Shown: positions 1 to 64,000 of the stretch, piece after piece
How the letters are laid out: each line of letters starts with the position of its first letter
Position numbering within the stretch: the first letter of the stretch is position 1
Origin: Bacteriovoracaceae bacterium
GTDB taxonomy: Bacteria > Bdellovibrionota > Bacteriovoracia > Bacteriovoracales > Bacteriovoracaceae
Reading direction: 5' to 3'
Assembly: GCA_023137315.1 (NCBI GenBank)
Contig: JAGLPP010000019.1
Coordinates: forward strand, 68,949 to 132,948
Length of the DNA stretch: 64,000 bases
Program-made: the position numbers and the translations under genes
The notes under the pieces: model-generated
What the model saw: the letters and a program-made list of their open reading frames with translations, nothing else
The model's database searches: none
Told to the model about the DNA's origin: nothing

Positions 1-1
1 T

Positions 2-457
2 TCAATGAACACAGAAAACGAAAGAACACTGTTTTTTGATTTTTTGCCACTCGATCTTGGTGAGATCAGAGGATTTAAAACGCGTTTTCATTTATACACT
101 GTTCCAGGACAGGTTTTTTATGAGGCCAGTAGAAAGCTTATCTTACGAGGGGTTGATGGTATTATTTTTGTTGCAGACTCTCAGGTGGAAAAAATGGAGG
201 CAAACATCGACAGCCTTAAAAGTTTGGAAGAAAACCTGACTGAACAGGGACATGATATTGCAAAGCTTCCAATGGTAATGCAATGGAACAAGAGGGATTT
301 ATCAAATATCACTTCCGTAGTTGATATGAAGCACAAGCTTAATAAATGGGATATTCCATTCTTTGAAGGTGTTGCCATCAATGGCGAAGGTGTGTTTGAA
401 ACCCTCAAAATGATCAGTAAAATGGTGTTGATGAATTTGAAGGGAAGTTTGAATTGA
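2..457 (+). CDS. mglA: MglA-type small GTPase, 5' end cut by window start
   Basis: This is the C-terminal three quarters of an MglA-family Ras-like GTPase, which sets cell polarity and drives type IV pilus or gliding motility in Myxococcus and related bacteria. Reading from base 2, the visible residues begin in the conserved [11 protein letters not shown] stretch of the family. TVPGQ (about residues 32-36 from the first ATG at 5) is the switch II region and NKRD (about 95-98) is the G4 base-recognition motif. The P-loop and switch I lie upstream of the window. The ATG at 5 is an internal Met and not the start, because the frame stays open to the window edge and the family runs to about 195 residues. 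Its 3' end faces the hydrolase gene on the other strand with only 6 bp between them. Family assignment is firm; a role in motility or polarity is by homology. Confidence 0.93.
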
Positions 458-463
458 TGCTAG

Positions 464-1672
464 TCAAAGTTTTTTTATGTAATTCAGGAAAATAATATGC
501 GCTTTTATCAATGCCTCCTGGGAGAAGGAACTGGATCGGTATCCGATTAAGTGGTGTCCCTTGATGATACCGAGGTTGTAAGCGGGAAAGTATGGTGGAT
601 ACTGTGTTTGGATAGTGTCAACAACCCCATCATTTAGCCTGTCGCTTGAAAAAAATATTTTTGTTATGATCATCCCTATATGGCTTTCATGCCATGACGC
701 ATTAAGCCCAAGTGATGTGTAAAAGATCTTGTCAGGCAGATGTTTATAATTTCTTTGAAACCATTGTTTTTGAACTTTTGTGGAGAGAGATTCCTGTAAT
801 TTGTTTGCAAATAGATCACGCTTGGCCTTGTCCTTTGTGAAGATATGATTTTTTGCAAGTTTTTGAAAATTCTTTAGAATTTTTAGGAGCTTATTATCAG
901 GGTGGTTGGAACCCAATATTGGTGTGGCAATAGTTGAAAAGCCTATTATATGCTCATTTGCAAATTTCTTGTTTTTTTTAAGAAAGTGAAGAGTGTCAAT
1001 TCCGCCTTTTGAATAAGCGATTATCCAAAGTTTTTCCTCAGGATGCTTTTTTATGTAGTCTTTGAATTGAAGTTCAATTCTTCTGGCATTGTATTTAACC
1101 CCTTTGGTTCCATGGACATCGGCAACAAAATATTTAAATCCAAGCTCTTTGCCTAGAATGCGTGTGCCATGTTCAAAGGCGGCAGTTTTGAATATTTCAT
1201 TAAGAACTCCTGACACCAATACCACCGTTGTCTTTGGTGCTTTGCACTTCAGAGGGGTCTTGTATTCAGGATTTTTATAAACTTCCTGGATTTCCTGATA
1301 GATTGCGTGAAATATTTCCAATTGAGTGATCTGTTGTGTATCAATCTTTTCGTTTTTGGCAATACTTTCGACGATGGATTTTCTTTTTGCCAGGGGGATA
1401 CTTTCCTCATTATCCAAAAATTTTATCATTGTAACGATGTGCTTAATGTATGCGCTGCTTATCCATGTACCGGAACCCACAATATCCTTTAATAATACAA
1501 GGAGTTTATGTGGTGCCGGGCCATTAATAAGATCATGTATGTTGTCACTGATTTCCTTTCGGGAAATACTCCTGGCAGTATTGATAAATTGACGACTTTT
1601 TTTGGTATGTGACAGGTATTTTCTTTTTAGAAGCCTGTATCTTGTTTTTTGTTTTCTAAGTGAATTAACCAC
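464..1672 (-). CDS. Alpha/beta hydrolase (lipase/esterase-like)
   Basis: A 402-residue protein whose C-terminal half (about residues 147-400) has the layout of an alpha/beta hydrolase. VVLVSGVLN opens the core. AYSKGG around Ser221 is the nucleophile elbow, with Ala in place of the first Gly of GxSxG. An Asp in NDGVVD (348-352) and a His in GHHL (373-374) are in the right order to complete the triad. The first 145 residues are basic and helical and do not resemble a signal peptide, so the protein is probably cytoplasmic. It is transcribed alone, convergent with mglA and divergent from the phosphorylase gene. The substrate cannot be told from sequence; lipase and esterase are the nearest families. 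Confidence 0.7.
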   Translation of the reverse strand: MVNSLRKQKTRYRLLKRKYLSHTKKSRQFINTARSISRKEISDNIHDLINGPAPHKLLVLLKDIVGSGTWISSAYIKHIVTMIKFLDNEESIPLAKRKSIVESIAKNEKIDTQQITQLEIFHAIYQEIQEVYKNPEYKTPLKCKAPKTTVVLVSGVLNEIFKTAAFEHGTRILGKELGFKYFVADVHGTKGVKYNARRIELQFKDYIKKHPEEKLWIIAYSKGGIDTLHFLKKNKKFANEHIIGFSTIATPILGSNHPDNKLLKILKNFQKLAKNHIFTKDKAKRDLFANKLQESLSTKVQKQWFQRNYKHLPDKIFYTSLGLNASWHESHIGMIITKIFFSSDRLNDGVVDTIQTQYPPYFPAYNLGIIKGHHLIGYRSSSFSQEALIKAHIIFLNYIKKL

Positions 1673-1782
1673 AATGTTGCTACCTAAATCGAGCTAGTAA
1701 AATTACTTTCATCCTGCTAAAATTGTTACACTTGCGATATAGGCACGTCAATTTTCTTTTTATGTGATGGGGGAGTTTGGAA

Positions 1783-2631
1783 ATGTTGAAAGAAAAAAAA
1801 ATTGGAATCATTGGCGGAAGTGGGGTTTATGGCATTGATGGCATAGAAGTTGTCAGTGAACATAAAATTTCCACACCATTTGGAGACCCAAGCTCCGAGG
1901 TAATTGAAGCAAAGGTTAGTGGTACATCATTTTTGTTTATTCCAAGACATGGAAAGAATCACACATATCTTCCAAACGAATTGAATTACAGGGCAAATAT
2001 ATTTGCTCTTAAGTCTCTGGGTGTAAAATATATTATTTCTGTCTCAGCGGTAGGCTCGCTGAAAGAGGAATTATTTCCAACGACGTTTGTTCTCCCTGAT
2101 CAATTCATTGATTGGACCAAAGGAAAAAGGGAAAGGTCTTTTTTTGGAAATGGTATGGCAGGCCATGTCTCCACTGCGCAACCAATTAATTTACAATTAC
2201 AGGAAATGGTTTCAGAAAGTTGCAAAGAAGAGGGGATAAAATACAGCAAGGGAGGGTCCTATATTTGTATTGAGGGCCCGCAATTTTCAACAAAGGCGGA
2301 ATCTGCAATTTACCGTGGATTCGGTGCTTCGGTCATAGGTATGACCAATGTTCCAGAGGCGTATCTGGCCAAGGAGGCCGGTATTGCTTACGCAACCATA
2401 GCAATGGTGACAGACTTTGATTGTTGGAGAGGGGATCATTGCTCGGTTGAGGAAATTGTTCGCACCATGCAGACAAATAATGTTTCAATTCAAAAGGTAT
2501 TGTTGAATCTGGTTCCGATACTTGGTAATAATATGTTTGAATTTGAACCGGAAAACAAAAACGCTGTCATGACGGCCCCAAATAAATTGACTGCTGAACA
2601 CAATAAAATATTGGAAGTACTACTTTCATAA
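1783..2631 (+). CDS. mtnP: S-methyl-5'-thioadenosine phosphorylase
   Basis: Cleaves methylthioadenosine with phosphate to adenine and 5-methylthioribose-1-phosphate, recycling a polyamine by-product. The 282-residue product matches family 2 nucleoside phosphorylases throughout: GGSG at residues 11-14 and PRHGKNH at 54-60 (phosphate binding), GPQFST at 165-170, GMTNVPEA at 186-193 and TDFDCW at 210-215. The MTNxPEA and D-x-D-CW pattern favours the methylthioadenosine enzyme over purine nucleoside phosphorylase. ATG 1783 is chosen because a GGGGGAG sequence lies about 8 bases upstream; a TTG at 1777 would sit too close to it. rsmH starts 9 bases after its stop, so it probably leads the division cluster transcript. 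A closely related 5'-methylthioinosine phosphorylase cannot be excluded. Confidence 0.9.
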   Translation: MLKEKKIGIIGGSGVYGIDGIEVVSEHKISTPFGDPSSEVIEAKVSGTSFLFIPRHGKNHTYLPNELNYRANIFALKSLGVKYIISVSAVGSLKEELFPTTFVLPDQFIDWTKGKRERSFFGNGMAGHVSTAQPINLQLQEMVSESCKEEGIKYSKGGSYICIEGPQFSTKAESAIYRGFGASVIGMTNVPEAYLAKEAGIAYATIAMVTDFDCWRGDHCSVEEIVRTMQTNNVSIQKVLLNLVPILGNNMFEFEPENKNAVMTAPNKLTAEHNKILEVLLS

Positions 2632-2640
2632 AAGAATAAA

Positions 2641-3588
2641 TTGGACTTGGAAAAAGTATATAACATACACAAATCAGTACTTCAGAAGGAATGCCTGGCA
2701 TTTTTATCAGAGAATTTTAGCCAGGAAAGTCGTGGTTGGTTCGCCGACCTGACTTTTGGGGCTGGAGGTCACTCAATTGCATTTTTAAAGAATTTTCATG
2801 AAGCAAAGTTGATTGCTGTGGATCAGGATATTGATGCTATTAAAAATGGATACATTAAAATTGAGGAGGAGGGACTTCAATCAAGACTTCATTTGCATCA
2901 TACTAATTTTGTGGATTTTCCAAAACTTATTGCTGAAAAATATCAATTTATTATTGATGAATACAAGGGATTCGCAGGGATTTTGTTGGATCTTGGGGTC
3001 TCTTCACATCAATTTGATTGCGCCTCAAGAGGTTTTTCTTTTCGGAAGGAAGGAAATCTGGATATGAGAATGAATCAAAGTGATGATATGGCCGAAACGG
3101 CAGCTGATCTGGTGAATAACCTGAGCAAGTTGGAACTGGAAGATGTGATAAAAACTTATGGTGAGGAAAGATTTGCAAAAAAAATTGCCGGCCGTATTGT
3201 GGATGCCAGATTGGAAAAGCCAATACAGACAACAAAAGAACTGGAAAATATTATTTTTCATAGCTATCCGGCGAAATTAAGAAATGGACGAATTCATCCT
3301 GCCACGCGAACATTTCAGGCCTTGCGATTGGCCGTGAATCAGGAATTAAAAGTATTGTCGGATGTATTGCCATTATTGGCGAAAATGCTTTCAGATGGTG
3401 GAAGGTTGATGGTGATCAGCTTTCATTCATTGGAAGACAGGATTGTTAAGCATACTTTTCGCAATATTGCTCCAAAGGGTGGAGAATATAATATACTGAC
3501 CAAAAGGCCCATAACTCCATCAGATAATGAAATTAAAGAGAATTTTCGTGCAAGAAGTGCTAAAATGAGGGTGTTGCAAAAAAATTAA
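2641..3588 (+). CDS. rsmH: 16S rRNA (cytosine(1402)-N4)-methyltransferase RsmH (MraW)
   Basis: Methylates N4 of C1402 in the ribosomal P site and is the usual first or second gene of the dcw cluster. The 315-residue product has the SAM-binding DLTFGAGGHS motif at residues 36-45, DLGVSSHQFD near 116, and RIHPATRTFQALRLAVN and ISFHSLEDRIVK further on, all RsmH signatures. A TTG start is used: the family N-terminus (HxxVLxxE) aligns with residues 10-17, leaving no room for a later start, and no ATG lies nearby. No mraZ precedes it, unlike in most dcw clusters. Confidence 0.96.
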   Translation: MDLEKVYNIHKSVLQKECLAFLSENFSQESRGWFADLTFGAGGHSIAFLKNFHEAKLIAVDQDIDAIKNGYIKIEEEGLQSRLHLHHTNFVDFPKLIAEKYQFIIDEYKGFAGILLDLGVSSHQFDCASRGFSFRKEGNLDMRMNQSDDMAETAADLVNNLSKLELEDVIKTYGEERFAKKIAGRIVDARLEKPIQTTKELENIIFHSYPAKLRNGRIHPATRTFQALRLAVNQELKVLSDVLPLLAKMLSDGGRLMVISFHSLEDRIVKHTFRNIAPKGGEYNILTKRPITPSDNEIKENFRARSAKMRVLQKN

Positions 3589-3604
3589 AATCCAGGGAGA
3601 GGAT

Positions 3605-3934
3605 ATGTTTGCAAGAAGCAAGAAACCTGTAAAAAAAGAGTCGTTCAGGATTTTGCATACTGTGAAAAAAATTTTATTCCATTCACAGGGATTTCCGATT
3701 TTTTTGGTTTGTGCTGTTTTGGCAATATTGTTTGTTTTATTTCGAATGAAGGTTGTTGAAATTAATTATGGTATACATTCTTTAAATGAGAAAACTTCCA
3801 GGACAAAATTAGAACATAAAGGGCTTAGTGCCAAAAAGGCGCGACTTCTTTCGGTAAAAAATCTTCAAAAGATTGCGAAGAAATACAAGTTAAGTCAACC
3901 GAAGAGGAAACAGATTATTGTTATCCCAAAGTAA
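3605..3934 (+). CDS. ftsL: FtsL-like divisome protein
   Basis: A 109-residue bitopic membrane protein in the fixed ftsL position between rsmH and ftsI. It has a basic cytoplasmic N-terminus (residues 1-30), one transmembrane segment at about 31-47 (FPIFLVCAVLAILFVLF) and a periplasmic helical tail rich in Lys, Leu and Glu that could form the short FtsL coiled coil. ENLQKIAKKY-type endings are typical of FtsL; here it reads VKNLQKIAKKYKL. FtsL sequences are poorly conserved, so identity rests on size, topology and position. It would bridge FtsQ and FtsW/FtsI at the septum. Start ATG 3605 follows an AGGGAGAGG-like ribosome binding site. Confidence 0.85.
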   Translation: MFARSKKPVKKESFRILHTVKKILFHSQGFPIFLVCAVLAILFVLFRMKVVEINYGIHSLNEKTSRTKLEHKGLSAKKARLLSVKNLQKIAKKYKLSQPKRKQIIVIPK

Positions 3935-3940
3935 ATTTTA

Positions 3941-5851
3941 ATGAATAACGAAAGAAAAAAAATATTTTTTATTTTTGTTGTGTTCGCGGCATTGTTTTTT
4001 TTGTTATTATGCCGGGCCTTTCAATTACAAGTAATTAATCGAAAGGAATTAATTGCATATTCTGAAAGTCAGACACTTCGAACAAGCAAGGTTTATCCTT
4101 TCAGGGGAAACATCTACGACAGGAATGGTTCTCCACTGGCTATTAATATCCAGACCTATAGCATTTTTACAATTCCTAAAAACGTCAAAGGCGGAATAGG
4201 GTATTATAAAAAACTGGCAGATATTGTTCCAAAACTTTCTTTTTCAAAGATCAAAAAAAAACTGTTCAATAGAAAACGCTATACATGGCTGGCTAGGAAA
4301 ATAACGTTGACGAAAGAGCAGGTGGAAAGGATTAAAAAATTGCAGGGTATTTACATCGAATCGGTTCCAAAAAGATTGTATCCCAATCACGAACTGTTAT
4401 CCCAGGTACTTGGTTTTACCGGCATCGACAACAATGGGCTGGCGGGATTGGAATATTTATTTGATAAGGAGCTTAGTGGAAAACCAAAGATTACAAAATA
4501 TATACAGGATGCCAAGGGAAGAGCACTAAAGTTTGAAAGTCAGGAAATTGGTGGCGATGCACAGAATTTACGATTGACCATTGATAAGGATCTTCAGTCA
4601 GTTGCGGAGAAATTCCTAAAGCTTGCCGTGAAAAAATATAAGGCAGTTGGTGGTGGAATTGGAATAATGAATCCGGAAACAGGTGGCATACTGGCCGTTG
4701 CCAATTATCCAACCTATGATGCGAACAAATTACATCTATCGACGCCGAAAAACAGAAAGCTTGCCTTTGTTTCTGATCCGCTTGAGCCCGGATCGGTTTT
4801 CAAGGCCCTTACAGTTGTTTCCGCATTGGAAAATAAAATAATCAGACCGGATACAAATTATTATTGTGAAAAAGGAAAATTAAAAATTGATAACCATATT
4901 ATCGGGGAAGCTGAACAGAATAAGCATTATGAATGGTTGTCAGTTAATGAAATTATGAAATACAGTTCAAACATAGGTGTGACAAAAATTGCATTTGATC
5001 TTACATTTCCCGTGTTTGATGAAACATTGCGGAAATTTCATATTGGCAGGAAAACAGGCATAGAACTTCCTGGAGAGTCCCGTGGAATATATAATTTTGG
5101 AAAAAATGTTTCACCACTTAGCTTGAGTAATATAAGCTTCGGACAGGGTCTTGCCACAACAGGCATACAAATGTTGGCCGCATATTCCTCAATAGCAAAC
5201 GGTGGAAAATATGTCAGACCTACAATTTTTTTGGATCAGGAACAAAGCAACAAGGGGAAGAGGATATTCTCAAAGGATACCGCATCGGAACTGGTGAAAA
5301 TGCTTGTTTCCGTTGTTGAAGAGGGTACCGGGAGTAATGCACGTATACCGTCTTTCGTGATGGCCGGGAAGACAAGTACCGCACAAAGACCGGCGTCAAA
5401 CGGCGGATATGATGGTTACATTCCAGGATTCATAGGATTTCCGGTGAATGTGAAGAATAAATTTGTAATTTATGTTTACGTGGATGGGCCCAAGGGGGCA
5501 AGTTACTATGGAAATACTGTTGCGGCACCGGTATTCCGGGAAGTTGCAAAGTATGTACTTTATAAAAATAAAGAATTTAGCAACATGGTAAAATATGCAA
5601 AAGAAAAAGATCTTAATTATCTTGATTTTGTAAAAACCAGTAAATCATCCACAAGAACCAACGGGCCTGATGTATTGCCGAATTTCATAGGACTGGACAA
5701 AATTTCGGCCTGGAATATCTTTTCAAAGTTGAATTTTAAAGTACGTCACAAGGGGATTGGAATTGTCAGAAGACAGCATCCCAAACCAGGACAGAGAATT
5801 AATGATAAAACAGTTGTAACACTTTATTACGAGCCTCCGGAATATGAATAA
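3941..5851 (+). CDS. ftsI: Peptidoglycan D,D-transpeptidase FtsI (PBP3) with PASTA domain
   Basis: Septal class B penicillin-binding protein that crosslinks new peptidoglycan with FtsW. The 636 residues comprise a membrane anchor (about 8-24), a dimerisation domain opening with RGNIYDRNGSPLA (55-67) and a transpeptidase domain. That domain has SVFK (Ser285 nucleophile), SSN (342-344) and, where KTG is expected, KTS (477-479, in AGKTSTAQ). A C-terminal PASTA domain occupies about 578-630, beginning VLPNFIG. PASTA is common in Gram-positive and delta-proteobacterial FtsI but absent from the E. coli protein. Its last 8 bases overlap the start of murE, implying coupled translation. Confidence 0.96.
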   Translation: MNNERKKIFFIFVVFAALFFLLLCRAFQLQVINRKELIAYSESQTLRTSKVYPFRGNIYDRNGSPLAINIQTYSIFTIPKNVKGGIGYYKKLADIVPKLSFSKIKKKLFNRKRYTWLARKITLTKEQVERIKKLQGIYIESVPKRLYPNHELLSQVLGFTGIDNNGLAGLEYLFDKELSGKPKITKYIQDAKGRALKFESQEIGGDAQNLRLTIDKDLQSVAEKFLKLAVKKYKAVGGGIGIMNPETGGILAVANYPTYDANKLHLSTPKNRKLAFVSDPLEPGSVFKALTVVSALENKIIRPDTNYYCEKGKLKIDNHIIGEAEQNKHYEWLSVNEIMKYSSNIGVTKIAFDLTFPVFDETLRKFHIGRKTGIELPGESRGIYNFGKNVSPLSLSNISFGQGLATTGIQMLAAYSSIANGGKYVRPTIFLDQEQSNKGKRIFSKDTASELVKMLVSVVEEGTGSNARIPSFVMAGKTSTAQRPASNGGYDGYIPGFIGFPVNVKNKFVIYVYVDGPKGASYYGNTVAAPVFREVAKYVLYKNKEFSNMVKYAKEKDLNYLDFVKTSKSSTRTNGPDVLPNFIGLDKISAWNIFSKLNFKVRHKGIGIVRRQHPKPGQRINDKTVVTLYYEPPEYE

Positions 5852-7265
5852 GATCGAATTCCCAGGATTAATCGCTTCATTTATAAGGAAATCAACGGAA
5901 ATTCAGGATAATTTTATTTGCAAGGGAGTAACATCTAATTTGCAGGAGGCAATGGACGGGGACATTGTTTTTTATAAAATCAGTGAGCAAAAAAGAGCAA
6001 AAAAAATTTTCATCGATAGATTAAGCAAGGCAGGTAAGTGTTTTTTGATATTGAATCAGATTCCACCGGAAATAAACGATCGTCCCAATACAATTTCCAT
6101 TGAGATCAGTTCTTTTCCAGAGGTGGAGAAAAGAATTCTTGATATATTTTATCCTCTTGACAAAAAAAAATTAAAAATCGTTGGTGTTACTGGTACGAAT
6201 GGAAAGACAACAGTCGTGAATCTGGCCAGGAAAATTTCTCTGCAGATGGGCAAGAGGGCCGCATCACTTGGAACGTTGGGATATATTGATGAAGATGGCA
6301 ATCAGGAACTGGCATCTGGAAATACCACGCCCTCCTATATAGAAATAAGAAAAATTCTTAACAGTATTCAGAACAGGATGGATGTTATTTTTATGGAGGT
6401 AAGCAGCCATGCGTTGTCACAAGGCAGACTTGGGGATATATGTTTTGATCAGTGCGCATGGACAAGCTTTTCGCAGGATCATTTGGACTATCATGCAGAT
6501 ATGAATGAATATTTTAATGCAAAAATAAAATTACTCAATATGCATTTAAGTACGGACGGGGTTTGTCTGGTACCGCCGGGGGAACGCAGTTTAATTGATA
6601 AATTAATGGATTCATGTCCTGACAGGATCGAACTTGTGGCGACAATTGCTGAAAGGAATCTTGAAAATCAGTTGCCAGGACACCTTGACACCTGTTTTAA
6701 CCGCTCAAATCTTGAATTGGCACTTGGAATATGTGAAAAGCTGTGGAACGAATTGGGGGAAATAAATTTTAAAAATCTACGACCACCCAAGGGAAGATTT
6801 TCTCAAATTAATGTTGGCGATGGAGTTGTCATTATTGATTATGCACATACACCAGATGCGCTTGAAAATATATGCAGTGCCATAAGGAAGGATTTTAAAA
6901 GGAGAAAATTTACAGTATTGTTTGGTTGTGGTGGAAATCGTGATCGTGGTAAAAGGCCGCAAATGGGACAAGTTGCGATGAAATATGCGGATAGAATTAT
7001 TGTTACATCCGATAATCCACGGTTTGAAAGTCCAATGGACATTATTAGCGATATTGTGGCCGGCATGGATAATAAAAATGGAGTAATGATAATTGAAAAC
7101 AGAAAACAGGCAATTTTAGAGGCACTGGGGAGCATGTCCACCAGCGAGATACTTCTTCTTGCCGGAAAGGGGCATGAAATATATCAGGATATAGACGGCA
7201 AAAAAAATAAATTCAGTGAATTTGATATTGTAAATGAATTTAAAAAGAGTTGTAGCAATGGTTGA
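5844..7265 (+). CDS. murE: UDP-MurNAc-tripeptide synthetase MurE (meso-DAP adding)
   Basis: Adds the third stem-peptide residue to UDP-MurNAc-L-Ala-D-Glu. All Mur ligase hallmarks are intact in the 473 residues: GTNGKTT at 117-123 (ATP), EVSSHAL at 185-191, DHLDYH at 212-217 with the downstream lysine in FNAKIKL, DYAHTPDAL at 332-340 and GCGGNRDRGKRP at 361-371. DNPR at 390-393 is the recognition motif that selects meso-diaminopimelate over lysine, so the wall is predicted to be the A1-gamma DAP type. The gene overlaps ftsI upstream and murF downstream by a few bases. Confidence 0.97.
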   Translation: MNKIEFPGLIASFIRKSTEIQDNFICKGVTSNLQEAMDGDIVFYKISEQKRAKKIFIDRLSKAGKCFLILNQIPPEINDRPNTISIEISSFPEVEKRILDIFYPLDKKKLKIVGVTGTNGKTTVVNLARKISLQMGKRAASLGTLGYIDEDGNQELASGNTTPSYIEIRKILNSIQNRMDVIFMEVSSHALSQGRLGDICFDQCAWTSFSQDHLDYHADMNEYFNAKIKLLNMHLSTDGVCLVPPGERSLIDKLMDSCPDRIELVATIAERNLENQLPGHLDTCFNRSNLELALGICEKLWNELGEINFKNLRPPKGRFSQINVGDGVVIIDYAHTPDALENICSAIRKDFKRRKFTVLFGCGGNRDRGKRPQMGQVAMKYADRIIVTSDNPRFESPMDIISDIVAGMDNKNGVMIIENRKQAILEALGSMSTSEILLLAGKGHEIYQDIDGKKNKFSEFDIVNEFKKSCSNG

Positions 7266-8658
7266 ATCAAAAATAATTTTTAACGTTCCAGGGATAATAA
7301 AAGTTTCAAAAAATGAAATATGCGGTAAATTTTTAATAAGTACCAATACAAGAAATTGTACAAGTGATGATGTTTTTGTGGCCCTGAAAGGGCCCAGTTT
7401 TGATGGATTTAATTTTATTAAAAATGCCATTGAAAAAAAATGTTCAATTATCGTTTATAATCATGAAAGTAAAACTGTAAAAGTTGTGGAAAATTTCATA
7501 AAACAAAATCCGGAAGTTTGTTTTATTGGTGTGGAAAACACGGAAAAATATCTTCAATTAATAGCAAAATCCCATGCGCAATCCCTCAGAAAAAACGGGA
7601 AATTAAAATTTGTTATTGGGATAACCGGTTCCAACGGCAAGACAACCACAAAAAACATGCTTTTTCACATTTTAAGTGAATCACTGGGAGACTTGGTTGG
7701 AGGCAATATTGGAAGCTTCAATAATCATATAGGTGTTCCTCTTACATTATTGGGACTGGATGAAAAAAAAGAAGTGGTGATTGTTGAAATGGGATCAAAT
7801 CATCCTGGTGAAATTAAGTTTTTATGTGATATTGCCGGACCGAATGCCGGGATTATTACCAACATTGGTGATGCACATCTTGAGTTTTTCAGGGACAAAG
7901 ATGGTATTTTTCTGGAAAAAAGAACATTGTTTGACGAGGTAATGGACAATACTGAAAATGATGGTTTTTTTGTCACCAATGCCGATGATGATTACCTGAA
8001 GATATTACCGAAAAAAAATAATCATTTAAAATCAAGTGTGGATAACGGTGATATAAAAATCGATATTTCCCGGAATACTGCCGTATTAAAAACAGAAAAT
8101 GATTGTTTTGAATTGAGAAACGAAAATATTACGGGACACCATAACTTTCTTAATTTGTCCTTATCCTTTCTGATGGCGCAAATGTTATATCCATCCAAGA
8201 TGGATACCACGCTTGCGGCCGCATCCACCTTTAAACCAACCTCCAACCGCTCACAATGGGTTGATAAATGGAAAAAAAAGATTTTTTTGGATGCGTATAA
8301 TGCCAATCCATCATCAATGATTGCCTCCGTTGAGGCTTTTTTGGCCCGGAGTGAATCTGAAGGAGTGAACATCGGTGAATGTTTATTGATTTTAGGTGAT
8401 ATGAATGAATTGGGTGATGAATCACGAAAATTACATATTGAATTGGGAAAAACTCTAAAGAAAAAGGGGGTTAAAAATCCAATATTTGTTGGTAAGCATT
8501 CTTGTGATTATGAGTTTGGTTATCAGTTGGAGTGTAAAATCTTCCAATCGACTGAAAAATTGGTAAAAAACTGGAAAAAAATCATTTCGAGGTACAAATA
8601 TATCCTTATTAAGGGGAGTCGAACTTTACAACTGGAGTTGTTACTGGATATAAATTAA
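7258..8658 (+). CDS. murF: UDP-MurNAc-tripeptide--D-Ala-D-Ala ligase MurF
   Basis: Adds D-Ala-D-Ala to complete the UDP-MurNAc-pentapeptide. The 466 residues show GITGSNGKTTTK (P-loop 124-130), EMGSNHPGEI, a NIGDAHLE motif carrying the conserved His, the lysine in FLEKRTLF and LGDMNELG near the C-terminus, all standard for MurF. ATG 7258 overlaps the murE stop and follows an AAGAG sequence; an upstream TTG at 7234 is less likely because the added residues match nothing in the family. No ddl gene is near, so the dipeptide substrate must come from an enzyme encoded elsewhere. Confidence 0.96.
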   Translation: MVESKIIFNVPGIIKVSKNEICGKFLISTNTRNCTSDDVFVALKGPSFDGFNFIKNAIEKKCSIIVYNHESKTVKVVENFIKQNPEVCFIGVENTEKYLQLIAKSHAQSLRKNGKLKFVIGITGSNGKTTTKNMLFHILSESLGDLVGGNIGSFNNHIGVPLTLLGLDEKKEVVIVEMGSNHPGEIKFLCDIAGPNAGIITNIGDAHLEFFRDKDGIFLEKRTLFDEVMDNTENDGFFVTNADDDYLKILPKKNNHLKSSVDNGDIKIDISRNTAVLKTENDCFELRNENITGHHNFLNLSLSFLMAQMLYPSKMDTTLAAASTFKPTSNRSQWVDKWKKKIFLDAYNANPSSMIASVEAFLARSESEGVNIGECLLILGDMNELGDESRKLHIELGKTLKKKGVKNPIFVGKHSCDYEFGYQLECKIFQSTEKLVKNWKKIISRYKYILIKGSRTLQLELLLDIN

Positions 8659-8695
8659 TGCACAATTGGGATGATTTTTATCAACTAGGATCAAG

Positions 8696-9772
8696 ATGTT
8701 TTACCATTTATTTTATCCGCTAAGCGCAGATTATTCTGCTTTTAATGTTTTTCGATATATCACTTTTCGCTCTATCTTTGCATTTATGCTGGCAGCACTT
8801 GTCTCCATTATCTGGGGAAAGAAATTCATACAATTTATGCGCAACAAACAGTTTGGACAGATTATTCGAAGTGACGGCCCGGAGAGTCATTTTTGTAAGG
8901 CCGGAACGCCAACGATGGGTGGCTGTGTCATTCTTGGTAGTTTGCTTGTTGCTCTTCTTTTTTGTGGAAATTTTGTTTCATATCCGGTCCTGATAACCTT
9001 GTTTGTGACTGTTTCCTTCTTTGTATTGGGGTTTATCGATGATTACCTCAAGGTATTAAAAAATGATCCAAAGGGAGTATCGGCCAAAGGCAAGTTGTTG
9101 TGGCAATTTATTACAGGGCTTACCGTTGGGTTGTTGATTTATCATCTCAATATTACGGATACGAAGCTTTATATTCCGTTTGTTAAGGATCCGATTATTG
9201 ATTTTGGGTTTTTTTACATATTTTTTGTCGCCTTTGTTATAGTTGCATCAAGCAATGCGGTGAATCTTACAGATGGTCTTGATGGCCTGGCAATTGGTCC
9301 GGTAGTCACCAGCTCTGCCAGTTTGGGACTTTTGGCATATGTATCAGGGCATTCCGAAATTTCTGCTTATCTTTTTGTTCCATATGTTGAAAATGTTGGA
9401 GAGTTGATGGTGATCGCTTTTGCGGTTATTGGAGCTGGAGTCGGTTTTCTTTGGTACAACTCATATCCGGCCCAAATTTTTATGGGAGATTCCGGGTCTT
9501 TGTTTCTTGGAGGTTTGCTGGGAACTCTCGCGGTTGTAACTAAAAATGAGATACTTTATATCGTCATTGGCGGTATTTTTGTTGTTGAAGCAGTATCAGT
9601 GATTTTACAGGTAGGGTCATATAAATTAAGAAAGAAAAGAATATTCAAGATGGCACCAATACATCATCACTTTGAATTAAATGGCTGGCCTGAACCAAAG
9701 GTTATTGTCAGATTCTGGATAGTGAGTATGTTTCTTGCTATTTTGGCCATCGCAACCTTGAAAACAAGATAA
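8696..9772 (+). CDS. mraY: Phospho-MurNAc-pentapeptide transferase MraY
   Basis: Transfers phospho-MurNAc-pentapeptide to undecaprenyl phosphate to make lipid I. The 358-residue polytopic protein (about ten membrane spans) has the family landmarks GTPTMGG, FIDDYLK, NLTDGLDGLA, MGDSGSL and PIHHHFE, which carry the catalytic aspartates and the His cluster. Length is as expected (about 360). It lies 37 bp after murF and 20 bp before murD in one transcription unit. Confidence 0.97.
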   Translation: MFYHLFYPLSADYSAFNVFRYITFRSIFAFMLAALVSIIWGKKFIQFMRNKQFGQIIRSDGPESHFCKAGTPTMGGCVILGSLLVALLFCGNFVSYPVLITLFVTVSFFVLGFIDDYLKVLKNDPKGVSAKGKLLWQFITGLTVGLLIYHLNITDTKLYIPFVKDPIIDFGFFYIFFVAFVIVASSNAVNLTDGLDGLAIGPVVTSSASLGLLAYVSGHSEISAYLFVPYVENVGELMVIAFAVIGAGVGFLWYNSYPAQIFMGDSGSLFLGGLLGTLAVVTKNEILYIVIGGIFVVEAVSVILQVGSYKLRKKRIFKMAPIHHHFELNGWPEPKVIVRFWIVSMFLAILAIATLKTR

Positions 9773-9792
9773 GATGTGAGAGGAGCTATTAA

Positions 9793-11175
9793 ATGGAACG
9801 TTTTAAAAATAAGAAGATTCTCATTGTTGGAGTAGGAAAAACAGGTTTTGCTTTAATTCGCTTTTTTCATTCACTTGATTGCGAAATCAAGGTTACGGAT
9901 ATTAAACCTATTTTTGATTTGAACAAGGCGGTAAAAAAATTAAAGAAACTTAGTCCACCACCACAAATGACATTTGGTGAGCATGTTGAAGATGATTTTC
10001 TTGAAGCAGACGTTATTGTTTATTCGTCGGGTGTAAGATCTGATTTACCTCAATTGGAATTTGCAAGAAGAAATGGCAAGGAAGTTTATGGTGAATTTGC
10101 GCTTGCCAATAAATTATGTAACAAACCAATTATTGCGGTATGTGGTACCTATGGAAGAAGCACTGTTGCCCATATGATAGGTTTTATGCTCAGGATGGAG
10201 GGGAAAAATGTTTTTGTTGCTGGAACGAGCGAGGAACCATTTATTAATTATGCATATTCTGCCAATAAGGATGAAGTTGATTATGTAATTGTAGAGGTTT
10301 CAGCAAATCAATTATTGTGTTTGGAAAATTTTCATCCACGTCTTGTAGTATTTACCGGTATTGGGGAAAAATATCCGGAAACGTATTTTAACTCCATGGG
10401 TGGGTATATTGAAACAAAATTAAGCATTATCAAGGCCATGTCGCCGGATGATTTTTTGATTGTTAATTTTGACAAGCTTGGAAATAATACATTTTTTAGA
10501 AATGCCAATTGTCAGACATACTGGTACTCGAGAAAATCATTTGTAAAATTGGGAATGGTCAATGAAATTCAGGGTACCCATTTTCATGAAAGAAGAATAC
10601 ATTCCAATATTCATTGTCATTCAGAATTTAAAGTTTCATCAATGCGAATTGTAGGCCAGGAAAATCGCGAAAATCTTTTGGCGGCAATTACGGCATGCAA
10701 GGCCTTGGATGTTTCAGAAAAATCAATTCAGACATGCATAGAAAAGTTTCCTGGAATTCCCCATCGTTTGGAGTTTCTCATTGAGAAGAATGGGGTGCGT
10801 TTTTATAATGATTCAAAGTCAGAGGATATGGATCATCTGATAAAAAGTGTAAATTCGTTTAAAACACCGGTCATTCTGATTGCTGGTGGGAAGGATGAAG
10901 AGGAAGTTGATTATGAATTGTATGCTGATGATATTATAAAAAGTGTCAGGGTTCTGGTATTGGTTGGAGAGTGTAAGGAAAGAATGAACAGATGTTTTGG
11001 CAGTCATGGTCAAACTTATATTGTGGGTTCTTTTGAGGAATCAATTCTTTTGGCTTATCAGAAATCAAGAACCGGAGATACAATTATTCTTTCTCCTGGA
11101 AATAGTAGTAAGGATTTTTTCAGGGACTATGAGGAAAGAGGTAATTACTTCAAGAAACTCGTATATCAGCTATAG
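9793..11175 (+). CDS. murD: MurD-family UDP-MurNAc-L-Ala--D-Glu ligase with altered active site
   Basis: Position between mraY and ftsW and the overall fold identify MurD, the D-Glu adding ligase. The 460 residues begin with a Rossmann GVGKTGFALIRFF motif. The C-terminal half keeps GIPHRLE, NDSKSED and the SPGNSSKDFF-x4-ERGNYF motif that contact substrate and nucleotide, and Glu in VEVSANQ and Lys in IETKLSI are kept in the middle domain. However, the P-loop reads GTYGRST (118-124) instead of GTNGKST, replacing the phosphate-binding Lys with Arg. The invariant DH pair 15-16 residues before the Lys is replaced by Lys-Tyr (in GEKYPE). It may be a much altered enzyme or one that has lost ATPase function; a second murD would then be needed elsewhere. 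Confidence 0.85.
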   Translation: MERFKNKKILIVGVGKTGFALIRFFHSLDCEIKVTDIKPIFDLNKAVKKLKKLSPPPQMTFGEHVEDDFLEADVIVYSSGVRSDLPQLEFARRNGKEVYGEFALANKLCNKPIIAVCGTYGRSTVAHMIGFMLRMEGKNVFVAGTSEEPFINYAYSANKDEVDYVIVEVSANQLLCLENFHPRLVVFTGIGEKYPETYFNSMGGYIETKLSIIKAMSPDDFLIVNFDKLGNNTFFRNANCQTYWYSRKSFVKLGMVNEIQGTHFHERRIHSNIHCHSEFKVSSMRIVGQENRENLLAAITACKALDVSEKSIQTCIEKFPGIPHRLEFLIEKNGVRFYNDSKSEDMDHLIKSVNSFKTPVILIAGGKDEEEVDYELYADDIIKSVRVLVLVGECKERMNRCFGSHGQTYIVGSFEESILLAYQKSRTGDTIILSPGNSSKDFFRDYEERGNYFKKLVYQL

Positions 11176-11247
11176 CTCCTAGATTTTACTGGTTATATCC
11201 TGCATCATTGATATACAATGTTGTTGGAAACTATTGTGGGGGTTGGC

Positions 11248-12363
11248 ATGCATGATCTTTCCGGCAATGATCTTGACAGATATTCAAAGTCACTGCTTGC
11301 CATTTTGGTGGTCATAGTTGTTCTTGGCGTTATTATGGTTTATTCAGCAAGCTATATTTATGCCAAGGAACTTTTTTTTGATTCAGCTTATTTTTTAAAG
11401 AAACAGTTATTCTTCACAGTGATTGCAGGTATGTTTGCCTGGTTGGTAAGTAAAACCAAAATTAAGTTTTGGATAAAATATGCATTCTTTTTTAATATTT
11501 TTTGTACCACAATTCTTTTTTTAACATTTATTCCTGGGGTTGGCGTAAATGTTAAAGGAGCAAGTCGTTGGATTAATATCGGTTTTATAAATTTTCAGCC
11601 CGGGGAATTTATAAAAATTTCGTTATTGCTGGCATCAATTTATTTTTTTGAAAAATTCAAATTTATGAAACGTGGAGAAATAGTTAAGAACGTTGTTTTT
11701 CTATTGCTTCCGATGATTTTTTTACTAAAACAACCGGATTTTGGTACATTTTTAATTTGTCTTCTAGTGGTTCTGTTTTCAGCCTTTATGAGTTCATTTC
11801 CAAAAAAATATTTTTATTTCATTTCGTCGCTTGGTTTTTCATTGATATTTCTTACCTTGTTTATTCAGCCTTACAGGGTTAAGCGAATACTGGCTTTTCT
11901 TGATCCATGGAAAAATGCAAAAACTTCCGGTTTTCAGATTATACAATCATATCTCGCTTTTGCGAATGGTTCATTCTGGGGGGCAGGTCTTGGCAACAGT
12001 AAGGAAAAATTATTCTATCTTCCCGAGGCACATAATGATTTTATTTTCAGTGTTGTAGGAGAGGAGTTGGGATTTTTGGGGATTGTTTTTACAATATCAC
12101 TTTTTCTGCTCTTCATATACTGTGGTCTTAAGTTGGCAGTACGCTGTCGGGACAGGTGGTCTACATTGCTGATTTCTTCAATAGTGTTTATTATTGGTCT
12201 TCAGGTGGTGATAAACATGGGAGTGGTAATGGGTGTTCTCCCGACAAAGGGACTCAATCTGCCGTTTATAAGTTATGGCGGATCATCCATGGTGGCAAAT
12301 TTTTTTGCAGTAGGGTTGGTGCTATCTTCAGTACGATATTGTAAATCTTTTGAAAAAATGTAA
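11248..12363 (+). CDS. ftsW: SEDS peptidoglycan glycosyltransferase FtsW
   Basis: Polymerises lipid II at the septum in complex with FtsI. The product has about ten membrane spans, with MVYSAS near the N-terminus, KGASRWI and FQPGEFIKI in the middle, PEAHNDFIFSVVGEELGF in the large periplasmic loop and a YGGSSM ending, all FtsW/RodA signatures. The dcw position supports FtsW over RodA. ATG 11248 is preferred because it follows a GGGGG run; ATG 11218 in the same frame would add ten residues and has no visible ribosome binding site. murG, normally the next gene, is missing; murC follows directly. Confidence 0.95.
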   Translation: MHDLSGNDLDRYSKSLLAILVVIVVLGVIMVYSASYIYAKELFFDSAYFLKKQLFFTVIAGMFAWLVSKTKIKFWIKYAFFFNIFCTTILFLTFIPGVGVNVKGASRWINIGFINFQPGEFIKISLLLASIYFFEKFKFMKRGEIVKNVVFLLLPMIFLLKQPDFGTFLICLLVVLFSAFMSSFPKKYFYFISSLGFSLIFLTLFIQPYRVKRILAFLDPWKNAKTSGFQIIQSYLAFANGSFWGAGLGNSKEKLFYLPEAHNDFIFSVVGEELGFLGIVFTISLFLLFIYCGLKLAVRCRDRWSTLLISSIVFIIGLQVVINMGVVMGVLPTKGLNLPFISYGGSSMVANFFAVGLVLSSVRYCKSFEKM

Positions 12364-12392
12364 ATTTTTCCACAAAAACACAAGGTGGTTCC

Positions 12393-13793
12393 GTGAACAG
12401 GGTCATTTTAGAGACACGTAAAGAAATCAAGGTTCATTTTGTTGGTATTGGCGGGATAGGTATGAGTGGTATCGCCGAAGTGTTGCTGACTCTTGGGTTT
12501 AAAGTTACAGGTTCCGATATGCAGGAGTCTGACTCAACAAAAAGGTTGTCCCTGCTTGGTGCTGAAATTTTTATCGGACATTATTCAGATAATGTATCCG
12601 ATGTTTCAGTAGTGGTATATACGTCAGCTGTAAGGGATGATAATCCTGAAATAATTGAGGCCAAGCGAAAGAATATTCCTGTTATCAAAAGAGCGGAAAT
12701 GCTGGCTGAATTAATGAGATTAAAGTGTGGAGTTGCAGTTGCCGGGACACACGGAAAAACGACAACGACTGGTATGTTGGCGACAATCCTGAAGGAAAAC
12801 AGTAAAGACCCTTCCTATATGATTGGTGGAGTTGTCACTAATCTGGCCGGTCATGCCAAGGTTGGAAAGGGGGATTATCTGGTTGCGGAGGCCGATGAAT
12901 CAGATGGATCATTTCTGCTTTTAAATCCGATTATGTCCATTATTACAAATATTGATGCGGATCACATGGATTACTATGGTACGAATCAAAAACTTGTTGC
13001 TGCATTTGATGAATTTGCCAATAAAATACCGTTCTTCGGTTCGTGTGCGTTGAATATTCATGACGATAATTTGATGAATATTAAAAGGAAAATGAAAAAA
13101 CCATCCGTAACATTTGGAATAGATGATGGAACAATTGAAAAGGTGGACTATCTTGCAAAAAACATAAGTCATACGTTGTCCGGTTCAATATATGACTTGT
13201 ATTATCGTAATGATTTTAAAACAAAAGTAAGAATATCCATTCCAGGAAGATATAATATTTTGAATTCCCTTGGAGCAATAGCCATATCGCATTTACTCGG
13301 AATAGACTTCGAGAGTATTTCCAGATCAATGGACAAGTTTGATGGAATAGGAAGAAGATTTAATGTCCTTTATAGTGACGATTGCATGAGTATTGTTGAC
13401 GATTATGCCCATCATCCAACTGCGATATCAACATTTTTGCGTACGCTTAAAGAAATATCCCCTGAGTCAAAAATAATTGCTCTTTTTGAGCCACACAGAT
13501 ACACACGTACCAGGGATTGTTGGAATCAATTCCATCATTGTTTCAATTATGCTGATGAACTTTATCTTGGCCCAATCTATGCTGCGAGTGAAAAGGAACT
13601 TCCGGGAATTGATTCAGAGGCTCTTAGTTGTGATATAAATAAAATACATCCCAATTTCTCAAAGGCTCTCCATGATATGTATATGATTAGAGATGTTATT
13701 CGTTCCAACCGGAATGAAAAGGTTGTAGTTGCAGCTTTTGGGGCCGGTTCGGTAAGTAAGGTGATCAAGGAAGTTGTAAAAGAATTGGAATAA
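12393..13793 (+). CDS. murC: UDP-MurNAc--L-alanine ligase MurC
   Basis: Adds L-Ala to UDP-MurNAc, the first stem-peptide step. The 466 residues show FVGIGGIGMSG (16-26), GTHGKTTTT (118-126), EADESDGSF, NIDADHMDYY with the conserved His, DDYAHHPTAI and FEPHRYTR, a complete MurC signature set. GTG 12393 is the start: it follows AAGGTGG and gives the family N-terminus. Unlike murD in the same operon, every catalytic motif is standard. Confidence 0.97.
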   Translation: MNRVILETRKEIKVHFVGIGGIGMSGIAEVLLTLGFKVTGSDMQESDSTKRLSLLGAEIFIGHYSDNVSDVSVVVYTSAVRDDNPEIIEAKRKNIPVIKRAEMLAELMRLKCGVAVAGTHGKTTTTGMLATILKENSKDPSYMIGGVVTNLAGHAKVGKGDYLVAEADESDGSFLLLNPIMSIITNIDADHMDYYGTNQKLVAAFDEFANKIPFFGSCALNIHDDNLMNIKRKMKKPSVTFGIDDGTIEKVDYLAKNISHTLSGSIYDLYYRNDFKTKVRISIPGRYNILNSLGAIAISHLLGIDFESISRSMDKFDGIGRRFNVLYSDDCMSIVDDYAHHPTAISTFLRTLKEISPESKIIALFEPHRYTRTRDCWNQFHHCFNYADELYLGPIYAASEKELPGIDSEALSCDINKIHPNFSKALHDMYMIRDVIRSNRNEKVVVAAFGAGSVSKVIKEVVKELE

Positions 13794-13796
13794 CAT

Positions 13797-14693
13797 ATGA
13801 ATTTATGTCAATTACTGGGTGGTGTGAATGAAATCAATATTGAGACACAACTCAATTTGAAAAACCACTCAACTCTTTCTTTGAAAGCATGCGGTGATCT
13901 GGTGACGATATTTACGTCCGATGCGCTTCAGAAAGTACTTGCAATTTTTAATGAGAAAAAGATCAAATTTCAAGTTCTTGGAAATGGCTCCAATATTATT
14001 TTGCCGGAGTGTTCAGATATTCCATATCTTAAATTGGATTTTATTTTTAATGAAAAAATATTTAATGAAACAAGGGAATTTTACACAGTTCCGGCATCTG
14101 CAAAATTATCACAATTGGTAACTCATGCGATTAATCGCAATCTTTCAGGATGGGAATGTATGGCCGGAATTCCGGGAACGGTTGGTGGGGCCGTGTTTAT
14201 GAATGCTGGTACCAAGCTTGGCGAGATTGGACGATTGGTAAAATGTGTAAGGGTTGTTACGAAAAGCGGAAAATTCAAGGAATATGATGTGACAATGGAA
14301 TCCTTTGCATACAGGGGAAATAATTTTTTGGAAGATGGAGATGTTGTTTACGAAGTGAAGTTGGGCCATTTGGGACAGAATGAGCGGGTTGTTGATATTA
14401 TTCGCAATGAAATTCGAACAAGAAAGAAGTGTCAGCCTGTGCATAAAAAAACCTGCGGTAGCGTGTTTAAGAATAAAATAGGTGAGAGAACTTGTCTGGC
14501 AGGACAATATATTGATATAATGGGATTCAAGGGATTTTCTGTCGGTGATTTGGAGATTAGCAAACTCCATGGAAATTTCATAATCAACCGCGGGGATGCC
14601 AACGAACACAATGTTCGAGAGCTTGTAGAAGTGGTCCAGGATGAGTTAAAACTTTACTTTGGGGTATTGTTTGAAACAGAAGTCAAACTATAA
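13797..14693 (+). CDS. murB: UDP-N-acetylenolpyruvoylglucosamine reductase MurB
   Basis: FAD-dependent reductase that makes UDP-MurNAc. The 298 residues include LGNGSNIIL (FAD binding), GIPGTVGGAVFMNAG, YRGNNF, the catalytic serine in KTCGSVFKN and the conserved Glu in the terminal FETEVKL. The size and absence of the long insert resemble the short, type II MurB. It starts 3 bp after murC, and its end overlaps the start of ftsQ by about 35 bases. Confidence 0.95.
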   Translation: MNLCQLLGGVNEINIETQLNLKNHSTLSLKACGDLVTIFTSDALQKVLAIFNEKKIKFQVLGNGSNIILPECSDIPYLKLDFIFNEKIFNETREFYTVPASAKLSQLVTHAINRNLSGWECMAGIPGTVGGAVFMNAGTKLGEIGRLVKCVRVVTKSGKFKEYDVTMESFAYRGNNFLEDGDVVYEVKLGHLGQNERVVDIIRNEIRTRKKCQPVHKKTCGSVFKNKIGERTCLAGQYIDIMGFKGFSVGDLEISKLHGNFIINRGDANEHNVRELVEVVQDELKLYFGVLFETEVKL

Positions 14694-15435
14694 ATTCAGA
14701 ATAATATTTCTTCTTTTATTATTTTGCGTTCAATTTATTTGTCAATATGCATTGGCAGAACCTGTTAAGATAAAATATCGGACCTATTTTGGTAATTGTC
14801 CTTCAAGATCTGCTGGTACCCTGACTATGAGGTTGGTAAAAATATTTGAGCAGGAAGAATCTCTAAGGAGCTTGAAACAGGAAATTATCAGGGAGAAACT
14901 AAGCGATAAATATTTTATTTCAAATTATAGAATAACCTATGATCCTATAAAAAAATTTCTTGTTCTAAAGTTTGAATGCCCGGAACCACTTATGAAGGTC
15001 CAGGTCTACAAGGACGGAGGCATGGATACATATAGTGCCATTTTGGTTGAAAATGGTGAATTATATGATCCGGTTTACGAAATGCTTCTGAGGAATGAGA
15101 AAAAGTTGACAAGAGAACTCCCCTATTTGGCATTGCCGGTTGGGGAAATGGAGAAATCAATACAGTATCGGATTGCTAAATTAATCAAGACGGTGGGACA
15201 AGATGTAAAAAGTCGTCTGGCAGAGGTTATACTAAGTGATTCAGGGGAGCTTACAATTATTATGTCATACAAGGGACATCCATCCAGCATTTTTATAGGG
15301 AAAAATAATTGGAAGGAAAAAATGGATAAACTACATAAAATTATTTTATATATGCAGAAGAAGGAGAAAATTCCTTCAATCATTAACTTAACAAATGCTA
15401 AAAAAGTTGTTGTCAAGTTCAGTGACAAATTTTAG
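14659..15435 (+). CDS. ftsQ: FtsQ/DivIB-like divisome protein
   Basis: A 258-residue bitopic protein in the standard ftsQ slot between murB and ftsA. It has a short basic N-terminus, one membrane segment (about residues 13-33) and a periplasmic part. The C-terminal stretch (ELTIIMSYKG, then an IFIGKNNWKEKMDKL helix and a final KKVVVKF strand) follows the pattern of the FtsQ beta domain. The POTRA region is hard to recognise, as usual for this family. The start is a TTG inside murB (14659, or a second TTG at 14671). Expected to link FtsL/FtsB with early divisome proteins. Identity rests on position and weak motif match. Confidence 0.78.
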   Translation: MGYCLKQKSNYKFRIIFLLLLFCVQFICQYALAEPVKIKYRTYFGNCPSRSAGTLTMRLVKIFEQEESLRSLKQEIIREKLSDKYFISNYRITYDPIKKFLVLKFECPEPLMKVQVYKDGGMDTYSAILVENGELYDPVYEMLLRNEKKLTRELPYLALPVGEMEKSIQYRIAKLIKTVGQDVKSRLAEVILSDSGELTIIMSYKGHPSSIFIGKNNWKEKMDKLHKIILYMQKKEKIPSIINLTNAKKVVVKFSDKF

Positions 15436-15489
15436 CATTATAGTGAGTGGTGATAGTTGGGGCCGGAGTATGCCCTAATATTTGGGAGT

Positions 15490-15510
15490 TAGACAGAATG
15501 AATCTGTCTA
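15490..15510. promoter_or_regulatory. Inverted repeat in the ftsA leader
   Basis: Perfect 8-bp arms TAGACAGA (15490-15497) and TCTGTCTA (15503-15510) with a 5-base loop lie 20 bp upstream of the ftsA start, within the 95-bp gap after ftsQ. No T-run follows, so a terminator is unlikely. It could be an operator or an mRNA hairpin near the AGAAGGGAA ribosome binding site. Confidence 0.45.
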
Positions 15511-15530
15511 TATTATGAGAAGGGAATCTC

Positions 15531-16769
15531 ATGAAAGAAAGAAACATCACTGTTGGTTTGGATATTGGTACTACAAAAGTATGTACGATTGTTGGTATTG
15601 AAAATCCTGGTTCAGAATTTGAAATCGTCGGTATAGGAACAAATCCCAGTCAAGGTTTGAAAAAAGGATCGGTTGTTAATATCGATAAGACGGTAAGTTC
15701 CATAAGCGCTTCGCTTGAAGAAGCCAAGCTCATGTCCGGAGTCAAGATTTCCAGCGCAACAATTGGAATTGCTGGAAGTCATATATACAGCTTTAACAGC
15801 TCTGGTGTGGTTGCTGTAAAGGGTTCTGAGATTACGGAAGAGGATGTAAACCGGGTTATGGAAGCGGCTAAGGCCGTGATTATTCCGTCGGACAGAGAGG
15901 TTTTGCATGTTCTCCCACAGGAATTTAGAGTTGATAATACCTCCGGGATTAAAAATCCTGTCGGAATGTGTGGAGTAAGACTGGAAGCACATGTCCATAT
16001 AGTGACAGGTTCCATATCACTGATTCAAAATTTGATAAAATGTGCGGAATTGGCCGGAGTCAAGGTTAATAATGTTATTTTGCAACCAATAGCTTCATCG
16101 GGGTCAGTACTTTCTTTGGAAGAAAAAGAGTTGGGTGTTGTTCTTGTGGATGTTGGCGGCGGCACAACAGATATTGCGATATGGAAGGATGGCAGTCTGA
16201 TTCATTCACAGATTATTCCTGTTGGTGGAAATCATTTTACAAATGATTTGGCAGTTGCCTTGAAAATTCCATATATGGAAGCAGAGAGAGTGAAAATTTA
16301 TCATGGATCAGTGCTTGCTGAAACTCTTGATCAGTCAGCGAACATCACTGTTCAGGGATTACATGGAACAAGACCAAGGGATGTGCAACTTTCCCAGGTT
16401 GCAGCTGTTCTTGGCGCAAGAGCAGACGAGTTGTTCGGGTTGATAAAAAATATTATAGATGAAAGAGGACTTGAAAATGATATTACCGGAGGGTGCATAC
16501 TTACCGGAGGTGGGGCACTTATAAAAGGTATTGCAGAGCTTGGTGAATATATATTGGAAAGGCCTGTGAAAATTGGTTATCCATCCCCTTTTGGAGGGAT
16601 GACAAATATTATGCAAAATCCGAAGTATTCCACAGTTTTGGGACTTCTTCTGGAGGCCCAAAAAGAGAATACCATTCATGGTAAATATAAAGATAGTGAA
16701 ACTCATCATGCGGATTTAGTTGTCAGATTGAGTGAATCCTTGAAATCTGTTTTCAAGGAGATTTTTTAA
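15531..16769 (+). CDS. ftsA: Cell division protein FtsA
   Basis: Actin-like ATPase that tethers FtsZ to the membrane and recruits the divisome. The 412 residues contain GLDIGTTKVC (phosphate 1), an SHI-type domain, VDVGGGTTDIAIW (phosphate 2) and ILTGGGALI (adenosine motif). A C-terminal amphipathic stretch (VVRLSESLKSVFKEIF) fits the membrane-targeting helix. It is preceded by a 95-bp gap with an inverted repeat, the longest gap inside the cluster, so ftsA-ftsZ may have their own promoter. Confidence 0.97.
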   Translation: MKERNITVGLDIGTTKVCTIVGIENPGSEFEIVGIGTNPSQGLKKGSVVNIDKTVSSISASLEEAKLMSGVKISSATIGIAGSHIYSFNSSGVVAVKGSEITEEDVNRVMEAAKAVIIPSDREVLHVLPQEFRVDNTSGIKNPVGMCGVRLEAHVHIVTGSISLIQNLIKCAELAGVKVNNVILQPIASSGSVLSLEEKELGVVLVDVGGGTTDIAIWKDGSLIHSQIIPVGGNHFTNDLAVALKIPYMEAERVKIYHGSVLAETLDQSANITVQGLHGTRPRDVQLSQVAAVLGARADELFGLIKNIIDERGLENDITGGCILTGGGALIKGIAELGEYILERPVKIGYPSPFGGMTNIMQNPKYSTVLGLLLEAQKENTIHGKYKDSETHHADLVVRLSESLKSVFKEIF

Positions 16770-16781
16770 TGGGGGAATTAC

Positions 16782-18176
16782 ATGTTTGAAATTAGTGATA
16801 GTGGTGAAAACAATAGGACAAACGGCGCAAAAATCAAGGTAATAGGAATTGGTGGTGGTGGTTCGAATGCCGTTAATACAATGATAAATGCGGGTCTGAA
16901 GGGAGTCGAGTATATTGTTGCCAATACGGACGTACAGGCACTTTCAGCTAATCTGGCACCAATAAAAATTCAGCTTGGAGCAGAAGTTACAAAAGGATTG
17001 GGTGCAGGTGCAAATCCTGAAGTTGGTAGAAAAGCGGCATTGGATGAATATGAAAAATTAAGTGAAATTATTAGTGGTTCAGACATGGTGTTTATTACCG
17101 CAGGTATGGGTGGTGGAACAGGAACCGGAGCAGCTCCTGTTATTGCAAAACTCGCCAAGGAGTTGGGCGCACTTACAGTTGGTGTTGTAACAAAGCCGTT
17201 TCTTTTTGAAGGGAAAAAAAGATTTCGTCAAGCCGAACAGGGTATTGCAACCCTTGAGGAGAATGTTGACTCTCTGATTACAATACCGAATCAAAGACTT
17301 TTATATCTTGCTGGAGAGAGTCTTTCTCTAGTTGAAACATTCAAGAAAGCTGATGATGTGTTATTGAATGCCGTAAGGGGTATTTCCGATCTCATTAACA
17401 GTACCGGACATATCAATGCGGATTTTGCAGATGTGAGTACAGTAATGGCCAATAAGGGACTGGCCTTGATGGGAACAGGAGTCTGTGCAGGACCCGATCG
17501 CTCAATAAAGGCTGCTACAGAAGCTATAAGTTCTCCACTTCTTGAAGATATATCAATTGATGGTGCTACCGGTATTATTATCAATATCACTGGCAATGAA
17601 TCGCTTACAATGCATGAAACAAATGAGGCAGTAACGCTGATAATGGAAGCAGCTGACGAAGAGGCTGAGATTATTTTTGGAACAGTCATCGATGATACGA
17701 TGGAAGACGATATAAAGGTGACGGTTATTGCCACTGGGCTTGGAGGATTGGAGCGTGTAACCACTGCTGCAGTCAGAGAAGCAAACAAAACACTTGATAC
17801 TGATATAAGTCAAACTGCAGATGAATCCATACAGGTACATGGTGATGTTGTGGAGACAGAGGTTTCCTCAGAGAATATTGAACAGATTAGTACACAGAAA
17901 GAGGCTGGCACTCAATCATCACTGGTTCAATCAATAAAGCAGGCTGCACACAGGTATCAGGATACAAAACAAAATCCACAAAGTGATGTGAATGCTGGAA
18001 AAAACCGGATAATCAAGACTTCTTCAGGCGCAGATAATAATCGCCTGAACGGAGGTGCCATCAAGGCGAAATCAATTGCTGAAAAATTGGGGTTTATTAA
18101 TTTTGATGAAGAGGAATTGGATACCCCCAGTTATCTCAGAAGGGAAGAGTCACAAAGGGAAGAAACCTTGAATTAG
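16782..18176 (+). CDS. ftsZ: Cell division GTPase FtsZ
   Basis: Tubulin-like GTPase forming the Z ring. The 464 residues carry [10 protein letters not shown], the tubulin signature [11 protein letters not shown], the T7-loop region NADFADV and a standard GTPase domain to about residue 325. A long, low-complexity, Gln/Ser-rich linker (about 330-440) follows, then a conserved tail LDTPSYLRR that should bind FtsA. The tail is followed by about 13 further charged residues. Start ATG 16782 lies 12 bp after ftsA. Confidence 0.98.
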
Positions 18177-18246
18177 TATTGCCTGATTCCCTGTCTTTAA
18201 TCAATTTTATCTATTATTTTTAATAATAAAAAAGAGTGATTCGAAA

Positions 18247-19239
18247 GTGGAAAAATATTTTTATATTGTATTTCTTGAAAATCCCAAAAATGGAATTGAT
18301 AACCTTGCAGAGATTATGGAAGTGGCTTCAAGAGATTATGGGTGTCACGATATTGAAGAATATGTAATGGAACAACGTGAGGTAGATTCAGTGTTGGGGG
18401 AAAAGGCCCTGGTTTCAGATGAGATTCCAGAGGAAGTTTTAGACAAGATTGAAAAAGTTTGGAAACAAAAAGAAAAAGCGGAAACTAAATTCATTTTTTA
18501 TGGAAAAAATGCGGAAGATAGAGCGGAAAAATTTAATGAATATATAGGGCAGGTGGTTAATGGGTTCAATCACCACATTGAACAAAAGAAATGGGAGGAT
18601 TGGAACACAAAATGGAGAAGATATTATTCACCAATTGAAATTTCACCCGAACTGAAGGTCTATCCGGTCTGGGATATGAAAGAAAAGGAAACGGAAGATC
18701 AAAATATTATTTATATAAATCCTGGAATGGGATTTGGAACAGGCTATCATGAAACTACATGGTTATGTTTAAAAATATTTGATGATCTTTTAAAAGGGCA
18801 TGATGATATATCCGGTGAGTGCCTGGATTTTGGGTGCGGCTCGGGAATATTGGGAATTTCTGTTATAAGGAAACTTGGAATACCAGTTACATTTTGTGAT
18901 GTTGATGTTGATGCCATGGACAACTGTCTTGAAAATATTACAATTAATTTTAAAAACAAGGCAATGGATCAGCATTCGTTGATTATTAGAAAAAGGATGA
19001 ATAAAGCGAAAAAATATAAGTTAATTTTTGCAAATATTCTTCAGGATGTTCTGCTTGATGAAAAAGTATTTTTGCAGGACTCCCTTGATTCAGACGGTTA
19101 TTTGATTATTTCAGGTATTCTTGAAGATCAATGCGATACAATTTTAAAAAATTACAACAGGCTGGAGTTGGTAAAAGAGGAAAAGCGTAACGAATGGCGG
19201 GCACTATTGCTACGACTATCCCCTAGGAAGAATAAATGA
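18247..19239 (+). CDS. prmA: Ribosomal protein L11 methyltransferase PrmA
   Basis: SAM-dependent methyltransferase that modifies L11. The 330-residue product has an N-terminal substrate-recognition half and a C-terminal catalytic half with GMGFGTGYHETT, LDFGCGSGILG (motif I, about 194-204), DVDVDAMDN and FANILQDVL, where PrmA normally has NI. GTG 18247 is used because translation from it gives the family N-terminus. It begins 70 bp after ftsZ and its stop overlaps the rsmE start (ATGA), so the two rRNA/protein modification genes are co-translated. Confidence 0.92.
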   Translation: MEKYFYIVFLENPKNGIDNLAEIMEVASRDYGCHDIEEYVMEQREVDSVLGEKALVSDEIPEEVLDKIEKVWKQKEKAETKFIFYGKNAEDRAEKFNEYIGQVVNGFNHHIEQKKWEDWNTKWRRYYSPIEISPELKVYPVWDMKEKETEDQNIIYINPGMGFGTGYHETTWLCLKIFDDLLKGHDDISGECLDFGCGSGILGISVIRKLGIPVTFCDVDVDAMDNCLENITINFKNKAMDQHSLIIRKRMNKAKKYKLIFANILQDVLLDEKVFLQDSLDSDGYLIISGILEDQCDTILKNYNRLELVKEEKRNEWRALLLRLSPRKNK

Positions 19240-19955
19240 GGGCAATATTTGATGAATTGCTTATCTTTGAACAAATAAATCCAGGCAATCAACTGACATT
19301 TGCAGATTCAAAGATGTATCACGTAATCAAGGTGGCAAGAACGAGGGTTGGAGAAGAAGTTTTGATTCTTGACGGGAATGGACACACTGTTTTAACAACA
19401 GTTTTGAAAATTGATGCAGGATCGGTAATTCTTGAAGTTAAAGAGAAAAAAATACACACACAGGAAATCTTGTTGCATCTGGCGTTGGGTTTACCCAAAA
19501 AGGAGGCGTTGGAGACAATTATAAGGTCATGTGTTGAAATTGGTATTAACAAAATTATTCCTTTAAAAACAAGATATTCGCAATTAAATGAAGTTAAAAA
19601 GACGAAACGAATGGAGCTTATTATTGAAAATGCCATGATTCAGTCGAATAATCCATTTAGAAGTAAAATAGATCCAACAATCAATTTGGATGAACTTGAG
19701 AGAAAATTTGATCAATACGACAAACTATTTTATTTTTCCTCCACCAAAAAAAATGATTGTTCCTTGAGTCCTATTGGCCCGGAAGAAAAGGTATTATTTA
19801 TAATAGGACCGGAAGGTGGATTTGCCTTGGAGGAGGAAGATCAAATATGTAATAATAAATCGATTAATACAATCCACTTGTCAACGCCAATACTAAGGGC
19901 ACCCACTGCTGCATGCGTTGCTGCCGGACTGATCCATGGTCTGAGACAGTTTTAA
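19236..19955 (+). CDS. rsmE: 16S rRNA (uracil(1498)-N3)-methyltransferase RsmE
   Basis: Methylates N3 of U1498 near the decoding site. The 239-residue SPOUT protein starts with a short PUA-like domain (YHVIKVARTRVGEEV) and ends with the knotted SAM site: IIGPEGGFALEEE and a terminal LRAPTAACVAAGL, matching the family LRxETA pattern with Pro in place of Glu. It is translationally coupled to prmA. Confidence 0.92.
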   Translation: MRAIFDELLIFEQINPGNQLTFADSKMYHVIKVARTRVGEEVLILDGNGHTVLTTVLKIDAGSVILEVKEKKIHTQEILLHLALGLPKKEALETIIRSCVEIGINKIIPLKTRYSQLNEVKKTKRMELIIENAMIQSNNPFRSKIDPTINLDELERKFDQYDKLFYFSSTKKNDCSLSPIGPEEKVLFIIGPEGGFALEEEDQICNNKSINTIHLSTPILRAPTAACVAAGLIHGLRQF

Positions 19956-19978
19956 AAATAATGCACTACATAAATTCG

Positions 19979-20018
19979 CTCAAAGTATTTGAGTAAGTTA
20001 GAATGATTTATTATCATT
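19979..20018 (+). promoter_or_regulatory. Two small hairpins upstream of the RDD gene
   Basis: CTCAAA/TTTGAG (19979-19984 and 19988-19993, 3-base loop) and AATGAT/ATCATT (20002-20007 and 20013-20018, 5-base loop) lie in the 90-bp gap between rsmE and the RDD gene. Neither is GC-rich and no T-run follows, so they are weak terminator candidates; an operator or leader structure is possible. Confidence 0.3.
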
Positions 20019-20045
20019 AAAAAAGAGTTACTTAAGGGGATTTTT

Positions 20046-20720
20046 ATGACGCAATCACGAGATGATGAAAATATTATCAAAATTGAATTTGAAAAAGGTG
20101 ATGTGGATTTGGATGATATAAATTTCAAACCTGTGACATCAGGTTTGGGATTTAACAGCAATAAAAGAACGCTTCCAAATACTTTTTTGAAACATATTAC
20201 AAGTGCAGAACATATAAGGACAAATCGAGGCCCATGTTTGGATATATTTCAAAAATCCACAGTTGAAGAATATCAAAAAGAAGAAATCAGTATTGAAAGA
20301 TCAAATCCGGAATCAGAAGAGATAAATATTTCACGTAGTAGACAGGCCTGTGCGTGGGCAATTGATTTACTTGTTATTTTACTTTTTTTATCTGTGACCG
20401 TGGCAATTTTCTTGATTGTTCCAGGCGTGAAAGTCATGAATTTATTAAATTTTATTGACACTGTTCATATGGCCGTTTTTGCGACAACATTTTTTCTTAC
20501 GTACTATGTAATTTATTTTACACTTCTGGATTTTTTTAACACTCCTGGAAAATATGTGATGAATCTTCAACTGGTAAGAACAGACAGCAAGACTATTACA
20601 CTTGTTCATACCTTTGTTCGGTCATTAAGTTCAATTGTATCATTTCTTGCATTAGGTGCCCCACTTTTCATGGATTTCCATGGAAAATTATCTGATACAA
20701 AGATAGCCGAGAGGATTTAA
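20046..20720 (+). CDS. RDD family membrane protein
   Basis: A 224-residue protein with a 95-residue hydrophilic cytoplasmic N-terminus and an RDD domain. The domain has two or three membrane spans (about 107-130, 140-165, and a weak one near 195-210). It opens with RQACAWAIDLLV, where Arg and Asp match the first conserved positions, and carries TPGKYVMNLQLV, the typical second block. RDD proteins are of mixed or unknown function, some acting as sodium/proton antiporters. The stop codon overlaps the next start (TAATG), so it is co-transcribed with the heptose adenylyltransferase. An AAGGGGA ribosome binding site precedes the start. Confidence 0.8.
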   Translation: MTQSRDDENIIKIEFEKGDVDLDDINFKPVTSGLGFNSNKRTLPNTFLKHITSAEHIRTNRGPCLDIFQKSTVEEYQKEEISIERSNPESEEINISRSRQACAWAIDLLVILLFLSVTVAIFLIVPGVKVMNLLNFIDTVHMAVFATTFFLTYYVIYFTLLDFFNTPGKYVMNLQLVRTDSKTITLVHTFVRSLSSIVSFLALGAPLFMDFHGKLSDTKIAERI

Positions 20721-21181
20721 TGTTTAAATTGTCTTCAAGTGCAAGGAAATTTCTTGATTTAAACAAGGACAAAAAAGTTGTATTTACAAACGGATGTTTT
20801 GATATTCTCCACGTTGGACATCTTTATTACTTGAATGAGGCAAAAGCTCTTGGAGATGTTCTTTTTATGGGTCTTAATGCAGATGAAAGTATTAGAAGGT
20901 TGAAAGGTGAGAAAAGGCCGATCTGCAATGAAGAAGACAGAAAATTTTTTTTGGAAAATCTAAATGCGGTGGACTTTGTTGAAATCTTCTTTGAAGATAC
21001 ACCTTATGAACTTATAACCGCTGTCAGACCTGATATTCTTGTAAAAGGTGGAGACTGGAAAAAAGAGGACATAGTTGGTTCTGATGTTGTTTTGAAAAAT
21101 GGAGGAACAGTAAAAAGTTTATCCTTCAAAAATGGGTACTCCACTACTTCATTAATTGAAAAAATAAAAGATAGTACCTGA
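20720..21181 (+). CDS. rfaE2: D-glycero-beta-D-manno-heptose 1-phosphate adenylyltransferase (HldE C-terminal type)
   Basis: Transfers AMP to heptose-1-phosphate, the penultimate step to ADP-L-glycero-D-manno-heptose. The 153-residue product is a stand-alone nucleotidyltransferase domain: FTNGCFDILHVGH (22-34) contains the HxGH catalytic motif, and VKGGDWK and GYSTTSLIEKI complete the RfaE2 pattern. No kinase domain (RfaE1) is fused or adjacent. In this window it sits next to flagellin genes and near two family-9 (heptosyltransferase-like) glycosyltransferases, so the product could feed both lipopolysaccharide core and flagellin modification; the latter is inference. Confidence 0.92.
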   Translation: MFKLSSSARKFLDLNKDKKVVFTNGCFDILHVGHLYYLNEAKALGDVLFMGLNADESIRRLKGEKRPICNEEDRKFFLENLNAVDFVEIFFEDTPYELITAVRPDILVKGGDWKKEDIVGSDVVLKNGGTVKSLSFKNGYSTTSLIEKIKDST

Positions 21182-21285
21182 CAAAAACGCTATAGAGATA
21201 ACGTATTTTCAATATTTTCCCTGTAATTTCCGATAGAAATGCTCGGACTATCTCAAAAAAAAGGCACTTTTTTCCTAAAATTTAC

Positions 21286-21312
21286 TAAAGTTCTTTGCAC
21301 TGGTTCCGACAA
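21286..21312 (+). promoter_or_regulatory. Sigma-28 (FliA)-type promoter of flagellin gene 1
   Basis: TAAAGTTC at 21286-21293, then exactly 11 bases, then TCCGACAA at 21305-21312. This matches the known flagellar sigma-28 consensus TAAAGTTT-N11-GCCGATAA at 13 of 16 positions. Transcription would start near 21318-21320, about 95 bases before the flagellin start. Confidence 0.8.
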
Positions 21313-21316
21313 TCTT

Positions 21317-21374
21317 TGTGAAGCTTGAATGAAAGGCTTCACACTGGGGGAACATGCAAACAAGGGCGTTTGCA
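21317..21374 (+). other. Two stem-loops in the flagellin 1 mRNA leader
   Basis: Perfect stem TGTGAAGC/GCTTCACA (21317-21324 and 21336-21343) begins at the predicted transcript 5' end, and a second perfect stem TGCAAAC/GTTTGCA (21355-21361 and 21368-21374) follows 11 bases later, ahead of the ribosome binding site. A 5'-terminal hairpin is a known way to stabilise abundant mRNAs. Confidence 0.6.
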
Positions 21375-21414
21375 GAATAACACAAGGAGGTCTAAACGAT
21401 TTGGGGAGATTAAT

Positions 21415-22248
21415 ATGGGTTTAAGAATTAACACAAACATTCAGTCGCTAAAAGCACAACGAAATTTGGGTGTCGTTCAAAATCGGCAATCAAGTGCACT
21501 TAACAAATTATCATCCGGTTCAAGAATCAACATGGCGGCAGACGATGCTGCCGGTCTCGCAATTAGCGAAAAATTAAAAGCAAGCATTAGAGGTAGCCAA
21601 CAGGCAACCAGAAATGCTGGCGATGGTATTTCACTTATACAGACCGCAGAGGGTGGTTTGAATGAAATTTCAAGCATCCTTATCAGATTGAGAGAACTAT
21701 CTGTTCAAGCAGCTTCCGACACAATCGGGGATGCTGAAAGAAAATTTTCCAATCTTGAATTTAAAAACCTAACACAAGAAGTTGACAGGATTGCATCTTC
21801 TACACAATTTAATGGTAAGAATCTGATCGATGGCAGCGGAGAATCCATGGATATTCAGATTGGTATGATGAATAATCCTGACTTTGATAGATTGACCTAC
21901 TCGCCTTCTGATACTGATGCAAAGCTTGAAGCATTGGGACTTGATGGGGCCAGTGTTATAACCAAGGCAGATGCACAGGGCAATCTTGATAATATTGATG
22001 TTGCAATAAATCATTTAAATGGTAATCGTGCAAATCTTGGTGCTCTACAAAACAGACTACAGTCCACGATTTCAAATCTGGAAGTTCAAACTGAGAATCT
22101 GGCAGCTGCAAATTCCAGAATAAGAGACACTGATATTGCTCAGGCAAGTGCGGAACTGACGAAGACCAATATTTTATCTAATGCTGGTATCTCAGTTTTG
22201 GGACAGGCCAATAATGCAGGATCCATGGCACTTAAGTTGATTGGATAA
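21415..22248 (+). CDS. fliC: Flagellin 1
   Basis: Filament subunit of 277 residues. It has the conserved N-terminal D0/D1 helices (MGLRINTNIQSLKAQRNL, then LSSGSRINMAADDAAGLAIS) and C-terminal D1/D0 (LGALQNRLQSTISNLE, then NNAGSMALKLIG). Only a short central segment separates them, so the surface D2/D3 domains are absent, as in many small flagellins. ATG 21415 follows GGGGAG (21403-21408) and gives the canonical N-terminus; an in-frame codon at 21325 lies in the hairpin leader and is not the start. Expressed from a sigma-28-type promoter and ended by a strong terminator, so monocistronic. Confidence 0.97.
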   Translation: MGLRINTNIQSLKAQRNLGVVQNRQSSALNKLSSGSRINMAADDAAGLAISEKLKASIRGSQQATRNAGDGISLIQTAEGGLNEISSILIRLRELSVQAASDTIGDAERKFSNLEFKNLTQEVDRIASSTQFNGKNLIDGSGESMDIQIGMMNNPDFDRLTYSPSDTDAKLEALGLDGASVITKADAQGNLDNIDVAINHLNGNRANLGALQNRLQSTISNLEVQTENLAAANSRIRDTDIAQASAELTKTNILSNAGISVLGQANNAGSMALKLIG

Positions 22249-22273
22249 GATCAGTTTATTTCGATATCTTCTC

Positions 22274-22316
22274 AAAACCCCCCACCGGGTGAATGTCCCG
22301 GTGGGGGGTTTTGTTC
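22274..22316 (+). terminator. Rho-independent terminator after flagellin 1
   Basis: Perfect 12-bp stem CCCCCCACCGGG (22278-22289) and CCCGGTGGGGGG (22297-22308), 7-base loop, flanked by AAAA and TTTT and a following T-rich tract. It separates the two flagellin genes into single-gene transcripts. Confidence 0.95.
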
Positions 22317-22409
22317 TTTATGCCCCTATGGGACCACAAATATTTCACCTCCTAACACTATGTAATTACAGGAAAAGTCCATTTTTTTATAAATAACCGA
22401 GTGGAAAGC

Positions 22410-22436
22410 TAAAGTATTCTGCGGCCCTGACGATAC
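22410..22436 (+). promoter_or_regulatory. Sigma-28 (FliA)-type promoter of flagellin gene 2
   Basis: TAAAGTAT (22410-22417), 11 bases, GACGATAC (22429-22436), matching TAAAGTTT-N11-GCCGATAA at 13 of 16 positions with the same spacing as the first flagellin promoter. The predicted start is about 60 bases ahead of the coding region. Confidence 0.8.
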
Positions 22437-22504
22437 AGTTGTTGTCCGATGAAAAAAGTCGGGTATTAGACAGGGAAACGCTAACAAATTAACAGGAGAA
22501 TAAG

Positions 22505-23344
22505 ATGGGCTTAAGAATTAGTACAAACATTGCTTCTCAAGCGGTGCAGAAAAACTTGAGAAAAGTATCAACAGACAGTGACGCTCAGATGGAGAAATTG
22601 AGTTCCGGTAAAAGAATTACCAAAGCTGCTGATGACGCTGCTGGATTAGGTATTTCAACCAATCTGGAAGCGCAGACCAGAGGTTTAAGACAAGCAACAA
22701 GAAACGCCAGTGATGGTATTTCACTGGTTCAGACCGCAGAAGGTGGACTTAACGAGATTTCCAATATTATGGTAAGACTCAGGGAACTAACAATCCAAGC
22801 CGCCTCTGATACCGTAGGTGACAATGAAAGAGGATTTCTCGACAAGGAATATCAACAGTTGGTTACAGAAGTGGATAGAATTTCAGCCTCAACAGTATTT
22901 AACGGAAATTCACTTTTGAGTGGTGAATCCGGAGGTGGTGGAACAATGGATTTTCAGGTTGGTGCCTTTGAAGGAGAGCAAAACGTTATTCAGTTTGATG
23001 CTGAAGCGACTGATGCCTCTGCTGAAGCGATTGGTGTAGCGGGTACAACTCTTTCAACCAAGGATGATGCTCTTTCGGCCATTGACACCATAGATGGCGG
23101 TATTAATCAGGTTATTGGTCTGAGGTCAAATCTTGGTTCAATCCAAAGTCGTCTTCAGTCAACAGTAAGTAACCTGGAAGTTCAAACTATCAACCAGGAT
23201 TCAGCAAGATCAAAGATTCAGGATGTTGACATTGCTGATTCTTCGGCTAAGTTAGCTTCTGCCAACGTACTAAAGCAATCTGCGATTTCTACATTGGCAC
23301 AGGCGAATCAAATATCAAATTCAGCTCTTAGGCTGATTAATTAA
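22505..23344 (+). CDS. fliC: Flagellin 2
   Basis: Second flagellin, 279 residues, paralogous to flagellin 1: MGLRISTNIASQAVQKNL at the N-terminus, LSSGKRITKAADDAAGLGIS, LRELTIQAASDT, and at the C-terminus LGSIQSRLQSTVSNLE and ISNSALRLIN. The central region is short and includes GESGGGGTMDF, so D2/D3 domains are lacking. The AGGAGAATAAG ribosome binding site gives start ATG 22505. It has its own sigma-28-type promoter and terminator; the two flagellins can therefore be set to different levels. Confidence 0.97.
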   Translation: MGLRISTNIASQAVQKNLRKVSTDSDAQMEKLSSGKRITKAADDAAGLGISTNLEAQTRGLRQATRNASDGISLVQTAEGGLNEISNIMVRLRELTIQAASDTVGDNERGFLDKEYQQLVTEVDRISASTVFNGNSLLSGESGGGGTMDFQVGAFEGEQNVIQFDAEATDASAEAIGVAGTTLSTKDDALSAIDTIDGGINQVIGLRSNLGSIQSRLQSTVSNLEVQTINQDSARSKIQDVDIADSSAKLASANVLKQSAISTLAQANQISNSALRLIN

Positions 23345-23424
23345 TAGTATCAATTGGGGGGTGATAACTCATCCCCCTCTTGATTAAGAAGAAAAAAATT
23401 TGAAGCTTTTTATAAAATTGAGGA

Positions 23425-23495
23425 GCGGGGAAATCCCCGCGACTAAGCCCATCCTCCCTGGTGACGTTTGTTGCCAGGGGGGATGGGCTTATTTT
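23425..23495 (+). terminator. Tandem hairpin terminator after flagellin 2
   Basis: A small hairpin GCGGGG-AAAT-CCCCGC (23425-23440) is followed 4 bases later by a long one: AAGCCCATCCTCCCTGG (23445-23461) pairs with CCAGGGGGGATGGGCTT (23474-23490) with a single G-T wobble, then ATTTTAT. The second is a classical strong terminator; the first could add to it. Confidence 0.92.
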
Positions 23496-23545
23496 ATGTA
23501 TTTTAAAATATTTATGGCCATGATTTTTCATGCTACAGTTTGATT

Positions 23546-24250
23546 ATGAAAACGAAACCAAGATTTAGAAAAGTAAATCCACAGGAAGTTCAGAATATTC
23601 TTGAGGATACCTTGAAAAAAAATGAGTTGATATATATTTGGCAGATATCCAGTAGTGGTGTTGTAAAAGCAGAGGTGAAAATAAAAAGAGTTGACGTCAG
23701 GCGAATGGAAATGCTTATGGAGCCTGTCGGTAATTCTTATTATTATCTCGGGCAAATGATAACAGGGCATGGAAAAATTAACATTCATATTCCGGAAAAG
23801 TCGGCATTTTTTGTGTGTGACTATAAGTCATTCAAGGATGAGTTGACACTTTACTGGCCGGAGGTTGAATATTGTCATGAAAGAAGAAAGCAAGAGAGGC
23901 TTGAAGAGCTGAATTCCAGTGTTGAATGTGTATTTAAGTGGGAAAACAAAATATTTCGTAAAAATTGCTTTGATCTTAGTACCATGGGTATATCATTCAT
24001 CTTTTCCAGGCAGGAAACAATTGGTATTAAACAAAATAATATTATCCCGGATATAACGTTAAAATTTGGAAAAGAGACATTGAGTCTGTCGGGAAGAGTT
24101 ACCAATGTTGATTTAATTGATCCGGTCAAAAACAGCAAGTATTATTATCCAGGTACAAGGGTATCAGTACGATTTTTGGAAACAGATCACATATTTCTTC
24201 AAAGGATGAATAAGTTTATTGAAAAGATAAAAAAATATTTATCTTCATAA
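23546..24250 (+). CDS. PilZ domain protein (putative c-di-GMP receptor)
   Basis: A 234-residue soluble protein with an N-terminal domain (about 1-110) of unknown fold and a C-terminal PilZ domain. The RxxxR motif is present in HERRKQERL, and the DxSxxG motif in DLSTMGISF, the two parts that bind c-di-GMP. The two-domain layout resembles YcgR-type flagellar brakes, and the gene lies directly after flagellin, which supports motility control. ATG 23546 is preferred over TTG 23540. It is separated from flagellin 2 by a strong terminator, so it needs its own promoter, which I could not place. Confidence 0.85.
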   Translation: MKTKPRFRKVNPQEVQNILEDTLKKNELIYIWQISSSGVVKAEVKIKRVDVRRMEMLMEPVGNSYYYLGQMITGHGKINIHIPEKSAFFVCDYKSFKDELTLYWPEVEYCHERRKQERLEELNSSVECVFKWENKIFRKNCFDLSTMGISFIFSRQETIGIKQNNIIPDITLKFGKETLSLSGRVTNVDLIDPVKNSKYYYPGTRVSVRFLETDHIFLQRMNKFIEKIKKYLSS

Positions 24251-24287
24251 ATTTATAAATTTCAATTTTTAGGTATGGATTGCACGG

Positions 24288-24509
24288 ATGAATGATAATA
24301 GTCAAAAACCTGTAAAAAATCGTAAGCGTAGTTATGCCGGACTTGTGGTTCGCGCATTTTTCTATAGTATTATTCCAACCTTCATTTTCTATATGTTCAA
24401 AGTAAGAATGGGAATTCATCCGGAAGTGGCACTTGCCAGGGGGTTTGTTGGTTTTTTTCTTCTTATTTTTGGTGTACTCATGATCCAAAAAAAGATTAAA
24501 AAATTATAA
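24288..24509 (+). CDS. Small two-span membrane protein
   Basis: A 73-residue protein with a basic N-terminus, a probable membrane span at about 23-41 (FYSIIPTFIFYMF), a short loop and a second span at about 52-67 (GFVGFFLLIFGVLMI), ending in KKIKKL. No family recognised. It follows the PilZ gene by 37 bp in the same direction, and its last 6 bases overlap the end of nadK on the other strand. Composition is like that of the neighbours, and the basic ends with two clean spans argue for a real gene. Confidence 0.65.
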   Translation: MNDNSQKPVKNRKRSYAGLVVRAFFYSIIPTFIFYMFKVRMGIHPEVALARGFVGFFLLIFGVLMIQKKIKKL

Positions 24510-25400
24510 TCTTCTTCCGTGGATAAATTTTTCTCTCAAATTGTTGAAATAATTTTTTTCTGGATTCTTTACAATATGATAATTGATTTTTGAGGACTTG
24601 GAGATGGAGACAGTACTTTGTGGTGATAATTTTATTGCCGATTGTCCATCAAGCGTTAATATGACTTCTTCTTCGTTTTCCTTGATGTGAAGTATTACTT
24701 TTTTGTTGTCCGGGATAACCAACGGTCTTGAATTGAGCGTATGCGGACAGATTGGTGTTAAAACAATTGCATTCACACTTGGGTGTATAATCGGTCCACC
24801 TGCAGACAGTGAATAGGCCGTCGAACCTTGCGGTGAGCTGATGATTATACCATCTCCTGATATATCAAAAATATTTTCATTATCTGTTTCAACAGATAGA
24901 TTTATTAATCTGGAGATATTATTTTTTCCCAGGACTGCATCGTTCAAAAAAAGTGACTCAAAAACTTTTTCCTGTCCATCCATAATGCTTACGTGAAAAG
25001 GCCATATTGTTGATACTGAAACTGTTCCAGTTATGACTTTTTCAAGTTCTTTTTGATAATTATTTTTTGAAAATTCAGTGAGGAATCCAAGTTTACCGAG
25101 ATTTATGGGAAAAATTGGTGCATCAAGTTTTACAGTATCCCTGCAAAGTCCAATCAATGTACCATCACCTCCAAGGCTTATGGCAAGGTCGGTGCGATCG
25201 TTCAGTTCCTTTTTTTTGATGAAGGTCACAAAGTCTGGAATTTTGCCAACTATTTGGCAGATTCTCTCTTTCTCAAAACTGAAAATTTGTATTTCGATTT
25301 TGTTTGCATTTAGCCAATTAATGAACTTTGGGAAAAAATCCTTGAAATCATCAATAACATTTGGTTTTAGTATAATTGTTGCTCTTTTAATTTTTTTCAT
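24504..25400 (-). CDS. nadK: NAD kinase
   Basis: Phosphorylates NAD to NADP. The 298 residues contain the diagnostic GGDGT (77-81), NLGKLGFLTEF, an NDAVLGK-type segment and GDGIIISSPQGSTAYSLSAGGPI, all NadK signatures. It is the last gene of a long minus-strand run, 14 bp after the response regulator gene, an unusual partner for a housekeeping enzyme. Convergent with the small membrane protein gene. Confidence 0.96.
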   Translation of the reverse strand: MKKIKRATIILKPNVIDDFKDFFPKFINWLNANKIEIQIFSFEKERICQIVGKIPDFVTFIKKKELNDRTDLAISLGGDGTLIGLCRDTVKLDAPIFPINLGKLGFLTEFSKNNYQKELEKVITGTVSVSTIWPFHVSIMDGQEKVFESLFLNDAVLGKNNISRLINLSVETDNENIFDISGDGIIISSPQGSTAYSLSAGGPIIHPSVNAIVLTPICPHTLNSRPLVIPDNKKVILHIKENEEEVILTLDGQSAIKLSPQSTVSISKSSKINYHIVKNPEKNYFNNLREKFIHGRRL

Positions 25401-25414
25401 TATTGGGAATCCTA

Positions 25415-25774
25415 TTATTTTAAAAACAGCTCCAATGTTGCATTGATGTCATCAAATGGCTTGCCAATAACCAGACATCCATATGCTTTTGCTTTCTCCA
25501 AAACTTGTCTTGAGCTGTAGGCCGTAATGATTATAAATAACTGACTAATTTCATTTAATGAATATTTTTTTTTCGATTCCTCAATTACATCAAAACCAGA
25601 GATGTCTTGTAACATCAGGTCACATATGATTCTGTCAAAATTATTGGTTTCAATTTTGTTAATTGCCTCTTTGCCAGATGAAGTTTCAATAACTTGTGCA
25701 CCTTTTCGTTCTAGCAGCTTTTTCAGTGATTTTTGTAATAGAAGTTCATCTTCAATAAGGAGTATTTTTTTCAT
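25415..25774 (-). CDS. Single-domain response regulator
   Basis: A 119-residue receiver domain with no output domain. Acidic pocket ED (8-9), phospho-acceptor Asp52 in CDLML, Thr84 in ITAYSS and Lys105 in GKPFDD are all in place. It lies 9 bp after the histidine kinase gene, so the two form a cognate pair; a stand-alone receiver would act by protein contact, as CheY does, or pass phosphate onward. Its place in an operon with flagellin-modification candidates is notable. Confidence 0.9.
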   Translation of the reverse strand: MKKILLIEDELLLQKSLKKLLERKGAQVIETSSGKEAINKIETNNFDRIICDLMLQDISGFDVIEESKKKYSLNEISQLFIIITAYSSRQVLEKAKAYGCLVIGKPFDDINATLELFLK

Positions 25775-25783
25775 AAACGAAAT

Positions 25784-27601
25784 TTATTGCTCCAAATATG
25801 GGAGTCTTAATTTAAAAGTGGCCCCTGGCAACGGGGAATTATTTTGAAATTCCATATCGGCATCAAGTTTTTTTGCAAGATATTTACAAATTGACAGACC
25901 AAGACCGGTGCCGTGAGTCTTGGTTGTTACAAAAGGATTCAGCAATGTATCCATGACGGTTGTGGAGATACCCGGTCCTGTATCGGATACTGAAATGGAA
26001 ATTGGCTTGGAATCATTTTCAAAAAAATTAACGTTAACAACAATTTTGTGCTGTTCCAACGGAACATTCATTGATTTTATTGCCTGCGCACTATTAATTA
26101 TGAAATTGAAGATAATTTGCGTAAGCCAGGTTGGATTAACAAAGATATTCCAATCCTTTGGGCATAGATTTTTTGAAAATTTAATTTTTCTTTCAAGACC
26201 TCTTGTTTCACTCTTTGTCAGGACAAGTATTTCATTCAATATTGATTCCAGATTAATAACGGTGAATGATTCCTTATTGTAGTATAGTAGAGAGAAGTTT
26301 TTGATAATATTTTGACATCGATGACAGCTTGAGGTGATATCATGCAGTATTTCCCTTGGGTCATTTTTTGTCATATCTTCGGCTAAAAGTTTGGATGTCA
26401 ATTTAAGCCCAAAGAGTGGGTTATTAAGTTCGTGTTGAAGTGTATTTAGAAGTTCTCCCAACAGAGAGATTCTCTGAAAGTGGTACATGTCTGTGGTGTG
26501 TGTTTCCTTGTCCGGGTCAATAAGTATTAATTCATATTGATTAAGTATTGGAATAATTTTTTTCTTTTTATTAACGGTATCTGAACCATCAAAGTATATT
26601 TTTCCACGGTCATTAACATATATATGTTCGGTATTTTTAATTACTGTCAGCGGAAATGGTAAATTTTTCAGGAACAAGGCAAGATGAAGGCTCTTTTTTA
26701 TTGAGAGGTATTGCTCGAGAAGCTCGTCAAAAACAGGCGAAAGATAGTGGGTTAATACGTTGAAGAATTCTCTTTCCATAATAGATGCTGGAAATAGATC
26801 ATTACGGGACAGTATTATAATAATACTGTGTTTTTTTAAATTAATTTCACGTGCGAGAAATGTTCCAATTACACCCAAGGTTTCTTCAAGTATTTGTGAT
26901 TGATTAAAAAGTTTTGTTTTACTTTTTTTAATCAGGGAATATATTTTATTAAAATTTTTAATTGGAATTTTGTCATATATATATCCGCGAGTGACATTAT
27001 AATGTAGGTTTTCGCCTGTTGTATTTCCCTTCTCATGTATCAGGACCTGGCTGGTCTGATAATTTTTAAAGGGCCTCAAACCCAGTAATGCCCGTGGAAG
27101 ATCTTCGAGAGTATTACATTGGTTAAAAAGACGATCCATTTCTTTTTTTTGGGACATTATCTTCTTTATTTGTGTATTGCCTGATTTTGAGTTGTTTGAT
27201 TTCAATATGTGTGAATTGATTCGCTTTAGACGAGACAGGTTTGAATTTTCAATTTTTAACATCTTGCCATCAGGACTGTAAAACATATTAATCTTATCTT
27301 TCAACGGTAAAATGCGACAGATCATTGTCAGGAAGAACTTTAACGAATTGAAGTTTTTGGCCAGCCTATAGGATCTTTGTAAAAACCTTTTTTGCGTGAT
27401 ATTTATCAGATAAGAATCATCCAATGATTCAATGGTCAAATCGGCAAGTGAAGCTGATGGTGATATGGATGCATATGTTTTTTTATCAATAAATTGAGAA
27501 AGATTTTCCAGATGATCATTTGATGAAGGATTATTTCCCAATAAAAAGATTTTTACTGGGTTTTGTATTTTTTTAGTTCTGGAATGGCATTTATTTTCCA
27601 T
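25784..27601 (-). CDS. Sensor histidine kinase, soluble
   Basis: A 605-residue kinase without obvious membrane spans. Residues 1-160 are unrecognised, and about 165-300 could be a GAF-like sensor domain. A HisKA-type dimerisation region has the H-box LQHELNNPL with His390. An ATPase domain follows with INSAQAI (N box), DTGPGIS (G1) and GTGLGLSICKYL (G2). The H-box resembles NtrB-type kinases. The start overlaps the upstream gene by 49 bases. It probably phosphorylates the receiver protein encoded 9 bp downstream. The input signal is unknown. Confidence 0.88.
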   Translation of the reverse strand: MENKCHSRTKKIQNPVKIFLLGNNPSSNDHLENLSQFIDKKTYASISPSASLADLTIESLDDSYLINITQKRFLQRSYRLAKNFNSLKFFLTMICRILPLKDKINMFYSPDGKMLKIENSNLSRLKRINSHILKSNNSKSGNTQIKKIMSQKKEMDRLFNQCNTLEDLPRALLGLRPFKNYQTSQVLIHEKGNTTGENLHYNVTRGYIYDKIPIKNFNKIYSLIKKSKTKLFNQSQILEETLGVIGTFLAREINLKKHSIIIILSRNDLFPASIMEREFFNVLTHYLSPVFDELLEQYLSIKKSLHLALFLKNLPFPLTVIKNTEHIYVNDRGKIYFDGSDTVNKKKKIIPILNQYELILIDPDKETHTTDMYHFQRISLLGELLNTLQHELNNPLFGLKLTSKLLAEDMTKNDPREILHDITSSCHRCQNIIKNFSLLYYNKESFTVINLESILNEILVLTKSETRGLERKIKFSKNLCPKDWNIFVNPTWLTQIIFNFIINSAQAIKSMNVPLEQHKIVVNVNFFENDSKPISISVSDTGPGISTTVMDTLLNPFVTTKTHGTGLGLSICKYLAKKLDADMEFQNNSPLPGATFKLRLPYLEQ

Positions 27602-28173
27602 CGCTTCAGATTATCCATCAGCTCATATTCTAGCAAGTCACAAAGCATGATCAAATCATTCCTTTCTTTTGCTGGGATAAGTGCCTTTAAAATGGATAGT
27701 AGATGGATTTCCAGATCCTGTATAACAGGTGCTTTGTTAAAATTGTCCTTTGTATGTGTTCTGATGCTTCGATGGATTTTGGTCATGAGTTGAATGAACA
27801 GATCCATAATTTCAATAACTTCTGCAAAAAGTGCATTTGCCTGCATTATTTCATTTTCCGAATAAAGGGATGTTAAAGTATCAATTTTTTTCATAACAAC
27901 ATCAATATAGTGGGTACATGAATCCAATGCCTCAAATGCAAGCTCCAGACTGGATTTTACGGTAAGATTAATTTCCTGAAAATCTCCTACAGTTGTCTTT
28001 AATTTTTCATCATTATCATAAACATCAACCTGTTTTCCATCAACAGTTAAGTCGGTTACAACATTATTATCATTTTCGGCTGTGTCCAGGACCATATCAA
28101 TAATTTCATTTATAGTTGTTTGAGTGTTGATATTATGATTGATCTCTTTACTGTTTACGGTAATCATTGCCAT
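27553..28173 (-). CDS. Hypothetical protein in the glycosyltransferase/two-component operon
   Basis: A 206-residue acidic protein that I do not recognise. The first 75 residues alternate short strands (MITVNSKEI, VVTDLTVDGKQVDVYD, INLTV) in a pattern that could be a small beta fold. The remaining 130 are amphipathic helices (SSLELAFEALDSCTHYIDVVMKK and on), similar in feel to flagellar chaperones or four-helix bundles. No signal peptide. It lies 6 bp after the glycosyltransferase gene, and its end overlaps the histidine kinase start by 49 bases, so translation is coupled. Confidence 0.7.
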   Translation of the reverse strand: MAMITVNSKEINHNINTQTTINEIIDMVLDTAENDNNVVTDLTVDGKQVDVYDNDEKLKTTVGDFQEINLTVKSSLELAFEALDSCTHYIDVVMKKIDTLTSLYSENEIMQANALFAEVIEIMDLFIQLMTKIHRSIRTHTKDNFNKAPVIQDLEIHLLSILKALIPAKERNDLIMLCDLLEYELMDNLKRWKINAIPELKKYKTQ

Positions 28174-28179
28174 TTTTGC

Positions 28180-29898
28180 CTACCTGTTTGAATTAAATTC
28201 GTTGTTTATGGATGAAATTTTATTTTTGATTTTGTGTTCAGCAACTGTTTTTTCAAGAAGCTCATGAATGATACTTATTAAATTGGAGGCCTCATTATAA
28301 AGAGTGAAAGAACCCTCTGCCAATTCAATGATATTAATTCCATTTAAATTTCCTTTTTGAACAGTTAAGTAATCAATAATCGGGGACAGATGTGGATATG
28401 TATGTTTTATTAATTTCTGCAATTCATCGATTTCGTCAATTTTGTTCGAGTATTCTTTGATTTTTTCCAATCTTGGAATTTTTGAGGAGACTTCTTCAAG
28501 GATATAACGTGAATATTTTTGTCCAAAATTGCAAAGTTCGAATAGGTATTGCAGACCATTTATATAATGTAACATCTGTTGGTGTGTATTATTTGATAAT
28601 GCAGGAAAGGACTGCGGTTCTTCAATGGAATTAAACAGGTATTGCCAGCAAATACGATAGAATAGTATGAATATGCCATTTGTTGTTTTATTGTGTTCAA
28701 GAATTTCGTGCAGTTGAAAATGGCCGGAAGAGGTTAATTTGCTTGCAAACACGTTAACTGAATTCAGCAGGAAACATGAATTATTTTCCTCCAAATAAGA
28801 TTTTGTGATGGTTCCTTCCAGAATAAATTGTCTTACTGCTGTATAGACAACCTGATATGGGATATCGCTGTGACATTGATGATAATCACAATTATCATCT
28901 GGAAAGCATGGAAAGCATTTTGTTGTTGGTGTGATATTAAAGTTGTCTCGTCCATACGGTGTGGTTTCATGTGGACGTACGGTGCCAAGTGATATGGTTA
29001 TTGATTTTGTATTTGTTAACGAAGCTATATGCCCCACCATGGAATCATGGCCAACAAAAAGGTCGGCAGAGTCCATTATGGAAAAAAGATCCTTTATCGA
29101 TGTTTTGCCGCAAAGATTATTTATGCGTTCACTGTATCTTGACAAGAGTGGGGAGTTGAGAATTTTTACTATATCCTCTCCTTCTTTCTTTGTCCCAACA
29201 ATAGTAATAGTGATTTTATTCAGATTTTTGAGAAGTTGATATAAAACCTCAGACCATTTGTTGGCCTTCCAGCATTTTTTAGCTATTGAGGCAAATGGAT
29301 GAATAACGATGGTATTTGTTTTTTTCTTTTGCTGTTGATTAATTTCCGGAATGTCGGAAACACCAAGCATGCATTTATAAATATCAATAAGAGAGAATGG
29401 ATTCAGCGGTCCTCCCATTACGTTTGAGTATATGAACTGTGACCACTTATCTGTTATTTTAAGGTTGTTTAAGTTGTCATAGTAAAGTCCGAGCTTGTGA
29501 GTGGATGGAATCAGGGAGGTTAAATATGCGGATGATTTTGAAAAAGACAGGTTTACGGTAACCTGTATGTGTTCAAGTTTTAGTGAACCGGTAAAATTTT
29601 TAACTGCCTGTTGTGCGGTTTCGATGGATGTATTTTTATCCGGCATAAGGGTTTTTAGATTAATATAAAAACAACGATCAAAAGTTTTATCCAGTATAAA
29701 CTCCAACGGTTCTGCAAATTGTTGCCTGGCAACCAGGATAAGTCGTACTCCCGGGTGTTGTAATTTGAGCATTTGAGCTGCCTGTAGAGTTTGTAATACG
29801 TCCCCTATCCTCGTCATCTGCACGATGCAGATTGTTTTTGGTGCAGAATTTGTCTCAGGGCCGGGACTTGATTTTAGATCTGGTTTATTTGCATTCAT
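28180..29898 (-). CDS. Family-9 glycosyltransferase (heptosyltransferase-like) with Cys4 motif and helical tail
   Basis: A 572-residue protein with a GT-B, GT9-type N-terminal region: VQMTRIGDVLQTLQA near the start, with the Asp that is catalytic in heptosyltransferases, IVIHPFASIAKKCWK at the nucleotide-sugar domain, and FVGHDSMVGHIAS. A cluster C-x2-C-x5-C-x4-C (about 328-342, CFPCFPDDNCDYHQC) follows, as in several heptosyltransferases. About 200 C-terminal residues are helical and unlike the LPS enzymes. ATG 29898 follows GAGGAAGG; a TTG at 29913 is possible. Flagellar context suggests protein (flagellin) glycosylation, which is inference; LPS core transfer is the alternative. Confidence 0.8.
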   Translation of the reverse strand: MNANKPDLKSSPGPETNSAPKTICIVQMTRIGDVLQTLQAAQMLKLQHPGVRLILVARQQFAEPLEFILDKTFDRCFYINLKTLMPDKNTSIETAQQAVKNFTGSLKLEHIQVTVNLSFSKSSAYLTSLIPSTHKLGLYYDNLNNLKITDKWSQFIYSNVMGGPLNPFSLIDIYKCMLGVSDIPEINQQQKKKTNTIVIHPFASIAKKCWKANKWSEVLYQLLKNLNKITITIVGTKKEGEDIVKILNSPLLSRYSERINNLCGKTSIKDLFSIMDSADLFVGHDSMVGHIASLTNTKSITISLGTVRPHETTPYGRDNFNITPTTKCFPCFPDDNCDYHQCHSDIPYQVVYTAVRQFILEGTITKSYLEENNSCFLLNSVNVFASKLTSSGHFQLHEILEHNKTTNGIFILFYRICWQYLFNSIEEPQSFPALSNNTHQQMLHYINGLQYLFELCNFGQKYSRYILEEVSSKIPRLEKIKEYSNKIDEIDELQKLIKHTYPHLSPIIDYLTVQKGNLNGINIIELAEGSFTLYNEASNLISIIHELLEKTVAEHKIKNKISSINNEFNSNR

Positions 29899-30025
29899 GT
29901 CCTTCCTCTTCAAACATTGTGGATAAAAATAAAATTGCGAGTTCTTCTTCCGTTAATGGGCGAAGTTGTTTCAAGTCTTCATTTATTTGTTCAATTTTTG
30001 TATTGAGTTCCTGTTCATTTACCAT
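29885..30025 (-). CDS. Small acidic protein, 46 residues
   Basis: A short frame starting ATG 30025 and ending TAA at 29885, product MVNEQELNTKIEQINEDL and on to FEEEGHECK. It fills the otherwise empty 147-bp space between the two glycosyltransferase genes, starts 20 bp after the first and overlaps the second by 14 bases. It is strongly acidic and helical, with an LTEEELAILFLS segment. No family recognised. The tight spacing on both sides and codon use like the neighbours are the arguments that it is real. Confidence 0.6.
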   Translation of the reverse strand: MVNEQELNTKIEQINEDLKQLRPLTEEELAILFLSTMFEEEGHECK

Positions 30026-30045
30026 ATTTAATCCTTGATAACGGG

Positions 30046-31737
30046 TTAATCGTGTAACCGCGTTGTCTTTTTTAAATCACTTGCAGTTGCGTGGGGTAAT
30101 CGGGAATTAATTTCTTGTTCAGCAATGGAATTTTCAAGGTGCTTGATACAATTTAAAATTGTTTGTATCTCATTTCTGAATGTATATAGAAGAGATTCCA
30201 TTTCCTTGATGTTTTTTGTAAAAGATGATCCGGACATTGATTCTATTCGGGCCCTGAAACTCAAAGCTGCGATTGCAACAAGACTATTGCTGTTACAAAT
30301 TGATAGTAGTTGGTCCAATGTCTGAATAAATTCTTTTGTTTTTCGAATATTTTTTTGAGATTGTAAAAGTGATCTCAATGTAGAAAGAACTTTTTTTGTT
30401 GCATTAGTGACAGCATTTTTTTCCATGGAAAGCCAGTCTTTAATTTTATTTTTTTCAAAATGGGTGAAGTCATTAAAGTTGATACTGGTTATGATGTTAA
30501 ACCGGGACATCAGATAGTATCTCGACATAATATGAGAAAGCTCCATGTGAACATCAAAATTTCCAATAAGTGGAACATATTTGATTCCCAACGCGTCCCT
30601 GACAGGTTTATAAATAGATATATTTGGAGAGAGTGTAGTTAGTTTTTCAGGAATATGTCCCAGAATATATTGGATTGTATTATAAATATCATTTCCACAT
30701 ACGGAGACATCATCGAACTGTTCACTACTGTAATTTCTTTTGCTCGATATTGGTGTAAGAACCAGGCTGTTGGGATTATAGGTCCCCTGCTTTCGAAACG
30801 GTGATGCACCAAGTGAAATTTCGATTAAAGGCGTATCTACAAGATCAGCCACATGCTTGGTGACTGTATCAGGAGTTATAATGATATCCAGATTTTTTAT
30901 CACGGATGTCAGGGCAAGAAAGTCAGATTCAATGGTTATAAGGGAATTATCAAAATAATTATTTATGTCATTGGCAAGCTGTTGTTCATCATTTAACGGT
31001 GCTATTAGTAGTATCGGGTAAAGTTTTGGATCATCCAGTATAAGATTTATGAGTTCTATAATGGATTCAGCCGGAATATCCTTGGTTTGACATGAAGACT
31101 TTAATTGTATTCCCACCAGCTTAACCTGATGACCATTGTGTGACTCCCTTGTTCTTATCTTATGTAAATTATCGGCAGCCACCTGATCATGTTCCTGGTT
31201 TGTATCAAGACAATCAGTTTTTTTGTGCCAATCAATATTGAGCATTTGATGATAGCAATCAACAAAATGCACAGGAGTATATTTATAACAGGGTAAAATA
31301 TCATTAAATATGACAGACCAGTCATCAGGATATTCAATACATGTCGGAGTTTTATATTTTATCCCGTGACATGAGCTATTTGATTGTTTACATGTCAGGT
31401 GGGTTGTTATGAACGAACCAATTTTATCGTTGGAATAGTTCAGAATTTGATCCCAGTTTTTTTCCCGGATTGGATCTAAATCATTATATAGCTTTTGTAC
31501 GGCGTATCCGTCCGAGAAGATATCATTTTTAACAATGGAGATTATTTTTTTGCGATCAATGACAAACAGCTTGCTGACATTGCGTAGTGTTTTTGCCGCA
31601 TGTTCAAATTCCTTGTAAACCAACATGGATACTTGCGTATTTGGATTGTTTTGTATGATTGAACCAATGAGATGTTCAGTAGTGTATATATCCCCAAAAC
31701 GTCTCATATTTATAATTAATATATTATTGTGTGCCAT
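30046..31737 (-). CDS. Second glycosyltransferase family 9-like protein with helical tail
   Basis: A 563-residue protein of the same plan as its neighbour. The N-terminus ILIINMRRFGDIYTTEHLIG has the R-x-GD motif of GT9 enzymes with Asp16. A nucleotide-sugar domain begins near KLVGIQLKSS and contains DIIITPDTVTKHVADLVD, where the second half of the GT9 donor site is expected, and a roughly 190-residue helical C-terminus follows. The Cys4 cluster of the partner is not present in the same form. It lies 8 bp after the Maf-like gene. It may act with the other GT9-like protein or be a divergent non-catalytic partner. Confidence 0.7.
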   Translation of the reverse strand: MAHNNILIINMRRFGDIYTTEHLIGSIIQNNPNTQVSMLVYKEFEHAAKTLRNVSKLFVIDRKKIISIVKNDIFSDGYAVQKLYNDLDPIREKNWDQILNYSNDKIGSFITTHLTCKQSNSSCHGIKYKTPTCIEYPDDWSVIFNDILPCYKYTPVHFVDCYHQMLNIDWHKKTDCLDTNQEHDQVAADNLHKIRTRESHNGHQVKLVGIQLKSSCQTKDIPAESIIELINLILDDPKLYPILLIAPLNDEQQLANDINNYFDNSLITIESDFLALTSVIKNLDIIITPDTVTKHVADLVDTPLIEISLGASPFRKQGTYNPNSLVLTPISSKRNYSSEQFDDVSVCGNDIYNTIQYILGHIPEKLTTLSPNISIYKPVRDALGIKYVPLIGNFDVHMELSHIMSRYYLMSRFNIITSINFNDFTHFEKNKIKDWLSMEKNAVTNATKKVLSTLRSLLQSQKNIRKTKEFIQTLDQLLSICNSNSLVAIAALSFRARIESMSGSSFTKNIKEMESLLYTFRNEIQTILNCIKHLENSIAEQEINSRLPHATASDLKKTTRLHD

Positions 31738-31745
31738 ATTGTCTC

Positions 31746-32411
31746 CTAAACGGCCCTGTTTTGAGGTGAGCTTGTCATTTCATGAAGTGCCAATAATAAA
31801 TAATCAATCTCATTGCCAGAATCTTGTTTTTTGCGGACAAGTTCCATGATTTCATACATGTCGGAAGCATTCTTGTGATCTTCCAGATAATGAGTGATTT
31901 CCTTGGAAGTGATGATGTCAGTCCACGAATCAATTGAGCATTGTGATTTGAATTTTATGATTGATTTAAAGTAATCATAATATAGATTAAATGATGGTGG
32001 ATGAGAAATTATTCCCGGACTTTCAAGTAAAAATTCGATGAAGTCTTTTTCGCTATAAAGTTCATCGCAGGTTTTGCCGTGCAAAATACGGACATTTTCA
32101 AGCGAAATAATGTTCAAGGCGAGACAATCATCAACAACTTTTGAGCATGGCTCAATAACGTAAATCATAAAATCATCACCATGAATTTTTTTAAGTTCGG
32201 AACATGCCTGTTGTATGTGATAACCAAATCCCAGTCCCAGTACCAAGATTGATGATTTTTTAGTAAAGATGTCGATGTTTTTTTTGATAAGGTTTTCAGC
32301 TTCTCTGACAGGATTATATATTGAGTGCAGGTGAATTTTGTTTATCACCGGTAGTTTATGATTTGTTTTCGAGGTTTTAATTTCATAACTATCAATATTT
32401 GGAATATTCAT
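31746..32411 (-). CDS. Maf-like N-terminal domain protein (flagellin modification candidate)
   Basis: A 221-residue protein. HLHSIYNPVREAENLI followed by ILVLGLGFGYHIQQA and MIYVIEPCSK is the pattern of the N-terminal Rossmann-like domain of Maf (motility associated factor) proteins, which transfer sugars to flagellin. The family's central MptE-like (DUF115) catalytic domain is absent here: the protein stops about 90 residues after the Rossmann part. It is the first gene of the eight-gene minus-strand unit. It could bind an activated sugar or act as an adaptor; catalysis alone is doubtful. Confidence 0.65.
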   Translation of the reverse strand: MNIPNIDSYEIKTSKTNHKLPVINKIHLHSIYNPVREAENLIKKNIDIFTKKSSILVLGLGFGYHIQQACSELKKIHGDDFMIYVIEPCSKVVDDCLALNIISLENVRILHGKTCDELYSEKDFIEFLLESPGIISHPPSFNLYYDYFKSIIKFKSQCSIDSWTDIITSKEITHYLEDHKNASDMYEIMELVRKKQDSGNEIDYLLLALHEMTSSPQNRAV

Positions 32412-32504
32412 GCATATTTCCCCGTAATTGGCGTATGGTGAGTTTGATGTTTGTAAATTTTGAATACCATTTGCACCTCATCCTTAAGGTTCATTTGGTT
32501 GTGG

Positions 32505-32531
32505 GAAAAAAACTACTCATTAGTTTTTTTC
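32505..32531 (-). terminator. Probable terminator after the fliD-fliS operon
   Basis: Perfect 11-bp stem GAAAAAAACTA (32505-32515) and TAGTTTTTTTC (32521-32531) with a 5-base loop. Read on the minus strand it gives a U-run. It lies between the chaperone gene and the Maf-like gene, suggesting two transcription units. Confidence 0.6.
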
Positions 32532-32580
32532 ATTATAATTTCCTCATTTAATATCATCATTGTCAATCCACTTTTGATGG

Positions 32581-32606
32581 GAGAAAACTTATTTTAAAGT
32601 TTTCTC
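32581..32606 (-). terminator. Hairpin directly after the chaperone gene
   Basis: Perfect 10-bp stem GAGAAAACTT (32581-32590) and AAGTTTTCTC (32597-32606) with an ATTTTA loop, starting 18 bp beyond the stop of the 136-residue gene. No U-run follows on the minus strand, so it may be a processing or pausing hairpin ahead of the stronger one at 32505-32531. Confidence 0.5.
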
Positions 32607-32624
32607 GAAGTATTTTGTCGGCCA

Positions 32625-33035
32625 TTATCGACGCACATTTTTCAGGTTATATCCCTTGAATTGCATCCTGCTTTTGTTGGTGGAGATAATGTCATGGTGT
32701 ATATTTTTTTTCCTGCTTTCCAGAATGGATACGATTTCCTGATCAATTTTGTCTATTTTATTGAGAAAACCATCCGTTTCGTGTGACCATGACAGCAGAA
32801 TTTCACGAAAATCCTGTGATATCGTGCCATGATCTTCTTTATTTAACTTTAAATTAATTTGATCCTGGTAATGGCACAATATATTTATTATACGATCCTT
32901 GTTTTTTGATTCAATGGATACAAGGTCAATCTTGTTGTTTTTAGCAGCACTTAATATTCCATTGGTAACGTCGGCCAATTTTTTTAAGTAATCAAGATGG
33001 TGCATGAGTAAAATGGTAATATCTTCATTCATCAT
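32625..33035 (-). CDS. Putative FliT/FlgN-like flagellar chaperone
   Basis: A 136-residue, all-helical charged protein immediately after fliS (the fliS stop touches its start). FliT, the usual third member of fliD-fliS-fliT operons, is small, helical and poorly conserved in sequence, and this product has the right size and position. Residues 1-115 form likely long helices (LLMHHLDYLKKLADVTNGIL, SILESRKKNIHHDI), followed by a basic tail ending LKNVRR. Assignment is by context; sequence alone does not prove it. Confidence 0.65.
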   Translation of the reverse strand: MMNEDITILLMHHLDYLKKLADVTNGILSAAKNNKIDLVSIESKNKDRIINILCHYQDQINLKLNKEDHGTISQDFREILLSWSHETDGFLNKIDKIDQEIVSILESRKKNIHHDIISTNKSRMQFKGYNLKNVRR

Positions 33036-33457
33036 TATACCGCAGCTTTCTTGGTGTCAGAAGTTGCTTTCTGTGCCTTTTCTTTTCTAAGTGATTTGAT
33101 TGCTTCCGACCATCCATCATAAAGAGTTGTAAGAACATTTAAACAACTTTCCAGCGGGACGGTTTCAATTTTAATATTTGCCTGTGTGCTTGCAAAAAGA
33201 ACGTAATCATAAAGGGAAGAAAGTTCATCTGCAACGTCACCGCCAACCTTGTGGTCCAGACTGTTGTTTAATTCAATGATGATGTCCTGAAGTTTTCCAA
33301 TGAATTCACCTTTTTTTGCAACATCCTTCTCCTTTATTGCCTCAATGGATTTTTTACAATTTCGTATTGCAGCTTGATACAGCATTAATAGAATTTGTTC
33401 CTTGCTTGCAGTGTGGATTGATGTTTTTTTGTAAGCATTCATGCCATAATTACTCAT
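33035..33457 (-). CDS. fliS: Flagellin export chaperone FliS
   Basis: Binds the flagellin C-terminus and prevents premature filament assembly. The 140 residues have the family layout: MNAYKKTSIHTASKEQILLMLY at the N-terminus, then AIRNCKKSIEAI, IIIELNNSLD and LYDYVLFAST, and a Lys/Ala-rich tail. It lies 17 bp after fliD and overlaps the next gene by one base. Confidence 0.95.
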   Translation of the reverse strand: MSNYGMNAYKKTSIHTASKEQILLMLYQAAIRNCKKSIEAIKEKDVAKKGEFIGKLQDIIIELNNSLDHKVGGDVADELSSLYDYVLFASTQANIKIETVPLESCLNVLTTLYDGWSEAIKSLRKEKAQKATSDTKKAAV

Positions 33458-33474
33458 TTTTATCTCCTTTCCAT

Positions 33475-34869
33475 TTATCCCAGTTGCTTGACAGGATCAA
33501 GGGCGGCACCTCCACCAAGGCCTGCCAGTCCCGCTCCCTGGTTTCTGATTCTTGATATTGTGCTTTCCAATCTTGCAAATTTATCTTTCAAGTTTTTTTC
33601 TTTTTGGTCCAAAAGTCTTTGCTTGTCTTGTATCCGGCGGTCAATTTGATCAATACGTCCCTGAAATGTTTTTTTTCTCAGTGGCAATAATCCGTTTGGC
33701 ATTCTTAGTGATTCATTTGCCATTCGATGCAGTATATTCATAAATCCAGGTTGTTTAACTCTATTCTCGTCATATGATCCAGTGAAAATTTGTGAAATAG
33801 TTCCATAGTTTTTTGCCAAAAAAGCATCAAACTGTTTTTTGTCGAATTTCAAAAGTCCGTCTCTCTGAAAAGAGATTCCAACATCACTGATTCTGCGGTT
33901 TCCAAGATCGGTCCTGACGGGGCGAAATATTACGCCACGCAGTCTCATTTCCAAGGATTGCAGCAAGTTATCCCCACCAAGTGTTCTGGATGTATCGGTT
34001 TTTTCATCGAGAGTATTTTGTTGTTTTATAAAAGTAAGAACAGCATTGATTTTACCTATTACATCTTCGATTTTTGCTACGATTGCTTCCCTGTCTTCGG
34101 CAATCTTTATGGAAAATTCTTCTCCTGGAGAGGCTTTTTTAAGATCAATGGTGGTACCAGGAATTAAATCATTGATTTGATTCTCCTGGCTTTCTATTTC
34201 AAATCCATCCAATTTTACCTGGGAGTCATGTGCACCTCTTTCAAATTCCAGATATATGTCTTCCTCGCCATCAATAAAATAAAAATATGGAAATTCGGCA
34301 AGATTTTCATCTCCAGTGTCTTTCAGGCTTAGAATAATTCTCCAAGGTGCGTCAGTGCCGCTTCCGTCGTTTACGACAGTGGCACCAACTCCCAAACGGT
34401 CATTGGAGTTGATAAGATTTGCGATTCCAGTTAGAGATGAGTGATCGGCATCAACATAAACTTCCCGACTCTCTCCGTTTGGAAGGTTATAACGTACAAA
34501 ACCAACGCCGAGATAGGTGTCGTCCTTGTCTTCCACTCCGCTGGTCATGGCGGAGGATTTTTGAGATAATTTACCGACTTCAAATTGATAAATACCCGGG
34601 CGGGCCTTGTTCTTATCCAGTGTAATATCTATAATGTCGTTGTTTGTAATAACTTTTAATTCGCGTAAGTCCCTTGCATCCTTGTTGTTTGAGACGGTGG
34701 TTCTTAGTTCTTCGACCAGTTTTGTGAGTTCAACAACAAGTTTGTTTTTTTCATCAATTTTACCTTTTCTTGTTTCCATTTGCCGAATTGGAAACTTTTC
34801 TGCATCCATGATTTGTTTCACGATATCTTTTGGTAGTCCGGTATTTATTGACCCAAACGATATACCCAA
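33475..34869 (-). CDS. fliD: Flagellar filament cap protein FliD
   Basis: Caps the growing filament and folds flagellin into place. The 464-residue product starts MGISFGSINTGLPKDIVKQIMDAE, matching the FliD N-terminal pattern (G-S-GL-D-I-lm-E). It ends with a long helical region (KKTFQGRIDQIDRRIQDKQ, then KDKFARLESTISRIRNQ) typical of the C-terminal D0. Start is a TTG at 34869 preceded by GGAGG at 7 bases. It is the first gene of the fliD-fliS-chaperone operon. Confidence 0.93.
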   Translation of the reverse strand: MGISFGSINTGLPKDIVKQIMDAEKFPIRQMETRKGKIDEKNKLVVELTKLVEELRTTVSNNKDARDLRELKVITNNDIIDITLDKNKARPGIYQFEVGKLSQKSSAMTSGVEDKDDTYLGVGFVRYNLPNGESREVYVDADHSSLTGIANLINSNDRLGVGATVVNDGSGTDAPWRIILSLKDTGDENLAEFPYFYFIDGEEDIYLEFERGAHDSQVKLDGFEIESQENQINDLIPGTTIDLKKASPGEEFSIKIAEDREAIVAKIEDVIGKINAVLTFIKQQNTLDEKTDTSRTLGGDNLLQSLEMRLRGVIFRPVRTDLGNRRISDVGISFQRDGLLKFDKKQFDAFLAKNYGTISQIFTGSYDENRVKQPGFMNILHRMANESLRMPNGLLPLRKKTFQGRIDQIDRRIQDKQRLLDQKEKNLKDKFARLESTISRIRNQGAGLAGLGGGAALDPVKQLG

Positions 34870-34907
34870 AGCTTATCCTCCATGATGCTCTTTGAATACT
34901 GACCATC

Positions 34908-35007
34908 CTCCCCCTCATGGGTAGGATATGGTGTGGCGGTTAAATACACTACGCCACTATGTAATTGATGATATCATATATGTGAGTTGATGCAATGTGA
35001 GGGGGAG
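34908..35007. promoter_or_regulatory. Inverted repeats in the fliD upstream region
   Basis: CTCCCCCTCA (34908-34917) and its exact complement TGAGGGGGAG (34998-35007) flank an 80-bp interval that itself contains GTGGCG/CGCCAC (34933-34938 and 34952-34957). The region lies between divergent genes (fliD and an orphan membrane protein) and should hold the fliD promoter. I could not find a sigma-28 or sigma-54 match on the minus strand, so these repeats are the only signals to report. Confidence 0.4.
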
Positions 35008-35061
35008 TCTGGGCATAAATTTCTTTTTTAACTTTCCCGGAAGCCTTTCGTATTTTTCAAC

Positions 35062-36657
35062 ATGAACAAGCTGGGATATACTAACAGTAAGTTGACTTTG
35101 TTTTTTAAAAATAGTGGACAGAATCAGTCTGGTAATTCGACAAATATGGAATTAAAAACCGATAATAATAAACTTAAAAGCCGTGGTATTTTATTCCTTA
35201 AGTCGAGATTTTTTGCCTACAGGATAATTTGTTATTTTTCATTCCTATTGATTCCGGTTTGGATACAAAAAACCCAGGATCTGAATCAATCCCTGCAATG
35301 CCTGATGATGGTTCTTTATATCGGTTTTATGATTGGCCAGTGGTTTTTGCTGGGCAAGGAAATTGATTACCGTCTAAAGATCTATTTCAGGGTAAATTCG
35401 TCCATAGACAGGGTTGTGTACAGGATGTTTCTTGGAATGATATTTATTGTTTTATATTTCAATATGTTGAGTTTTCTGCCTTCAAAATGGATTTATAATC
35501 TTTTTTGGACAACGTGGGTTGTACTGGGACTTTTTTATTCCTGGCCGACCAGGGGAAAAATTATCAAGGAATCGGTTTCCACCAATTTTGCGGAATTCCG
35601 ATATCTGGATTCGTTTGAAAAAACACTTTTGGGACTCATTGCGCTGTTATTCCTGTTTTCGGTGCCAAAATTACCAACTCTGGTTAATATAGAGGCCCTC
35701 AAGCTTTATTTTGATTCAGCTGAAAAATTCAGCATGCAACTTTGGAATTTTTTAATAGTAAATTATTATCCATTTAAAAAATATCCTGTCCTGTTCAAAC
35801 TTGCGTGGAGCATGCATTTTTATTTTGTCGGGATGGGTGGATTTCTTTTGGTTTTTTATGCGTTGTTGCGATATTTTGTTTCGAGAAGGTTATCTCTTCT
35901 CGGGGTATTTGCATTACTTTCTTCCTGGTCTTTTTCAAAGATTTTGGCACTGGATTTTGGAGCATCAATAAATACAACATATTCGGTTCTTTGGATTTGG
36001 ACGCTTCTTTGGGCCACAAAAAGTTCTACATATCGTGCTGGACTGTTTATAGGACTTATTGGATATTGGGGAGCAATTATTAATCAATCATTTGCAATTT
36101 TATTGATTATACAAATTGCGTTGCTTTATTTTTTCTTTTTGAAGGAAAAAACTTTTTGGTTTAAAAAACAAATTCTCAAATATGTTATTTTGGGATTTGT
36201 CCTTAGTATTCTTACGTTGATTTTTCAGTTTGAATCGCTATCCGATCTTGGTTCAATACGAATTAATTTTTGGGAATCGGTAAAATTGATTGTTAATAGA
36301 AAAGCATTTTACTCATTATCAGTTTTTGGCGTTATCGTTTTGATTGCCAAGGTTTGGCATCCTGAATTGAAATTCATCAAAATGATTTACCTGGGACAAG
36401 AGAAGATAATTCAATTATTTGTGTCCTTGGTTGTAATTCTGATGTTTTCAATTTTTTTTGATAACTATCTGATAAAGGCCTTTGCCCTTATGTGGCCGAT
36501 AACCCTGTTCAGCCTTGTTCCTCTTGAATTGGTTTTTCAGAGCATTAGCAGGCTTCGATCCAATAGAAATTTGATCTACTTGGTTTATATTATTATTTGT
36601 TTATTGGATTCACATTTTGAAGGTCGTGTAAAAATATTTCTTAAATTGTTTCAATAA
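35062..36657 (+). CDS. Polytopic membrane protein of unknown function
   Basis: A 531-residue protein with about 60 polar N-terminal residues and then roughly ten to twelve membrane spans (for example ICYFSFLLIPVWI, LMMVLYIGFMIGQWFLL, GMIFIVLYFNML, LLGLIALLFLFSV). A KLYFDSAEKFSMQLWNF loop and WSFSKILALDFGASINTTY could be extracytoplasmic. No catalytic motif is recognised; multi-span GT-C glycosyltransferases and lipid-linked sugar enzymes have this general appearance, but I will not assign one. It stands alone, divergent from fliD and followed by a 400-bp convergent gap. Confidence 0.7.
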   Translation: MNKLGYTNSKLTLFFKNSGQNQSGNSTNMELKTDNNKLKSRGILFLKSRFFAYRIICYFSFLLIPVWIQKTQDLNQSLQCLMMVLYIGFMIGQWFLLGKEIDYRLKIYFRVNSSIDRVVYRMFLGMIFIVLYFNMLSFLPSKWIYNLFWTTWVVLGLFYSWPTRGKIIKESVSTNFAEFRYLDSFEKTLLGLIALLFLFSVPKLPTLVNIEALKLYFDSAEKFSMQLWNFLIVNYYPFKKYPVLFKLAWSMHFYFVGMGGFLLVFYALLRYFVSRRLSLLGVFALLSSWSFSKILALDFGASINTTYSVLWIWTLLWATKSSTYRAGLFIGLIGYWGAIINQSFAILLIIQIALLYFFFLKEKTFWFKKQILKYVILGFVLSILTLIFQFESLSDLGSIRINFWESVKLIVNRKAFYSLSVFGVIVLIAKVWHPELKFIKMIYLGQEKIIQLFVSLVVILMFSIFFDNYLIKAFALMWPITLFSLVPLELVFQSISRLRSNRNLIYLVYIIICLLDSHFEGRVKIFLKLFQ

Positions 36658-37058
36658 TTGATTTACATCAACACAATTAGTCAAAAAACTGTTTTTTATA
36701 GTAGTTATGGATTTATTCCTTGATGAATTCGATCGGTTTATCCCTTTTAAGATAATAAATGTGAATAACTAAAAAAATAATGTTGAGTAATTGGTAACCA
36801 AATTTTGCTATTAATGACAAGTTGGTAATACATTAGAGTAATGTATTGATATCTAAGACTTTTTCTGTAATTGATGCCAATATGGGCAAATCTGTACGAC
36901 GAGGTGTAAATGTGCATAACTTACAACTTTTTGTGGATAAAAATACAAGTCAAGAGAAAAAATAGAACAATTTTGTCATGAACGCCGCAATAATAAAGAT
37001 TAGCTGGTCAATTGTTTCGGCGCACCATTAAAAAAGATAGCTTTTCAAGTTTGAGATA
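36658..37058. other. 401-bp convergent intergenic region with DnaA-box cluster
   Basis: Lies between the 3' ends of two convergent genes, so neither needs a promoter here. It holds three 9-mers matching the DnaA box TTATNCACA, all in the same orientation (read on the minus strand): 36760-36768, 36911-36919 and 36932-36940, the last being the perfect TTATCCACA. The last two start exactly 21 bp apart. A perfect palindrome at 36827-36847 lies between. The rest is AT-rich with no gene that I can see. Confidence 0.6.
36827..36847. repeat. Perfect 9-bp inverted repeat
   Basis: AATACATTA (36827-36835), GAG, TAATGTATT (36839-36847). Arms are perfect. It lies in the gap between box 1 and boxes 2-3 of the DnaA-box cluster. 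A nearby TTGGT-A-ACCAA (36791-36801) is a second, smaller symmetric site. No T-run follows, so a terminator is unlikely; a protein-binding site is more plausible. Confidence 0.55.
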
Positions 37059-37703
37059 TTATCTTCCAGCATTTTTTTGAAAATATGGGCAGCAAGAATT
37101 TATAACACAGGATTTGCACATTGGTTTTCCGGCAACACAGGTTTTTCTTCCATGTTGAATCAAAAGATGACTTATTCGCGTCCAATGATCCTTGCGAAAC
37201 AAGTTCATCAAATCCTGTTCTATTATATTCGGGTCGTCTTTAAGAGAAAGCTCAAGAAGTTTGGAAATTCTTTTGACATGTGTGTCAACAGCTATTCCCT
37301 CATTGATATCAAATGCATTTCCTAAAACGACATTGGCAGTTTTCCTTCCTACACCAGCTAAAGCAATCAAATCGGCCATATTGTTTGGCACTATTCCTGA
37401 GTGTGAATTTATTATTACTGATGCGGCATTAATAATGTTATTTGCCTTGTTTCTGTAAAAACCAGTTGGATGAACAATATTTTCGATCTGAATTTTGTCA
37501 GCAGCGGCCATGTCACAAATTTTTGGATATTTCGAAAAAAGAATGGGAGTGACTTTATTGACAATCTTGTCGGTGCATTGAGCGGACAGGATTGTTGCGA
37601 CTAATAATTCAAAAGGGGTTGAATATAGTAAACCACATCCGGCATCGGGATATTCTTCCTGCAAAATTAAAAAAATTTTATTTGCCTTATTATTACATTT
37701 CAT
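37059..37703 (-). CDS. nth: Endonuclease III
   Basis: DNA glycosylase/AP lyase that removes oxidised pyrimidines. The 214 residues carry the helix-hairpin-helix LAGVGRKTANVVL with the catalytic Lys, VDTHVKRIS with the catalytic Asp, and a C-terminal [4Fe-4S] cluster C-x6-C-x2-C-x5-C (CVAGKPMCKSC then CC). Length matches the family. It is transcribed away from the sigma-54 activator gene and into the DnaA-box gap. Confidence 0.96.
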   Translation of the reverse strand: MKCNNKANKIFLILQEEYPDAGCGLLYSTPFELLVATILSAQCTDKIVNKVTPILFSKYPKICDMAAADKIQIENIVHPTGFYRNKANNIINAASVIINSHSGIVPNNMADLIALAGVGRKTANVVLGNAFDINEGIAVDTHVKRISKLLELSLKDDPNIIEQDLMNLFRKDHWTRISHLLIQHGRKTCVAGKPMCKSCVINSCCPYFQKNAGR

Positions 37704-37754
37704 TTTCGAAAAAGAATAAAAAATGGATTCACCTTAAGAGAATTTTATATTTTT

Positions 37755-38774
37755 ATGCCTATGCATACAACATTTATCGACTTGAGGGGGTCCAGGATGA
37801 ACAAGATGTATTTAAAGTTGGCAGAGTTGAGGTCACCATTGCTTATTACCGGTGAAACAGGAACAGGTAAATCGTATTTGACCAGAAAAATTCACCTGAT
37901 TTCATCCTATAAAAATGAAAAATATATAGAGGTGAATCTGGCAACAATATCTGAGAACTTATTGGAAAGTGAATTATTTGGACACGTTAAAGGAGCATTT
38001 ACCAACGCGACAGGTGATCGCAAGGGCTATTGTGAGTTGGTCGGTAAAGGGACATTATTTTTAGATGAGGTTGCTGAATTATCATTACAGGCGCAAAAAA
38101 AATTATTATTGCTTCTTGAGGAAAAAGTATATGTGCCTGTAGGATCATGTCATAGGAAGAGATTTGTGGGTCGCATTATCGCTGCAACCAACAGGAATCT
38201 TGAACTGATGGTTGAAAATGGAACATTTCGCAAGGACTTATATTATAGGTTGATGGTTTTTAATCATTGCTTGCGGCCTGTGCGGGAAAATGAGGAATTA
38301 CTAAGGGAATTGGTACTGGGTATTTTCAAGGAATACTGTGATTTGTTGGGGAAAACAAATTTAATTTTTGAAAATGAATGTCTTGAGTATCTATTGAAAT
38401 ATGATTGGCCGGGAAATATCAGGGAGATTAGAAATTGTATTGAGTATCTTGTTTATTTTTCTGAACATGTGGCAGGTATGCAAAATCTTCCAGAACAAAT
38501 AAGAAAACAGGAATATTCACTAAATAAAACTCATGTTTACAGACAAACAGGAAAAAATCCTTTAAATTATCGCGAAGCACTAGACATGTTTGAGGAGCAA
38601 TATTTAAACTATACGTTGAGATATTATAGCGGAAAAGTGAATATGACGGCGAGAGAGATTGCCATGAGTAAATCGACGCTTATTTCAAAAGTAAAAAAAT
38701 ATGGAATAAATATTTGGGAAATAAAAGCAGAATCAAACAATAATGCAAATAGATTGTTAAAAAATGCATCATAG
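37755..38774 (+). CDS. Sigma-54-dependent transcriptional activator without sensor domain
   Basis: A 339-residue AAA+ activator of the PspF size class. It lacks a receiver or other N-terminal sensor and has Walker A GETGTGKS (33-40), the sigma-54 contact loop as GAFTNA (80-85) instead of GAFTGA, Walker B GTLFLDEV, and DLYYRL and WPGNIREIRN in the C-domain. A Fis-type helix-turn-helix (about 295-325, KVNMTAREIAMSKSTLI) ends the protein. Start is ATG 37755; ATG 37797 has a better ribosome binding site (GAGGGGG) but would drop part of the conserved G-S-x-M segment. With no sensor, control must be through a partner or through its level. Confidence 0.85.
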   Translation: MPMHTTFIDLRGSRMNKMYLKLAELRSPLLITGETGTGKSYLTRKIHLISSYKNEKYIEVNLATISENLLESELFGHVKGAFTNATGDRKGYCELVGKGTLFLDEVAELSLQAQKKLLLLLEEKVYVPVGSCHRKRFVGRIIAATNRNLELMVENGTFRKDLYYRLMVFNHCLRPVRENEELLRELVLGIFKEYCDLLGKTNLIFENECLEYLLKYDWPGNIREIRNCIEYLVYFSEHVAGMQNLPEQIRKQEYSLNKTHVYRQTGKNPLNYREALDMFEEQYLNYTLRYYSGKVNMTAREIAMSKSTLISKVKKYGINIWEIKAESNNNANRLLKNAS

Positions 38775-38788
38775 AGGATTGTTATACA

Positions 38789-39391
38789 ATGTCTTTCAAG
38801 GTCAAGGATCATTATTATAAAAAGGCTAAAAGGGAAAATTTTCTTGCGAGAAGTGTTTATAAGCTTGATGAGATAGATAATAAATATAATGTAATAAAAA
38901 AGAACGACAGGGTTCTTGATCTGGGATATTTTCCGGGTTCATGGATACAATATGTTTCCGCAAAAATTGGCAATGATGGATTGGTTGTTGGATTGGATAT
39001 CCAGGAGATTAATACAAAGCTTTTACATATAAAAAATGTGGAGCTTTTTCGCAGCGATATCTTTGAAGTAAAAAAACTTGTCGATTTAAATGTTTCATCA
39101 CCTTTTAATGTTGTAATATCAGATATGGCACCAAAAACGACAGGTATAAAATGTGTGGATCAAGACAGAAGTCTCGGGCTTGTGGAAGAGGTTTTTAATA
39201 TATTACCGATATTTTTGGGAGTTGGTGGAAATTTTGTAATTAAAATATTTGACAGTCAACAGGCACAGACATTTTTAAGGGCAAACGGAAAAAAGCTATT
39301 TCAGGAATTTTATTTGTATAAACCAAAGTCAACGAGATCTGTGAGTAAAGAGTTTTTCGCAGTTGGAAAAAAATATAAAAATCAAGGATAA
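38789..39391 (+). CDS. rlmE: 23S rRNA (uridine(2552)-2'-O)-methyltransferase RlmE (FtsJ/RrmJ)
   Basis: Methylates U2552 in the A loop of the large subunit. The 200-residue product has DHYYKKAKRENFLARSVYKLDEID with the catalytic Lys, VLDLGYFPGSWIQYV (SAM motif I, with Tyr-Phe in place of Gly-Ala-Ala), DMAPKTTG and KIFDSQQ, then SKEFFAVG carrying the last catalytic residue. All four K-D-K-E residues are present. It is 14 bp after the activator gene and 6 bp before the transpeptidase gene. Confidence 0.93.
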   Translation: MSFKVKDHYYKKAKRENFLARSVYKLDEIDNKYNVIKKNDRVLDLGYFPGSWIQYVSAKIGNDGLVVGLDIQEINTKLLHIKNVELFRSDIFEVKKLVDLNVSSPFNVVISDMAPKTTGIKCVDQDRSLGLVEEVFNILPIFLGVGGNFVIKIFDSQQAQTFLRANGKKLFQEFYLYKPKSTRSVSKEFFAVGKKYKNQG

Positions 39392-39397
39392 ATAAAA

Positions 39398-40624
39398 ATG
39401 AAAATATTTACCTGGAAAAAATCCATTCTATATAGCGTAATTATTACTGTTCTGCTTTTCGGATTCTTTTTAACTAAAAAAGAAAATTTTGATGATAGCA
39501 TAAATGAGCGCCATCTTAATCTTGTAAAAAAGAATCTGGATGATGCTTTTTCAAATAAGGATTTTTTCTGGCCGAAGACAATTTCAGATGGTGAAAAGAA
39601 CTATAATGTTGTTTATACGTTTAATAAAAAGTTATTTGATTTTTCAAAAAAGTTATTACGTAGACATTCAGGAGATTACTCCTCCATTATAGTTATTGAT
39701 AATAATTCCGGCAAAATTCTTGCTGCAGCCGGGTATGAAAGAAAAGGAAAAAATTATATTCCGTCCCTGCCATTTTCAAGTACCCATCCATCAGCCAGTC
39801 TCTTTAAAATTATTACAACAGCAGAACTTTTGGAAAATTCAGCGGTTGATCAGAATACGATATTTTCTTTTAATGGGAAGGGATCAACATTATATAAGTA
39901 TCAATTGAAGGATAAATCAAACAAGTGGACAAGAAGATGGAGTCTAAAGAAGGCGTTTGCCTACTCAAATAATGTAATTTTTGGAAAGGCTGCCATCAGA
40001 AATATCTCAGGAACCGGAATTTTCAAGAAGGCCATGGATTTTGGATTCAATTCAAATCTAATAGATGAAATGTCAGTATCAAAATCAATTTTCATGATGC
40101 CAGAGAATCAATATAATCTTGCTGAACTGGCATCCGGTTTAACAAGGAAGACACTAATCAGTCCTGTGCATGGTGCATTGCTGGCATCAGTTATTGCCAA
40201 TGATGGAGTGATGAAATATCCACGTCTGGTGGAAAAAATTGTTACAGATGAAGCAGATGGGGCAGTATGGAATAATCTTGAAAGGAGTAAGAGGGTAATA
40301 GGCAAAAATACAAGCGTAAAAATAAAACAAATGATGAGAATGGCAATAAAACGTGGTACTGCGCGAGGATTATTTAGAAAATTAAAGTTGAAGTACAGGA
40401 CAACATTGGATATTGGTGGAAAAACCGGAAGTATTACTGGTGGAGTGCCATTTGGTAAACGTGATTGGCTCACTCTCTATGCTAAACCGATAGATAGTAA
40501 AGAGGACAAGGGAATATCAATTTGTATTATGAATATTAATCTTAAAAAGTGGTACGTCAAATCAACCTATCTTGCCAAGAGGATCATAGAATATTATTTT
40601 GATGATATCAGTCCAACTGGATGA
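39398..40624 (+). CDS. Penicillin-binding transpeptidase domain protein
   Basis: A 408-residue bitopic protein: basic N-terminus, membrane segment at about 10-26, a short linker, then a serine transpeptidase domain with S-L-F-K (Ser134), SNN (190-192) and KTG (342-344, in GGKTGSITGG), a complete catalytic set. There is no glycosyltransferase domain and no long dimerisation domain, so it is neither a class A nor a typical class B PBP. It probably crosslinks or edits peptidoglycan in the periplasm. It overlaps the RqcH-like gene by 4 bases (ATGA). Confidence 0.87.
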   Translation: MKIFTWKKSILYSVIITVLLFGFFLTKKENFDDSINERHLNLVKKNLDDAFSNKDFFWPKTISDGEKNYNVVYTFNKKLFDFSKKLLRRHSGDYSSIIVIDNNSGKILAAAGYERKGKNYIPSLPFSSTHPSASLFKIITTAELLENSAVDQNTIFSFNGKGSTLYKYQLKDKSNKWTRRWSLKKAFAYSNNVIFGKAAIRNISGTGIFKKAMDFGFNSNLIDEMSVSKSIFMMPENQYNLAELASGLTRKTLISPVHGALLASVIANDGVMKYPRLVEKIVTDEADGAVWNNLERSKRVIGKNTSVKIKQMMRMAIKRGTARGLFRKLKLKYRTTLDIGGKTGSITGGVPFGKRDWLTLYAKPIDSKEDKGISICIMNINLKKWYVKSTYLAKRIIEYYFDDISPTG

Positions 40625-42045
40625 AAGAGGAAGTTAAAAGATCAATTTTCCGGCAATCAGCTGATGAATTATCAAACAGGGTTGATTATTTTAACAGTAT
40701 CGTACTAAAAAGTGGCAAGAAGTTACGTGGCAAGATTCAGAAGATAATAAGCACACAACATTTTATTTGTCTTGGCATCAGGTATCCGGGGATAACACGT
40801 GTTATTTATCTGGGAAGAGGTCATGGTTATGAAGGAATATGGTTTACAGATGAAATGCCGCCTCCGGCAATCAGGGTCAGGGACAGGTATCTTGAGTATT
40901 TGAGAAAATATTTAAAAAATGCAAACATTGAAGAAATTCGATCTGATGAATTTGATCGAATTTTAATTATTCCTTACCACAAGAGGGGAGAGAACGGGAT
41001 ATTGGGAATTTTTTGGAAAGGTCGTAAATTGTATTTTTCAAATACATATACGGAAGCCGGAAAACGGTTGCATATATTGCGATCATGGGCAACACCGGCA
41101 AAAAAAATTGAATATAGTCAGATGGAAACTAGTGACAGTTTGATTTTTAAATCATTCGATGAAATTGGAAGACGATCAAATCATTTTGAAAAAAGTATGG
41201 AGACAAGGCAATATGACGACAGTGAGATAATTAAAAAATATCTTGAAGAAGAAAAGAATGGGCCATTAAGAGAGAAATGTTTCAACAAAAGATTAAAAAA
41301 AGAAAGCAAAAAGGAATCAAGAATTATTCATGATTTGAAAAGGGTAAATACATGGAAAGAAATAAGATCAATAATTGAGGCCCACGGGTTTGAATTTACA
41401 GATGTCAGAGAGTTTGAAAATCAGGGTATAAAAGTAAAACTCAACAAGGGGTGGAATCATTTTAAAAAACTGGATGCTGTCTATCAAAAAATAAAAAGGC
41501 TGAAAAGAGGGGCAGTGATTCTGGAAAAACGCCTTGAGGAGACGAGAAAAGTTATTAAGGATTTACGTGAAGGTAATTATCATGTGGAAGAAATTGAGAG
41601 CAATAATATTATCGGGCCTGTTTGGCAGAAGGGTGGAAAAAACAACCAGGCAGTCGAAGAAAAGGAAAAGAGGGAGTATGACATATGGGGAGACGGGGAA
41701 TTTATTTTTTCAGTTGGAAAAACTGCCAAGGGAAATGATCAACTTAGAAAAGAGTGGGCCAACAGGGAAGACTGGTGGTTTCACATTGAAGGTTACAAGG
41801 GAGCACATTTGGTTGCCAGAGTATCCAGTACCACGACAATGATGCCGATTGAGTTGATTGAACTGGTTGGTTCCGCTCTAAGGGATTATTCAAAACTTGA
41901 AATATTGGATATACCTCTTGTTTACACTCGCGTAAAAAATATCAGGGGAATAAAGGGAACTTCAGGGAAAGTTACATACAAGAATGGTCGGTTTATCAAA
42001 GTAAATTATGAAAAAAATTGGAATGATCAGGTAATAATGTGTTAA
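40621..42045 (+). CDS. NFACT family protein, RqcH-like ribosome quality control factor
   Basis: A 474-residue protein with a shortened NFACT-N domain (about 1-190), a coiled-coil middle (about 225-335) and a C-terminal NFACT-R domain: KTAKGNDQLRKEWANREDW, then WFHIEGYKGAHLV and GTSGKVTYKNG. In Bacillus, RqcH recruits tRNA-Ala to stalled 50S subunits and extends the nascent chain. Asp112-Arg113 in FDRI match the D-R pair needed for tRNA binding there. The family is often annotated as fibronectin-binding protein, which is misleading for a cytoplasmic protein with no signal peptide. It is shorter than the usual 550-580 residues. Confidence 0.83.
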   Translation: MKEEVKRSIFRQSADELSNRVDYFNSIVLKSGKKLRGKIQKIISTQHFICLGIRYPGITRVIYLGRGHGYEGIWFTDEMPPPAIRVRDRYLEYLRKYLKNANIEEIRSDEFDRILIIPYHKRGENGILGIFWKGRKLYFSNTYTEAGKRLHILRSWATPAKKIEYSQMETSDSLIFKSFDEIGRRSNHFEKSMETRQYDDSEIIKKYLEEEKNGPLREKCFNKRLKKESKKESRIIHDLKRVNTWKEIRSIIEAHGFEFTDVREFENQGIKVKLNKGWNHFKKLDAVYQKIKRLKRGAVILEKRLEETRKVIKDLREGNYHVEEIESNNIIGPVWQKGGKNNQAVEEKEKREYDIWGDGEFIFSVGKTAKGNDQLRKEWANREDWWFHIEGYKGAHLVARVSSTTTMMPIELIELVGSALRDYSKLEILDIPLVYTRVKNIRGIKGTSGKVTYKNGRFIKVNYEKNWNDQVIMC

Positions 42046-42078
42046 ATTAATTTCAAAAGAAATTATCCGGAGATTGAT

Positions 42079-42933
42079 ATGATGTCTAAAAGATACACTT
42101 TCATGGCAGTTTTAATATTGGCATTTGTCTTGTTGCCAGTTTTTTCGTTCGCTGACTGTAAACGGAAGGTCGATCATTTTGATAAAAAATTCTATCATCC
42201 TGAAGAGATCGGGCTCAATGATTTATCCTTTCAGGTGCGACTGCCGAATATGAAAAAACTTTTGAATCAGGAAAAAATATTTGGAGTAATCAAAGATATT
42301 TATTTTCAAGTATATTGGATGGCCCCACAAACATATAAGATAGATGTTGTAGGTCTTCCAAATGGTTTTCAGGAAAGAAAGGAGCAGTTAAGGCGACTGG
42401 TTCGAAATCGTCTTGATTTTGTGATTCCACAAAAACTTGCTCCAAAGCTTAGGGCCTACATGCTGTCTCATAACAAAAACAAGAACGGTGATGTCTCTTG
42501 CAAGGGTGTAGACAGTACACATACCAAGATGCAGAATCATATAGAGGTATTATTTGACAAGAATGGTAAACTAAAAAGATTTCATACATCGAGTCCCAGT
42601 GGTGTTTCTGAGGCAGAGTCAATCATGAGCAGTCGAATGTGGAGTAAAAATAAATGGGTTTTGGATGATCTTGTCGTGAGGCTTATGAACATGCATAAGA
42701 TCAGCACTGTTATGAAACATAAGATATCATACAAACAATTTTCAGGATTCGGTTTTCCGGTAAAAATTAAAACACTAACGACATATGAGTCAAAAATGGT
42801 CGCTCAGAATGATAGTTTGAAGATTCCAAAAATTGAGAGTCAAATCCTTTTTTCGAAGTATGAGGTGAATACAGGAAAGGCATCAAGGATTATCCGACAG
42901 GAACTTAAAAAGATTAAAAAATCCAGAAAATAG
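42079..42933 (+). CDS. Secreted hypothetical protein
   Basis: A 284-residue protein with a clear signal peptide (KRYTFMAVLILAFVLLPVFSFA, cut after about residue 25) and a soluble, basic mature part. A mostly beta middle section (RFHTSSPSGVSEAESIMSSR) and KMVAQNDSLKIPKIESQILFSKYEVN near the end are notable, but I recognise no family. GGAG at 42069 supports ATG 42079. It follows the RqcH-like gene by 33 bp and is expected to be periplasmic or exported. Confidence 0.72.
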   Translation: MMSKRYTFMAVLILAFVLLPVFSFADCKRKVDHFDKKFYHPEEIGLNDLSFQVRLPNMKKLLNQEKIFGVIKDIYFQVYWMAPQTYKIDVVGLPNGFQERKEQLRRLVRNRLDFVIPQKLAPKLRAYMLSHNKNKNGDVSCKGVDSTHTKMQNHIEVLFDKNGKLKRFHTSSPSGVSEAESIMSSRMWSKNKWVLDDLVVRLMNMHKISTVMKHKISYKQFSGFGFPVKIKTLTTYESKMVAQNDSLKIPKIESQILFSKYEVNTGKASRIIRQELKKIKKSRK

Positions 42934-43037
42934 CGAAGATATACCCGACCAAACGATTAAATTAATTTTTCATAAGTTGCGAATAGTGCCTCCAAGCATA
43001 TAAAATAAAGACATGGTTTTTTTGCAGAGGTACAAAA

Positions 43038-44249
43038 ATGAAAACCCTGGTGGCCATAAAAGGGGCCTTAAAAAAACACTTGTTTGACGAACAAACCTTG
43101 CTAAAAAAGGATTTTGTTAATGTTCCAAAATCCCTGATACCAGGTGAATGGATTAACATTCGTGATATTTCAGACAACCACAAGTGCTATCTTGGATATA
43201 TAAATACAAATACCCAATTGGGTGTCCAGGCATATGTTATTTGTGATCAGAATCGTGAATTAATGGATAATGATGAGTTTCAGGTGGCGCAGATACATAT
43301 TCTCAAAAGTATAGAGGAAGCCTGTATTAGACGGAAAATGTGTTTGCCTGATGAAGATAATTTCAGACTTATTTACGGCAGATCCGATCTAATCCCCGGA
43401 TTAATAGTTGATGTATACAGAAATATCATTCTCATACAGATATCGACGGCCGGTGTGAACAGATTTCGTGAGGAAATAAAAGAGATATTGTATAAAATGT
43501 TCAACAAGCGTGTTGTATTTTTTAGTGGTAGTGGCCTCTTTGGAGCTGAAATACTTCCAGGATATTCATCCATGGAGGAAATATTTGAAATTGAGTTGAT
43601 GGAGAATGGGTTGGATCTGCATATTCCGGGCGGTGTGACACAAAAGAATGGATATTATTTTGATCACAGGAACAACCGATTAAAGTTTGAAAAGTATCTC
43701 GAAAAGTATCCAGGACAGAAGAAAAAGGGCCTTGATCTGTTTTGCTATATTGGCAGTTGGGGTTTGCATATGTTGCGTGGTGGAGTGGATTCAGTCGATT
43801 TTGTGGATCAGGGGGATTTCCAAACAACCGTTGAGGAAAATATAAAAAGAAATTCATTAACAGGAAAATATGTTTTTCATAGAAGTGATGTTTTTAAGTA
43901 TCTTGAGAATGAACATAAAAATTCATCATTGTTTGATATTGTGGTGGTTGATCCGCCTGCATTCAGCAAGACAATAAGGAACAAACCGAATGCGTTAAGA
44001 GGTTACAGCAAGCTGTATGATAAATTGATGCCGATATTGTCGCATAAGTCGTTGGTGGTTGTGGCAAGCTGTACTCATGGAATTGGTTTTGAAGAATTAT
44101 CTGAAAATTTTGCCAGAAAAGCCGATAAACATGGAAAGAAGGTACAATTGTTGGATATAGGAATACAGGGAAGTGATCATCCATTTTCAAGCTTAAAGTC
44201 AAAATCATTTTATCTTAAATACTTGTTATACTACCTAGAGGATATTTAA
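43038..44249 (+). CDS. RlmI/RlmK-type class I rRNA methyltransferase
   Basis: Resembles RlmI, the 23S rRNA m5C1962 methyltransferase. The 403 residues begin with a PUA-like region and then have RSDLIPGLIVDVY, TQKNGYYFDHRNNR (family Q-K-T-G-x-x-x-D-x-R-x-N-R), a motif I DLFCYIGSWGLHML, DQGDFQTTVEEN, VVDPPAFSK and VVASCTHGI with the Ser-Cys pair. The target base is inferred from the family. The RNA-modification theme is shared with rlmE upstream. Confidence 0.85.
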   Translation: MKTLVAIKGALKKHLFDEQTLLKKDFVNVPKSLIPGEWINIRDISDNHKCYLGYINTNTQLGVQAYVICDQNRELMDNDEFQVAQIHILKSIEEACIRRKMCLPDEDNFRLIYGRSDLIPGLIVDVYRNIILIQISTAGVNRFREEIKEILYKMFNKRVVFFSGSGLFGAEILPGYSSMEEIFEIELMENGLDLHIPGGVTQKNGYYFDHRNNRLKFEKYLEKYPGQKKKGLDLFCYIGSWGLHMLRGGVDSVDFVDQGDFQTTVEENIKRNSLTGKYVFHRSDVFKYLENEHKNSSLFDIVVVDPPAFSKTIRNKPNALRGYSKLYDKLMPILSHKSLVVVASCTHGIGFEELSENFARKADKHGKKVQLLDIGIQGSDHPFSSLKSKSFYLKYLLYYLEDI

Positions 44250-44262
44250 CGGGAGATAATGA

Positions 44263-45210
44263 ATGAGTGAAGCAAGAAGTAAAGTGGCAGAAGTGTTGGA
44301 CAAGGCAAATAAGATAGTTTTTGGCCAGGACTGGATGCTGGAATCCATTATTGCCGCTCTTGTTTGTGAAGGACATTTGCTCATAGAGGGGATGCCCGGC
44401 CTGGGCAAGACATTAAGTGTCTCCACGATGAGTCGATTATGTGACCTTGCGTTCAGGCGAATACAATTTACACCTGATTTGTTGCCATCAGATTTAATCG
44501 GGACAATGATCTATAATCAGGAGAAAGAGGAGTTCACCACGAAATTTGGGCCGATTTTTACGCAAATACTTCTGGCGGACGAAATTAACAGATCTCCGGC
44601 AAAAGTGCAGGCAGCTCTTTTGGAGGCCATGGAGGAGCATCAGGTTACGATTGGAAATACATCACATCCTCTGAAAGAACCATTTGTTGTTCTCGCTACA
44701 CAGAACCCGATTGACCAGGAGGGAACTTACCCTCTGCCGGAAGCGCAAATGGATAGGTTCATGATGAAAATAAATATTAATTATCCGGATTTTGAATCAG
44801 AAAAAAATATTCTGGGTTTGGATAAAAATGTGGTGGATGGAGTAGAGGCAATACTTGTACCTGAAAAAATTAAAAAAATAAAAGAATATGTTGAAGGAAT
44901 ATATGTTGATGAGAAAATAAAAGATTTTATTGTGAATTCTGTGCAGGCGACGAGACCGGAATCAAATAATTTCCCCGGGAAATTCAAAGGGGTTGTTGTC
45001 GCCGGAGCATCACCACGCGCATGTATTTGGTTATTTAAACTGGGTAAGTTTATGGCATTTATGGATGGAAAAGATTTTGTATCACCGGAGCACTTGTTCA
45101 AGATTATTCCAAGCGTTCTTGGACATAGAATTATTCTTACATATGAAGCTTCGATTGATAATATAAAGGGTGGGGAAGTGGCAATGGAGATAGCGCAAAC
45201 GCTGGTATAA
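44263..45210 (+). CDS. MoxR-family AAA+ ATPase
   Basis: Chaperone-like ATPase that matures or assembles complexes with VWA proteins. The 315 residues contain Walker A GMPGLGKT, DLIGTMIYNQ, LLADEINRSPAKVQAALLEAMEE (Walker B and family signature), ATQNPIDQEGTYPLPEAQMDRFMM (sensor 1 and Arg finger) and a C-terminal lid. First gene of the Bat operon, 3 bp before the DUF58 gene. Confidence 0.93.
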   Translation: MSEARSKVAEVLDKANKIVFGQDWMLESIIAALVCEGHLLIEGMPGLGKTLSVSTMSRLCDLAFRRIQFTPDLLPSDLIGTMIYNQEKEEFTTKFGPIFTQILLADEINRSPAKVQAALLEAMEEHQVTIGNTSHPLKEPFVVLATQNPIDQEGTYPLPEAQMDRFMMKININYPDFESEKNILGLDKNVVDGVEAILVPEKIKKIKEYVEGIYVDEKIKDFIVNSVQATRPESNNFPGKFKGVVVAGASPRACIWLFKLGKFMAFMDGKDFVSPEHLFKIIPSVLGHRIILTYEASIDNIKGGEVAMEIAQTLV

Positions 45211-45213
45211 TAA

Positions 45214-46065
45214 ATGGATATAGAAGCAGTAAAGAGAACAGTTTTAAGGATAAAAACACAATTATTCAAGAACTCCAATACGTATTCCATTGGAATGTTG
45301 AAATCGCATTTTCGAGGTAGTGGATTGCAATTCAAGGAGCATCAAATATATTGTGCTGGAGACGATGTACGTTTTATTGATTGGAAAATAGTCGCAAAGA
45401 CAGGAGTACCCTATATAAAAACATTTGATGAAGAGAGAAATGTGGAAATAGTCGTAATGATTGATGCTTCATCAACAATGCTTAGTGGCTTTAATGGAGT
45501 ATCAAAGCTGCAGGCCTCAATTGAAATTTGTTGTCTGCTTTATCTGCTTGCAAAAGAGACAGGTGATTTTGTACACGCAATCATTGTTTCCGACGGAATA
45601 ATAAATATCAGAAAGCTTGCAGGGTATGAAGGGGTGGTAAACCTGATAAGTGTTTTGCAAAAGAATCATATAATAAATGAAAATGGGATGGTGAATATCT
45701 CACGCAAAATCGACAAACAAACATCCAGCAGGGAAAAAATAAATATTTTAATGAAGCATTTATCAAAAAGACGCGAAATTGTCCTGCTGTCGGATTTTAA
45801 TGATTTTTTTGATGTTATGACGTTAAAGAGGATGATTTACAGGAGTAATGTACATTGTTTTCAGATAATGTCCCCGTTGGATGAAGCGGAGAAGACACCG
45901 TATCTCATGTATTGTGACAAGAATGGAGATGGTAAGGGCAGACGTAGTATGAATCAGGTAAATTTTTACCACAAGGATGAGTTCAAGGGGCCGTTTGGAA
46001 AGAAATTTAAACGACTGAAAGTACATGAAAGATATCTCGAGGAATTCGTGAAAGAGATGTTATAG
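45214..46065 (+). CDS. DUF58 domain protein
   Basis: A 283-residue protein of the DUF58 family that always accompanies MoxR ATPases. SIGMLKSHFRGSGLQFKEHQIYCAGDDVRFIDW is split here by a G-S-x-F-x-G pattern, and DWKIVAKTGVPYIKTFDEERNVEIVVMIDAS is the diagnostic block with a VWA-like D-x-S-x-T in IDASSTM (MIDAS-type). No membrane segment at the N-terminus, unlike some family members. Co-translated between moxR and the membrane protein gene. Confidence 0.9.
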   Translation: MDIEAVKRTVLRIKTQLFKNSNTYSIGMLKSHFRGSGLQFKEHQIYCAGDDVRFIDWKIVAKTGVPYIKTFDEERNVEIVVMIDASSTMLSGFNGVSKLQASIEICCLLYLLAKETGDFVHAIIVSDGIINIRKLAGYEGVVNLISVLQKNHIINENGMVNISRKIDKQTSSREKINILMKHLSKRREIVLLSDFNDFFDVMTLKRMIYRSNVHCFQIMSPLDEAEKTPYLMYCDKNGDGKGRRSMNQVNFYHKDEFKGPFGKKFKRLKVHERYLEEFVKEML

Positions 46066-46067
46066 GG

Positions 46068-46865
46068 ATGGGATATAAAATATTTTTTCTATTTTTAATT
46101 CTGATTGTAATACCTGACATATGTATTTCGGGTGAAATACAGGCCATTCTGGAAGCACGTGGAAGTGAAAAAGCAGACTTGCGTGCCGGGGATATTTTTG
46201 AAGGTGTGTTGAAAGTCTGGCCTTTTTCCACATATCATCTTGAGGAATTTAAAAAACTGGAGGGAACGAGAATCATCAATGGTTTTTATATCTCAGAGGT
46301 TCAAAACGTGAGGTATTCAAAAAACAATCAAGAGGTGTTGGAGATTTACGGAACCTTCTCAATATTAAGCACGAAATTATCAAACAATTATGTGTGGAAA
46401 TACGAAAATAAATTAATACCGGTGACAATTAAAAATATTAATCTTATCCACACCCGAACAGATACATGGAAGTTTAAAGTTTATGATCAGGGCGAAATCA
46501 ATTATCAGTCGGTATATACAAGGTGGGCGGTTTTGCTTATTGGAGTGATGTTGATAGTACTTGGTATGTATATTTACCAGAGAAAGAAAAAAATAAAAAA
46601 AACACAAGAGGAATGGGCGAAATTTAATGAGAGAAAGAATCAATGGATAAGATATTTTATCGAGGCACAATCACGCGAAGATTATGAAACGATTTTTAAA
46701 ACAAGAAAGATATGGCAGTCATATTTTGAGCTTGAAGATGAAAATATGGAAGAATTTTTTACTATATTAAATCAGTGTCAATACAAGAAGGATTGGAGTG
46801 ATAATGATAATGATGCAGTAAGAAGTGCTTTTAACAATGTCAGAGAAACATATAGAACAAAATAA
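46068..46865 (+). CDS. Membrane protein of the Bat operon
   Basis: A 265-residue protein with a signal peptide (about 1-22), a periplasmic beta-rich region of about 125 residues, one membrane span near 152-170 (WAVLLIGVMLIVLGMYIY) and a cytoplasmic basic, helical tail. Position and topology match the small membrane protein (DUF4381-like) found between DUF58 and BatA in other Bat operons, but sequence similarity is too weak for me to name it. Start ATG 46068, 2 bp after the DUF58 stop. Confidence 0.72.
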   Translation: MGYKIFFLFLILIVIPDICISGEIQAILEARGSEKADLRAGDIFEGVLKVWPFSTYHLEEFKKLEGTRIINGFYISEVQNVRYSKNNQEVLEIYGTFSILSTKLSNNYVWKYENKLIPVTIKNINLIHTRTDTWKFKVYDQGEINYQSVYTRWAVLLIGVMLIVLGMYIYQRKKKIKKTQEEWAKFNERKNQWIRYFIEAQSREDYETIFKTRKIWQSYFELEDENMEEFFTILNQCQYKKDWSDNDNDAVRSAFNNVRETYRTK

Positions 46866-46867
46866 GT

Positions 46868-47839
46868 ATGGAATACAGGTCGGTAGAATTTATTTTTTTC
46901 GGAATTTTGGGTTGTCTGGTATGGATAATATCGTACTGGAGAATCTTTAAAAAAAATCAGATTATTATTCCGCTGCGCTACCAGGGAAAAACTTTTATAT
47001 GGATCAGAAGTCTTCTATTTTGTGTAGGTGTAATTGGCTGGCTGTTTATTTCTTATTCATTAATGGGGCCTAGGATGTCAATGGGCAGAATGCCGGGTGA
47101 GATTAATGCGAATGATATTTATTTTGTGGTTGACGTTTCAAAGTCAATGACTGCGGTCGATTTTAAACCAAACAGGCTTGAGGTGGCAAAAAAGAAGATA
47201 TACGATTTTGTTAAAATGAGGCCCGTTGATCGCATTGGCATTATAATTTTTTCAGAGAAGGCCTTCACGTTACTTCCACTTTCCACTGATATGTCCTTGA
47301 TAACAAAAACAATCGATGAAATCAAAATAGGATTTTTGGGTAGCGGTACCAATATTGGAGATGCTCTTGGGCTTGCGGTGGCACGTGCCTCAATGTCTCA
47401 CGCAAAAAATAAAATTGTCATATTGTTGACGGATGGAGTCAGTAATATTGGAAGCATGACTCCGATAGAGGCAGCCAAAGAGGCGGGCAAACAGTCTGTC
47501 AAGGTGTACACAATAGGTATTGGAAGCAAGTCCGGTGCGAAAATGCCCGTAGGCAAAGGTCCATGGGGTGTGAGATATCAGAATTTACCAGGAGGAAGTA
47601 TAGATTTAAAAGGCCTGAAGGAGATGGCCCGTTTGACTGGAGGTAAGGATTTTTATGCAGAGAATCCGAACGCATTAAAGGATGTGTTTAACGAAATACA
47701 GGCCTTTGAAAAAACAGGTGTCGAAACGCTTGGGAAAGTGGTCTACAGGGAATTATATTTGTTTTATCTGGCGGTTGGTGTTGGGATAATTTTTTTGGTT
47801 GAACTCGTACAGAGAGTGATTTTAAGGGAGGCACTGTGA
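46868..47839 (+). CDS. batA: BatA-type VWA protein
   Basis: A 323-residue protein with membrane spans at the N-terminus (about 5-22 and 48-66) and C-terminus (about 296-316) around a VWA domain. MIDAS residues are visible in FVVDVSKSMTAVDF (D-x-S-x-S), the Thr in LGSGTNIGDAL and the Asp in LLTDGVSNIG. BatA and BatB are thought to form a periplasmic or membrane complex with MoxR; in Bacteroides the operon aids aerotolerance. Its last 4 bases overlap the next gene. Confidence 0.9.
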   Translation: MEYRSVEFIFFGILGCLVWIISYWRIFKKNQIIIPLRYQGKTFIWIRSLLFCVGVIGWLFISYSLMGPRMSMGRMPGEINANDIYFVVDVSKSMTAVDFKPNRLEVAKKKIYDFVKMRPVDRIGIIIFSEKAFTLLPLSTDMSLITKTIDEIKIGFLGSGTNIGDALGLAVARASMSHAKNKIVILLTDGVSNIGSMTPIEAAKEAGKQSVKVYTIGIGSKSGAKMPVGKGPWGVRYQNLPGGSIDLKGLKEMARLTGGKDFYAENPNALKDVFNEIQAFEKTGVETLGKVVYRELYLFYLAVGVGIIFLVELVQRVILREAL

Positions 47840-49566
47840 GTTTTATATACTTGAAGCACCTTCCAGTAGTAATGGTCATGGTAATAATTTTTATCCTGGT
47901 GATTTTTCTATATGAAAGAAAGTATTTTGCATGGATTGAAAAGTATTGGTTTTTTAAGCGTTCATGGAAGAGCAAACTTTCCACAATATGCCTGTTTTTA
48001 TCTTTTGCATTTTTATCAGTTGCCATGATGGATTTTCGTGGAGCCGAAACAAAAGTGAATACAAGTATTCCGGATCAGAGAACAATTATAATAATAGACG
48101 TGTCCGCAAGTATGGCAGTTGAAGATGTACAACCAAACAGGCTACAGAAGGCAATATGGATGGCAAGAAATTTTGTACGCAATGCCGTAGGCCATCAAAT
48201 TTCACTGGTTTTGTTTTCTGATACACATAAAAGAATAGTATCTTTCACTGATGACATTGATTTATTGGATGCGAGGCTTAGTGGTATAGGGGATATTGTA
48301 ATCAAGCGTGGAGGGTCAACAGTTTCAAAGGCCATTGTTGAATCACTTGCCTATTTTAAGACTGGATTGACAGATTCAATACATGGAGGAAATTTGTTGG
48401 TTTTCTCTGATTTTGAAGAGACAGAGAATTTCAGGCCTTCGCTTCCGCCTGGGATTTCCTTGATGCTTGTTGGCGTTGGGACGAGCAAGGGGGCGGTAAT
48501 TCCGATGAGGTCAAGGGACGGATATTTTCGCGGCTTTAAAAAATATAAAGGGAAAAAGGTAATAAGCTCATTGGATGAGAATTCAATGAAGAAACTTAGT
48601 GCCATGGTGGATCATGGTAAATATTTAATACCACTTACAAATAATATGCCGACGGAGGAGATAATTGATTTTTTCAGGAATGGATTCAAAAAAAAGATGA
48701 CGAAGAATGATTTGAGAGTCATGCCTGTTCTTGTCGAATGGTTGGTTATTCCGGGAATATTACTGCTTGTGTGTTCATTACTCCTGAGAATTGGAAAAAC
48801 ATTTGTTGTGCCAACAATTATTATGCTGGTAGCAGGACAACAATTGATGGTTTTTTCAGCACAGGCAAATGCCGAGGGGCATATCAATGATATCAGGGTT
48901 AACAAGCTGGATAAGAAATTAAAAAGTGGTAATATTTCCAAAATGGAGGAATTAAAGCTTGCTGAATATTTGTTAAGAAGAAAAGAATATGAGAGGGCAG
49001 CAACACTTTATGAGGAAAACATTGGAGTAAAATTAGCCGAGGGGAAAAATATTCTTTTCAATTTCGGACTTTCATTACTACAGGCGAAAAAAATCAAGAG
49101 AGGGACAAATGTGCTAAAAACCTTGAGTAAAAGATTAAGAGAAAGTGGGGATGATGATTCTATTAAAATGTGTGAGGATATCAGGGCACTAGTGATAAAT
49201 ACACTTAATCAGGAGAAGAGAAAACAAAACGAAAAAAAGGAGCAAAAGAGCAAGGATAAGAACAAACCTGGACAAAACAAGCAACAAAATAATACAGGTA
49301 AAGGATCCAAGAAGAAACAACAGCAAAAAGAACCAGAAATGAAAAAAGATGAAAATAAAAAAAATGAGAAAGGTGACAATCAAAATAATGGAGCAAACAA
49401 GAATATGTCTATTGAGGAAAAGGAAAAAAAACAGCGACAACAGCGTAAGATGGTGAAAATTCCGGCCTTATTGAAACAAATTTTAAGTGATGACAGGAAT
49501 CTTCAGGGTAAATTTTTGGACACATCAACAGCAAAAAAGAGCAAAATTGGAAGAAAGGATTGGTAA
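47836..49566 (+). CDS. BatB-BatC fusion: VWA domain, TPR region and lysine/glutamine-rich tail
   Basis: A 576-residue product. Residues 1-320 form a BatB-like VWA protein with spans near 8-25, 47-62 and 295-315 and MIDAS motif IIDVSASMAVEDV. About 355-455 is helical and repeats the TPR pattern (LAEYLLRRKEYERAATLYEENIG, FNFGLSLLQAKK), corresponding to BatC. About 465-545 is a low-complexity tail rich in Lys, Gln, Asn and Glu. In many genomes BatB and BatC are separate. Starts with GTG at 47836, overlapping batA; ends TAA overlapping the batD start. Confidence 0.86.
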   Translation: MSFIYLKHLPVVMVMVIIFILVIFLYERKYFAWIEKYWFFKRSWKSKLSTICLFLSFAFLSVAMMDFRGAETKVNTSIPDQRTIIIIDVSASMAVEDVQPNRLQKAIWMARNFVRNAVGHQISLVLFSDTHKRIVSFTDDIDLLDARLSGIGDIVIKRGGSTVSKAIVESLAYFKTGLTDSIHGGNLLVFSDFEETENFRPSLPPGISLMLVGVGTSKGAVIPMRSRDGYFRGFKKYKGKKVISSLDENSMKKLSAMVDHGKYLIPLTNNMPTEEIIDFFRNGFKKKMTKNDLRVMPVLVEWLVIPGILLLVCSLLLRIGKTFVVPTIIMLVAGQQLMVFSAQANAEGHINDIRVNKLDKKLKSGNISKMEELKLAEYLLRRKEYERAATLYEENIGVKLAEGKNILFNFGLSLLQAKKIKRGTNVLKTLSKRLRESGDDDSIKMCEDIRALVINTLNQEKRKQNEKKEQKSKDKNKPGQNKQQNNTGKGSKKKQQQKEPEMKKDENKKNEKGDNQNNGANKNMSIEEKEKKQRQQRKMVKIPALLKQILSDDRNLQGKFLDTSTAKKSKIGRKDW

Positions 49567-51248
49567 TGCTTAAATATATTATGGTTCTTCTCGCAGGAGC
49601 AATGATGTTTGCGAATGCCGCAGAGGTTGAGTATGAGATCAAACCTGAAAAACCGGTTGTGGGAACTGAATTTAATTTGATATTTTATATTTCCACAATT
49701 GAAGGGAGAAGTGTCTACATCGCCTTTGATCCTGCAGGAGTTGAGGTTTTATCAAGAGAGAAGGTTGTTTTATCAAGTAAGTCAAAACTGATTGGGGGAA
49801 GGATTGAAACTGTTAAAAAATATTCATATGTATACAGATTATATGCTGAAAGGCCCGGTTTGGCCCGAATCTCGGATATTTCAATTGAAATTGATGGTAA
49901 GGAAAGAAGGATTTCAAATATTTCATTAAAGGTTTTTGCTAAAAAAAGAAAACCACCAGGGGTGTTCATAGAAGCGATACCTGATAAAAAGAAAGTATAC
50001 TTAGGAGAAGGATTAAATGTTTCATATTATTTATTTTTCAATCCCGGTATTTCCGTCAATGTGCGTGATGTTGTTAAATTCCCGAAGCTGAATAATTTTA
50101 TCAAGCGTTATCACAAGGCAACGATTGTGGAGGAAAACGTATTATATGACGGCTTTCGATTAAAAAGATCCGAGCAGTATGAGGCGCGAATATATCCACG
50201 AAAAACGGGAGAAATAAAAATTGATCCATTAAAATTAAAGATAGTTTACGCTGGAAGTGGAAGAAAGAGGATGTGGCGTTCCGGTGGTTCGAGCAGAAAT
50301 ATCCAGTCAAAAACCATATCATTGAGTGTGCTGCCAACACCGGAAGAAGGCAGACCACGCGATTTTGGTGGATTAATAGGAAAGCATGAATTTAAAATTA
50401 TTGTTTCCCAAACGCACTATAAGGTTAATGAACCAATTGAGGTTAAACTGGTGATGGAGGGACCGGGGGAGTTGGAAAGCTTTTTGGGGCCGAGATTATA
50501 TCGCAACGATGATCTTGAGGAATTTGATATAAGGAGTGAAATAATTGAGATTGGAAGAAAAAGTGCCAGAAAGATTTTTGAATATACATTTCTTGCACGA
50601 AAATCCATGCAATTGGGAAAAGAGCAGATAGAGATCAGTTGGTTTGATCCAAAAAATGAGAAATATGAGGTAAGCAAACTCATGGTTCCAGGTATTATCG
50701 TTTCGGGTGGAACTGGAACATTAAAAGAGGATAAAACAGATAAATCAACGATGGTTCAAAAAACAACAACGGAAAAATTTAAAAAAGCCGATTTGATGTC
50801 TCCTGTTTTTGTTGAGTACGCGAAAAGGATACCGTGGCTGTTAATAATAAACACAATATTGGGATTTTTGATTATTTTTATTATTTTAAAACAATTAATA
50901 AAATTATTTCAAAAAACAGGTAATTATGATGAGTATATGGATTTAAAAAATGATATTGAAAAATCAGGGCCGACATATTCCAAATTACATAAATTAATAA
51001 TGTATATTAATCACACTGGAAGTAAAAACTCCTCAATCAGTGATATTGTTTTGAGTACAAAACTTACGGAGGAGGCAAAAAAATATTTTCAGGAGGTCAT
51101 AACACTGAGCGAAAAAAATAGTTTTGACAAGGATGCGGAGATAACATCATTTACATACAGGAAGGAATATTTTAAAGAACTGATAAACGAAATAAAAAGA
51201 AGTCAAATAGATGAAGATTATAAGGAATCTGGGGGAGATCACAAATAA
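49566..51248 (+). CDS. batD: BatD-family protein
   Basis: A 560-residue exported protein: signal peptide (about 1-17, LLAGAMMFANA), beta-sandwich repeats (VEYEIKPEKPVVGTEFNLIFYI and FKIIVSQTHYKVNEPIEVKLV are typical BatD/oxygen tolerance openings), one membrane span near 420-440 (LLIINTILGFLIIFIIL) and a cytoplasmic helical tail. ATG 49566 overlaps the preceding stop (TAATG); a TTG at 49560 is possible but unneeded. It ends the Bat operon. Confidence 0.88.
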   Translation: MLKYIMVLLAGAMMFANAAEVEYEIKPEKPVVGTEFNLIFYISTIEGRSVYIAFDPAGVEVLSREKVVLSSKSKLIGGRIETVKKYSYVYRLYAERPGLARISDISIEIDGKERRISNISLKVFAKKRKPPGVFIEAIPDKKKVYLGEGLNVSYYLFFNPGISVNVRDVVKFPKLNNFIKRYHKATIVEENVLYDGFRLKRSEQYEARIYPRKTGEIKIDPLKLKIVYAGSGRKRMWRSGGSSRNIQSKTISLSVLPTPEEGRPRDFGGLIGKHEFKIIVSQTHYKVNEPIEVKLVMEGPGELESFLGPRLYRNDDLEEFDIRSEIIEIGRKSARKIFEYTFLARKSMQLGKEQIEISWFDPKNEKYEVSKLMVPGIIVSGGTGTLKEDKTDKSTMVQKTTTEKFKKADLMSPVFVEYAKRIPWLLIINTILGFLIIFIILKQLIKLFQKTGNYDEYMDLKNDIEKSGPTYSKLHKLIMYINHTGSKNSSISDIVLSTKLTEEAKKYFQEVITLSEKNSFDKDAEITSFTYRKEYFKELINEIKRSQIDEDYKESGGDHK

Positions 51249-52146
51249 GGGATCTGTCGGAATTGGATTAACGATAGGTAATTTTGACGGCGTTCATGTT
51301 GGTCACCAGGTGTTGTTTAAAAAAATCAACGAGGAGTGTCTGGCATCAGGTCTGAAGTTTGTAGTTATTACGTTTACTCCACATCCGATAGAAATTTTAA
51401 CAGGGGCAGATAATTTTTTAATCAATACGTATTGGGAGAGAAGAGAGCTTCTTGAAAATATGGGTGTGGATTATCTATGTGAGATTGATTTTACAAGGGA
51501 TTTTAGTACAAAAAGTCCGGAAGAATTTGTTGAAGAACATATCCTGTCATCCAAATTATTGAAAAAAATATATTTAGGATATGATTTTGCGTTTGGAACA
51601 AACAAGTGTGGAACATTTGATATAATGAAGAAGATATGCACCTCAAGTAATATTTCCGTGGAACTCATGGATAAATATCAACTGGATAGTGAATCAATTT
51701 CGTCAAGTGTTGTCAGGAATTATTTAAGTCAGGCAAATTTAGACAAGGTAACAAAATTTTTAGGCAGAAATTTTTTCCTGACAGGTACAGTTGTTAAAGG
51801 TGCTGGACGCGGAAAAAAGATAGGACATCCAACGGCTAATATAATGACTTGTGGTAGAAGATTGATTCCTCCTGGAGGTGTGTATGTAACGAAAACATAT
51901 CATAAAAATGTTACGTACCAATCAATTACAAATATAGGTTTTAATCCAACTTTTATAAAAAATGCAAAACAATCAACAATTGAGGTCCATATATTTGATT
52001 TTGATCAGGAAATATATGGGGAGGAGTTAAAAGTTGATTTTATCAAGAGATTGAGAGATGAGAAAAAGTTCCATTCAGCAAATGAGTTAATTATCCAAAT
52101 AAGGAAAGATATCATGAGCGCAAGAAACTTTTTTGCCTATAATTGA
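51211..52146 (+). CDS. ribF: Riboflavin kinase / FAD synthetase RibF
   Basis: Bifunctional enzyme making FMN and FAD. The 311 residues have an N-terminal nucleotidyltransferase half (LTIGNFDGVHVGH, then FTPHPIEIL and SSSVVRNYL) and a C-terminal riboflavin kinase half (GTVVKGAGRGKKIGHPTANI, VYVTKT, TNIGFNPTF and EVHIFDFDQEIYG), complete for the family. ATG 51211 lies inside the end of batD with a 38-base overlap. Confidence 0.95.
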   Translation: MKIIRNLGEITNKGSVGIGLTIGNFDGVHVGHQVLFKKINEECLASGLKFVVITFTPHPIEILTGADNFLINTYWERRELLENMGVDYLCEIDFTRDFSTKSPEEFVEEHILSSKLLKKIYLGYDFAFGTNKCGTFDIMKKICTSSNISVELMDKYQLDSESISSSVVRNYLSQANLDKVTKFLGRNFFLTGTVVKGAGRGKKIGHPTANIMTCGRRLIPPGGVYVTKTYHKNVTYQSITNIGFNPTFIKNAKQSTIEVHIFDFDQEIYGEELKVDFIKRLRDEKKFHSANELIIQIRKDIMSARNFFAYN

Positions 52147-52259
52147 TATTTTGGATTAAAATGTTCATGTATAATCAAACAAACCTAAAATAATATCCTG
52201 TGATTCCGATAAGATATCAGAGCTAATAAACAAATATTGCAAGGAATAAATAAAACTTT

Positions 52260-53939
52260 ATGTTTAGAAAGGAATTTGCAGACGTTATTACCAAGACAGG
52301 AATGGTTCCATTAAAGGATCTGCGGCAGTTTATACTGGATAAGGATCACAGTACTATTTCTGAATTCGGCCTTTTGGAGTTGGATTATTTTGATGACACG
52401 AAGTTTGCAAAGCAAGTCTCCGCAAAATATGGATTAACATTTATAGATTTGTATAATGCCAAGATACCGCAGCAAACCATCGGTCTTATTAGAAAATCAG
52501 ATGTTTTGAAATTCCGCTCGTTACCTATTCAGAAAAAAGCAGGAACTGTTACAGTGGCAGCATACGATCCAACGATAAAGGATTCCAAAACGGAATTACA
52601 AACACTTTTCCAGTCGAATGTGGAAATTATTCTTACGAATATAACATCCTGGAGGAAGATATATTATCGTGTAACGGAAACGATTGATGAGCTTGTAGAA
52701 TCCATTAAGGAAGTCAAGGACGATAGGGAATCGAAAGAAGCAACGATCAAAGAAGAGGATATCGGGGATGAAATTGTTCACTTTTGTAATAAAATTCTGG
52801 CGGAAGCATATACAAAAAAAGCAAGTGATATCCATGTCGAACCATATGAAAAACGTTTTAGAATAAGACTTAGAATAGATGGTAGACTTCAGGAGTTGAA
52901 GGATCCCCCGAGAAATTTGATGATGCCGATAATATCAAGACTAAAAATCATGGCACAAATGGATATTTCCGAGAGACGTAAGCCTCAAGATGGCAGAATG
53001 AAACTTATGATAGGTAGAAAAACAATTGATTACAGGGTGTCATCATTGCCTACATTGTTTGGGGAAAAAGTTGTTTTAAGACTTCTGGATCAATCAAATC
53101 TTCAGATTGATATGACAAAATTAGGGTTTGAAAAGGGACAGTTGAAAATATTTAAAGAAGGTATTTATCAACCTTACGGGATGTGTCTTGTTACAGGGCC
53201 GACTGGATCAGGAAAAACCACCACTTTGTATTCAGCACTGGCGGAACTCAACAACGAGGTATCCACAAATATTTCCACAGCGGAAGATCCGGTTGAATTT
53301 AACTTTGAAGGTATTAACCAGGTAAATGTTAAACCTGGAATTGGTCTGACATTTGCGTCTTGTCTCAAGGCATTTTTGAGACAAGATCCGGATATAATCA
53401 TGGTTGGAGAGATTCGGGATATTGAAGTGGGGGAGATTGCCGTAGAGGCTGCATTAACCGGACATTTGGTATTATCAACATTGCATACGAATGATGCACC
53501 ATCAACTGTGACAAGATTGCTGAATATGGGAATCGAACCATTTTTGGTTACTGGATCATTAAATGTCATTGTCGCCCAGAGATTATGTAGAAAAATCTGT
53601 ACCCAGTGTAAAACCATTCAAAAGAATATTGATATAGATCAATTGATCTCGTGTGGTATTGCGCCAGCTTCGGCAAAACAGATGAAAATATATTATGGGG
53701 CCGGCTGTGATTATTGTAACAACACTGGTTATAAAGGGCGAATTTCAATATTTGAAGTTATGAGCATGACGCCGAAGTTGAAAGAGATAATTCTTGGAAA
53801 TGGTTCGAGTGATGATATAAAGAAACAAGCAATAAAGGATGGGATGAAAACGTTGAGAATGTCTGCTCTGACCAAGGTTGCGCAGGGAATTACAACTATT
53901 GATGAAGCAATAAGCAACTCAAGTGCGGACAAATTTTAG
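52260..53939 (+). CDS. pilB: Type IV pilus extension ATPase PilB
   Basis: Powers pilin polymerisation. The 559 residues have an N-terminal MshEN-like domain (about 1-150), then the secretion ATPase core with GPTGSGKTTTLYSAL (Walker A), AEDPVEFNFEGINQV (Asp box), GEIRDIEVGEIAVEAALTGH (Walker B) and LSTLHTNDA (His box). The zinc tetracysteine motif is present (CRKICTQCK and CDYCNNTGYKGR), which separates PilB from PilT. It opens the pil cluster after a 113-bp gap. Confidence 0.96.
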   Translation: MFRKEFADVITKTGMVPLKDLRQFILDKDHSTISEFGLLELDYFDDTKFAKQVSAKYGLTFIDLYNAKIPQQTIGLIRKSDVLKFRSLPIQKKAGTVTVAAYDPTIKDSKTELQTLFQSNVEIILTNITSWRKIYYRVTETIDELVESIKEVKDDRESKEATIKEEDIGDEIVHFCNKILAEAYTKKASDIHVEPYEKRFRIRLRIDGRLQELKDPPRNLMMPIISRLKIMAQMDISERRKPQDGRMKLMIGRKTIDYRVSSLPTLFGEKVVLRLLDQSNLQIDMTKLGFEKGQLKIFKEGIYQPYGMCLVTGPTGSGKTTTLYSALAELNNEVSTNISTAEDPVEFNFEGINQVNVKPGIGLTFASCLKAFLRQDPDIIMVGEIRDIEVGEIAVEAALTGHLVLSTLHTNDAPSTVTRLLNMGIEPFLVTGSLNVIVAQRLCRKICTQCKTIQKNIDIDQLISCGIAPASAKQMKIYYGAGCDYCNNTGYKGRISIFEVMSMTPKLKEIILGNGSSDDIKKQAIKDGMKTLRMSALTKVAQGITTIDEAISNSSADKF

Positions 53940-53954
53940 AGTTAGGAGTATTTA

Positions 53955-55109
53955 ATGTCTGATTCTGCCAGAACTGGAAAAACTGCAAATCCAACAACAA
54001 GAACCAAAACAGATGAAAATGCCAATGCTGATTTGAGGATACAACAGTTGTTTAAATTGATGGTTGATAACGGAGCATCAGATTTGCATATCACTCCCAA
54101 TACATCTCCCGGTTTGAGGGTTAATGGCGAAATTATACGGGTAAAAATACCACCACTAAATAAAAATGATACAAAAAGATTGGTATATCAAATTCTTACT
54201 GAGGATCAGAAAAACGAATTTGAGAAAAACATGGAGTTGGATTTATCATTTGGAATAAAAGGATTAGCCAGATTTAGATGTAATGTATTTTTTTCCAAGG
54301 GAAATGTTTCTGCGGTTTTTCGTCTTATCCCAAGTATTATTCCGGATTTCAAATCATTAAAATTACCAAACACTCTTTTAACAATGACAGATGTCAGTAG
54401 TGGTCTTATTCTGGTGACTGGACCGACCGGTTCAGGAAAGTCGACGACACTTGCCTCTCTTATTGATCGATTGAATGAGAAGGAAGCCGGGCATATTATA
54501 ACTCTTGAAGATCCAATTGAATTCGTTCATGGCCATAAAAATTCTTTCGTTAGTCAAAGGGAAATAGGGAGCGATACCAACGATTTTCAAGGAGCATTAA
54601 GAAGTCTTCTGAGACAGGATCCAGATGTAGTGTTGGTTGGAGAGCTAAGAGATGCTGAAACTATTGAAACAGCTTTAACTGTGGCGGAAACCGGTCACTT
54701 GGTGTTTGGTACCTTGCATACAAACTCATGCGTGCAAACAGTGAATAGAATAATTAATGTTTTTCCGGCGCATCAGCAGTCACAAATCAGAACATTGTTG
54801 TCTTTTGTGCTTCAAGGAATTGTGGCCCAAAAACTTTTAAAGAAAAGTTTTGAGCCGGGAAGAGTTGCAGCACTTGAAATTCTGATACCAACGGTTGGTA
54901 TCAGAAACCTGATAAGAGAGGACAAGGTTCACCAGGTATACTCACAGATGCAGATTGGCCAGGAGGAAACGGGAATGATAACGATGAATCAAAGTTTGTA
55001 TAAATTGGTTGAGGCTGGTCTGATATCACCTGAATCGGCAATGGCAAGTACCACGGTTCCAGAGGAACTTTCAAAAATACTTGGGATAAAAAACAAAGAA
55101 CTGAAGTAA
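53955..55109 (+). CDS. pilT: Type IV pilus retraction ATPase PilT
   Basis: Drives pilus retraction. The 384 residues start with a 30-residue Thr/Asn-rich leader and then have the PilT core: MVDNGASDLHI, TGPTGSGKSTTLASLID, ITLEDPIEFVHGHKNSFVSQREIG, RDAETIETALTVAETGH, FGTLHTNSCVQTVNRIINVFP. AIRNLIRE-type motif (VGIRNLIREDKVHQVYSQMQ) at the C-terminus is the retraction hallmark. It lacks the PilB Cys4 site. Confidence 0.96.
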   Translation: MSDSARTGKTANPTTRTKTDENANADLRIQQLFKLMVDNGASDLHITPNTSPGLRVNGEIIRVKIPPLNKNDTKRLVYQILTEDQKNEFEKNMELDLSFGIKGLARFRCNVFFSKGNVSAVFRLIPSIIPDFKSLKLPNTLLTMTDVSSGLILVTGPTGSGKSTTLASLIDRLNEKEAGHIITLEDPIEFVHGHKNSFVSQREIGSDTNDFQGALRSLLRQDPDVVLVGELRDAETIETALTVAETGHLVFGTLHTNSCVQTVNRIINVFPAHQQSQIRTLLSFVLQGIVAQKLLKKSFEPGRVAALEILIPTVGIRNLIREDKVHQVYSQMQIGQEETGMITMNQSLYKLVEAGLISPESAMASTTVPEELSKILGIKNKELK

Positions 55110-55126
55110 GTAAGGAAAGATTTTTT

Positions 55127-56347
55127 ATGGGTAATTGGAAATGGGAAGGTACAGACAGGGAGGGAAGACGCTTATCGGGTACTGTATCTGCCGGAAGCGA
55201 AAGAGAGGTCAGAAGACAACTTAGAACCAAGGGTGTCAGAGTCAGAAAACTTACACCTCCTTCCATTTTGGAATTTGATATTGGCGAGTGGATGGTTGAG
55301 AAAGGATTTTCCAAACCCTTTGGACAGGTTGAATTGTGCAGTTTTACGAAACAACTTGCAATCATGATTAATGCAGGTGTTCCAATACTTCAATCGCTCG
55401 ATATACTTAATAAGTCCGAGAAGAATGTGACACTCAAAAAAGCAATAAAAGGGATTTCCCAGGAGGTTGGTGAGGGGAAAACAATTTCAGAAGCAATGTT
55501 AAAGCAAAATGGTTTTAATGATTTATATTGTAATCTGGTTAGGGCCGGGGAAACAGGCGGTATTTTGGATATTATTTTGAATAAGTTGGCAGATCATATG
55601 GATAAACAACAAAAAATAAAATCACAAATTAAATCGGCCATGATGTATCCGGCAATTGTTGTGCTGGTTGGGTGTGCTGTTATTTATGGCATGATGGTTT
55701 TTGTGGTTCCAAAGTTTATGGAAATGTTACAAGAAGGCGGTCAGGAAGTTCCTTTTATAACAAAATTGGTTGTTGAAACCTCGAAGTTTTTTCAAATGTA
55801 TGCTCTTCACATAGCTGGTATTGGTTTTTTATTAATAATAATTATGAAGGCATATATCAAAACGCCGGCCGGAAAAATCATATATGACAAGTTCACAATG
55901 AGTTTGCCAGTATTTGGAGGAATAATTATAAAGGGTAATTTAGCCTCATTCAGTCGAACATTATCTACAATGCTTACATCCGGAGTTGCCCTGGTGGATG
56001 CACTTGATATATGTATTGACACTATTGATAACAAGGTCATAGCAAAAGATATTGGTGTCGTTCGAAAGGCCGTAACGGAAGGAAAAACGTTAACGGAACC
56101 ATTATTAAGAATAAAATATTTTCCTGAGATGGTTGCACAGATGATCAGAGTCGGCGAACAAACTGGAAACCTTGATAATATGTTGGATAAGATATCTTCG
56201 GTATTTGAAGAGCAGGTTAATATGTTGGTTCAGAATATGACGAAAATGATCGAACCGGTTGTTATCGTCGTTCTTGGTGGAATTGTTGCGGTTATTATGA
56301 TTGCGATGTATTTACCAATTTTTATGAGTGCTGGTGGTGTTAACTGA
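55127..56347 (+). CDS. pilC: Type IV pilus inner-membrane platform protein PilC
   Basis: Platform for pilin assembly, a GspF-type protein. The 406 residues show two homologous cytoplasmic halves: FTKQLAIMINAGVPILQSLDIL and FSRTLSTMLTSGVALVDALDI, each with F-x-x-x-L-x-x-x-x-x-G pattern. Membrane spans are near 170-192, 220-242 and 375-400. The first 65 residues are the short N-terminal segment usual for PilC. Ends 8 bp from the stop of the reversed gene. Confidence 0.94.
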   Translation: MGNWKWEGTDREGRRLSGTVSAGSEREVRRQLRTKGVRVRKLTPPSILEFDIGEWMVEKGFSKPFGQVELCSFTKQLAIMINAGVPILQSLDILNKSEKNVTLKKAIKGISQEVGEGKTISEAMLKQNGFNDLYCNLVRAGETGGILDIILNKLADHMDKQQKIKSQIKSAMMYPAIVVLVGCAVIYGMMVFVVPKFMEMLQEGGQEVPFITKLVVETSKFFQMYALHIAGIGFLLIIIMKAYIKTPAGKIIYDKFTMSLPVFGGIIIKGNLASFSRTLSTMLTSGVALVDALDICIDTIDNKVIAKDIGVVRKAVTEGKTLTEPLLRIKYFPEMVAQMIRVGEQTGNLDNMLDKISSVFEEQVNMLVQNMTKMIEPVVIVVLGGIVAVIMIAMYLPIFMSAGGVN

Positions 56348-56355
56348 TAATCTGA

Positions 56356-57186
56356 TTATTTTTCCCTGAATTTTATTTTAAAGGGATTCCATTTTTGCAT
56401 TGCCGTCCATTTTCCATTTTTATCCAGAATATAAGGATTGTTATTGAGGTCAGTTGTGTGGCATCCTGTTTGTTTTTGATTATTCAGACAGTTGAGATCC
56501 TCTTCCGCCCTTATGGAGTAAAGATATTCATGCAATCGTTTTTTCAGGCGTGTTTTTGGCGGTGCCTGCAACCAGGCAGTGTGGATGAGCTTGAAGGTTG
56601 TTTTTCGATTCCCCTGACAAAACTTCATTCTTGCGGTCAGCGCTGGTAGATATATCGCTTTTTTAAGTGCGATTGGATGATACTGGATTTTACTGTACAG
56701 TTCATATGCTCTTTTGCAGTCTCTGAGTTCCCAGTAATAATTGAATGCCGCATGATAATTCAGCCAGAAATTGTCTGGAAATCGTTTTAATCCTTTTTCG
56801 TATAAGTGCTTTGCTCCAATAACGTCATCCTTAATCACTGATAGATACTGTGCTCCGATATAGTATGCCCAAAAAAAATCGGGATCCATGCTTGTAATTG
56901 TGTCAAATCTTAAATATATCCACGAGTTTAAATCTCTTTTTTTATAATGTTCAATGTCCGAGTCCAACATGGTTTGAACCCACATCATGCTGGATATCAT
57001 GCGCTTTAACCCCAGATTGAAGATAAGCAGGATGTTTTTGTCAATATTTATTGCGATATCCTGCATGGAAACAGTAAATAATGGTTTGGGGGTACGAATG
57101 TTGATTTGAAAGGCACCCCACAGGAGTATTCCAAGTATTAAAGACACTTTTGTAGTATAAATAATGTGCAATTTGATCAATTTCAT
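56356..57186 (-). CDS. Membrane-anchored TPR-like protein within the pil cluster
   Basis: A 276-residue protein on the opposite strand to all other pil genes. It has an N-terminal membrane anchor (about 10-27) and then helical repeats: ITSMDPDFFWAYYIGAQYL, KHLYEKGLKRFPDNFWLNYHAAFNYYWEL and CKRAYELYSKI resemble TPRs. In Myxococcus xanthus the order is pilC-(pilS-pilR-pilA)-pilG-pilH-pilI-pilD-pilM, so it sits where pilG would be. I do not see enough similarity to call it PilG. It probably has a divergent promoter shared with the ABC ATPase gene. Confidence 0.68.
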   Translation of the reverse strand: MKLIKLHIIYTTKVSLILGILLWGAFQINIRTPKPLFTVSMQDIAINIDKNILLIFNLGLKRMISSMMWVQTMLDSDIEHYKKRDLNSWIYLRFDTITSMDPDFFWAYYIGAQYLSVIKDDVIGAKHLYEKGLKRFPDNFWLNYHAAFNYYWELRDCKRAYELYSKIQYHPIALKKAIYLPALTARMKFCQGNRKTTFKLIHTAWLQAPPKTRLKKRLHEYLYSIRAEEDLNCLNNQKQTGCHTTDLNNNPYILDKNGKWTAMQKWNPFKIKFREK

Positions 57187-57237
57187 ATTATCAGTAATAA
57201 TATATCAATATTCAAACTTTTATACCAGTTAGTAGAC

Positions 57238-58143
57238 ATGCTTGAATTTCAAAATATATATAAATCTTTCAAAAATGATTTCTGGTCAAAACAGTTTTTT
57301 GCCTTGGAAGATGTATCCTTTATGGTACGTCGTGGAGAGTTGGTGGGTTTTTTAGGGGCCAATGGTGCTGGAAAAACAACTTCTATCAAGATTATATTGG
57401 GGTTTATCAAACAAAACAAAGGCAGGATTTCATTTGCCGAAAGTCTTGGAAGAAATAAGCAGGACATACTTTCCCGCATAGGGTATTTTCCGGAAAGGCC
57501 TTTTTTTTACCCGTATTTAACCGGTCGGGAAATGATTTTTTATACCGGCAAACTTAGTGATGTAAAAAATGCTGATATCAGTGATCGGATGACATATTGG
57601 GCAAAACGATTGCAAATAGATCATGCACTCGAAAGAAAAATCAGGGATTATTCGAAGGGGATGCTCCAAAGATTAGGACTTATTTCTGCGTTGATACATG
57701 ACCCGGATTTTCTAATTCTTGATGAACCATTGGCGGGTCTGGACCCACTTGGAAGAAAGGAATTTAAGGATATTTTAACGGAGCTTAATCGCAAGGGGAA
57801 GACTATATTTTTTAGCAGTCATATTGTTTCAGATGTTGAGGAAATATGCAAAAAGGTAATTGTTCTTGAGAATGGAAAACTGCTCTATGAAGGGTCTATT
57901 GATTCCTTGATAAAAGACCATATTAAACCGGGCTACTACTTTAAAATATCATCCGATATTAACATTAATACACAGAACTACGTTCGGATTGTTGATGAAA
58001 GAGAGGATAGTAAACTTTATGAGGTTGATGCATTGGGTAAAATGCAGTTTATTAATGAAATGATGGAAAAGGGAGGGGAATTGATTGAAGTAAGTCAAAA
58101 CAAACCCACCCTGGAAGAAATTATTTATAAAATACAAAAATGA
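57238..58143 (+). CDS. ABC transporter ATP-binding protein (PilH-like position)
   Basis: A 301-residue ABC-2 type ATPase with Walker A GANGAGKTT, Q-loop region FFYPYLTG, signature YSKGMLQRLGL, Walker B FLILDEPLAGLDP and switch His in SSHIVSD. ATG 57238 gives the family start MLEFQNIYKSF; an earlier codon at 57166 would run into the divergent gene. By position it corresponds to PilH of the M. xanthus pil cluster, required for pilus assembly. It works with the permease encoded next. Confidence 0.9.
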   Translation: MLEFQNIYKSFKNDFWSKQFFALEDVSFMVRRGELVGFLGANGAGKTTSIKIILGFIKQNKGRISFAESLGRNKQDILSRIGYFPERPFFYPYLTGREMIFYTGKLSDVKNADISDRMTYWAKRLQIDHALERKIRDYSKGMLQRLGLISALIHDPDFLILDEPLAGLDPLGRKEFKDILTELNRKGKTIFFSSHIVSDVEEICKKVIVLENGKLLYEGSIDSLIKDHIKPGYYFKISSDININTQNYVRIVDEREDSKLYEVDALGKMQFINEMMEKGGELIEVSQNKPTLEEIIYKIQK

Positions 58144-58928
58144 ATTTGATATTGGAAATAAAAAAAACATTTGTCATTGCCAGGTATACGTTCATTGAGA
58201 TCTATAAGAGCAAAATTCTTCTAAATATTATCCTTCTGGGTTTTGCGTTGTTAGTTGTTTCGTATGTTGCAAGCGAATTTAGCTATGGTGTTCAATCAAG
58301 AATTGCGCTGGATTTTGGGCTTGGGACACTTTATCTGGCGATAGTTGGTATTTCAATTTTTTTTGGAGCGGCCCTGATGGCCAAGGAAATTGAATCAAGA
58401 ACCTGTTACATGATACTGAGCAGACCTGTTAAGCGACATACTTTTTTGTTGGGAAAAATTGCAGGGATGTCAACGATACTTGCCATAAATGTTTTTTTTC
58501 TTGGAACATTAACAATATGTTTTTATTTATATTTGGGTGGAGCTTATAGTAACCTGATATTATGGTGTCTTCTTCTTTCGTTTTTTGAGGCAGTCTTGTT
58601 ACTTATGGTAGTCATATTTTTCTCGCTTATTTCCAAGACTACGATGTCTGTGATATACACAATTTGCGTGTTTATTTTGGGACATGTTCTTCCCAATACG
58701 CTTGGAAAAGATATTATTTTGAAAGGTGATTTGATTTTTTATAAATTAATGAAATTAGGTTCACTAATATTACCAAATCTTTCAAAATTTAATATCAGGG
58801 ATCACTTGATTTATAAACAGGAATTAGCGCCACAATTTTTATGGGGCACATTGGCTTATGCTGTCGTGTATATTTTATTTTTGGTGGCACTGAACATTAT
58901 AGTATTTAACCGGAAGCAATTGGATTAG
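58140..58928 (+). CDS. ABC-2 type transporter permease (PilI-like position)
   Basis: A 262-residue polytopic protein with about six spans: ILLNIILLGFALLVVSYVA, LYLAIVGISIFFGAAL, STILAINVFFLGTL, then AVLLLMVVIFFSLI and others. MAKEIESRTCYMILSRPVKRHTFLLGK is the typical ABC-2 cytoplasmic loop. It overlaps the ATPase gene by 4 bases, so the two form one transporter. Substrate unknown; position matches PilI. Confidence 0.87.
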   Translation: MNLILEIKKTFVIARYTFIEIYKSKILLNIILLGFALLVVSYVASEFSYGVQSRIALDFGLGTLYLAIVGISIFFGAALMAKEIESRTCYMILSRPVKRHTFLLGKIAGMSTILAINVFFLGTLTICFYLYLGGAYSNLILWCLLLSFFEAVLLLMVVIFFSLISKTTMSVIYTICVFILGHVLPNTLGKDIILKGDLIFYKLMKLGSLILPNLSKFNIRDHLIYKQELAPQFLWGTLAYAVVYILFLVALNIIVFNRKQLD

Positions 58929-58930
58929 TT

Positions 58931-59704
58931 TTGAATCATATTTTTATTATTGTGCTTTTTGTGTTCTTATTTGGATTGATCGTGGGCAGTTTTCTAAATG
59001 TCCTGATATATCGGTTACCCAGGGAAATCAGTATCGTTGTTCCGAGATCATTTTGTACAAATTGCAAACGTACAATTCCATGGTATGAAAATATTCCATT
59101 ATTCAGTTTTTTGTTTTTAAAGGGAAAATGTCGTGTATGCGGGGTGCGTATTCCATGGTGTTATCCACTTGTTGAGTTAACAACCGGCCTTGTGGCGTGC
59201 CTGTTAATTCCATCTCAATGGAATTTGGAAAATATTTTGGTATTTATTTTTTATTTTTATATATTTTGTGCATTTTTTGTGCATTTTATTATTGATATAA
59301 AACATCGAATTCTTCCCAATTCTATAAATATTTTTTTAGCATTATTGTTTTTTGCTCATTCTATAATCATGAGAGATTGGATTTGGTGGACTTCTGGAGC
59401 GGTTATTGGGTGTGGAATTCCTTTACTGGTTACGTGGTTGTTTTATCTGTCCACAAAGAAAGTTGGATTGGGTGGTGGGGATATTAAGCTTTATGGTGCA
59501 TTGGGATTATATCTCGGACCTCTTGGTGTGGTTCATACTATTACATTTAGCTGTTTCTTGGGGGCGATTCTGGGTGGTTTATGGATATTGATCAGTAAAA
59601 AGGGCAAAAATGAGCCATTTGCTTTCGGGCCTTTTATAATAATAGTGGCATTTTGTCAGATATTTTTTCCTGAGCAATTTGCTCGTGTATTATTTTTTTT
59701 ATAA
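58931..59704 (+). CDS. pilD: Prepilin peptidase PilD
   Basis: Cleaves and N-methylates type IV prepilins. The 257-residue polytopic protein has GSFLNVLIYRLP, the two CxxC pairs of the cytoplasmic zinc domain (CTNC and CRVC), VELTTG, and the aspartic protease residues in IDIKHRILPN and in the GxGD motif GLGGGDIKL. The start is a TTG at 58931, just after the permease stop. No prepilin gene lies in the window. Confidence 0.94.
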   Translation: MNHIFIIVLFVFLFGLIVGSFLNVLIYRLPREISIVVPRSFCTNCKRTIPWYENIPLFSFLFLKGKCRVCGVRIPWCYPLVELTTGLVACLLIPSQWNLENILVFIFYFYIFCAFFVHFIIDIKHRILPNSINIFLALLFFAHSIIMRDWIWWTSGAVIGCGIPLLVTWLFYLSTKKVGLGGGDIKLYGALGLYLGPLGVVHTITFSCFLGAILGGLWILISKKGKNEPFAFGPFIIIVAFCQIFFPEQFARVLFFL

Positions 59705-59747
59705 GTTCCCTATGTGCTTAATTGATTATGCCAGGCGCATTAATTCC

Positions 59748-59777
59748 TTGATATTAAACAACTTAAACAGCTATAAT
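59748..59777 (+). promoter_or_regulatory. Sigma-70-type promoter of pilMNOPQ
   Basis: TTGATA (59748-59753), an 18-base spacer, TATAAT (59772-59777), with five and six of six matches to the known consensus. It lies in the 115-bp gap between pilD and pilM, about 40 bp ahead of the pilM start, and marks the alignment complex genes as a separate unit. Confidence 0.65.
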
Positions 59778-59819
59778 TTAAAAGTGCACAAGTGTATTAT
59801 TTGAATAATTTGGTAGATT

Positions 59820-60935
59820 ATGTCTTTAATTGATAAAAATATTATAAATAGATTTGTTTATGGCATCAAGGATGCGTTAAAGATTGGTTCTTCCACGATT
59901 GTCGGAATTGATATTGGATTAAGTGCTGTCAAAGTTGCTGAAGTAGTGGAGTTAAAGGGTGGGCGTTATAAATTAACGAAATATTCCATGATACCTCTTT
60001 CCGAGGGTGCACTTATTGAAGATGAGATTCAAAAAGAGGAAGAAATAATTGAGGCAATTCGTGAGGCATTGGTCAGCGGGAAAATTTCATCCAAGATTGC
60101 TTCGATTGCAATTTCAGGCCCGAATACGGTGGTTAGAAAGCTTCAGTTGGCCGGTGGTTCCAATGATGAGATTGAAGATCAGGTTCTTTGGGAAGCAGAA
60201 CAATATCTGCCATTCGATATAGATTCCTCTACGGTAAGTTCCCATCTTTTTGGAGAAAACCTTGGTGGTGGTGTTGATGTATTGATGGTTGGAGCAAAAG
60301 ACGACGTAATCCTAAGATTCAAGGATTTGGTGGAAATGAGTGGGGTGAGAGTAAAGGTGGTTGATATAAATGCCGCAGCGATTACGAATATGTTTGAGCA
60401 TGTTCTTGGAGATGAATTACTGGAAACAGAATCTTCAAAAATATTGATGGATATTGGAGCGCAAAAAACCACTTTTATTATCTACAAGAGTGGTATTTTG
60501 AATTTTTGCAAAGAGATTAATGTCGGTGGATCAATGATCACTGAAGAGATACAAAGACAGCTCGGAGTGAATTTTGAGCAGGCTGAAGATCTTAAAACAA
60601 CAACAGACAAGGGGGGAAATCTTCCAGAAGAGGTGTTGGAAGTAGTGGATGATGTTCTTGAGATTTTTTACAAGGAGATCAAAAAAACAGTGGATTTTTA
60701 CATTACTGCGATGTCGGATGAGGATTTTTCGGAATGTTGGGTTACGGGTGGCGCTATGTTAACTCCCAATTTGGTTGAGGGATTGGAATCGATATTAAAG
60801 CTGCCGGTAAAAATGTTTAATCCACTGGATAAGATAGAATGTGATCGTGGAAACTTTGATGATGAAATGTTGGATTCAATCAATTATTGCGGAGTAACTG
60901 CCATTGGATTGGCAATGAGGAAATTTGTCAAATGA
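59820..60935 (+). CDS. pilM: Type IV pilus alignment protein PilM
   Basis: Actin-like cytoplasmic protein that binds the N-terminus of PilN. The 371 residues have VGIDIGLSAVKVAEV (phosphate 1), SISGPNTVVRKLQL, EAEQYLPFDIDSS, MDIGAQKTTFIIY (phosphate 2) and WVTGGAMLTPNL. The C-terminal part is complete. It overlaps pilN by 4 bases (ATGA). Confidence 0.95.
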   Translation: MSLIDKNIINRFVYGIKDALKIGSSTIVGIDIGLSAVKVAEVVELKGGRYKLTKYSMIPLSEGALIEDEIQKEEEIIEAIREALVSGKISSKIASIAISGPNTVVRKLQLAGGSNDEIEDQVLWEAEQYLPFDIDSSTVSSHLFGENLGGGVDVLMVGAKDDVILRFKDLVEMSGVRVKVVDINAAAITNMFEHVLGDELLETESSKILMDIGAQKTTFIIYKSGILNFCKEINVGGSMITEEIQRQLGVNFEQAEDLKTTTDKGGNLPEEVLEVVDDVLEIFYKEIKKTVDFYITAMSDEDFSECWVTGGAMLTPNLVEGLESILKLPVKMFNPLDKIECDRGNFDDEMLDSINYCGVTAIGLAMRKFVK

Positions 60936-61543
60936 TTAAAATTAATCTTTTAGACAAAGGAGGGGACGGCATTAAGGTTCCCGTTATTTTGGGAGTCGAT
61001 TTAACCAAAATTAATTGGATTGCGTTAATTATTTCCATAATTGTTTGGTTGTCTGCAAGTTATACAATTGATTCAATCTACAATAAAAAGAGTAAGGAAG
61101 TTTTGGTACATGTTGGTAAGCTTGAAAAAAAGTTGAAAGAGTTAAAAGTAAAAGTAAATAAGGATAAAAAAGTAATAAATATGTTGGTGGATTTTGAGGA
61201 GAAAAGGGAAATGCTCAAGACAAGGACAAAACATGTTCAGCAAATTTTGAGTCATAAGTCCAATCCCAGAAAGATTTTGGAAAGAATAGCGAGGGATATT
61301 TCAAAAGATTTGTGGTTGAATAAAATTTACGTTAACAATCGTAAGATTGAGATCGTTGGTACTGCATTCAATTATCATAGTATAGGTAATTTTATTGTCC
61401 AGGCAAACCAATCCAAATTTTTTGGAAAATCATTAAAATTATCCAATGAACAGGTAAAAACGGAAACCATCGAATTGATGGATGGACGAAAAATAAACGT
61501 GGAACGATTTAAAATTGATGGAAATATTATCAACTTTGAATAA
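60932..61543 (+). CDS. pilN: Type IV pilus assembly protein PilN
   Basis: Bitopic inner-membrane protein of the alignment complex. The 203 residues begin MIKINLLDKG, matching the PilN motif INLLP-R that docks into PilM. A membrane segment lies near 29-47 (WIALIISIIVWLSASYTI), followed by a coiled coil (KEVLVHVGKLEKKLKELKV) and a ferredoxin-like periplasmic domain. ATG 60932 is chosen over an upstream in-frame codon because it gives this conserved N-terminus. Confidence 0.92.
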   Translation: MIKINLLDKGGDGIKVPVILGVDLTKINWIALIISIIVWLSASYTIDSIYNKKSKEVLVHVGKLEKKLKELKVKVNKDKKVINMLVDFEEKREMLKTRTKHVQQILSHKSNPRKILERIARDISKDLWLNKIYVNNRKIEIVGTAFNYHSIGNFIVQANQSKFFGKSLKLSNEQVKTETIELMDGRKINVERFKIDGNIINFE

Positions 61544-61549
61544 TTAATT

Positions 61550-62167
61550 ATGCTGACAAAATTATTAAGCTATATGCATTATTTTATTTTAGTCTACGCC
61601 ATAGGGGCAGGCTATCTGCAATGGGAGTCAAAAAAAGAGGCATATGATATGGAGGTCAGCAGGGTAACGTCCCTGGAACTGAATATTAATAAAAAAACAA
61701 AAGAGCTGGAAGAATTAAAATCCTATTATGATGATGTGGAGAAGGCAAAGGATAAAATAAGGATTGTCAGTCAGCAAATCAAGGATTTACAGCAAAGATT
61801 ACCAAGTAAAAGTGACGATATTAGAAATCTTTCTTTTATAAAGGATTTGGCGAACAAGGTGAATCTTCAGTCTGTGGATCTTAAACCTGAAAAAGAGGTG
61901 ATGAAGGAATTTTATTTTCTCACACGGTATAACCTGAATGCTGAGGGAACCTATCTACAATTTTTGCTCTTGTTGGAACAGATAGCCACAAGTCAAAAAC
62001 TTCTCAATATACCGGTGATTGATATTCAGTTAAAACAAGAAAATCAAAGAGGTAGATTTATATTACTTAAAGGATTAATTGTAGTTGAAAGTTATCGCTA
62101 TAATGAAAAATATCGCGAGGAGTCCGGTATCAAGGATATTGAAAAAAAATATAATTTAAAGAGATAG
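61550..62167 (+). CDS. pilO: Type IV pilus assembly protein PilO
   Basis: PilO pairs with PilN in the inner membrane. The 205 residues have one membrane segment near 7-20 (weak, LLSYMHYFILVYAIGAGYL), a coiled-coil region (TSLELNINKKTKELEELKSYYDDVEKAK) and a C-terminal ferredoxin-like domain with FLLLLEQIA. Position between pilN and pilP fixes the identity. Confidence 0.9.
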   Translation: MLTKLLSYMHYFILVYAIGAGYLQWESKKEAYDMEVSRVTSLELNINKKTKELEELKSYYDDVEKAKDKIRIVSQQIKDLQQRLPSKSDDIRNLSFIKDLANKVNLQSVDLKPEKEVMKEFYFLTRYNLNAEGTYLQFLLLLEQIATSQKLLNIPVIDIQLKQENQRGRFILLKGLIVVESYRYNEKYREESGIKDIEKKYNLKR

Positions 62168-62180
62168 GAAGACGTTTTTG

Positions 62181-62762
62181 ATGTATGTGACACGAATATT
62201 TATATTAATTTTTCTTTTTGTTTCGGTGTACTTATATGCCGGGAAGAGTGGATATGGTGCCGAAAATAATCGTAAAAATAAGATACAAGAGATAAAATTT
62301 GTTAAATCGGATGTTAAAATATCAACACCACCAATATTGAAAAATATCAAAACAAAAATAAAGGATCCAATGGGAATGCGTGATCCTTTCAAAAAACCGA
62401 AATTAAGAGGCGACAATGACGATGATTTCAGATCGTCAAAGCCTTACTGGGAACAAAATGGAATACAAACAAATTTTGGGATTGTTGATCTGGCAGCGAT
62501 TGATTTTAATAAAGTCAAGGTGACAGGCATATTACTCGGGCCAAAAAGAAGGGTTATGGCAGAAATAGGCGATGAAAAAGTCATTTTGAAAGAAGGAATG
62601 AAATTTGGCAAGAACAAGGAACTTGAATTAAAGGCAATATTACCAGGCGGAATAGTGCTGATTGAAAAAATTAAAAATGTCTATAATCAGGATGAATATA
62701 TTGAAATTGTTGTTCCGGTATTCAGTGGTTCAAGGAAATCCACCGATGCTGCCAGTGAGTGA
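62181..62762 (+). CDS. pilP: Type IV pilus assembly protein PilP
   Basis: Links PilNO to the PilQ secretin. The 193 residues have an N-terminal hydrophobic segment (MYVTRIFILIFLFVSVYLYA) and a C-terminal beta domain that contains DPFKKP and VDLAAIDFNKVKVTGIL, matching the PilP pattern of DPF followed by L-x-x-l-k-v-x-G. There is no Cys lipobox, although PilP is usually a lipoprotein, so it may be anchored by an uncleaved helix. ATG 62181 is preferred over TTG 62178. Confidence 0.9.
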   Translation: MYVTRIFILIFLFVSVYLYAGKSGYGAENNRKNKIQEIKFVKSDVKISTPPILKNIKTKIKDPMGMRDPFKKPKLRGDNDDDFRSSKPYWEQNGIQTNFGIVDLAAIDFNKVKVTGILLGPKRRVMAEIGDEKVILKEGMKFGKNKELELKAILPGGIVLIEKIKNVYNQDEYIEIVVPVFSGSRKSTDAASE

Positions 62763-62855
62763 GTAAAATAAAATGCATATATTGTACAGCATAATACTTT
62801 TAATAACGGTTATGTTGATGCTACAATAAGACCAATAGCTTACGGAAGAGGCGTT

Positions 62856-64000
62856 ATGGGAAAAGGATTTTTTCTATCTTTATGTATTTTGTCTGTCTTG
62901 TCAGTTAATTTTGTCTTTTGTGCTGAGAAGAATTTAGATGCGAATAAGAGTAAAATTCAGTTATTAGGGATTAATTTCTACCAAGATGGTGAACTGAGCA
63001 ATTTGGAACTTCAATTTGATAGAGAAGGTATCAATGCCGGCAAGTTTCATGTTGTTGAGGATAAACAGATTATTGTAGAGATGAAGGATGTTTATTCATC
63101 AAAACGTGTGATGAGGGCATTTGATACATCTGAGTTTTCCGGAAGTGTTGTTTTTGTTTCATCATATAAGTGTCCTGAAAATCCAAATAATATTCGTGTT
63201 GCAATTCAATTAAGAGACAATGTTCGATCAGCACTAAAAAGACATGGAACGAAATTGATTTTGAGTATGGAGAATCGTTTTGGTGTTTTTTCCAGAAAGC
63301 AGGTCAAGGATCAGAAGGTCCAAGTGGAAAAGGATAAAGCGGATGAAGAAGTAGCTGTCGATATAAATGTACCAAAATCGAAAGCTGTTCAGGATATTTT
63401 GGATAATCTGACATTGTCCGGGAAAAAGAAATATGTTGGTTCAAGATTGTCATTTAGTGTGCAGGACATGGATGTTAATGACATGCTTGAAATGATGGCG
63501 GATGCCTCTGGATTCAATATAATTACGACTCCGCATATAAATGGTCTGGAGCCTATGACATTAAAGCTTACAAATGTTCCGTGGGATGAGGCCCTGGATC
63601 TGATTATGGAACTCAACCATCTGGTGGCGAGAAAGAAGGGCCAGATATTATTGATTACCACTGCCAAAAATGCGGCAAAAGAGGAAGCGGAAAAACTTCT
63701 TATTAAAAAAGCTGCGATGAACCAAGAGGCACTTGTAACCAAGATATTTCCCATCAGCTATGCCGATTTGGCTGATATTCAAAAAGTAATTAATGAATAC
63801 TTAACTCCCGGGAGAGGGAAAATTTCACCTGATTCAAGAACAAATTCATTGATAGTGAGGGATACAGCGGAAATTATTGATAAAATTATCAAGATTGTTG
63901 AAGCGTTGGATACACAAACCCCACAAGTGCTTATTGAGGCCAAGATTGTTGAGGTATGGGAGGTATTTTCCAGGGAAATTGGACTCGTTGATGGTGTTAA
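62856..64000 (+). CDS. pilQ: Type IV pilus secretin PilQ, 3' end cut by window end
   Basis: Outer-membrane secretin for the pilus. The visible 381 residues run from ATG 62856 to the window edge: signal peptide MGKGFFLSLCILSVLSVNFVFC, an AMIN-type region (LLGINFYQDGELSNLELQF), an N0/STN domain (SFSVQDMDVNDMLEMMADASGFNII, then TPHINGLEPMTLKLTNVPW) and an N1 domain (AKIFPISYADLADIQKVINEYL, then DSRTNSLIVRDTAEII). The secretin barrel lies beyond 64000. Confidence 0.92.
   Translation, partial: MGKGFFLSLCILSVLSVNFVFCAEKNLDANKSKIQLLGINFYQDGELSNLELQFDREGINAGKFHVVEDKQIIVEMKDVYSSKRVMRAFDTSEFSGSVVFVSSYKCPENPNNIRVAIQLRDNVRSALKRHGTKLILSMENRFGVFSRKQVKDQKVQVEKDKADEEVAVDINVPKSKAVQDILDNLTLSGKKKYVGSRLSFSVQDMDVNDMLEMMADASGFNIITTPHINGLEPMTLKLTNVPWDEALDLIMELNHLVARKKGQILLITTAKNAAKEEAEKLLIKKAAMNQEALVTKIFPISYADLADIQKVINEYLTPGRGKISPDSRTNSLIVRDTAEIIDKIIKIVEALDTQTPQVLIEAKIVEVWEVFSREIGLVDGV

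Follow-up and report, generated by a model that had tools for sequence, protein, structure and literature searches.

In Bacteriovoracaceae and Halobacteriovoraceae, the MurD homologue that is encoded in the dcw cluster has lost catalytic residues of the ligase, while its fold and the purifying selection acting on it are retained, the combination by which we recognize a pseudoenzyme. The sequences make it probable that this protein (MurD-A, a pseudo-MurD with an arginine in its P-loop) serves as a scaffold or regulator without catalytic activity, and that a second MurD (MurD-B), encoded elsewhere in the genome, adds D-Glu. The window, that is, the whole stretch of 64,000 nucleotides that was analysed, comes from a Bacteriovoracaceae bacterium (assembly GCA_023137315.1, contig JAGLPP010000019.1). 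An earlier note on this DNA had offered two options for the dcw protein: a ligase remodelled, perhaps for a different nucleotide or metal, or a structural pseudoenzyme of the divisome alongside a genuine MurD at another place in the genome. That a second MurD whose active site is intact occurs almost universally in the family supports the latter.

The gene (positions 9793–11175, forward strand) encodes a protein of 460 amino acids and lies between mraY (8696–9772) and ftsW (11218–12363). Upstream are murE (5844–7265; P-loop GTNGKTT) and murF (7234–8658; GSNGKTT); murC (12393–13793; GTHGKTT) directly follows ftsW and is succeeded by murB (13797–14693), all on the forward strand. The description of murC, murE and murF as canonical in the earlier note is borne out, in that all three keep GxxGKTT. 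The order mraY–murD–ftsW recurs in 72 of 80 loci, the remainder being mostly at contig ends, and the window protein groups with the dcw MurDs of the phylum (clade support of 99). A family-model search matched the protein over its full length to TIGR01087, the equivalog model of MurD, at 277.2 bits (cut-off of 211.95), which identifies it as a MurD homologue, and Pfam returned MurD-like_N, Mur_ligase_M and, weakly, Mur_ligase_C. The best matches in the PDB are MurD both by sequence and by fold, and the AlphaFold2 model (pLDDT of 87.9, pTM of 0.87) resembles MurD crystal structures (TM of 0.76/0.81 with E. coli 8v8w).

Residues were compared with those of E. coli MurD (b0088). The P-loop reads GTYGRST (10144–10164; DNA GGTACCTATGGAAGAAGCACT), which places Arg122 (codon AGA) at K115, exactly where the substitution of the lysine had been reported. 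The invariant D182-H183 pair aligns with Lys193-Tyr194 (10369–10374) within GEKYPE (from 10363), also as previously read. The Mg ligand E157 is kept as Glu168 (10294–10296), the carbamylated lysine K198 as Lys209 (10417–10419) and the ATP-side residues R302, D317 and K319 as Arg325, Asp340 and Lys342 (10765–10818); N268, N271, H301 and S415 (S439 in the window protein) are present as well. The claim that the substrate-side motifs remain is therefore only partly correct: H301, R302, D317, K319 and S415 are in place, but N138 has become Thr145 (10225–10227), T321 has become Glu344 and K348 is lost, so that, besides the P-loop, the binding sites for UMA and D-Glu have changed.

These changes are shared by the family. 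We compared 94 distinct dcw MurDs from Bacteriovoracaceae and Halobacteriovoraceae (family f1); close homologues on named contigs come from these groups, among them Halobacteriovorax marinus and Bacteriovorax stolpii. Alignment with these relatives, which the earlier note had proposed as a check, shows Arg at K115 in all 94, so none carries the lysine of the GxxGK[ST] P-loop. All six Arg codons are used at this position (AGA 42, CGT 19, CGA 16, CGC 12, AGG 4 and CGG 1), which indicates that Arg has been held by selection through codon turnover. H183 is kept in none of the 94 and is replaced without consistency (Tyr in 45, Asn in 19, Phe in 15, and others), and N138 is kept in one. E157 persists in 93, whereas K198 is kept in 58 and lost in 36. 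At the D-Glu-binding positions, K348 is found in 0 of 94, T321 is Glu in 86 and S415 is kept in 50. Of 46 positions that show no variation in either the canonical dcw MurDs or the second copies, the family's dcw MurD keeps 25, has fixed a new residue at 4 (T110C, K115R, N138T and T321E) and varies at 17; the varying positions have a conservation of 0.59, compared with a protein average of 0.78. Most residues on the adenine and ribose side are kept.

We give practically no credence to an artefact of sequencing or assembly, or to a decaying pseudogene. The window's genome is a metagenome-assembled genome (MAG) in 223 contigs, which would make such an error conceivable, but Arg at K115 in 94 of 94 proteins with six codons, His183 in 0 of 94, the origin of these sequences from independent assemblies, a dN/dS of 0.03 and the lack of internal stops in the listed dcw copies of the family refute both versions, including an error confined to the P-loop.

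A search of relatives recovered a second MurD of full length, encoded on a separate contig or at a separate locus, in almost all genomes of the family. It is present in 72 of the 75 genomes sampled (completeness of at least 90%) and in 46 of the 48 that are named; G002 and G245, whose genomes are closed or nearly so, carry both MurDs. K115, E157, H183, K198, R302, D317 and K319 are intact in all 56 distinct second copies. The three exceptions among the 75 are G032 and G266, in which the C-terminus of the second MurD is found at contig ends, and the window's own MAG; in G065 and G076, which gave no second-MurD match, the entire neighbourhood is missing. The second murD that the earlier note suggested looking for is thus present almost throughout the family, although the search of the window's own MAG (G000) found none. 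In f1, the second MurD is usually accompanied by a gene for an M24 aminopeptidase and by a divergent methyltransferase-like gene, and lies near serC. In G000, the methyltransferase-like gene runs into the end of contig C202 and about 300 bp separate the aminopeptidase gene from the end of contig C99. As the usual neighbours are cut at these ends, the second-MurD locus falls in an assembly gap, and a second MurD is likely to lie between C99 and C202; a true absence from the organism is not supported.

Some further observations concern these loci and other Mur ligases. One second MurD (L235 in G217, 3125–5272) is extended at its N-terminus by about 290 residues without a Pfam match, which may reflect either a fusion or a wrongly placed start. 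In two f7 loci (L075 and L076), the gene beside the second MurD looks MurF-like by eye and is apparently another Mur ligase. On contig C25 of G000 (L005), an Mpl-type recycling ligase (GTHGKTT by eye) directly adjoins a β-lactamase- or esterase-like open reading frame. In f1, murG is absent between ftsW and murC (12363–12393 in the window) and is encoded elsewhere in the genome (G000:C182:1911-2912 and G002:C1:447503-448501; 216–236 bits, below the NCBI cut-off of 250); it lies inside the dcw cluster in f6, f7, f8, f12, f15, f17 and f22. Both murG and the intact MurD are thus located outside the dcw cluster in f1.

Divergent second MurDs are known from Xanthomonas, and the second copy might accordingly be a MurD2-type L-Glu ligase of the MurD2/MurL route rather than a plain MurD. 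We consider this very improbable: the two second copies that were scanned exceed the TIGR01087 cut-off (312 and 259 bits), a glutamate racemase gene (murI) is present in G000, and no murL-like neighbour was recognized by eye in the family loci with listed open reading frames.

The dcw copy evolves under strong constraint. The median dN/dS between close pairs is 0.031, equal to that of MraY, and the mean pairwise identity within the family is 70.7%, compared with 68.5% for MraY, 51% for MurC, 39% for MurE, 38% for MurF and 71% for FtsA, so that no other Mur protein of the family's dcw cluster is as well conserved as MurD. We rejected the idea that this conservation is special to f1, because f6 (79.5%) and f8 (70.9%) show an equal conservation of dcw MurD and keep its catalytic set; the constraint is retained rather than new. 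It seems a fair statement that the broken dcw copy has kept the constraint of an intact dcw MurD. The second copies are far more variable, with a mean column identity of 40% compared with 75% for the dcw copies. The stretch of the dcw protein from residue 244 to residue 285 (10522–10647) is enriched in residues that never vary in the family yet do so in canonical MurDs, among them W244, R247, S249, G254, V255, F264, H265, R268, V281 and M284; this segment is a candidate contact surface.

Two other readings give the dcw protein a biochemical task in the same pathway. It could be a remodelled but active ligase that joins D-Glu or another amino acid to UDP-MurNAc-L-Ala with an Arg P-loop and an altered metal arrangement, beside an ordinary second MurD. 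The retention of E157, R302, D317, K319 and most adenine-side residues would suit such an enzyme, as would the strong purifying selection; the universal Arg and the frequent Glu at T321 suggest that new constraint acts on part of the site and, with E157, K319 and R302 in place, some nucleotide chemistry may still be possible. However, H183, D182, K348 and often K198 have given way to many residues without a consistent substitute and with no single new catalytic residue among them, which is a pattern of lost constraint and does not favour the different nucleotide or metal use that had been proposed. The carbamylated K198 is important for the activity of E. coli MurD, and its loss strongly lowers that activity (PMC4816537), so its loss from a third of the family's dcw MurDs argues against ordinary catalysis. 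With a complete MurD elsewhere in the genomes as a further count against it, we regard a remodelled ligase as improbable.

Alternatively, the dcw protein could bind the second MurD, or UMA or an adenine nucleotide, and tune the activity of the second MurD rather than serve the divisome. The near-universal co-occurrence of the two copies and the preserved adenine-side residues are consistent with such a partnership, and the fast evolution of the second copies could reflect adaptation around a fixed partner. Yet the two genes are at separate loci in all of the family genomes inspected, and dcw MurD is already equally conserved in f8, which has no second copy. We judge this regulatory partnership rather unlikely.

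Comparison across the phylum places the loss of catalytic residues in context. In the phylum sample, the only decayed MurDs were dcw copies whose genomes also encode a second MurD: the set of K115, E157, H183 and K198 is broken in 22 of 33 dcw copies from such genomes, compared with 0 of 27 from genomes without a second MurD. A sign test of second copy against decay has only four independent pairs and is underpowered. Beyond f1, the dcw MurDs of f7 (L070 and L071) are broken at E157 (to Val), K198 (to Asn or Tyr) and K319 (to Cys or Ala); those of f17 (L231 and L242) carry H183F, K198M or K198T, N138D and K319R; and one f22 genome (L259) has K198Q. Nearly all genomes of f3, f4, f8, f12, f16 and f20 have one MurD, and those examined are canonical. 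Decay amounts to three changes on the tree of dcw copies, and apparently had at least three origins. In a tree with outgroups, from which L235 was left out, the dcw copies of f1 and f17 pair as sisters (support of 97) within the clade of dcw MurDs (99), and a single origin may therefore underlie the decay in both. The second copies of f1, f6, f7 and f17 fall together (90) and nearer to proteobacterial MurDs (86), a placement that is tentative given the long branches.

Family f6, taken as Bdellovibrionaceae, also has two MurDs. In G121, taken as Bdellovibrio bacteriovorus Tiberius, K115, E157, H183 and K198 are intact in both, and both f6 copies look active by this measure. Most dcw MurDs of f6 (L063 and L247–L257) have Ala or Ser at N138, with K115, E157, H183 and K198 intact. 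One of them (L251 in G248) combines N138A with a change of K319 to Met (FYDDSMCSN) and has an intact second MurD (L233) in its genome; this is a possible case of recent decay. In another f6 genome (G210), the second MurD alone was seen, but the dcw region is partly masked.

If the dcw protein is indeed a dead scaffold or regulator, the second MurD would make UDP-MurNAc-L-Ala-D-Glu, and the dcw copy would work by protein contacts, either by keeping MraY, FtsW or Mur enzymes in one assembly or by gating the supply of precursors at division. Because the adenine-side residues remain, it may still bind nucleotide, and an adenine nucleotide or a UDP-sugar could perhaps serve as a signal. The second MurD would have been gained early, after which constraint on catalysis, but not on the other role, would have been relaxed in the dcw copy. 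A role in the divisome is plausible. There is precedent for a structural role in Thermotoga maritima, in which MurD, MurE and MurF have been reported to bind MurG and MreB (PMC6420597). A broader proposal, to which we give slightly less than an even chance, is that a non-catalytic dcw or divisome role of MurD, separable from ligation, was all that kept the dcw copy in Bdellovibrionota once catalysis had passed to a second MurD, and that the dcw copy was disabled several times independently (in f1 with f17, in f7 and in f22). We found no description of the family's dcw pseudo-MurD in the open literature (open-licence papers).

MurD is essential, and it has long been asked whether Mur ligases also form part of a wall-building complex. 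Here, two roles of MurD would have been split by nature, an intact-site version being encoded elsewhere in the genome, while the broken version has stayed in the division cluster and is the best conserved of the Mur proteins there. This opens a non-catalytic role to direct tests in predators that have been cultured, for example Halobacteriovorax and Bacteriovorax. As automatic annotation calls the dcw gene murD, work on drug targets, essentiality and metabolic models in these predators could attribute the reaction to the wrong gene.

Compared with known MurD (TIGR01087; E. coli 1UAG and 2JFG), the window protein has the same fold, length, three domains and position between mraY and ftsW, and shares E157, N268, N271, R302, D317 and K319; it differs in the P-loop Arg, in Thr at N138 and Glu at T321, and in the loss of D182-H183 and K348. 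Unlike ordinary MurD systems, the family's genomes hold an additional MurD with an intact active site. The second MurD of Bacteriovoracaceae and Bdellovibrionaceae is likewise a full-length member of the MurD family, but it keeps all catalytic residues, lies outside the dcw cluster and evolves fast. MurD2 of Xanthomonas, an active L-Glu ligase that is paired with an epimerase, is similarly a MurD-family protein unlike ordinary MurD, whereas the window protein is without the catalytic residues and no MurL was found. The Mur-ligase fold has been reused in new roles in MurT/GatD and other proteins, MurT being an active ATP-dependent enzyme encoded outside dcw; in the Bacteriovoracaceae the fold also appears to have been put to another purpose, but here it is the ancestral dcw gene itself that has lost its catalytic residues.
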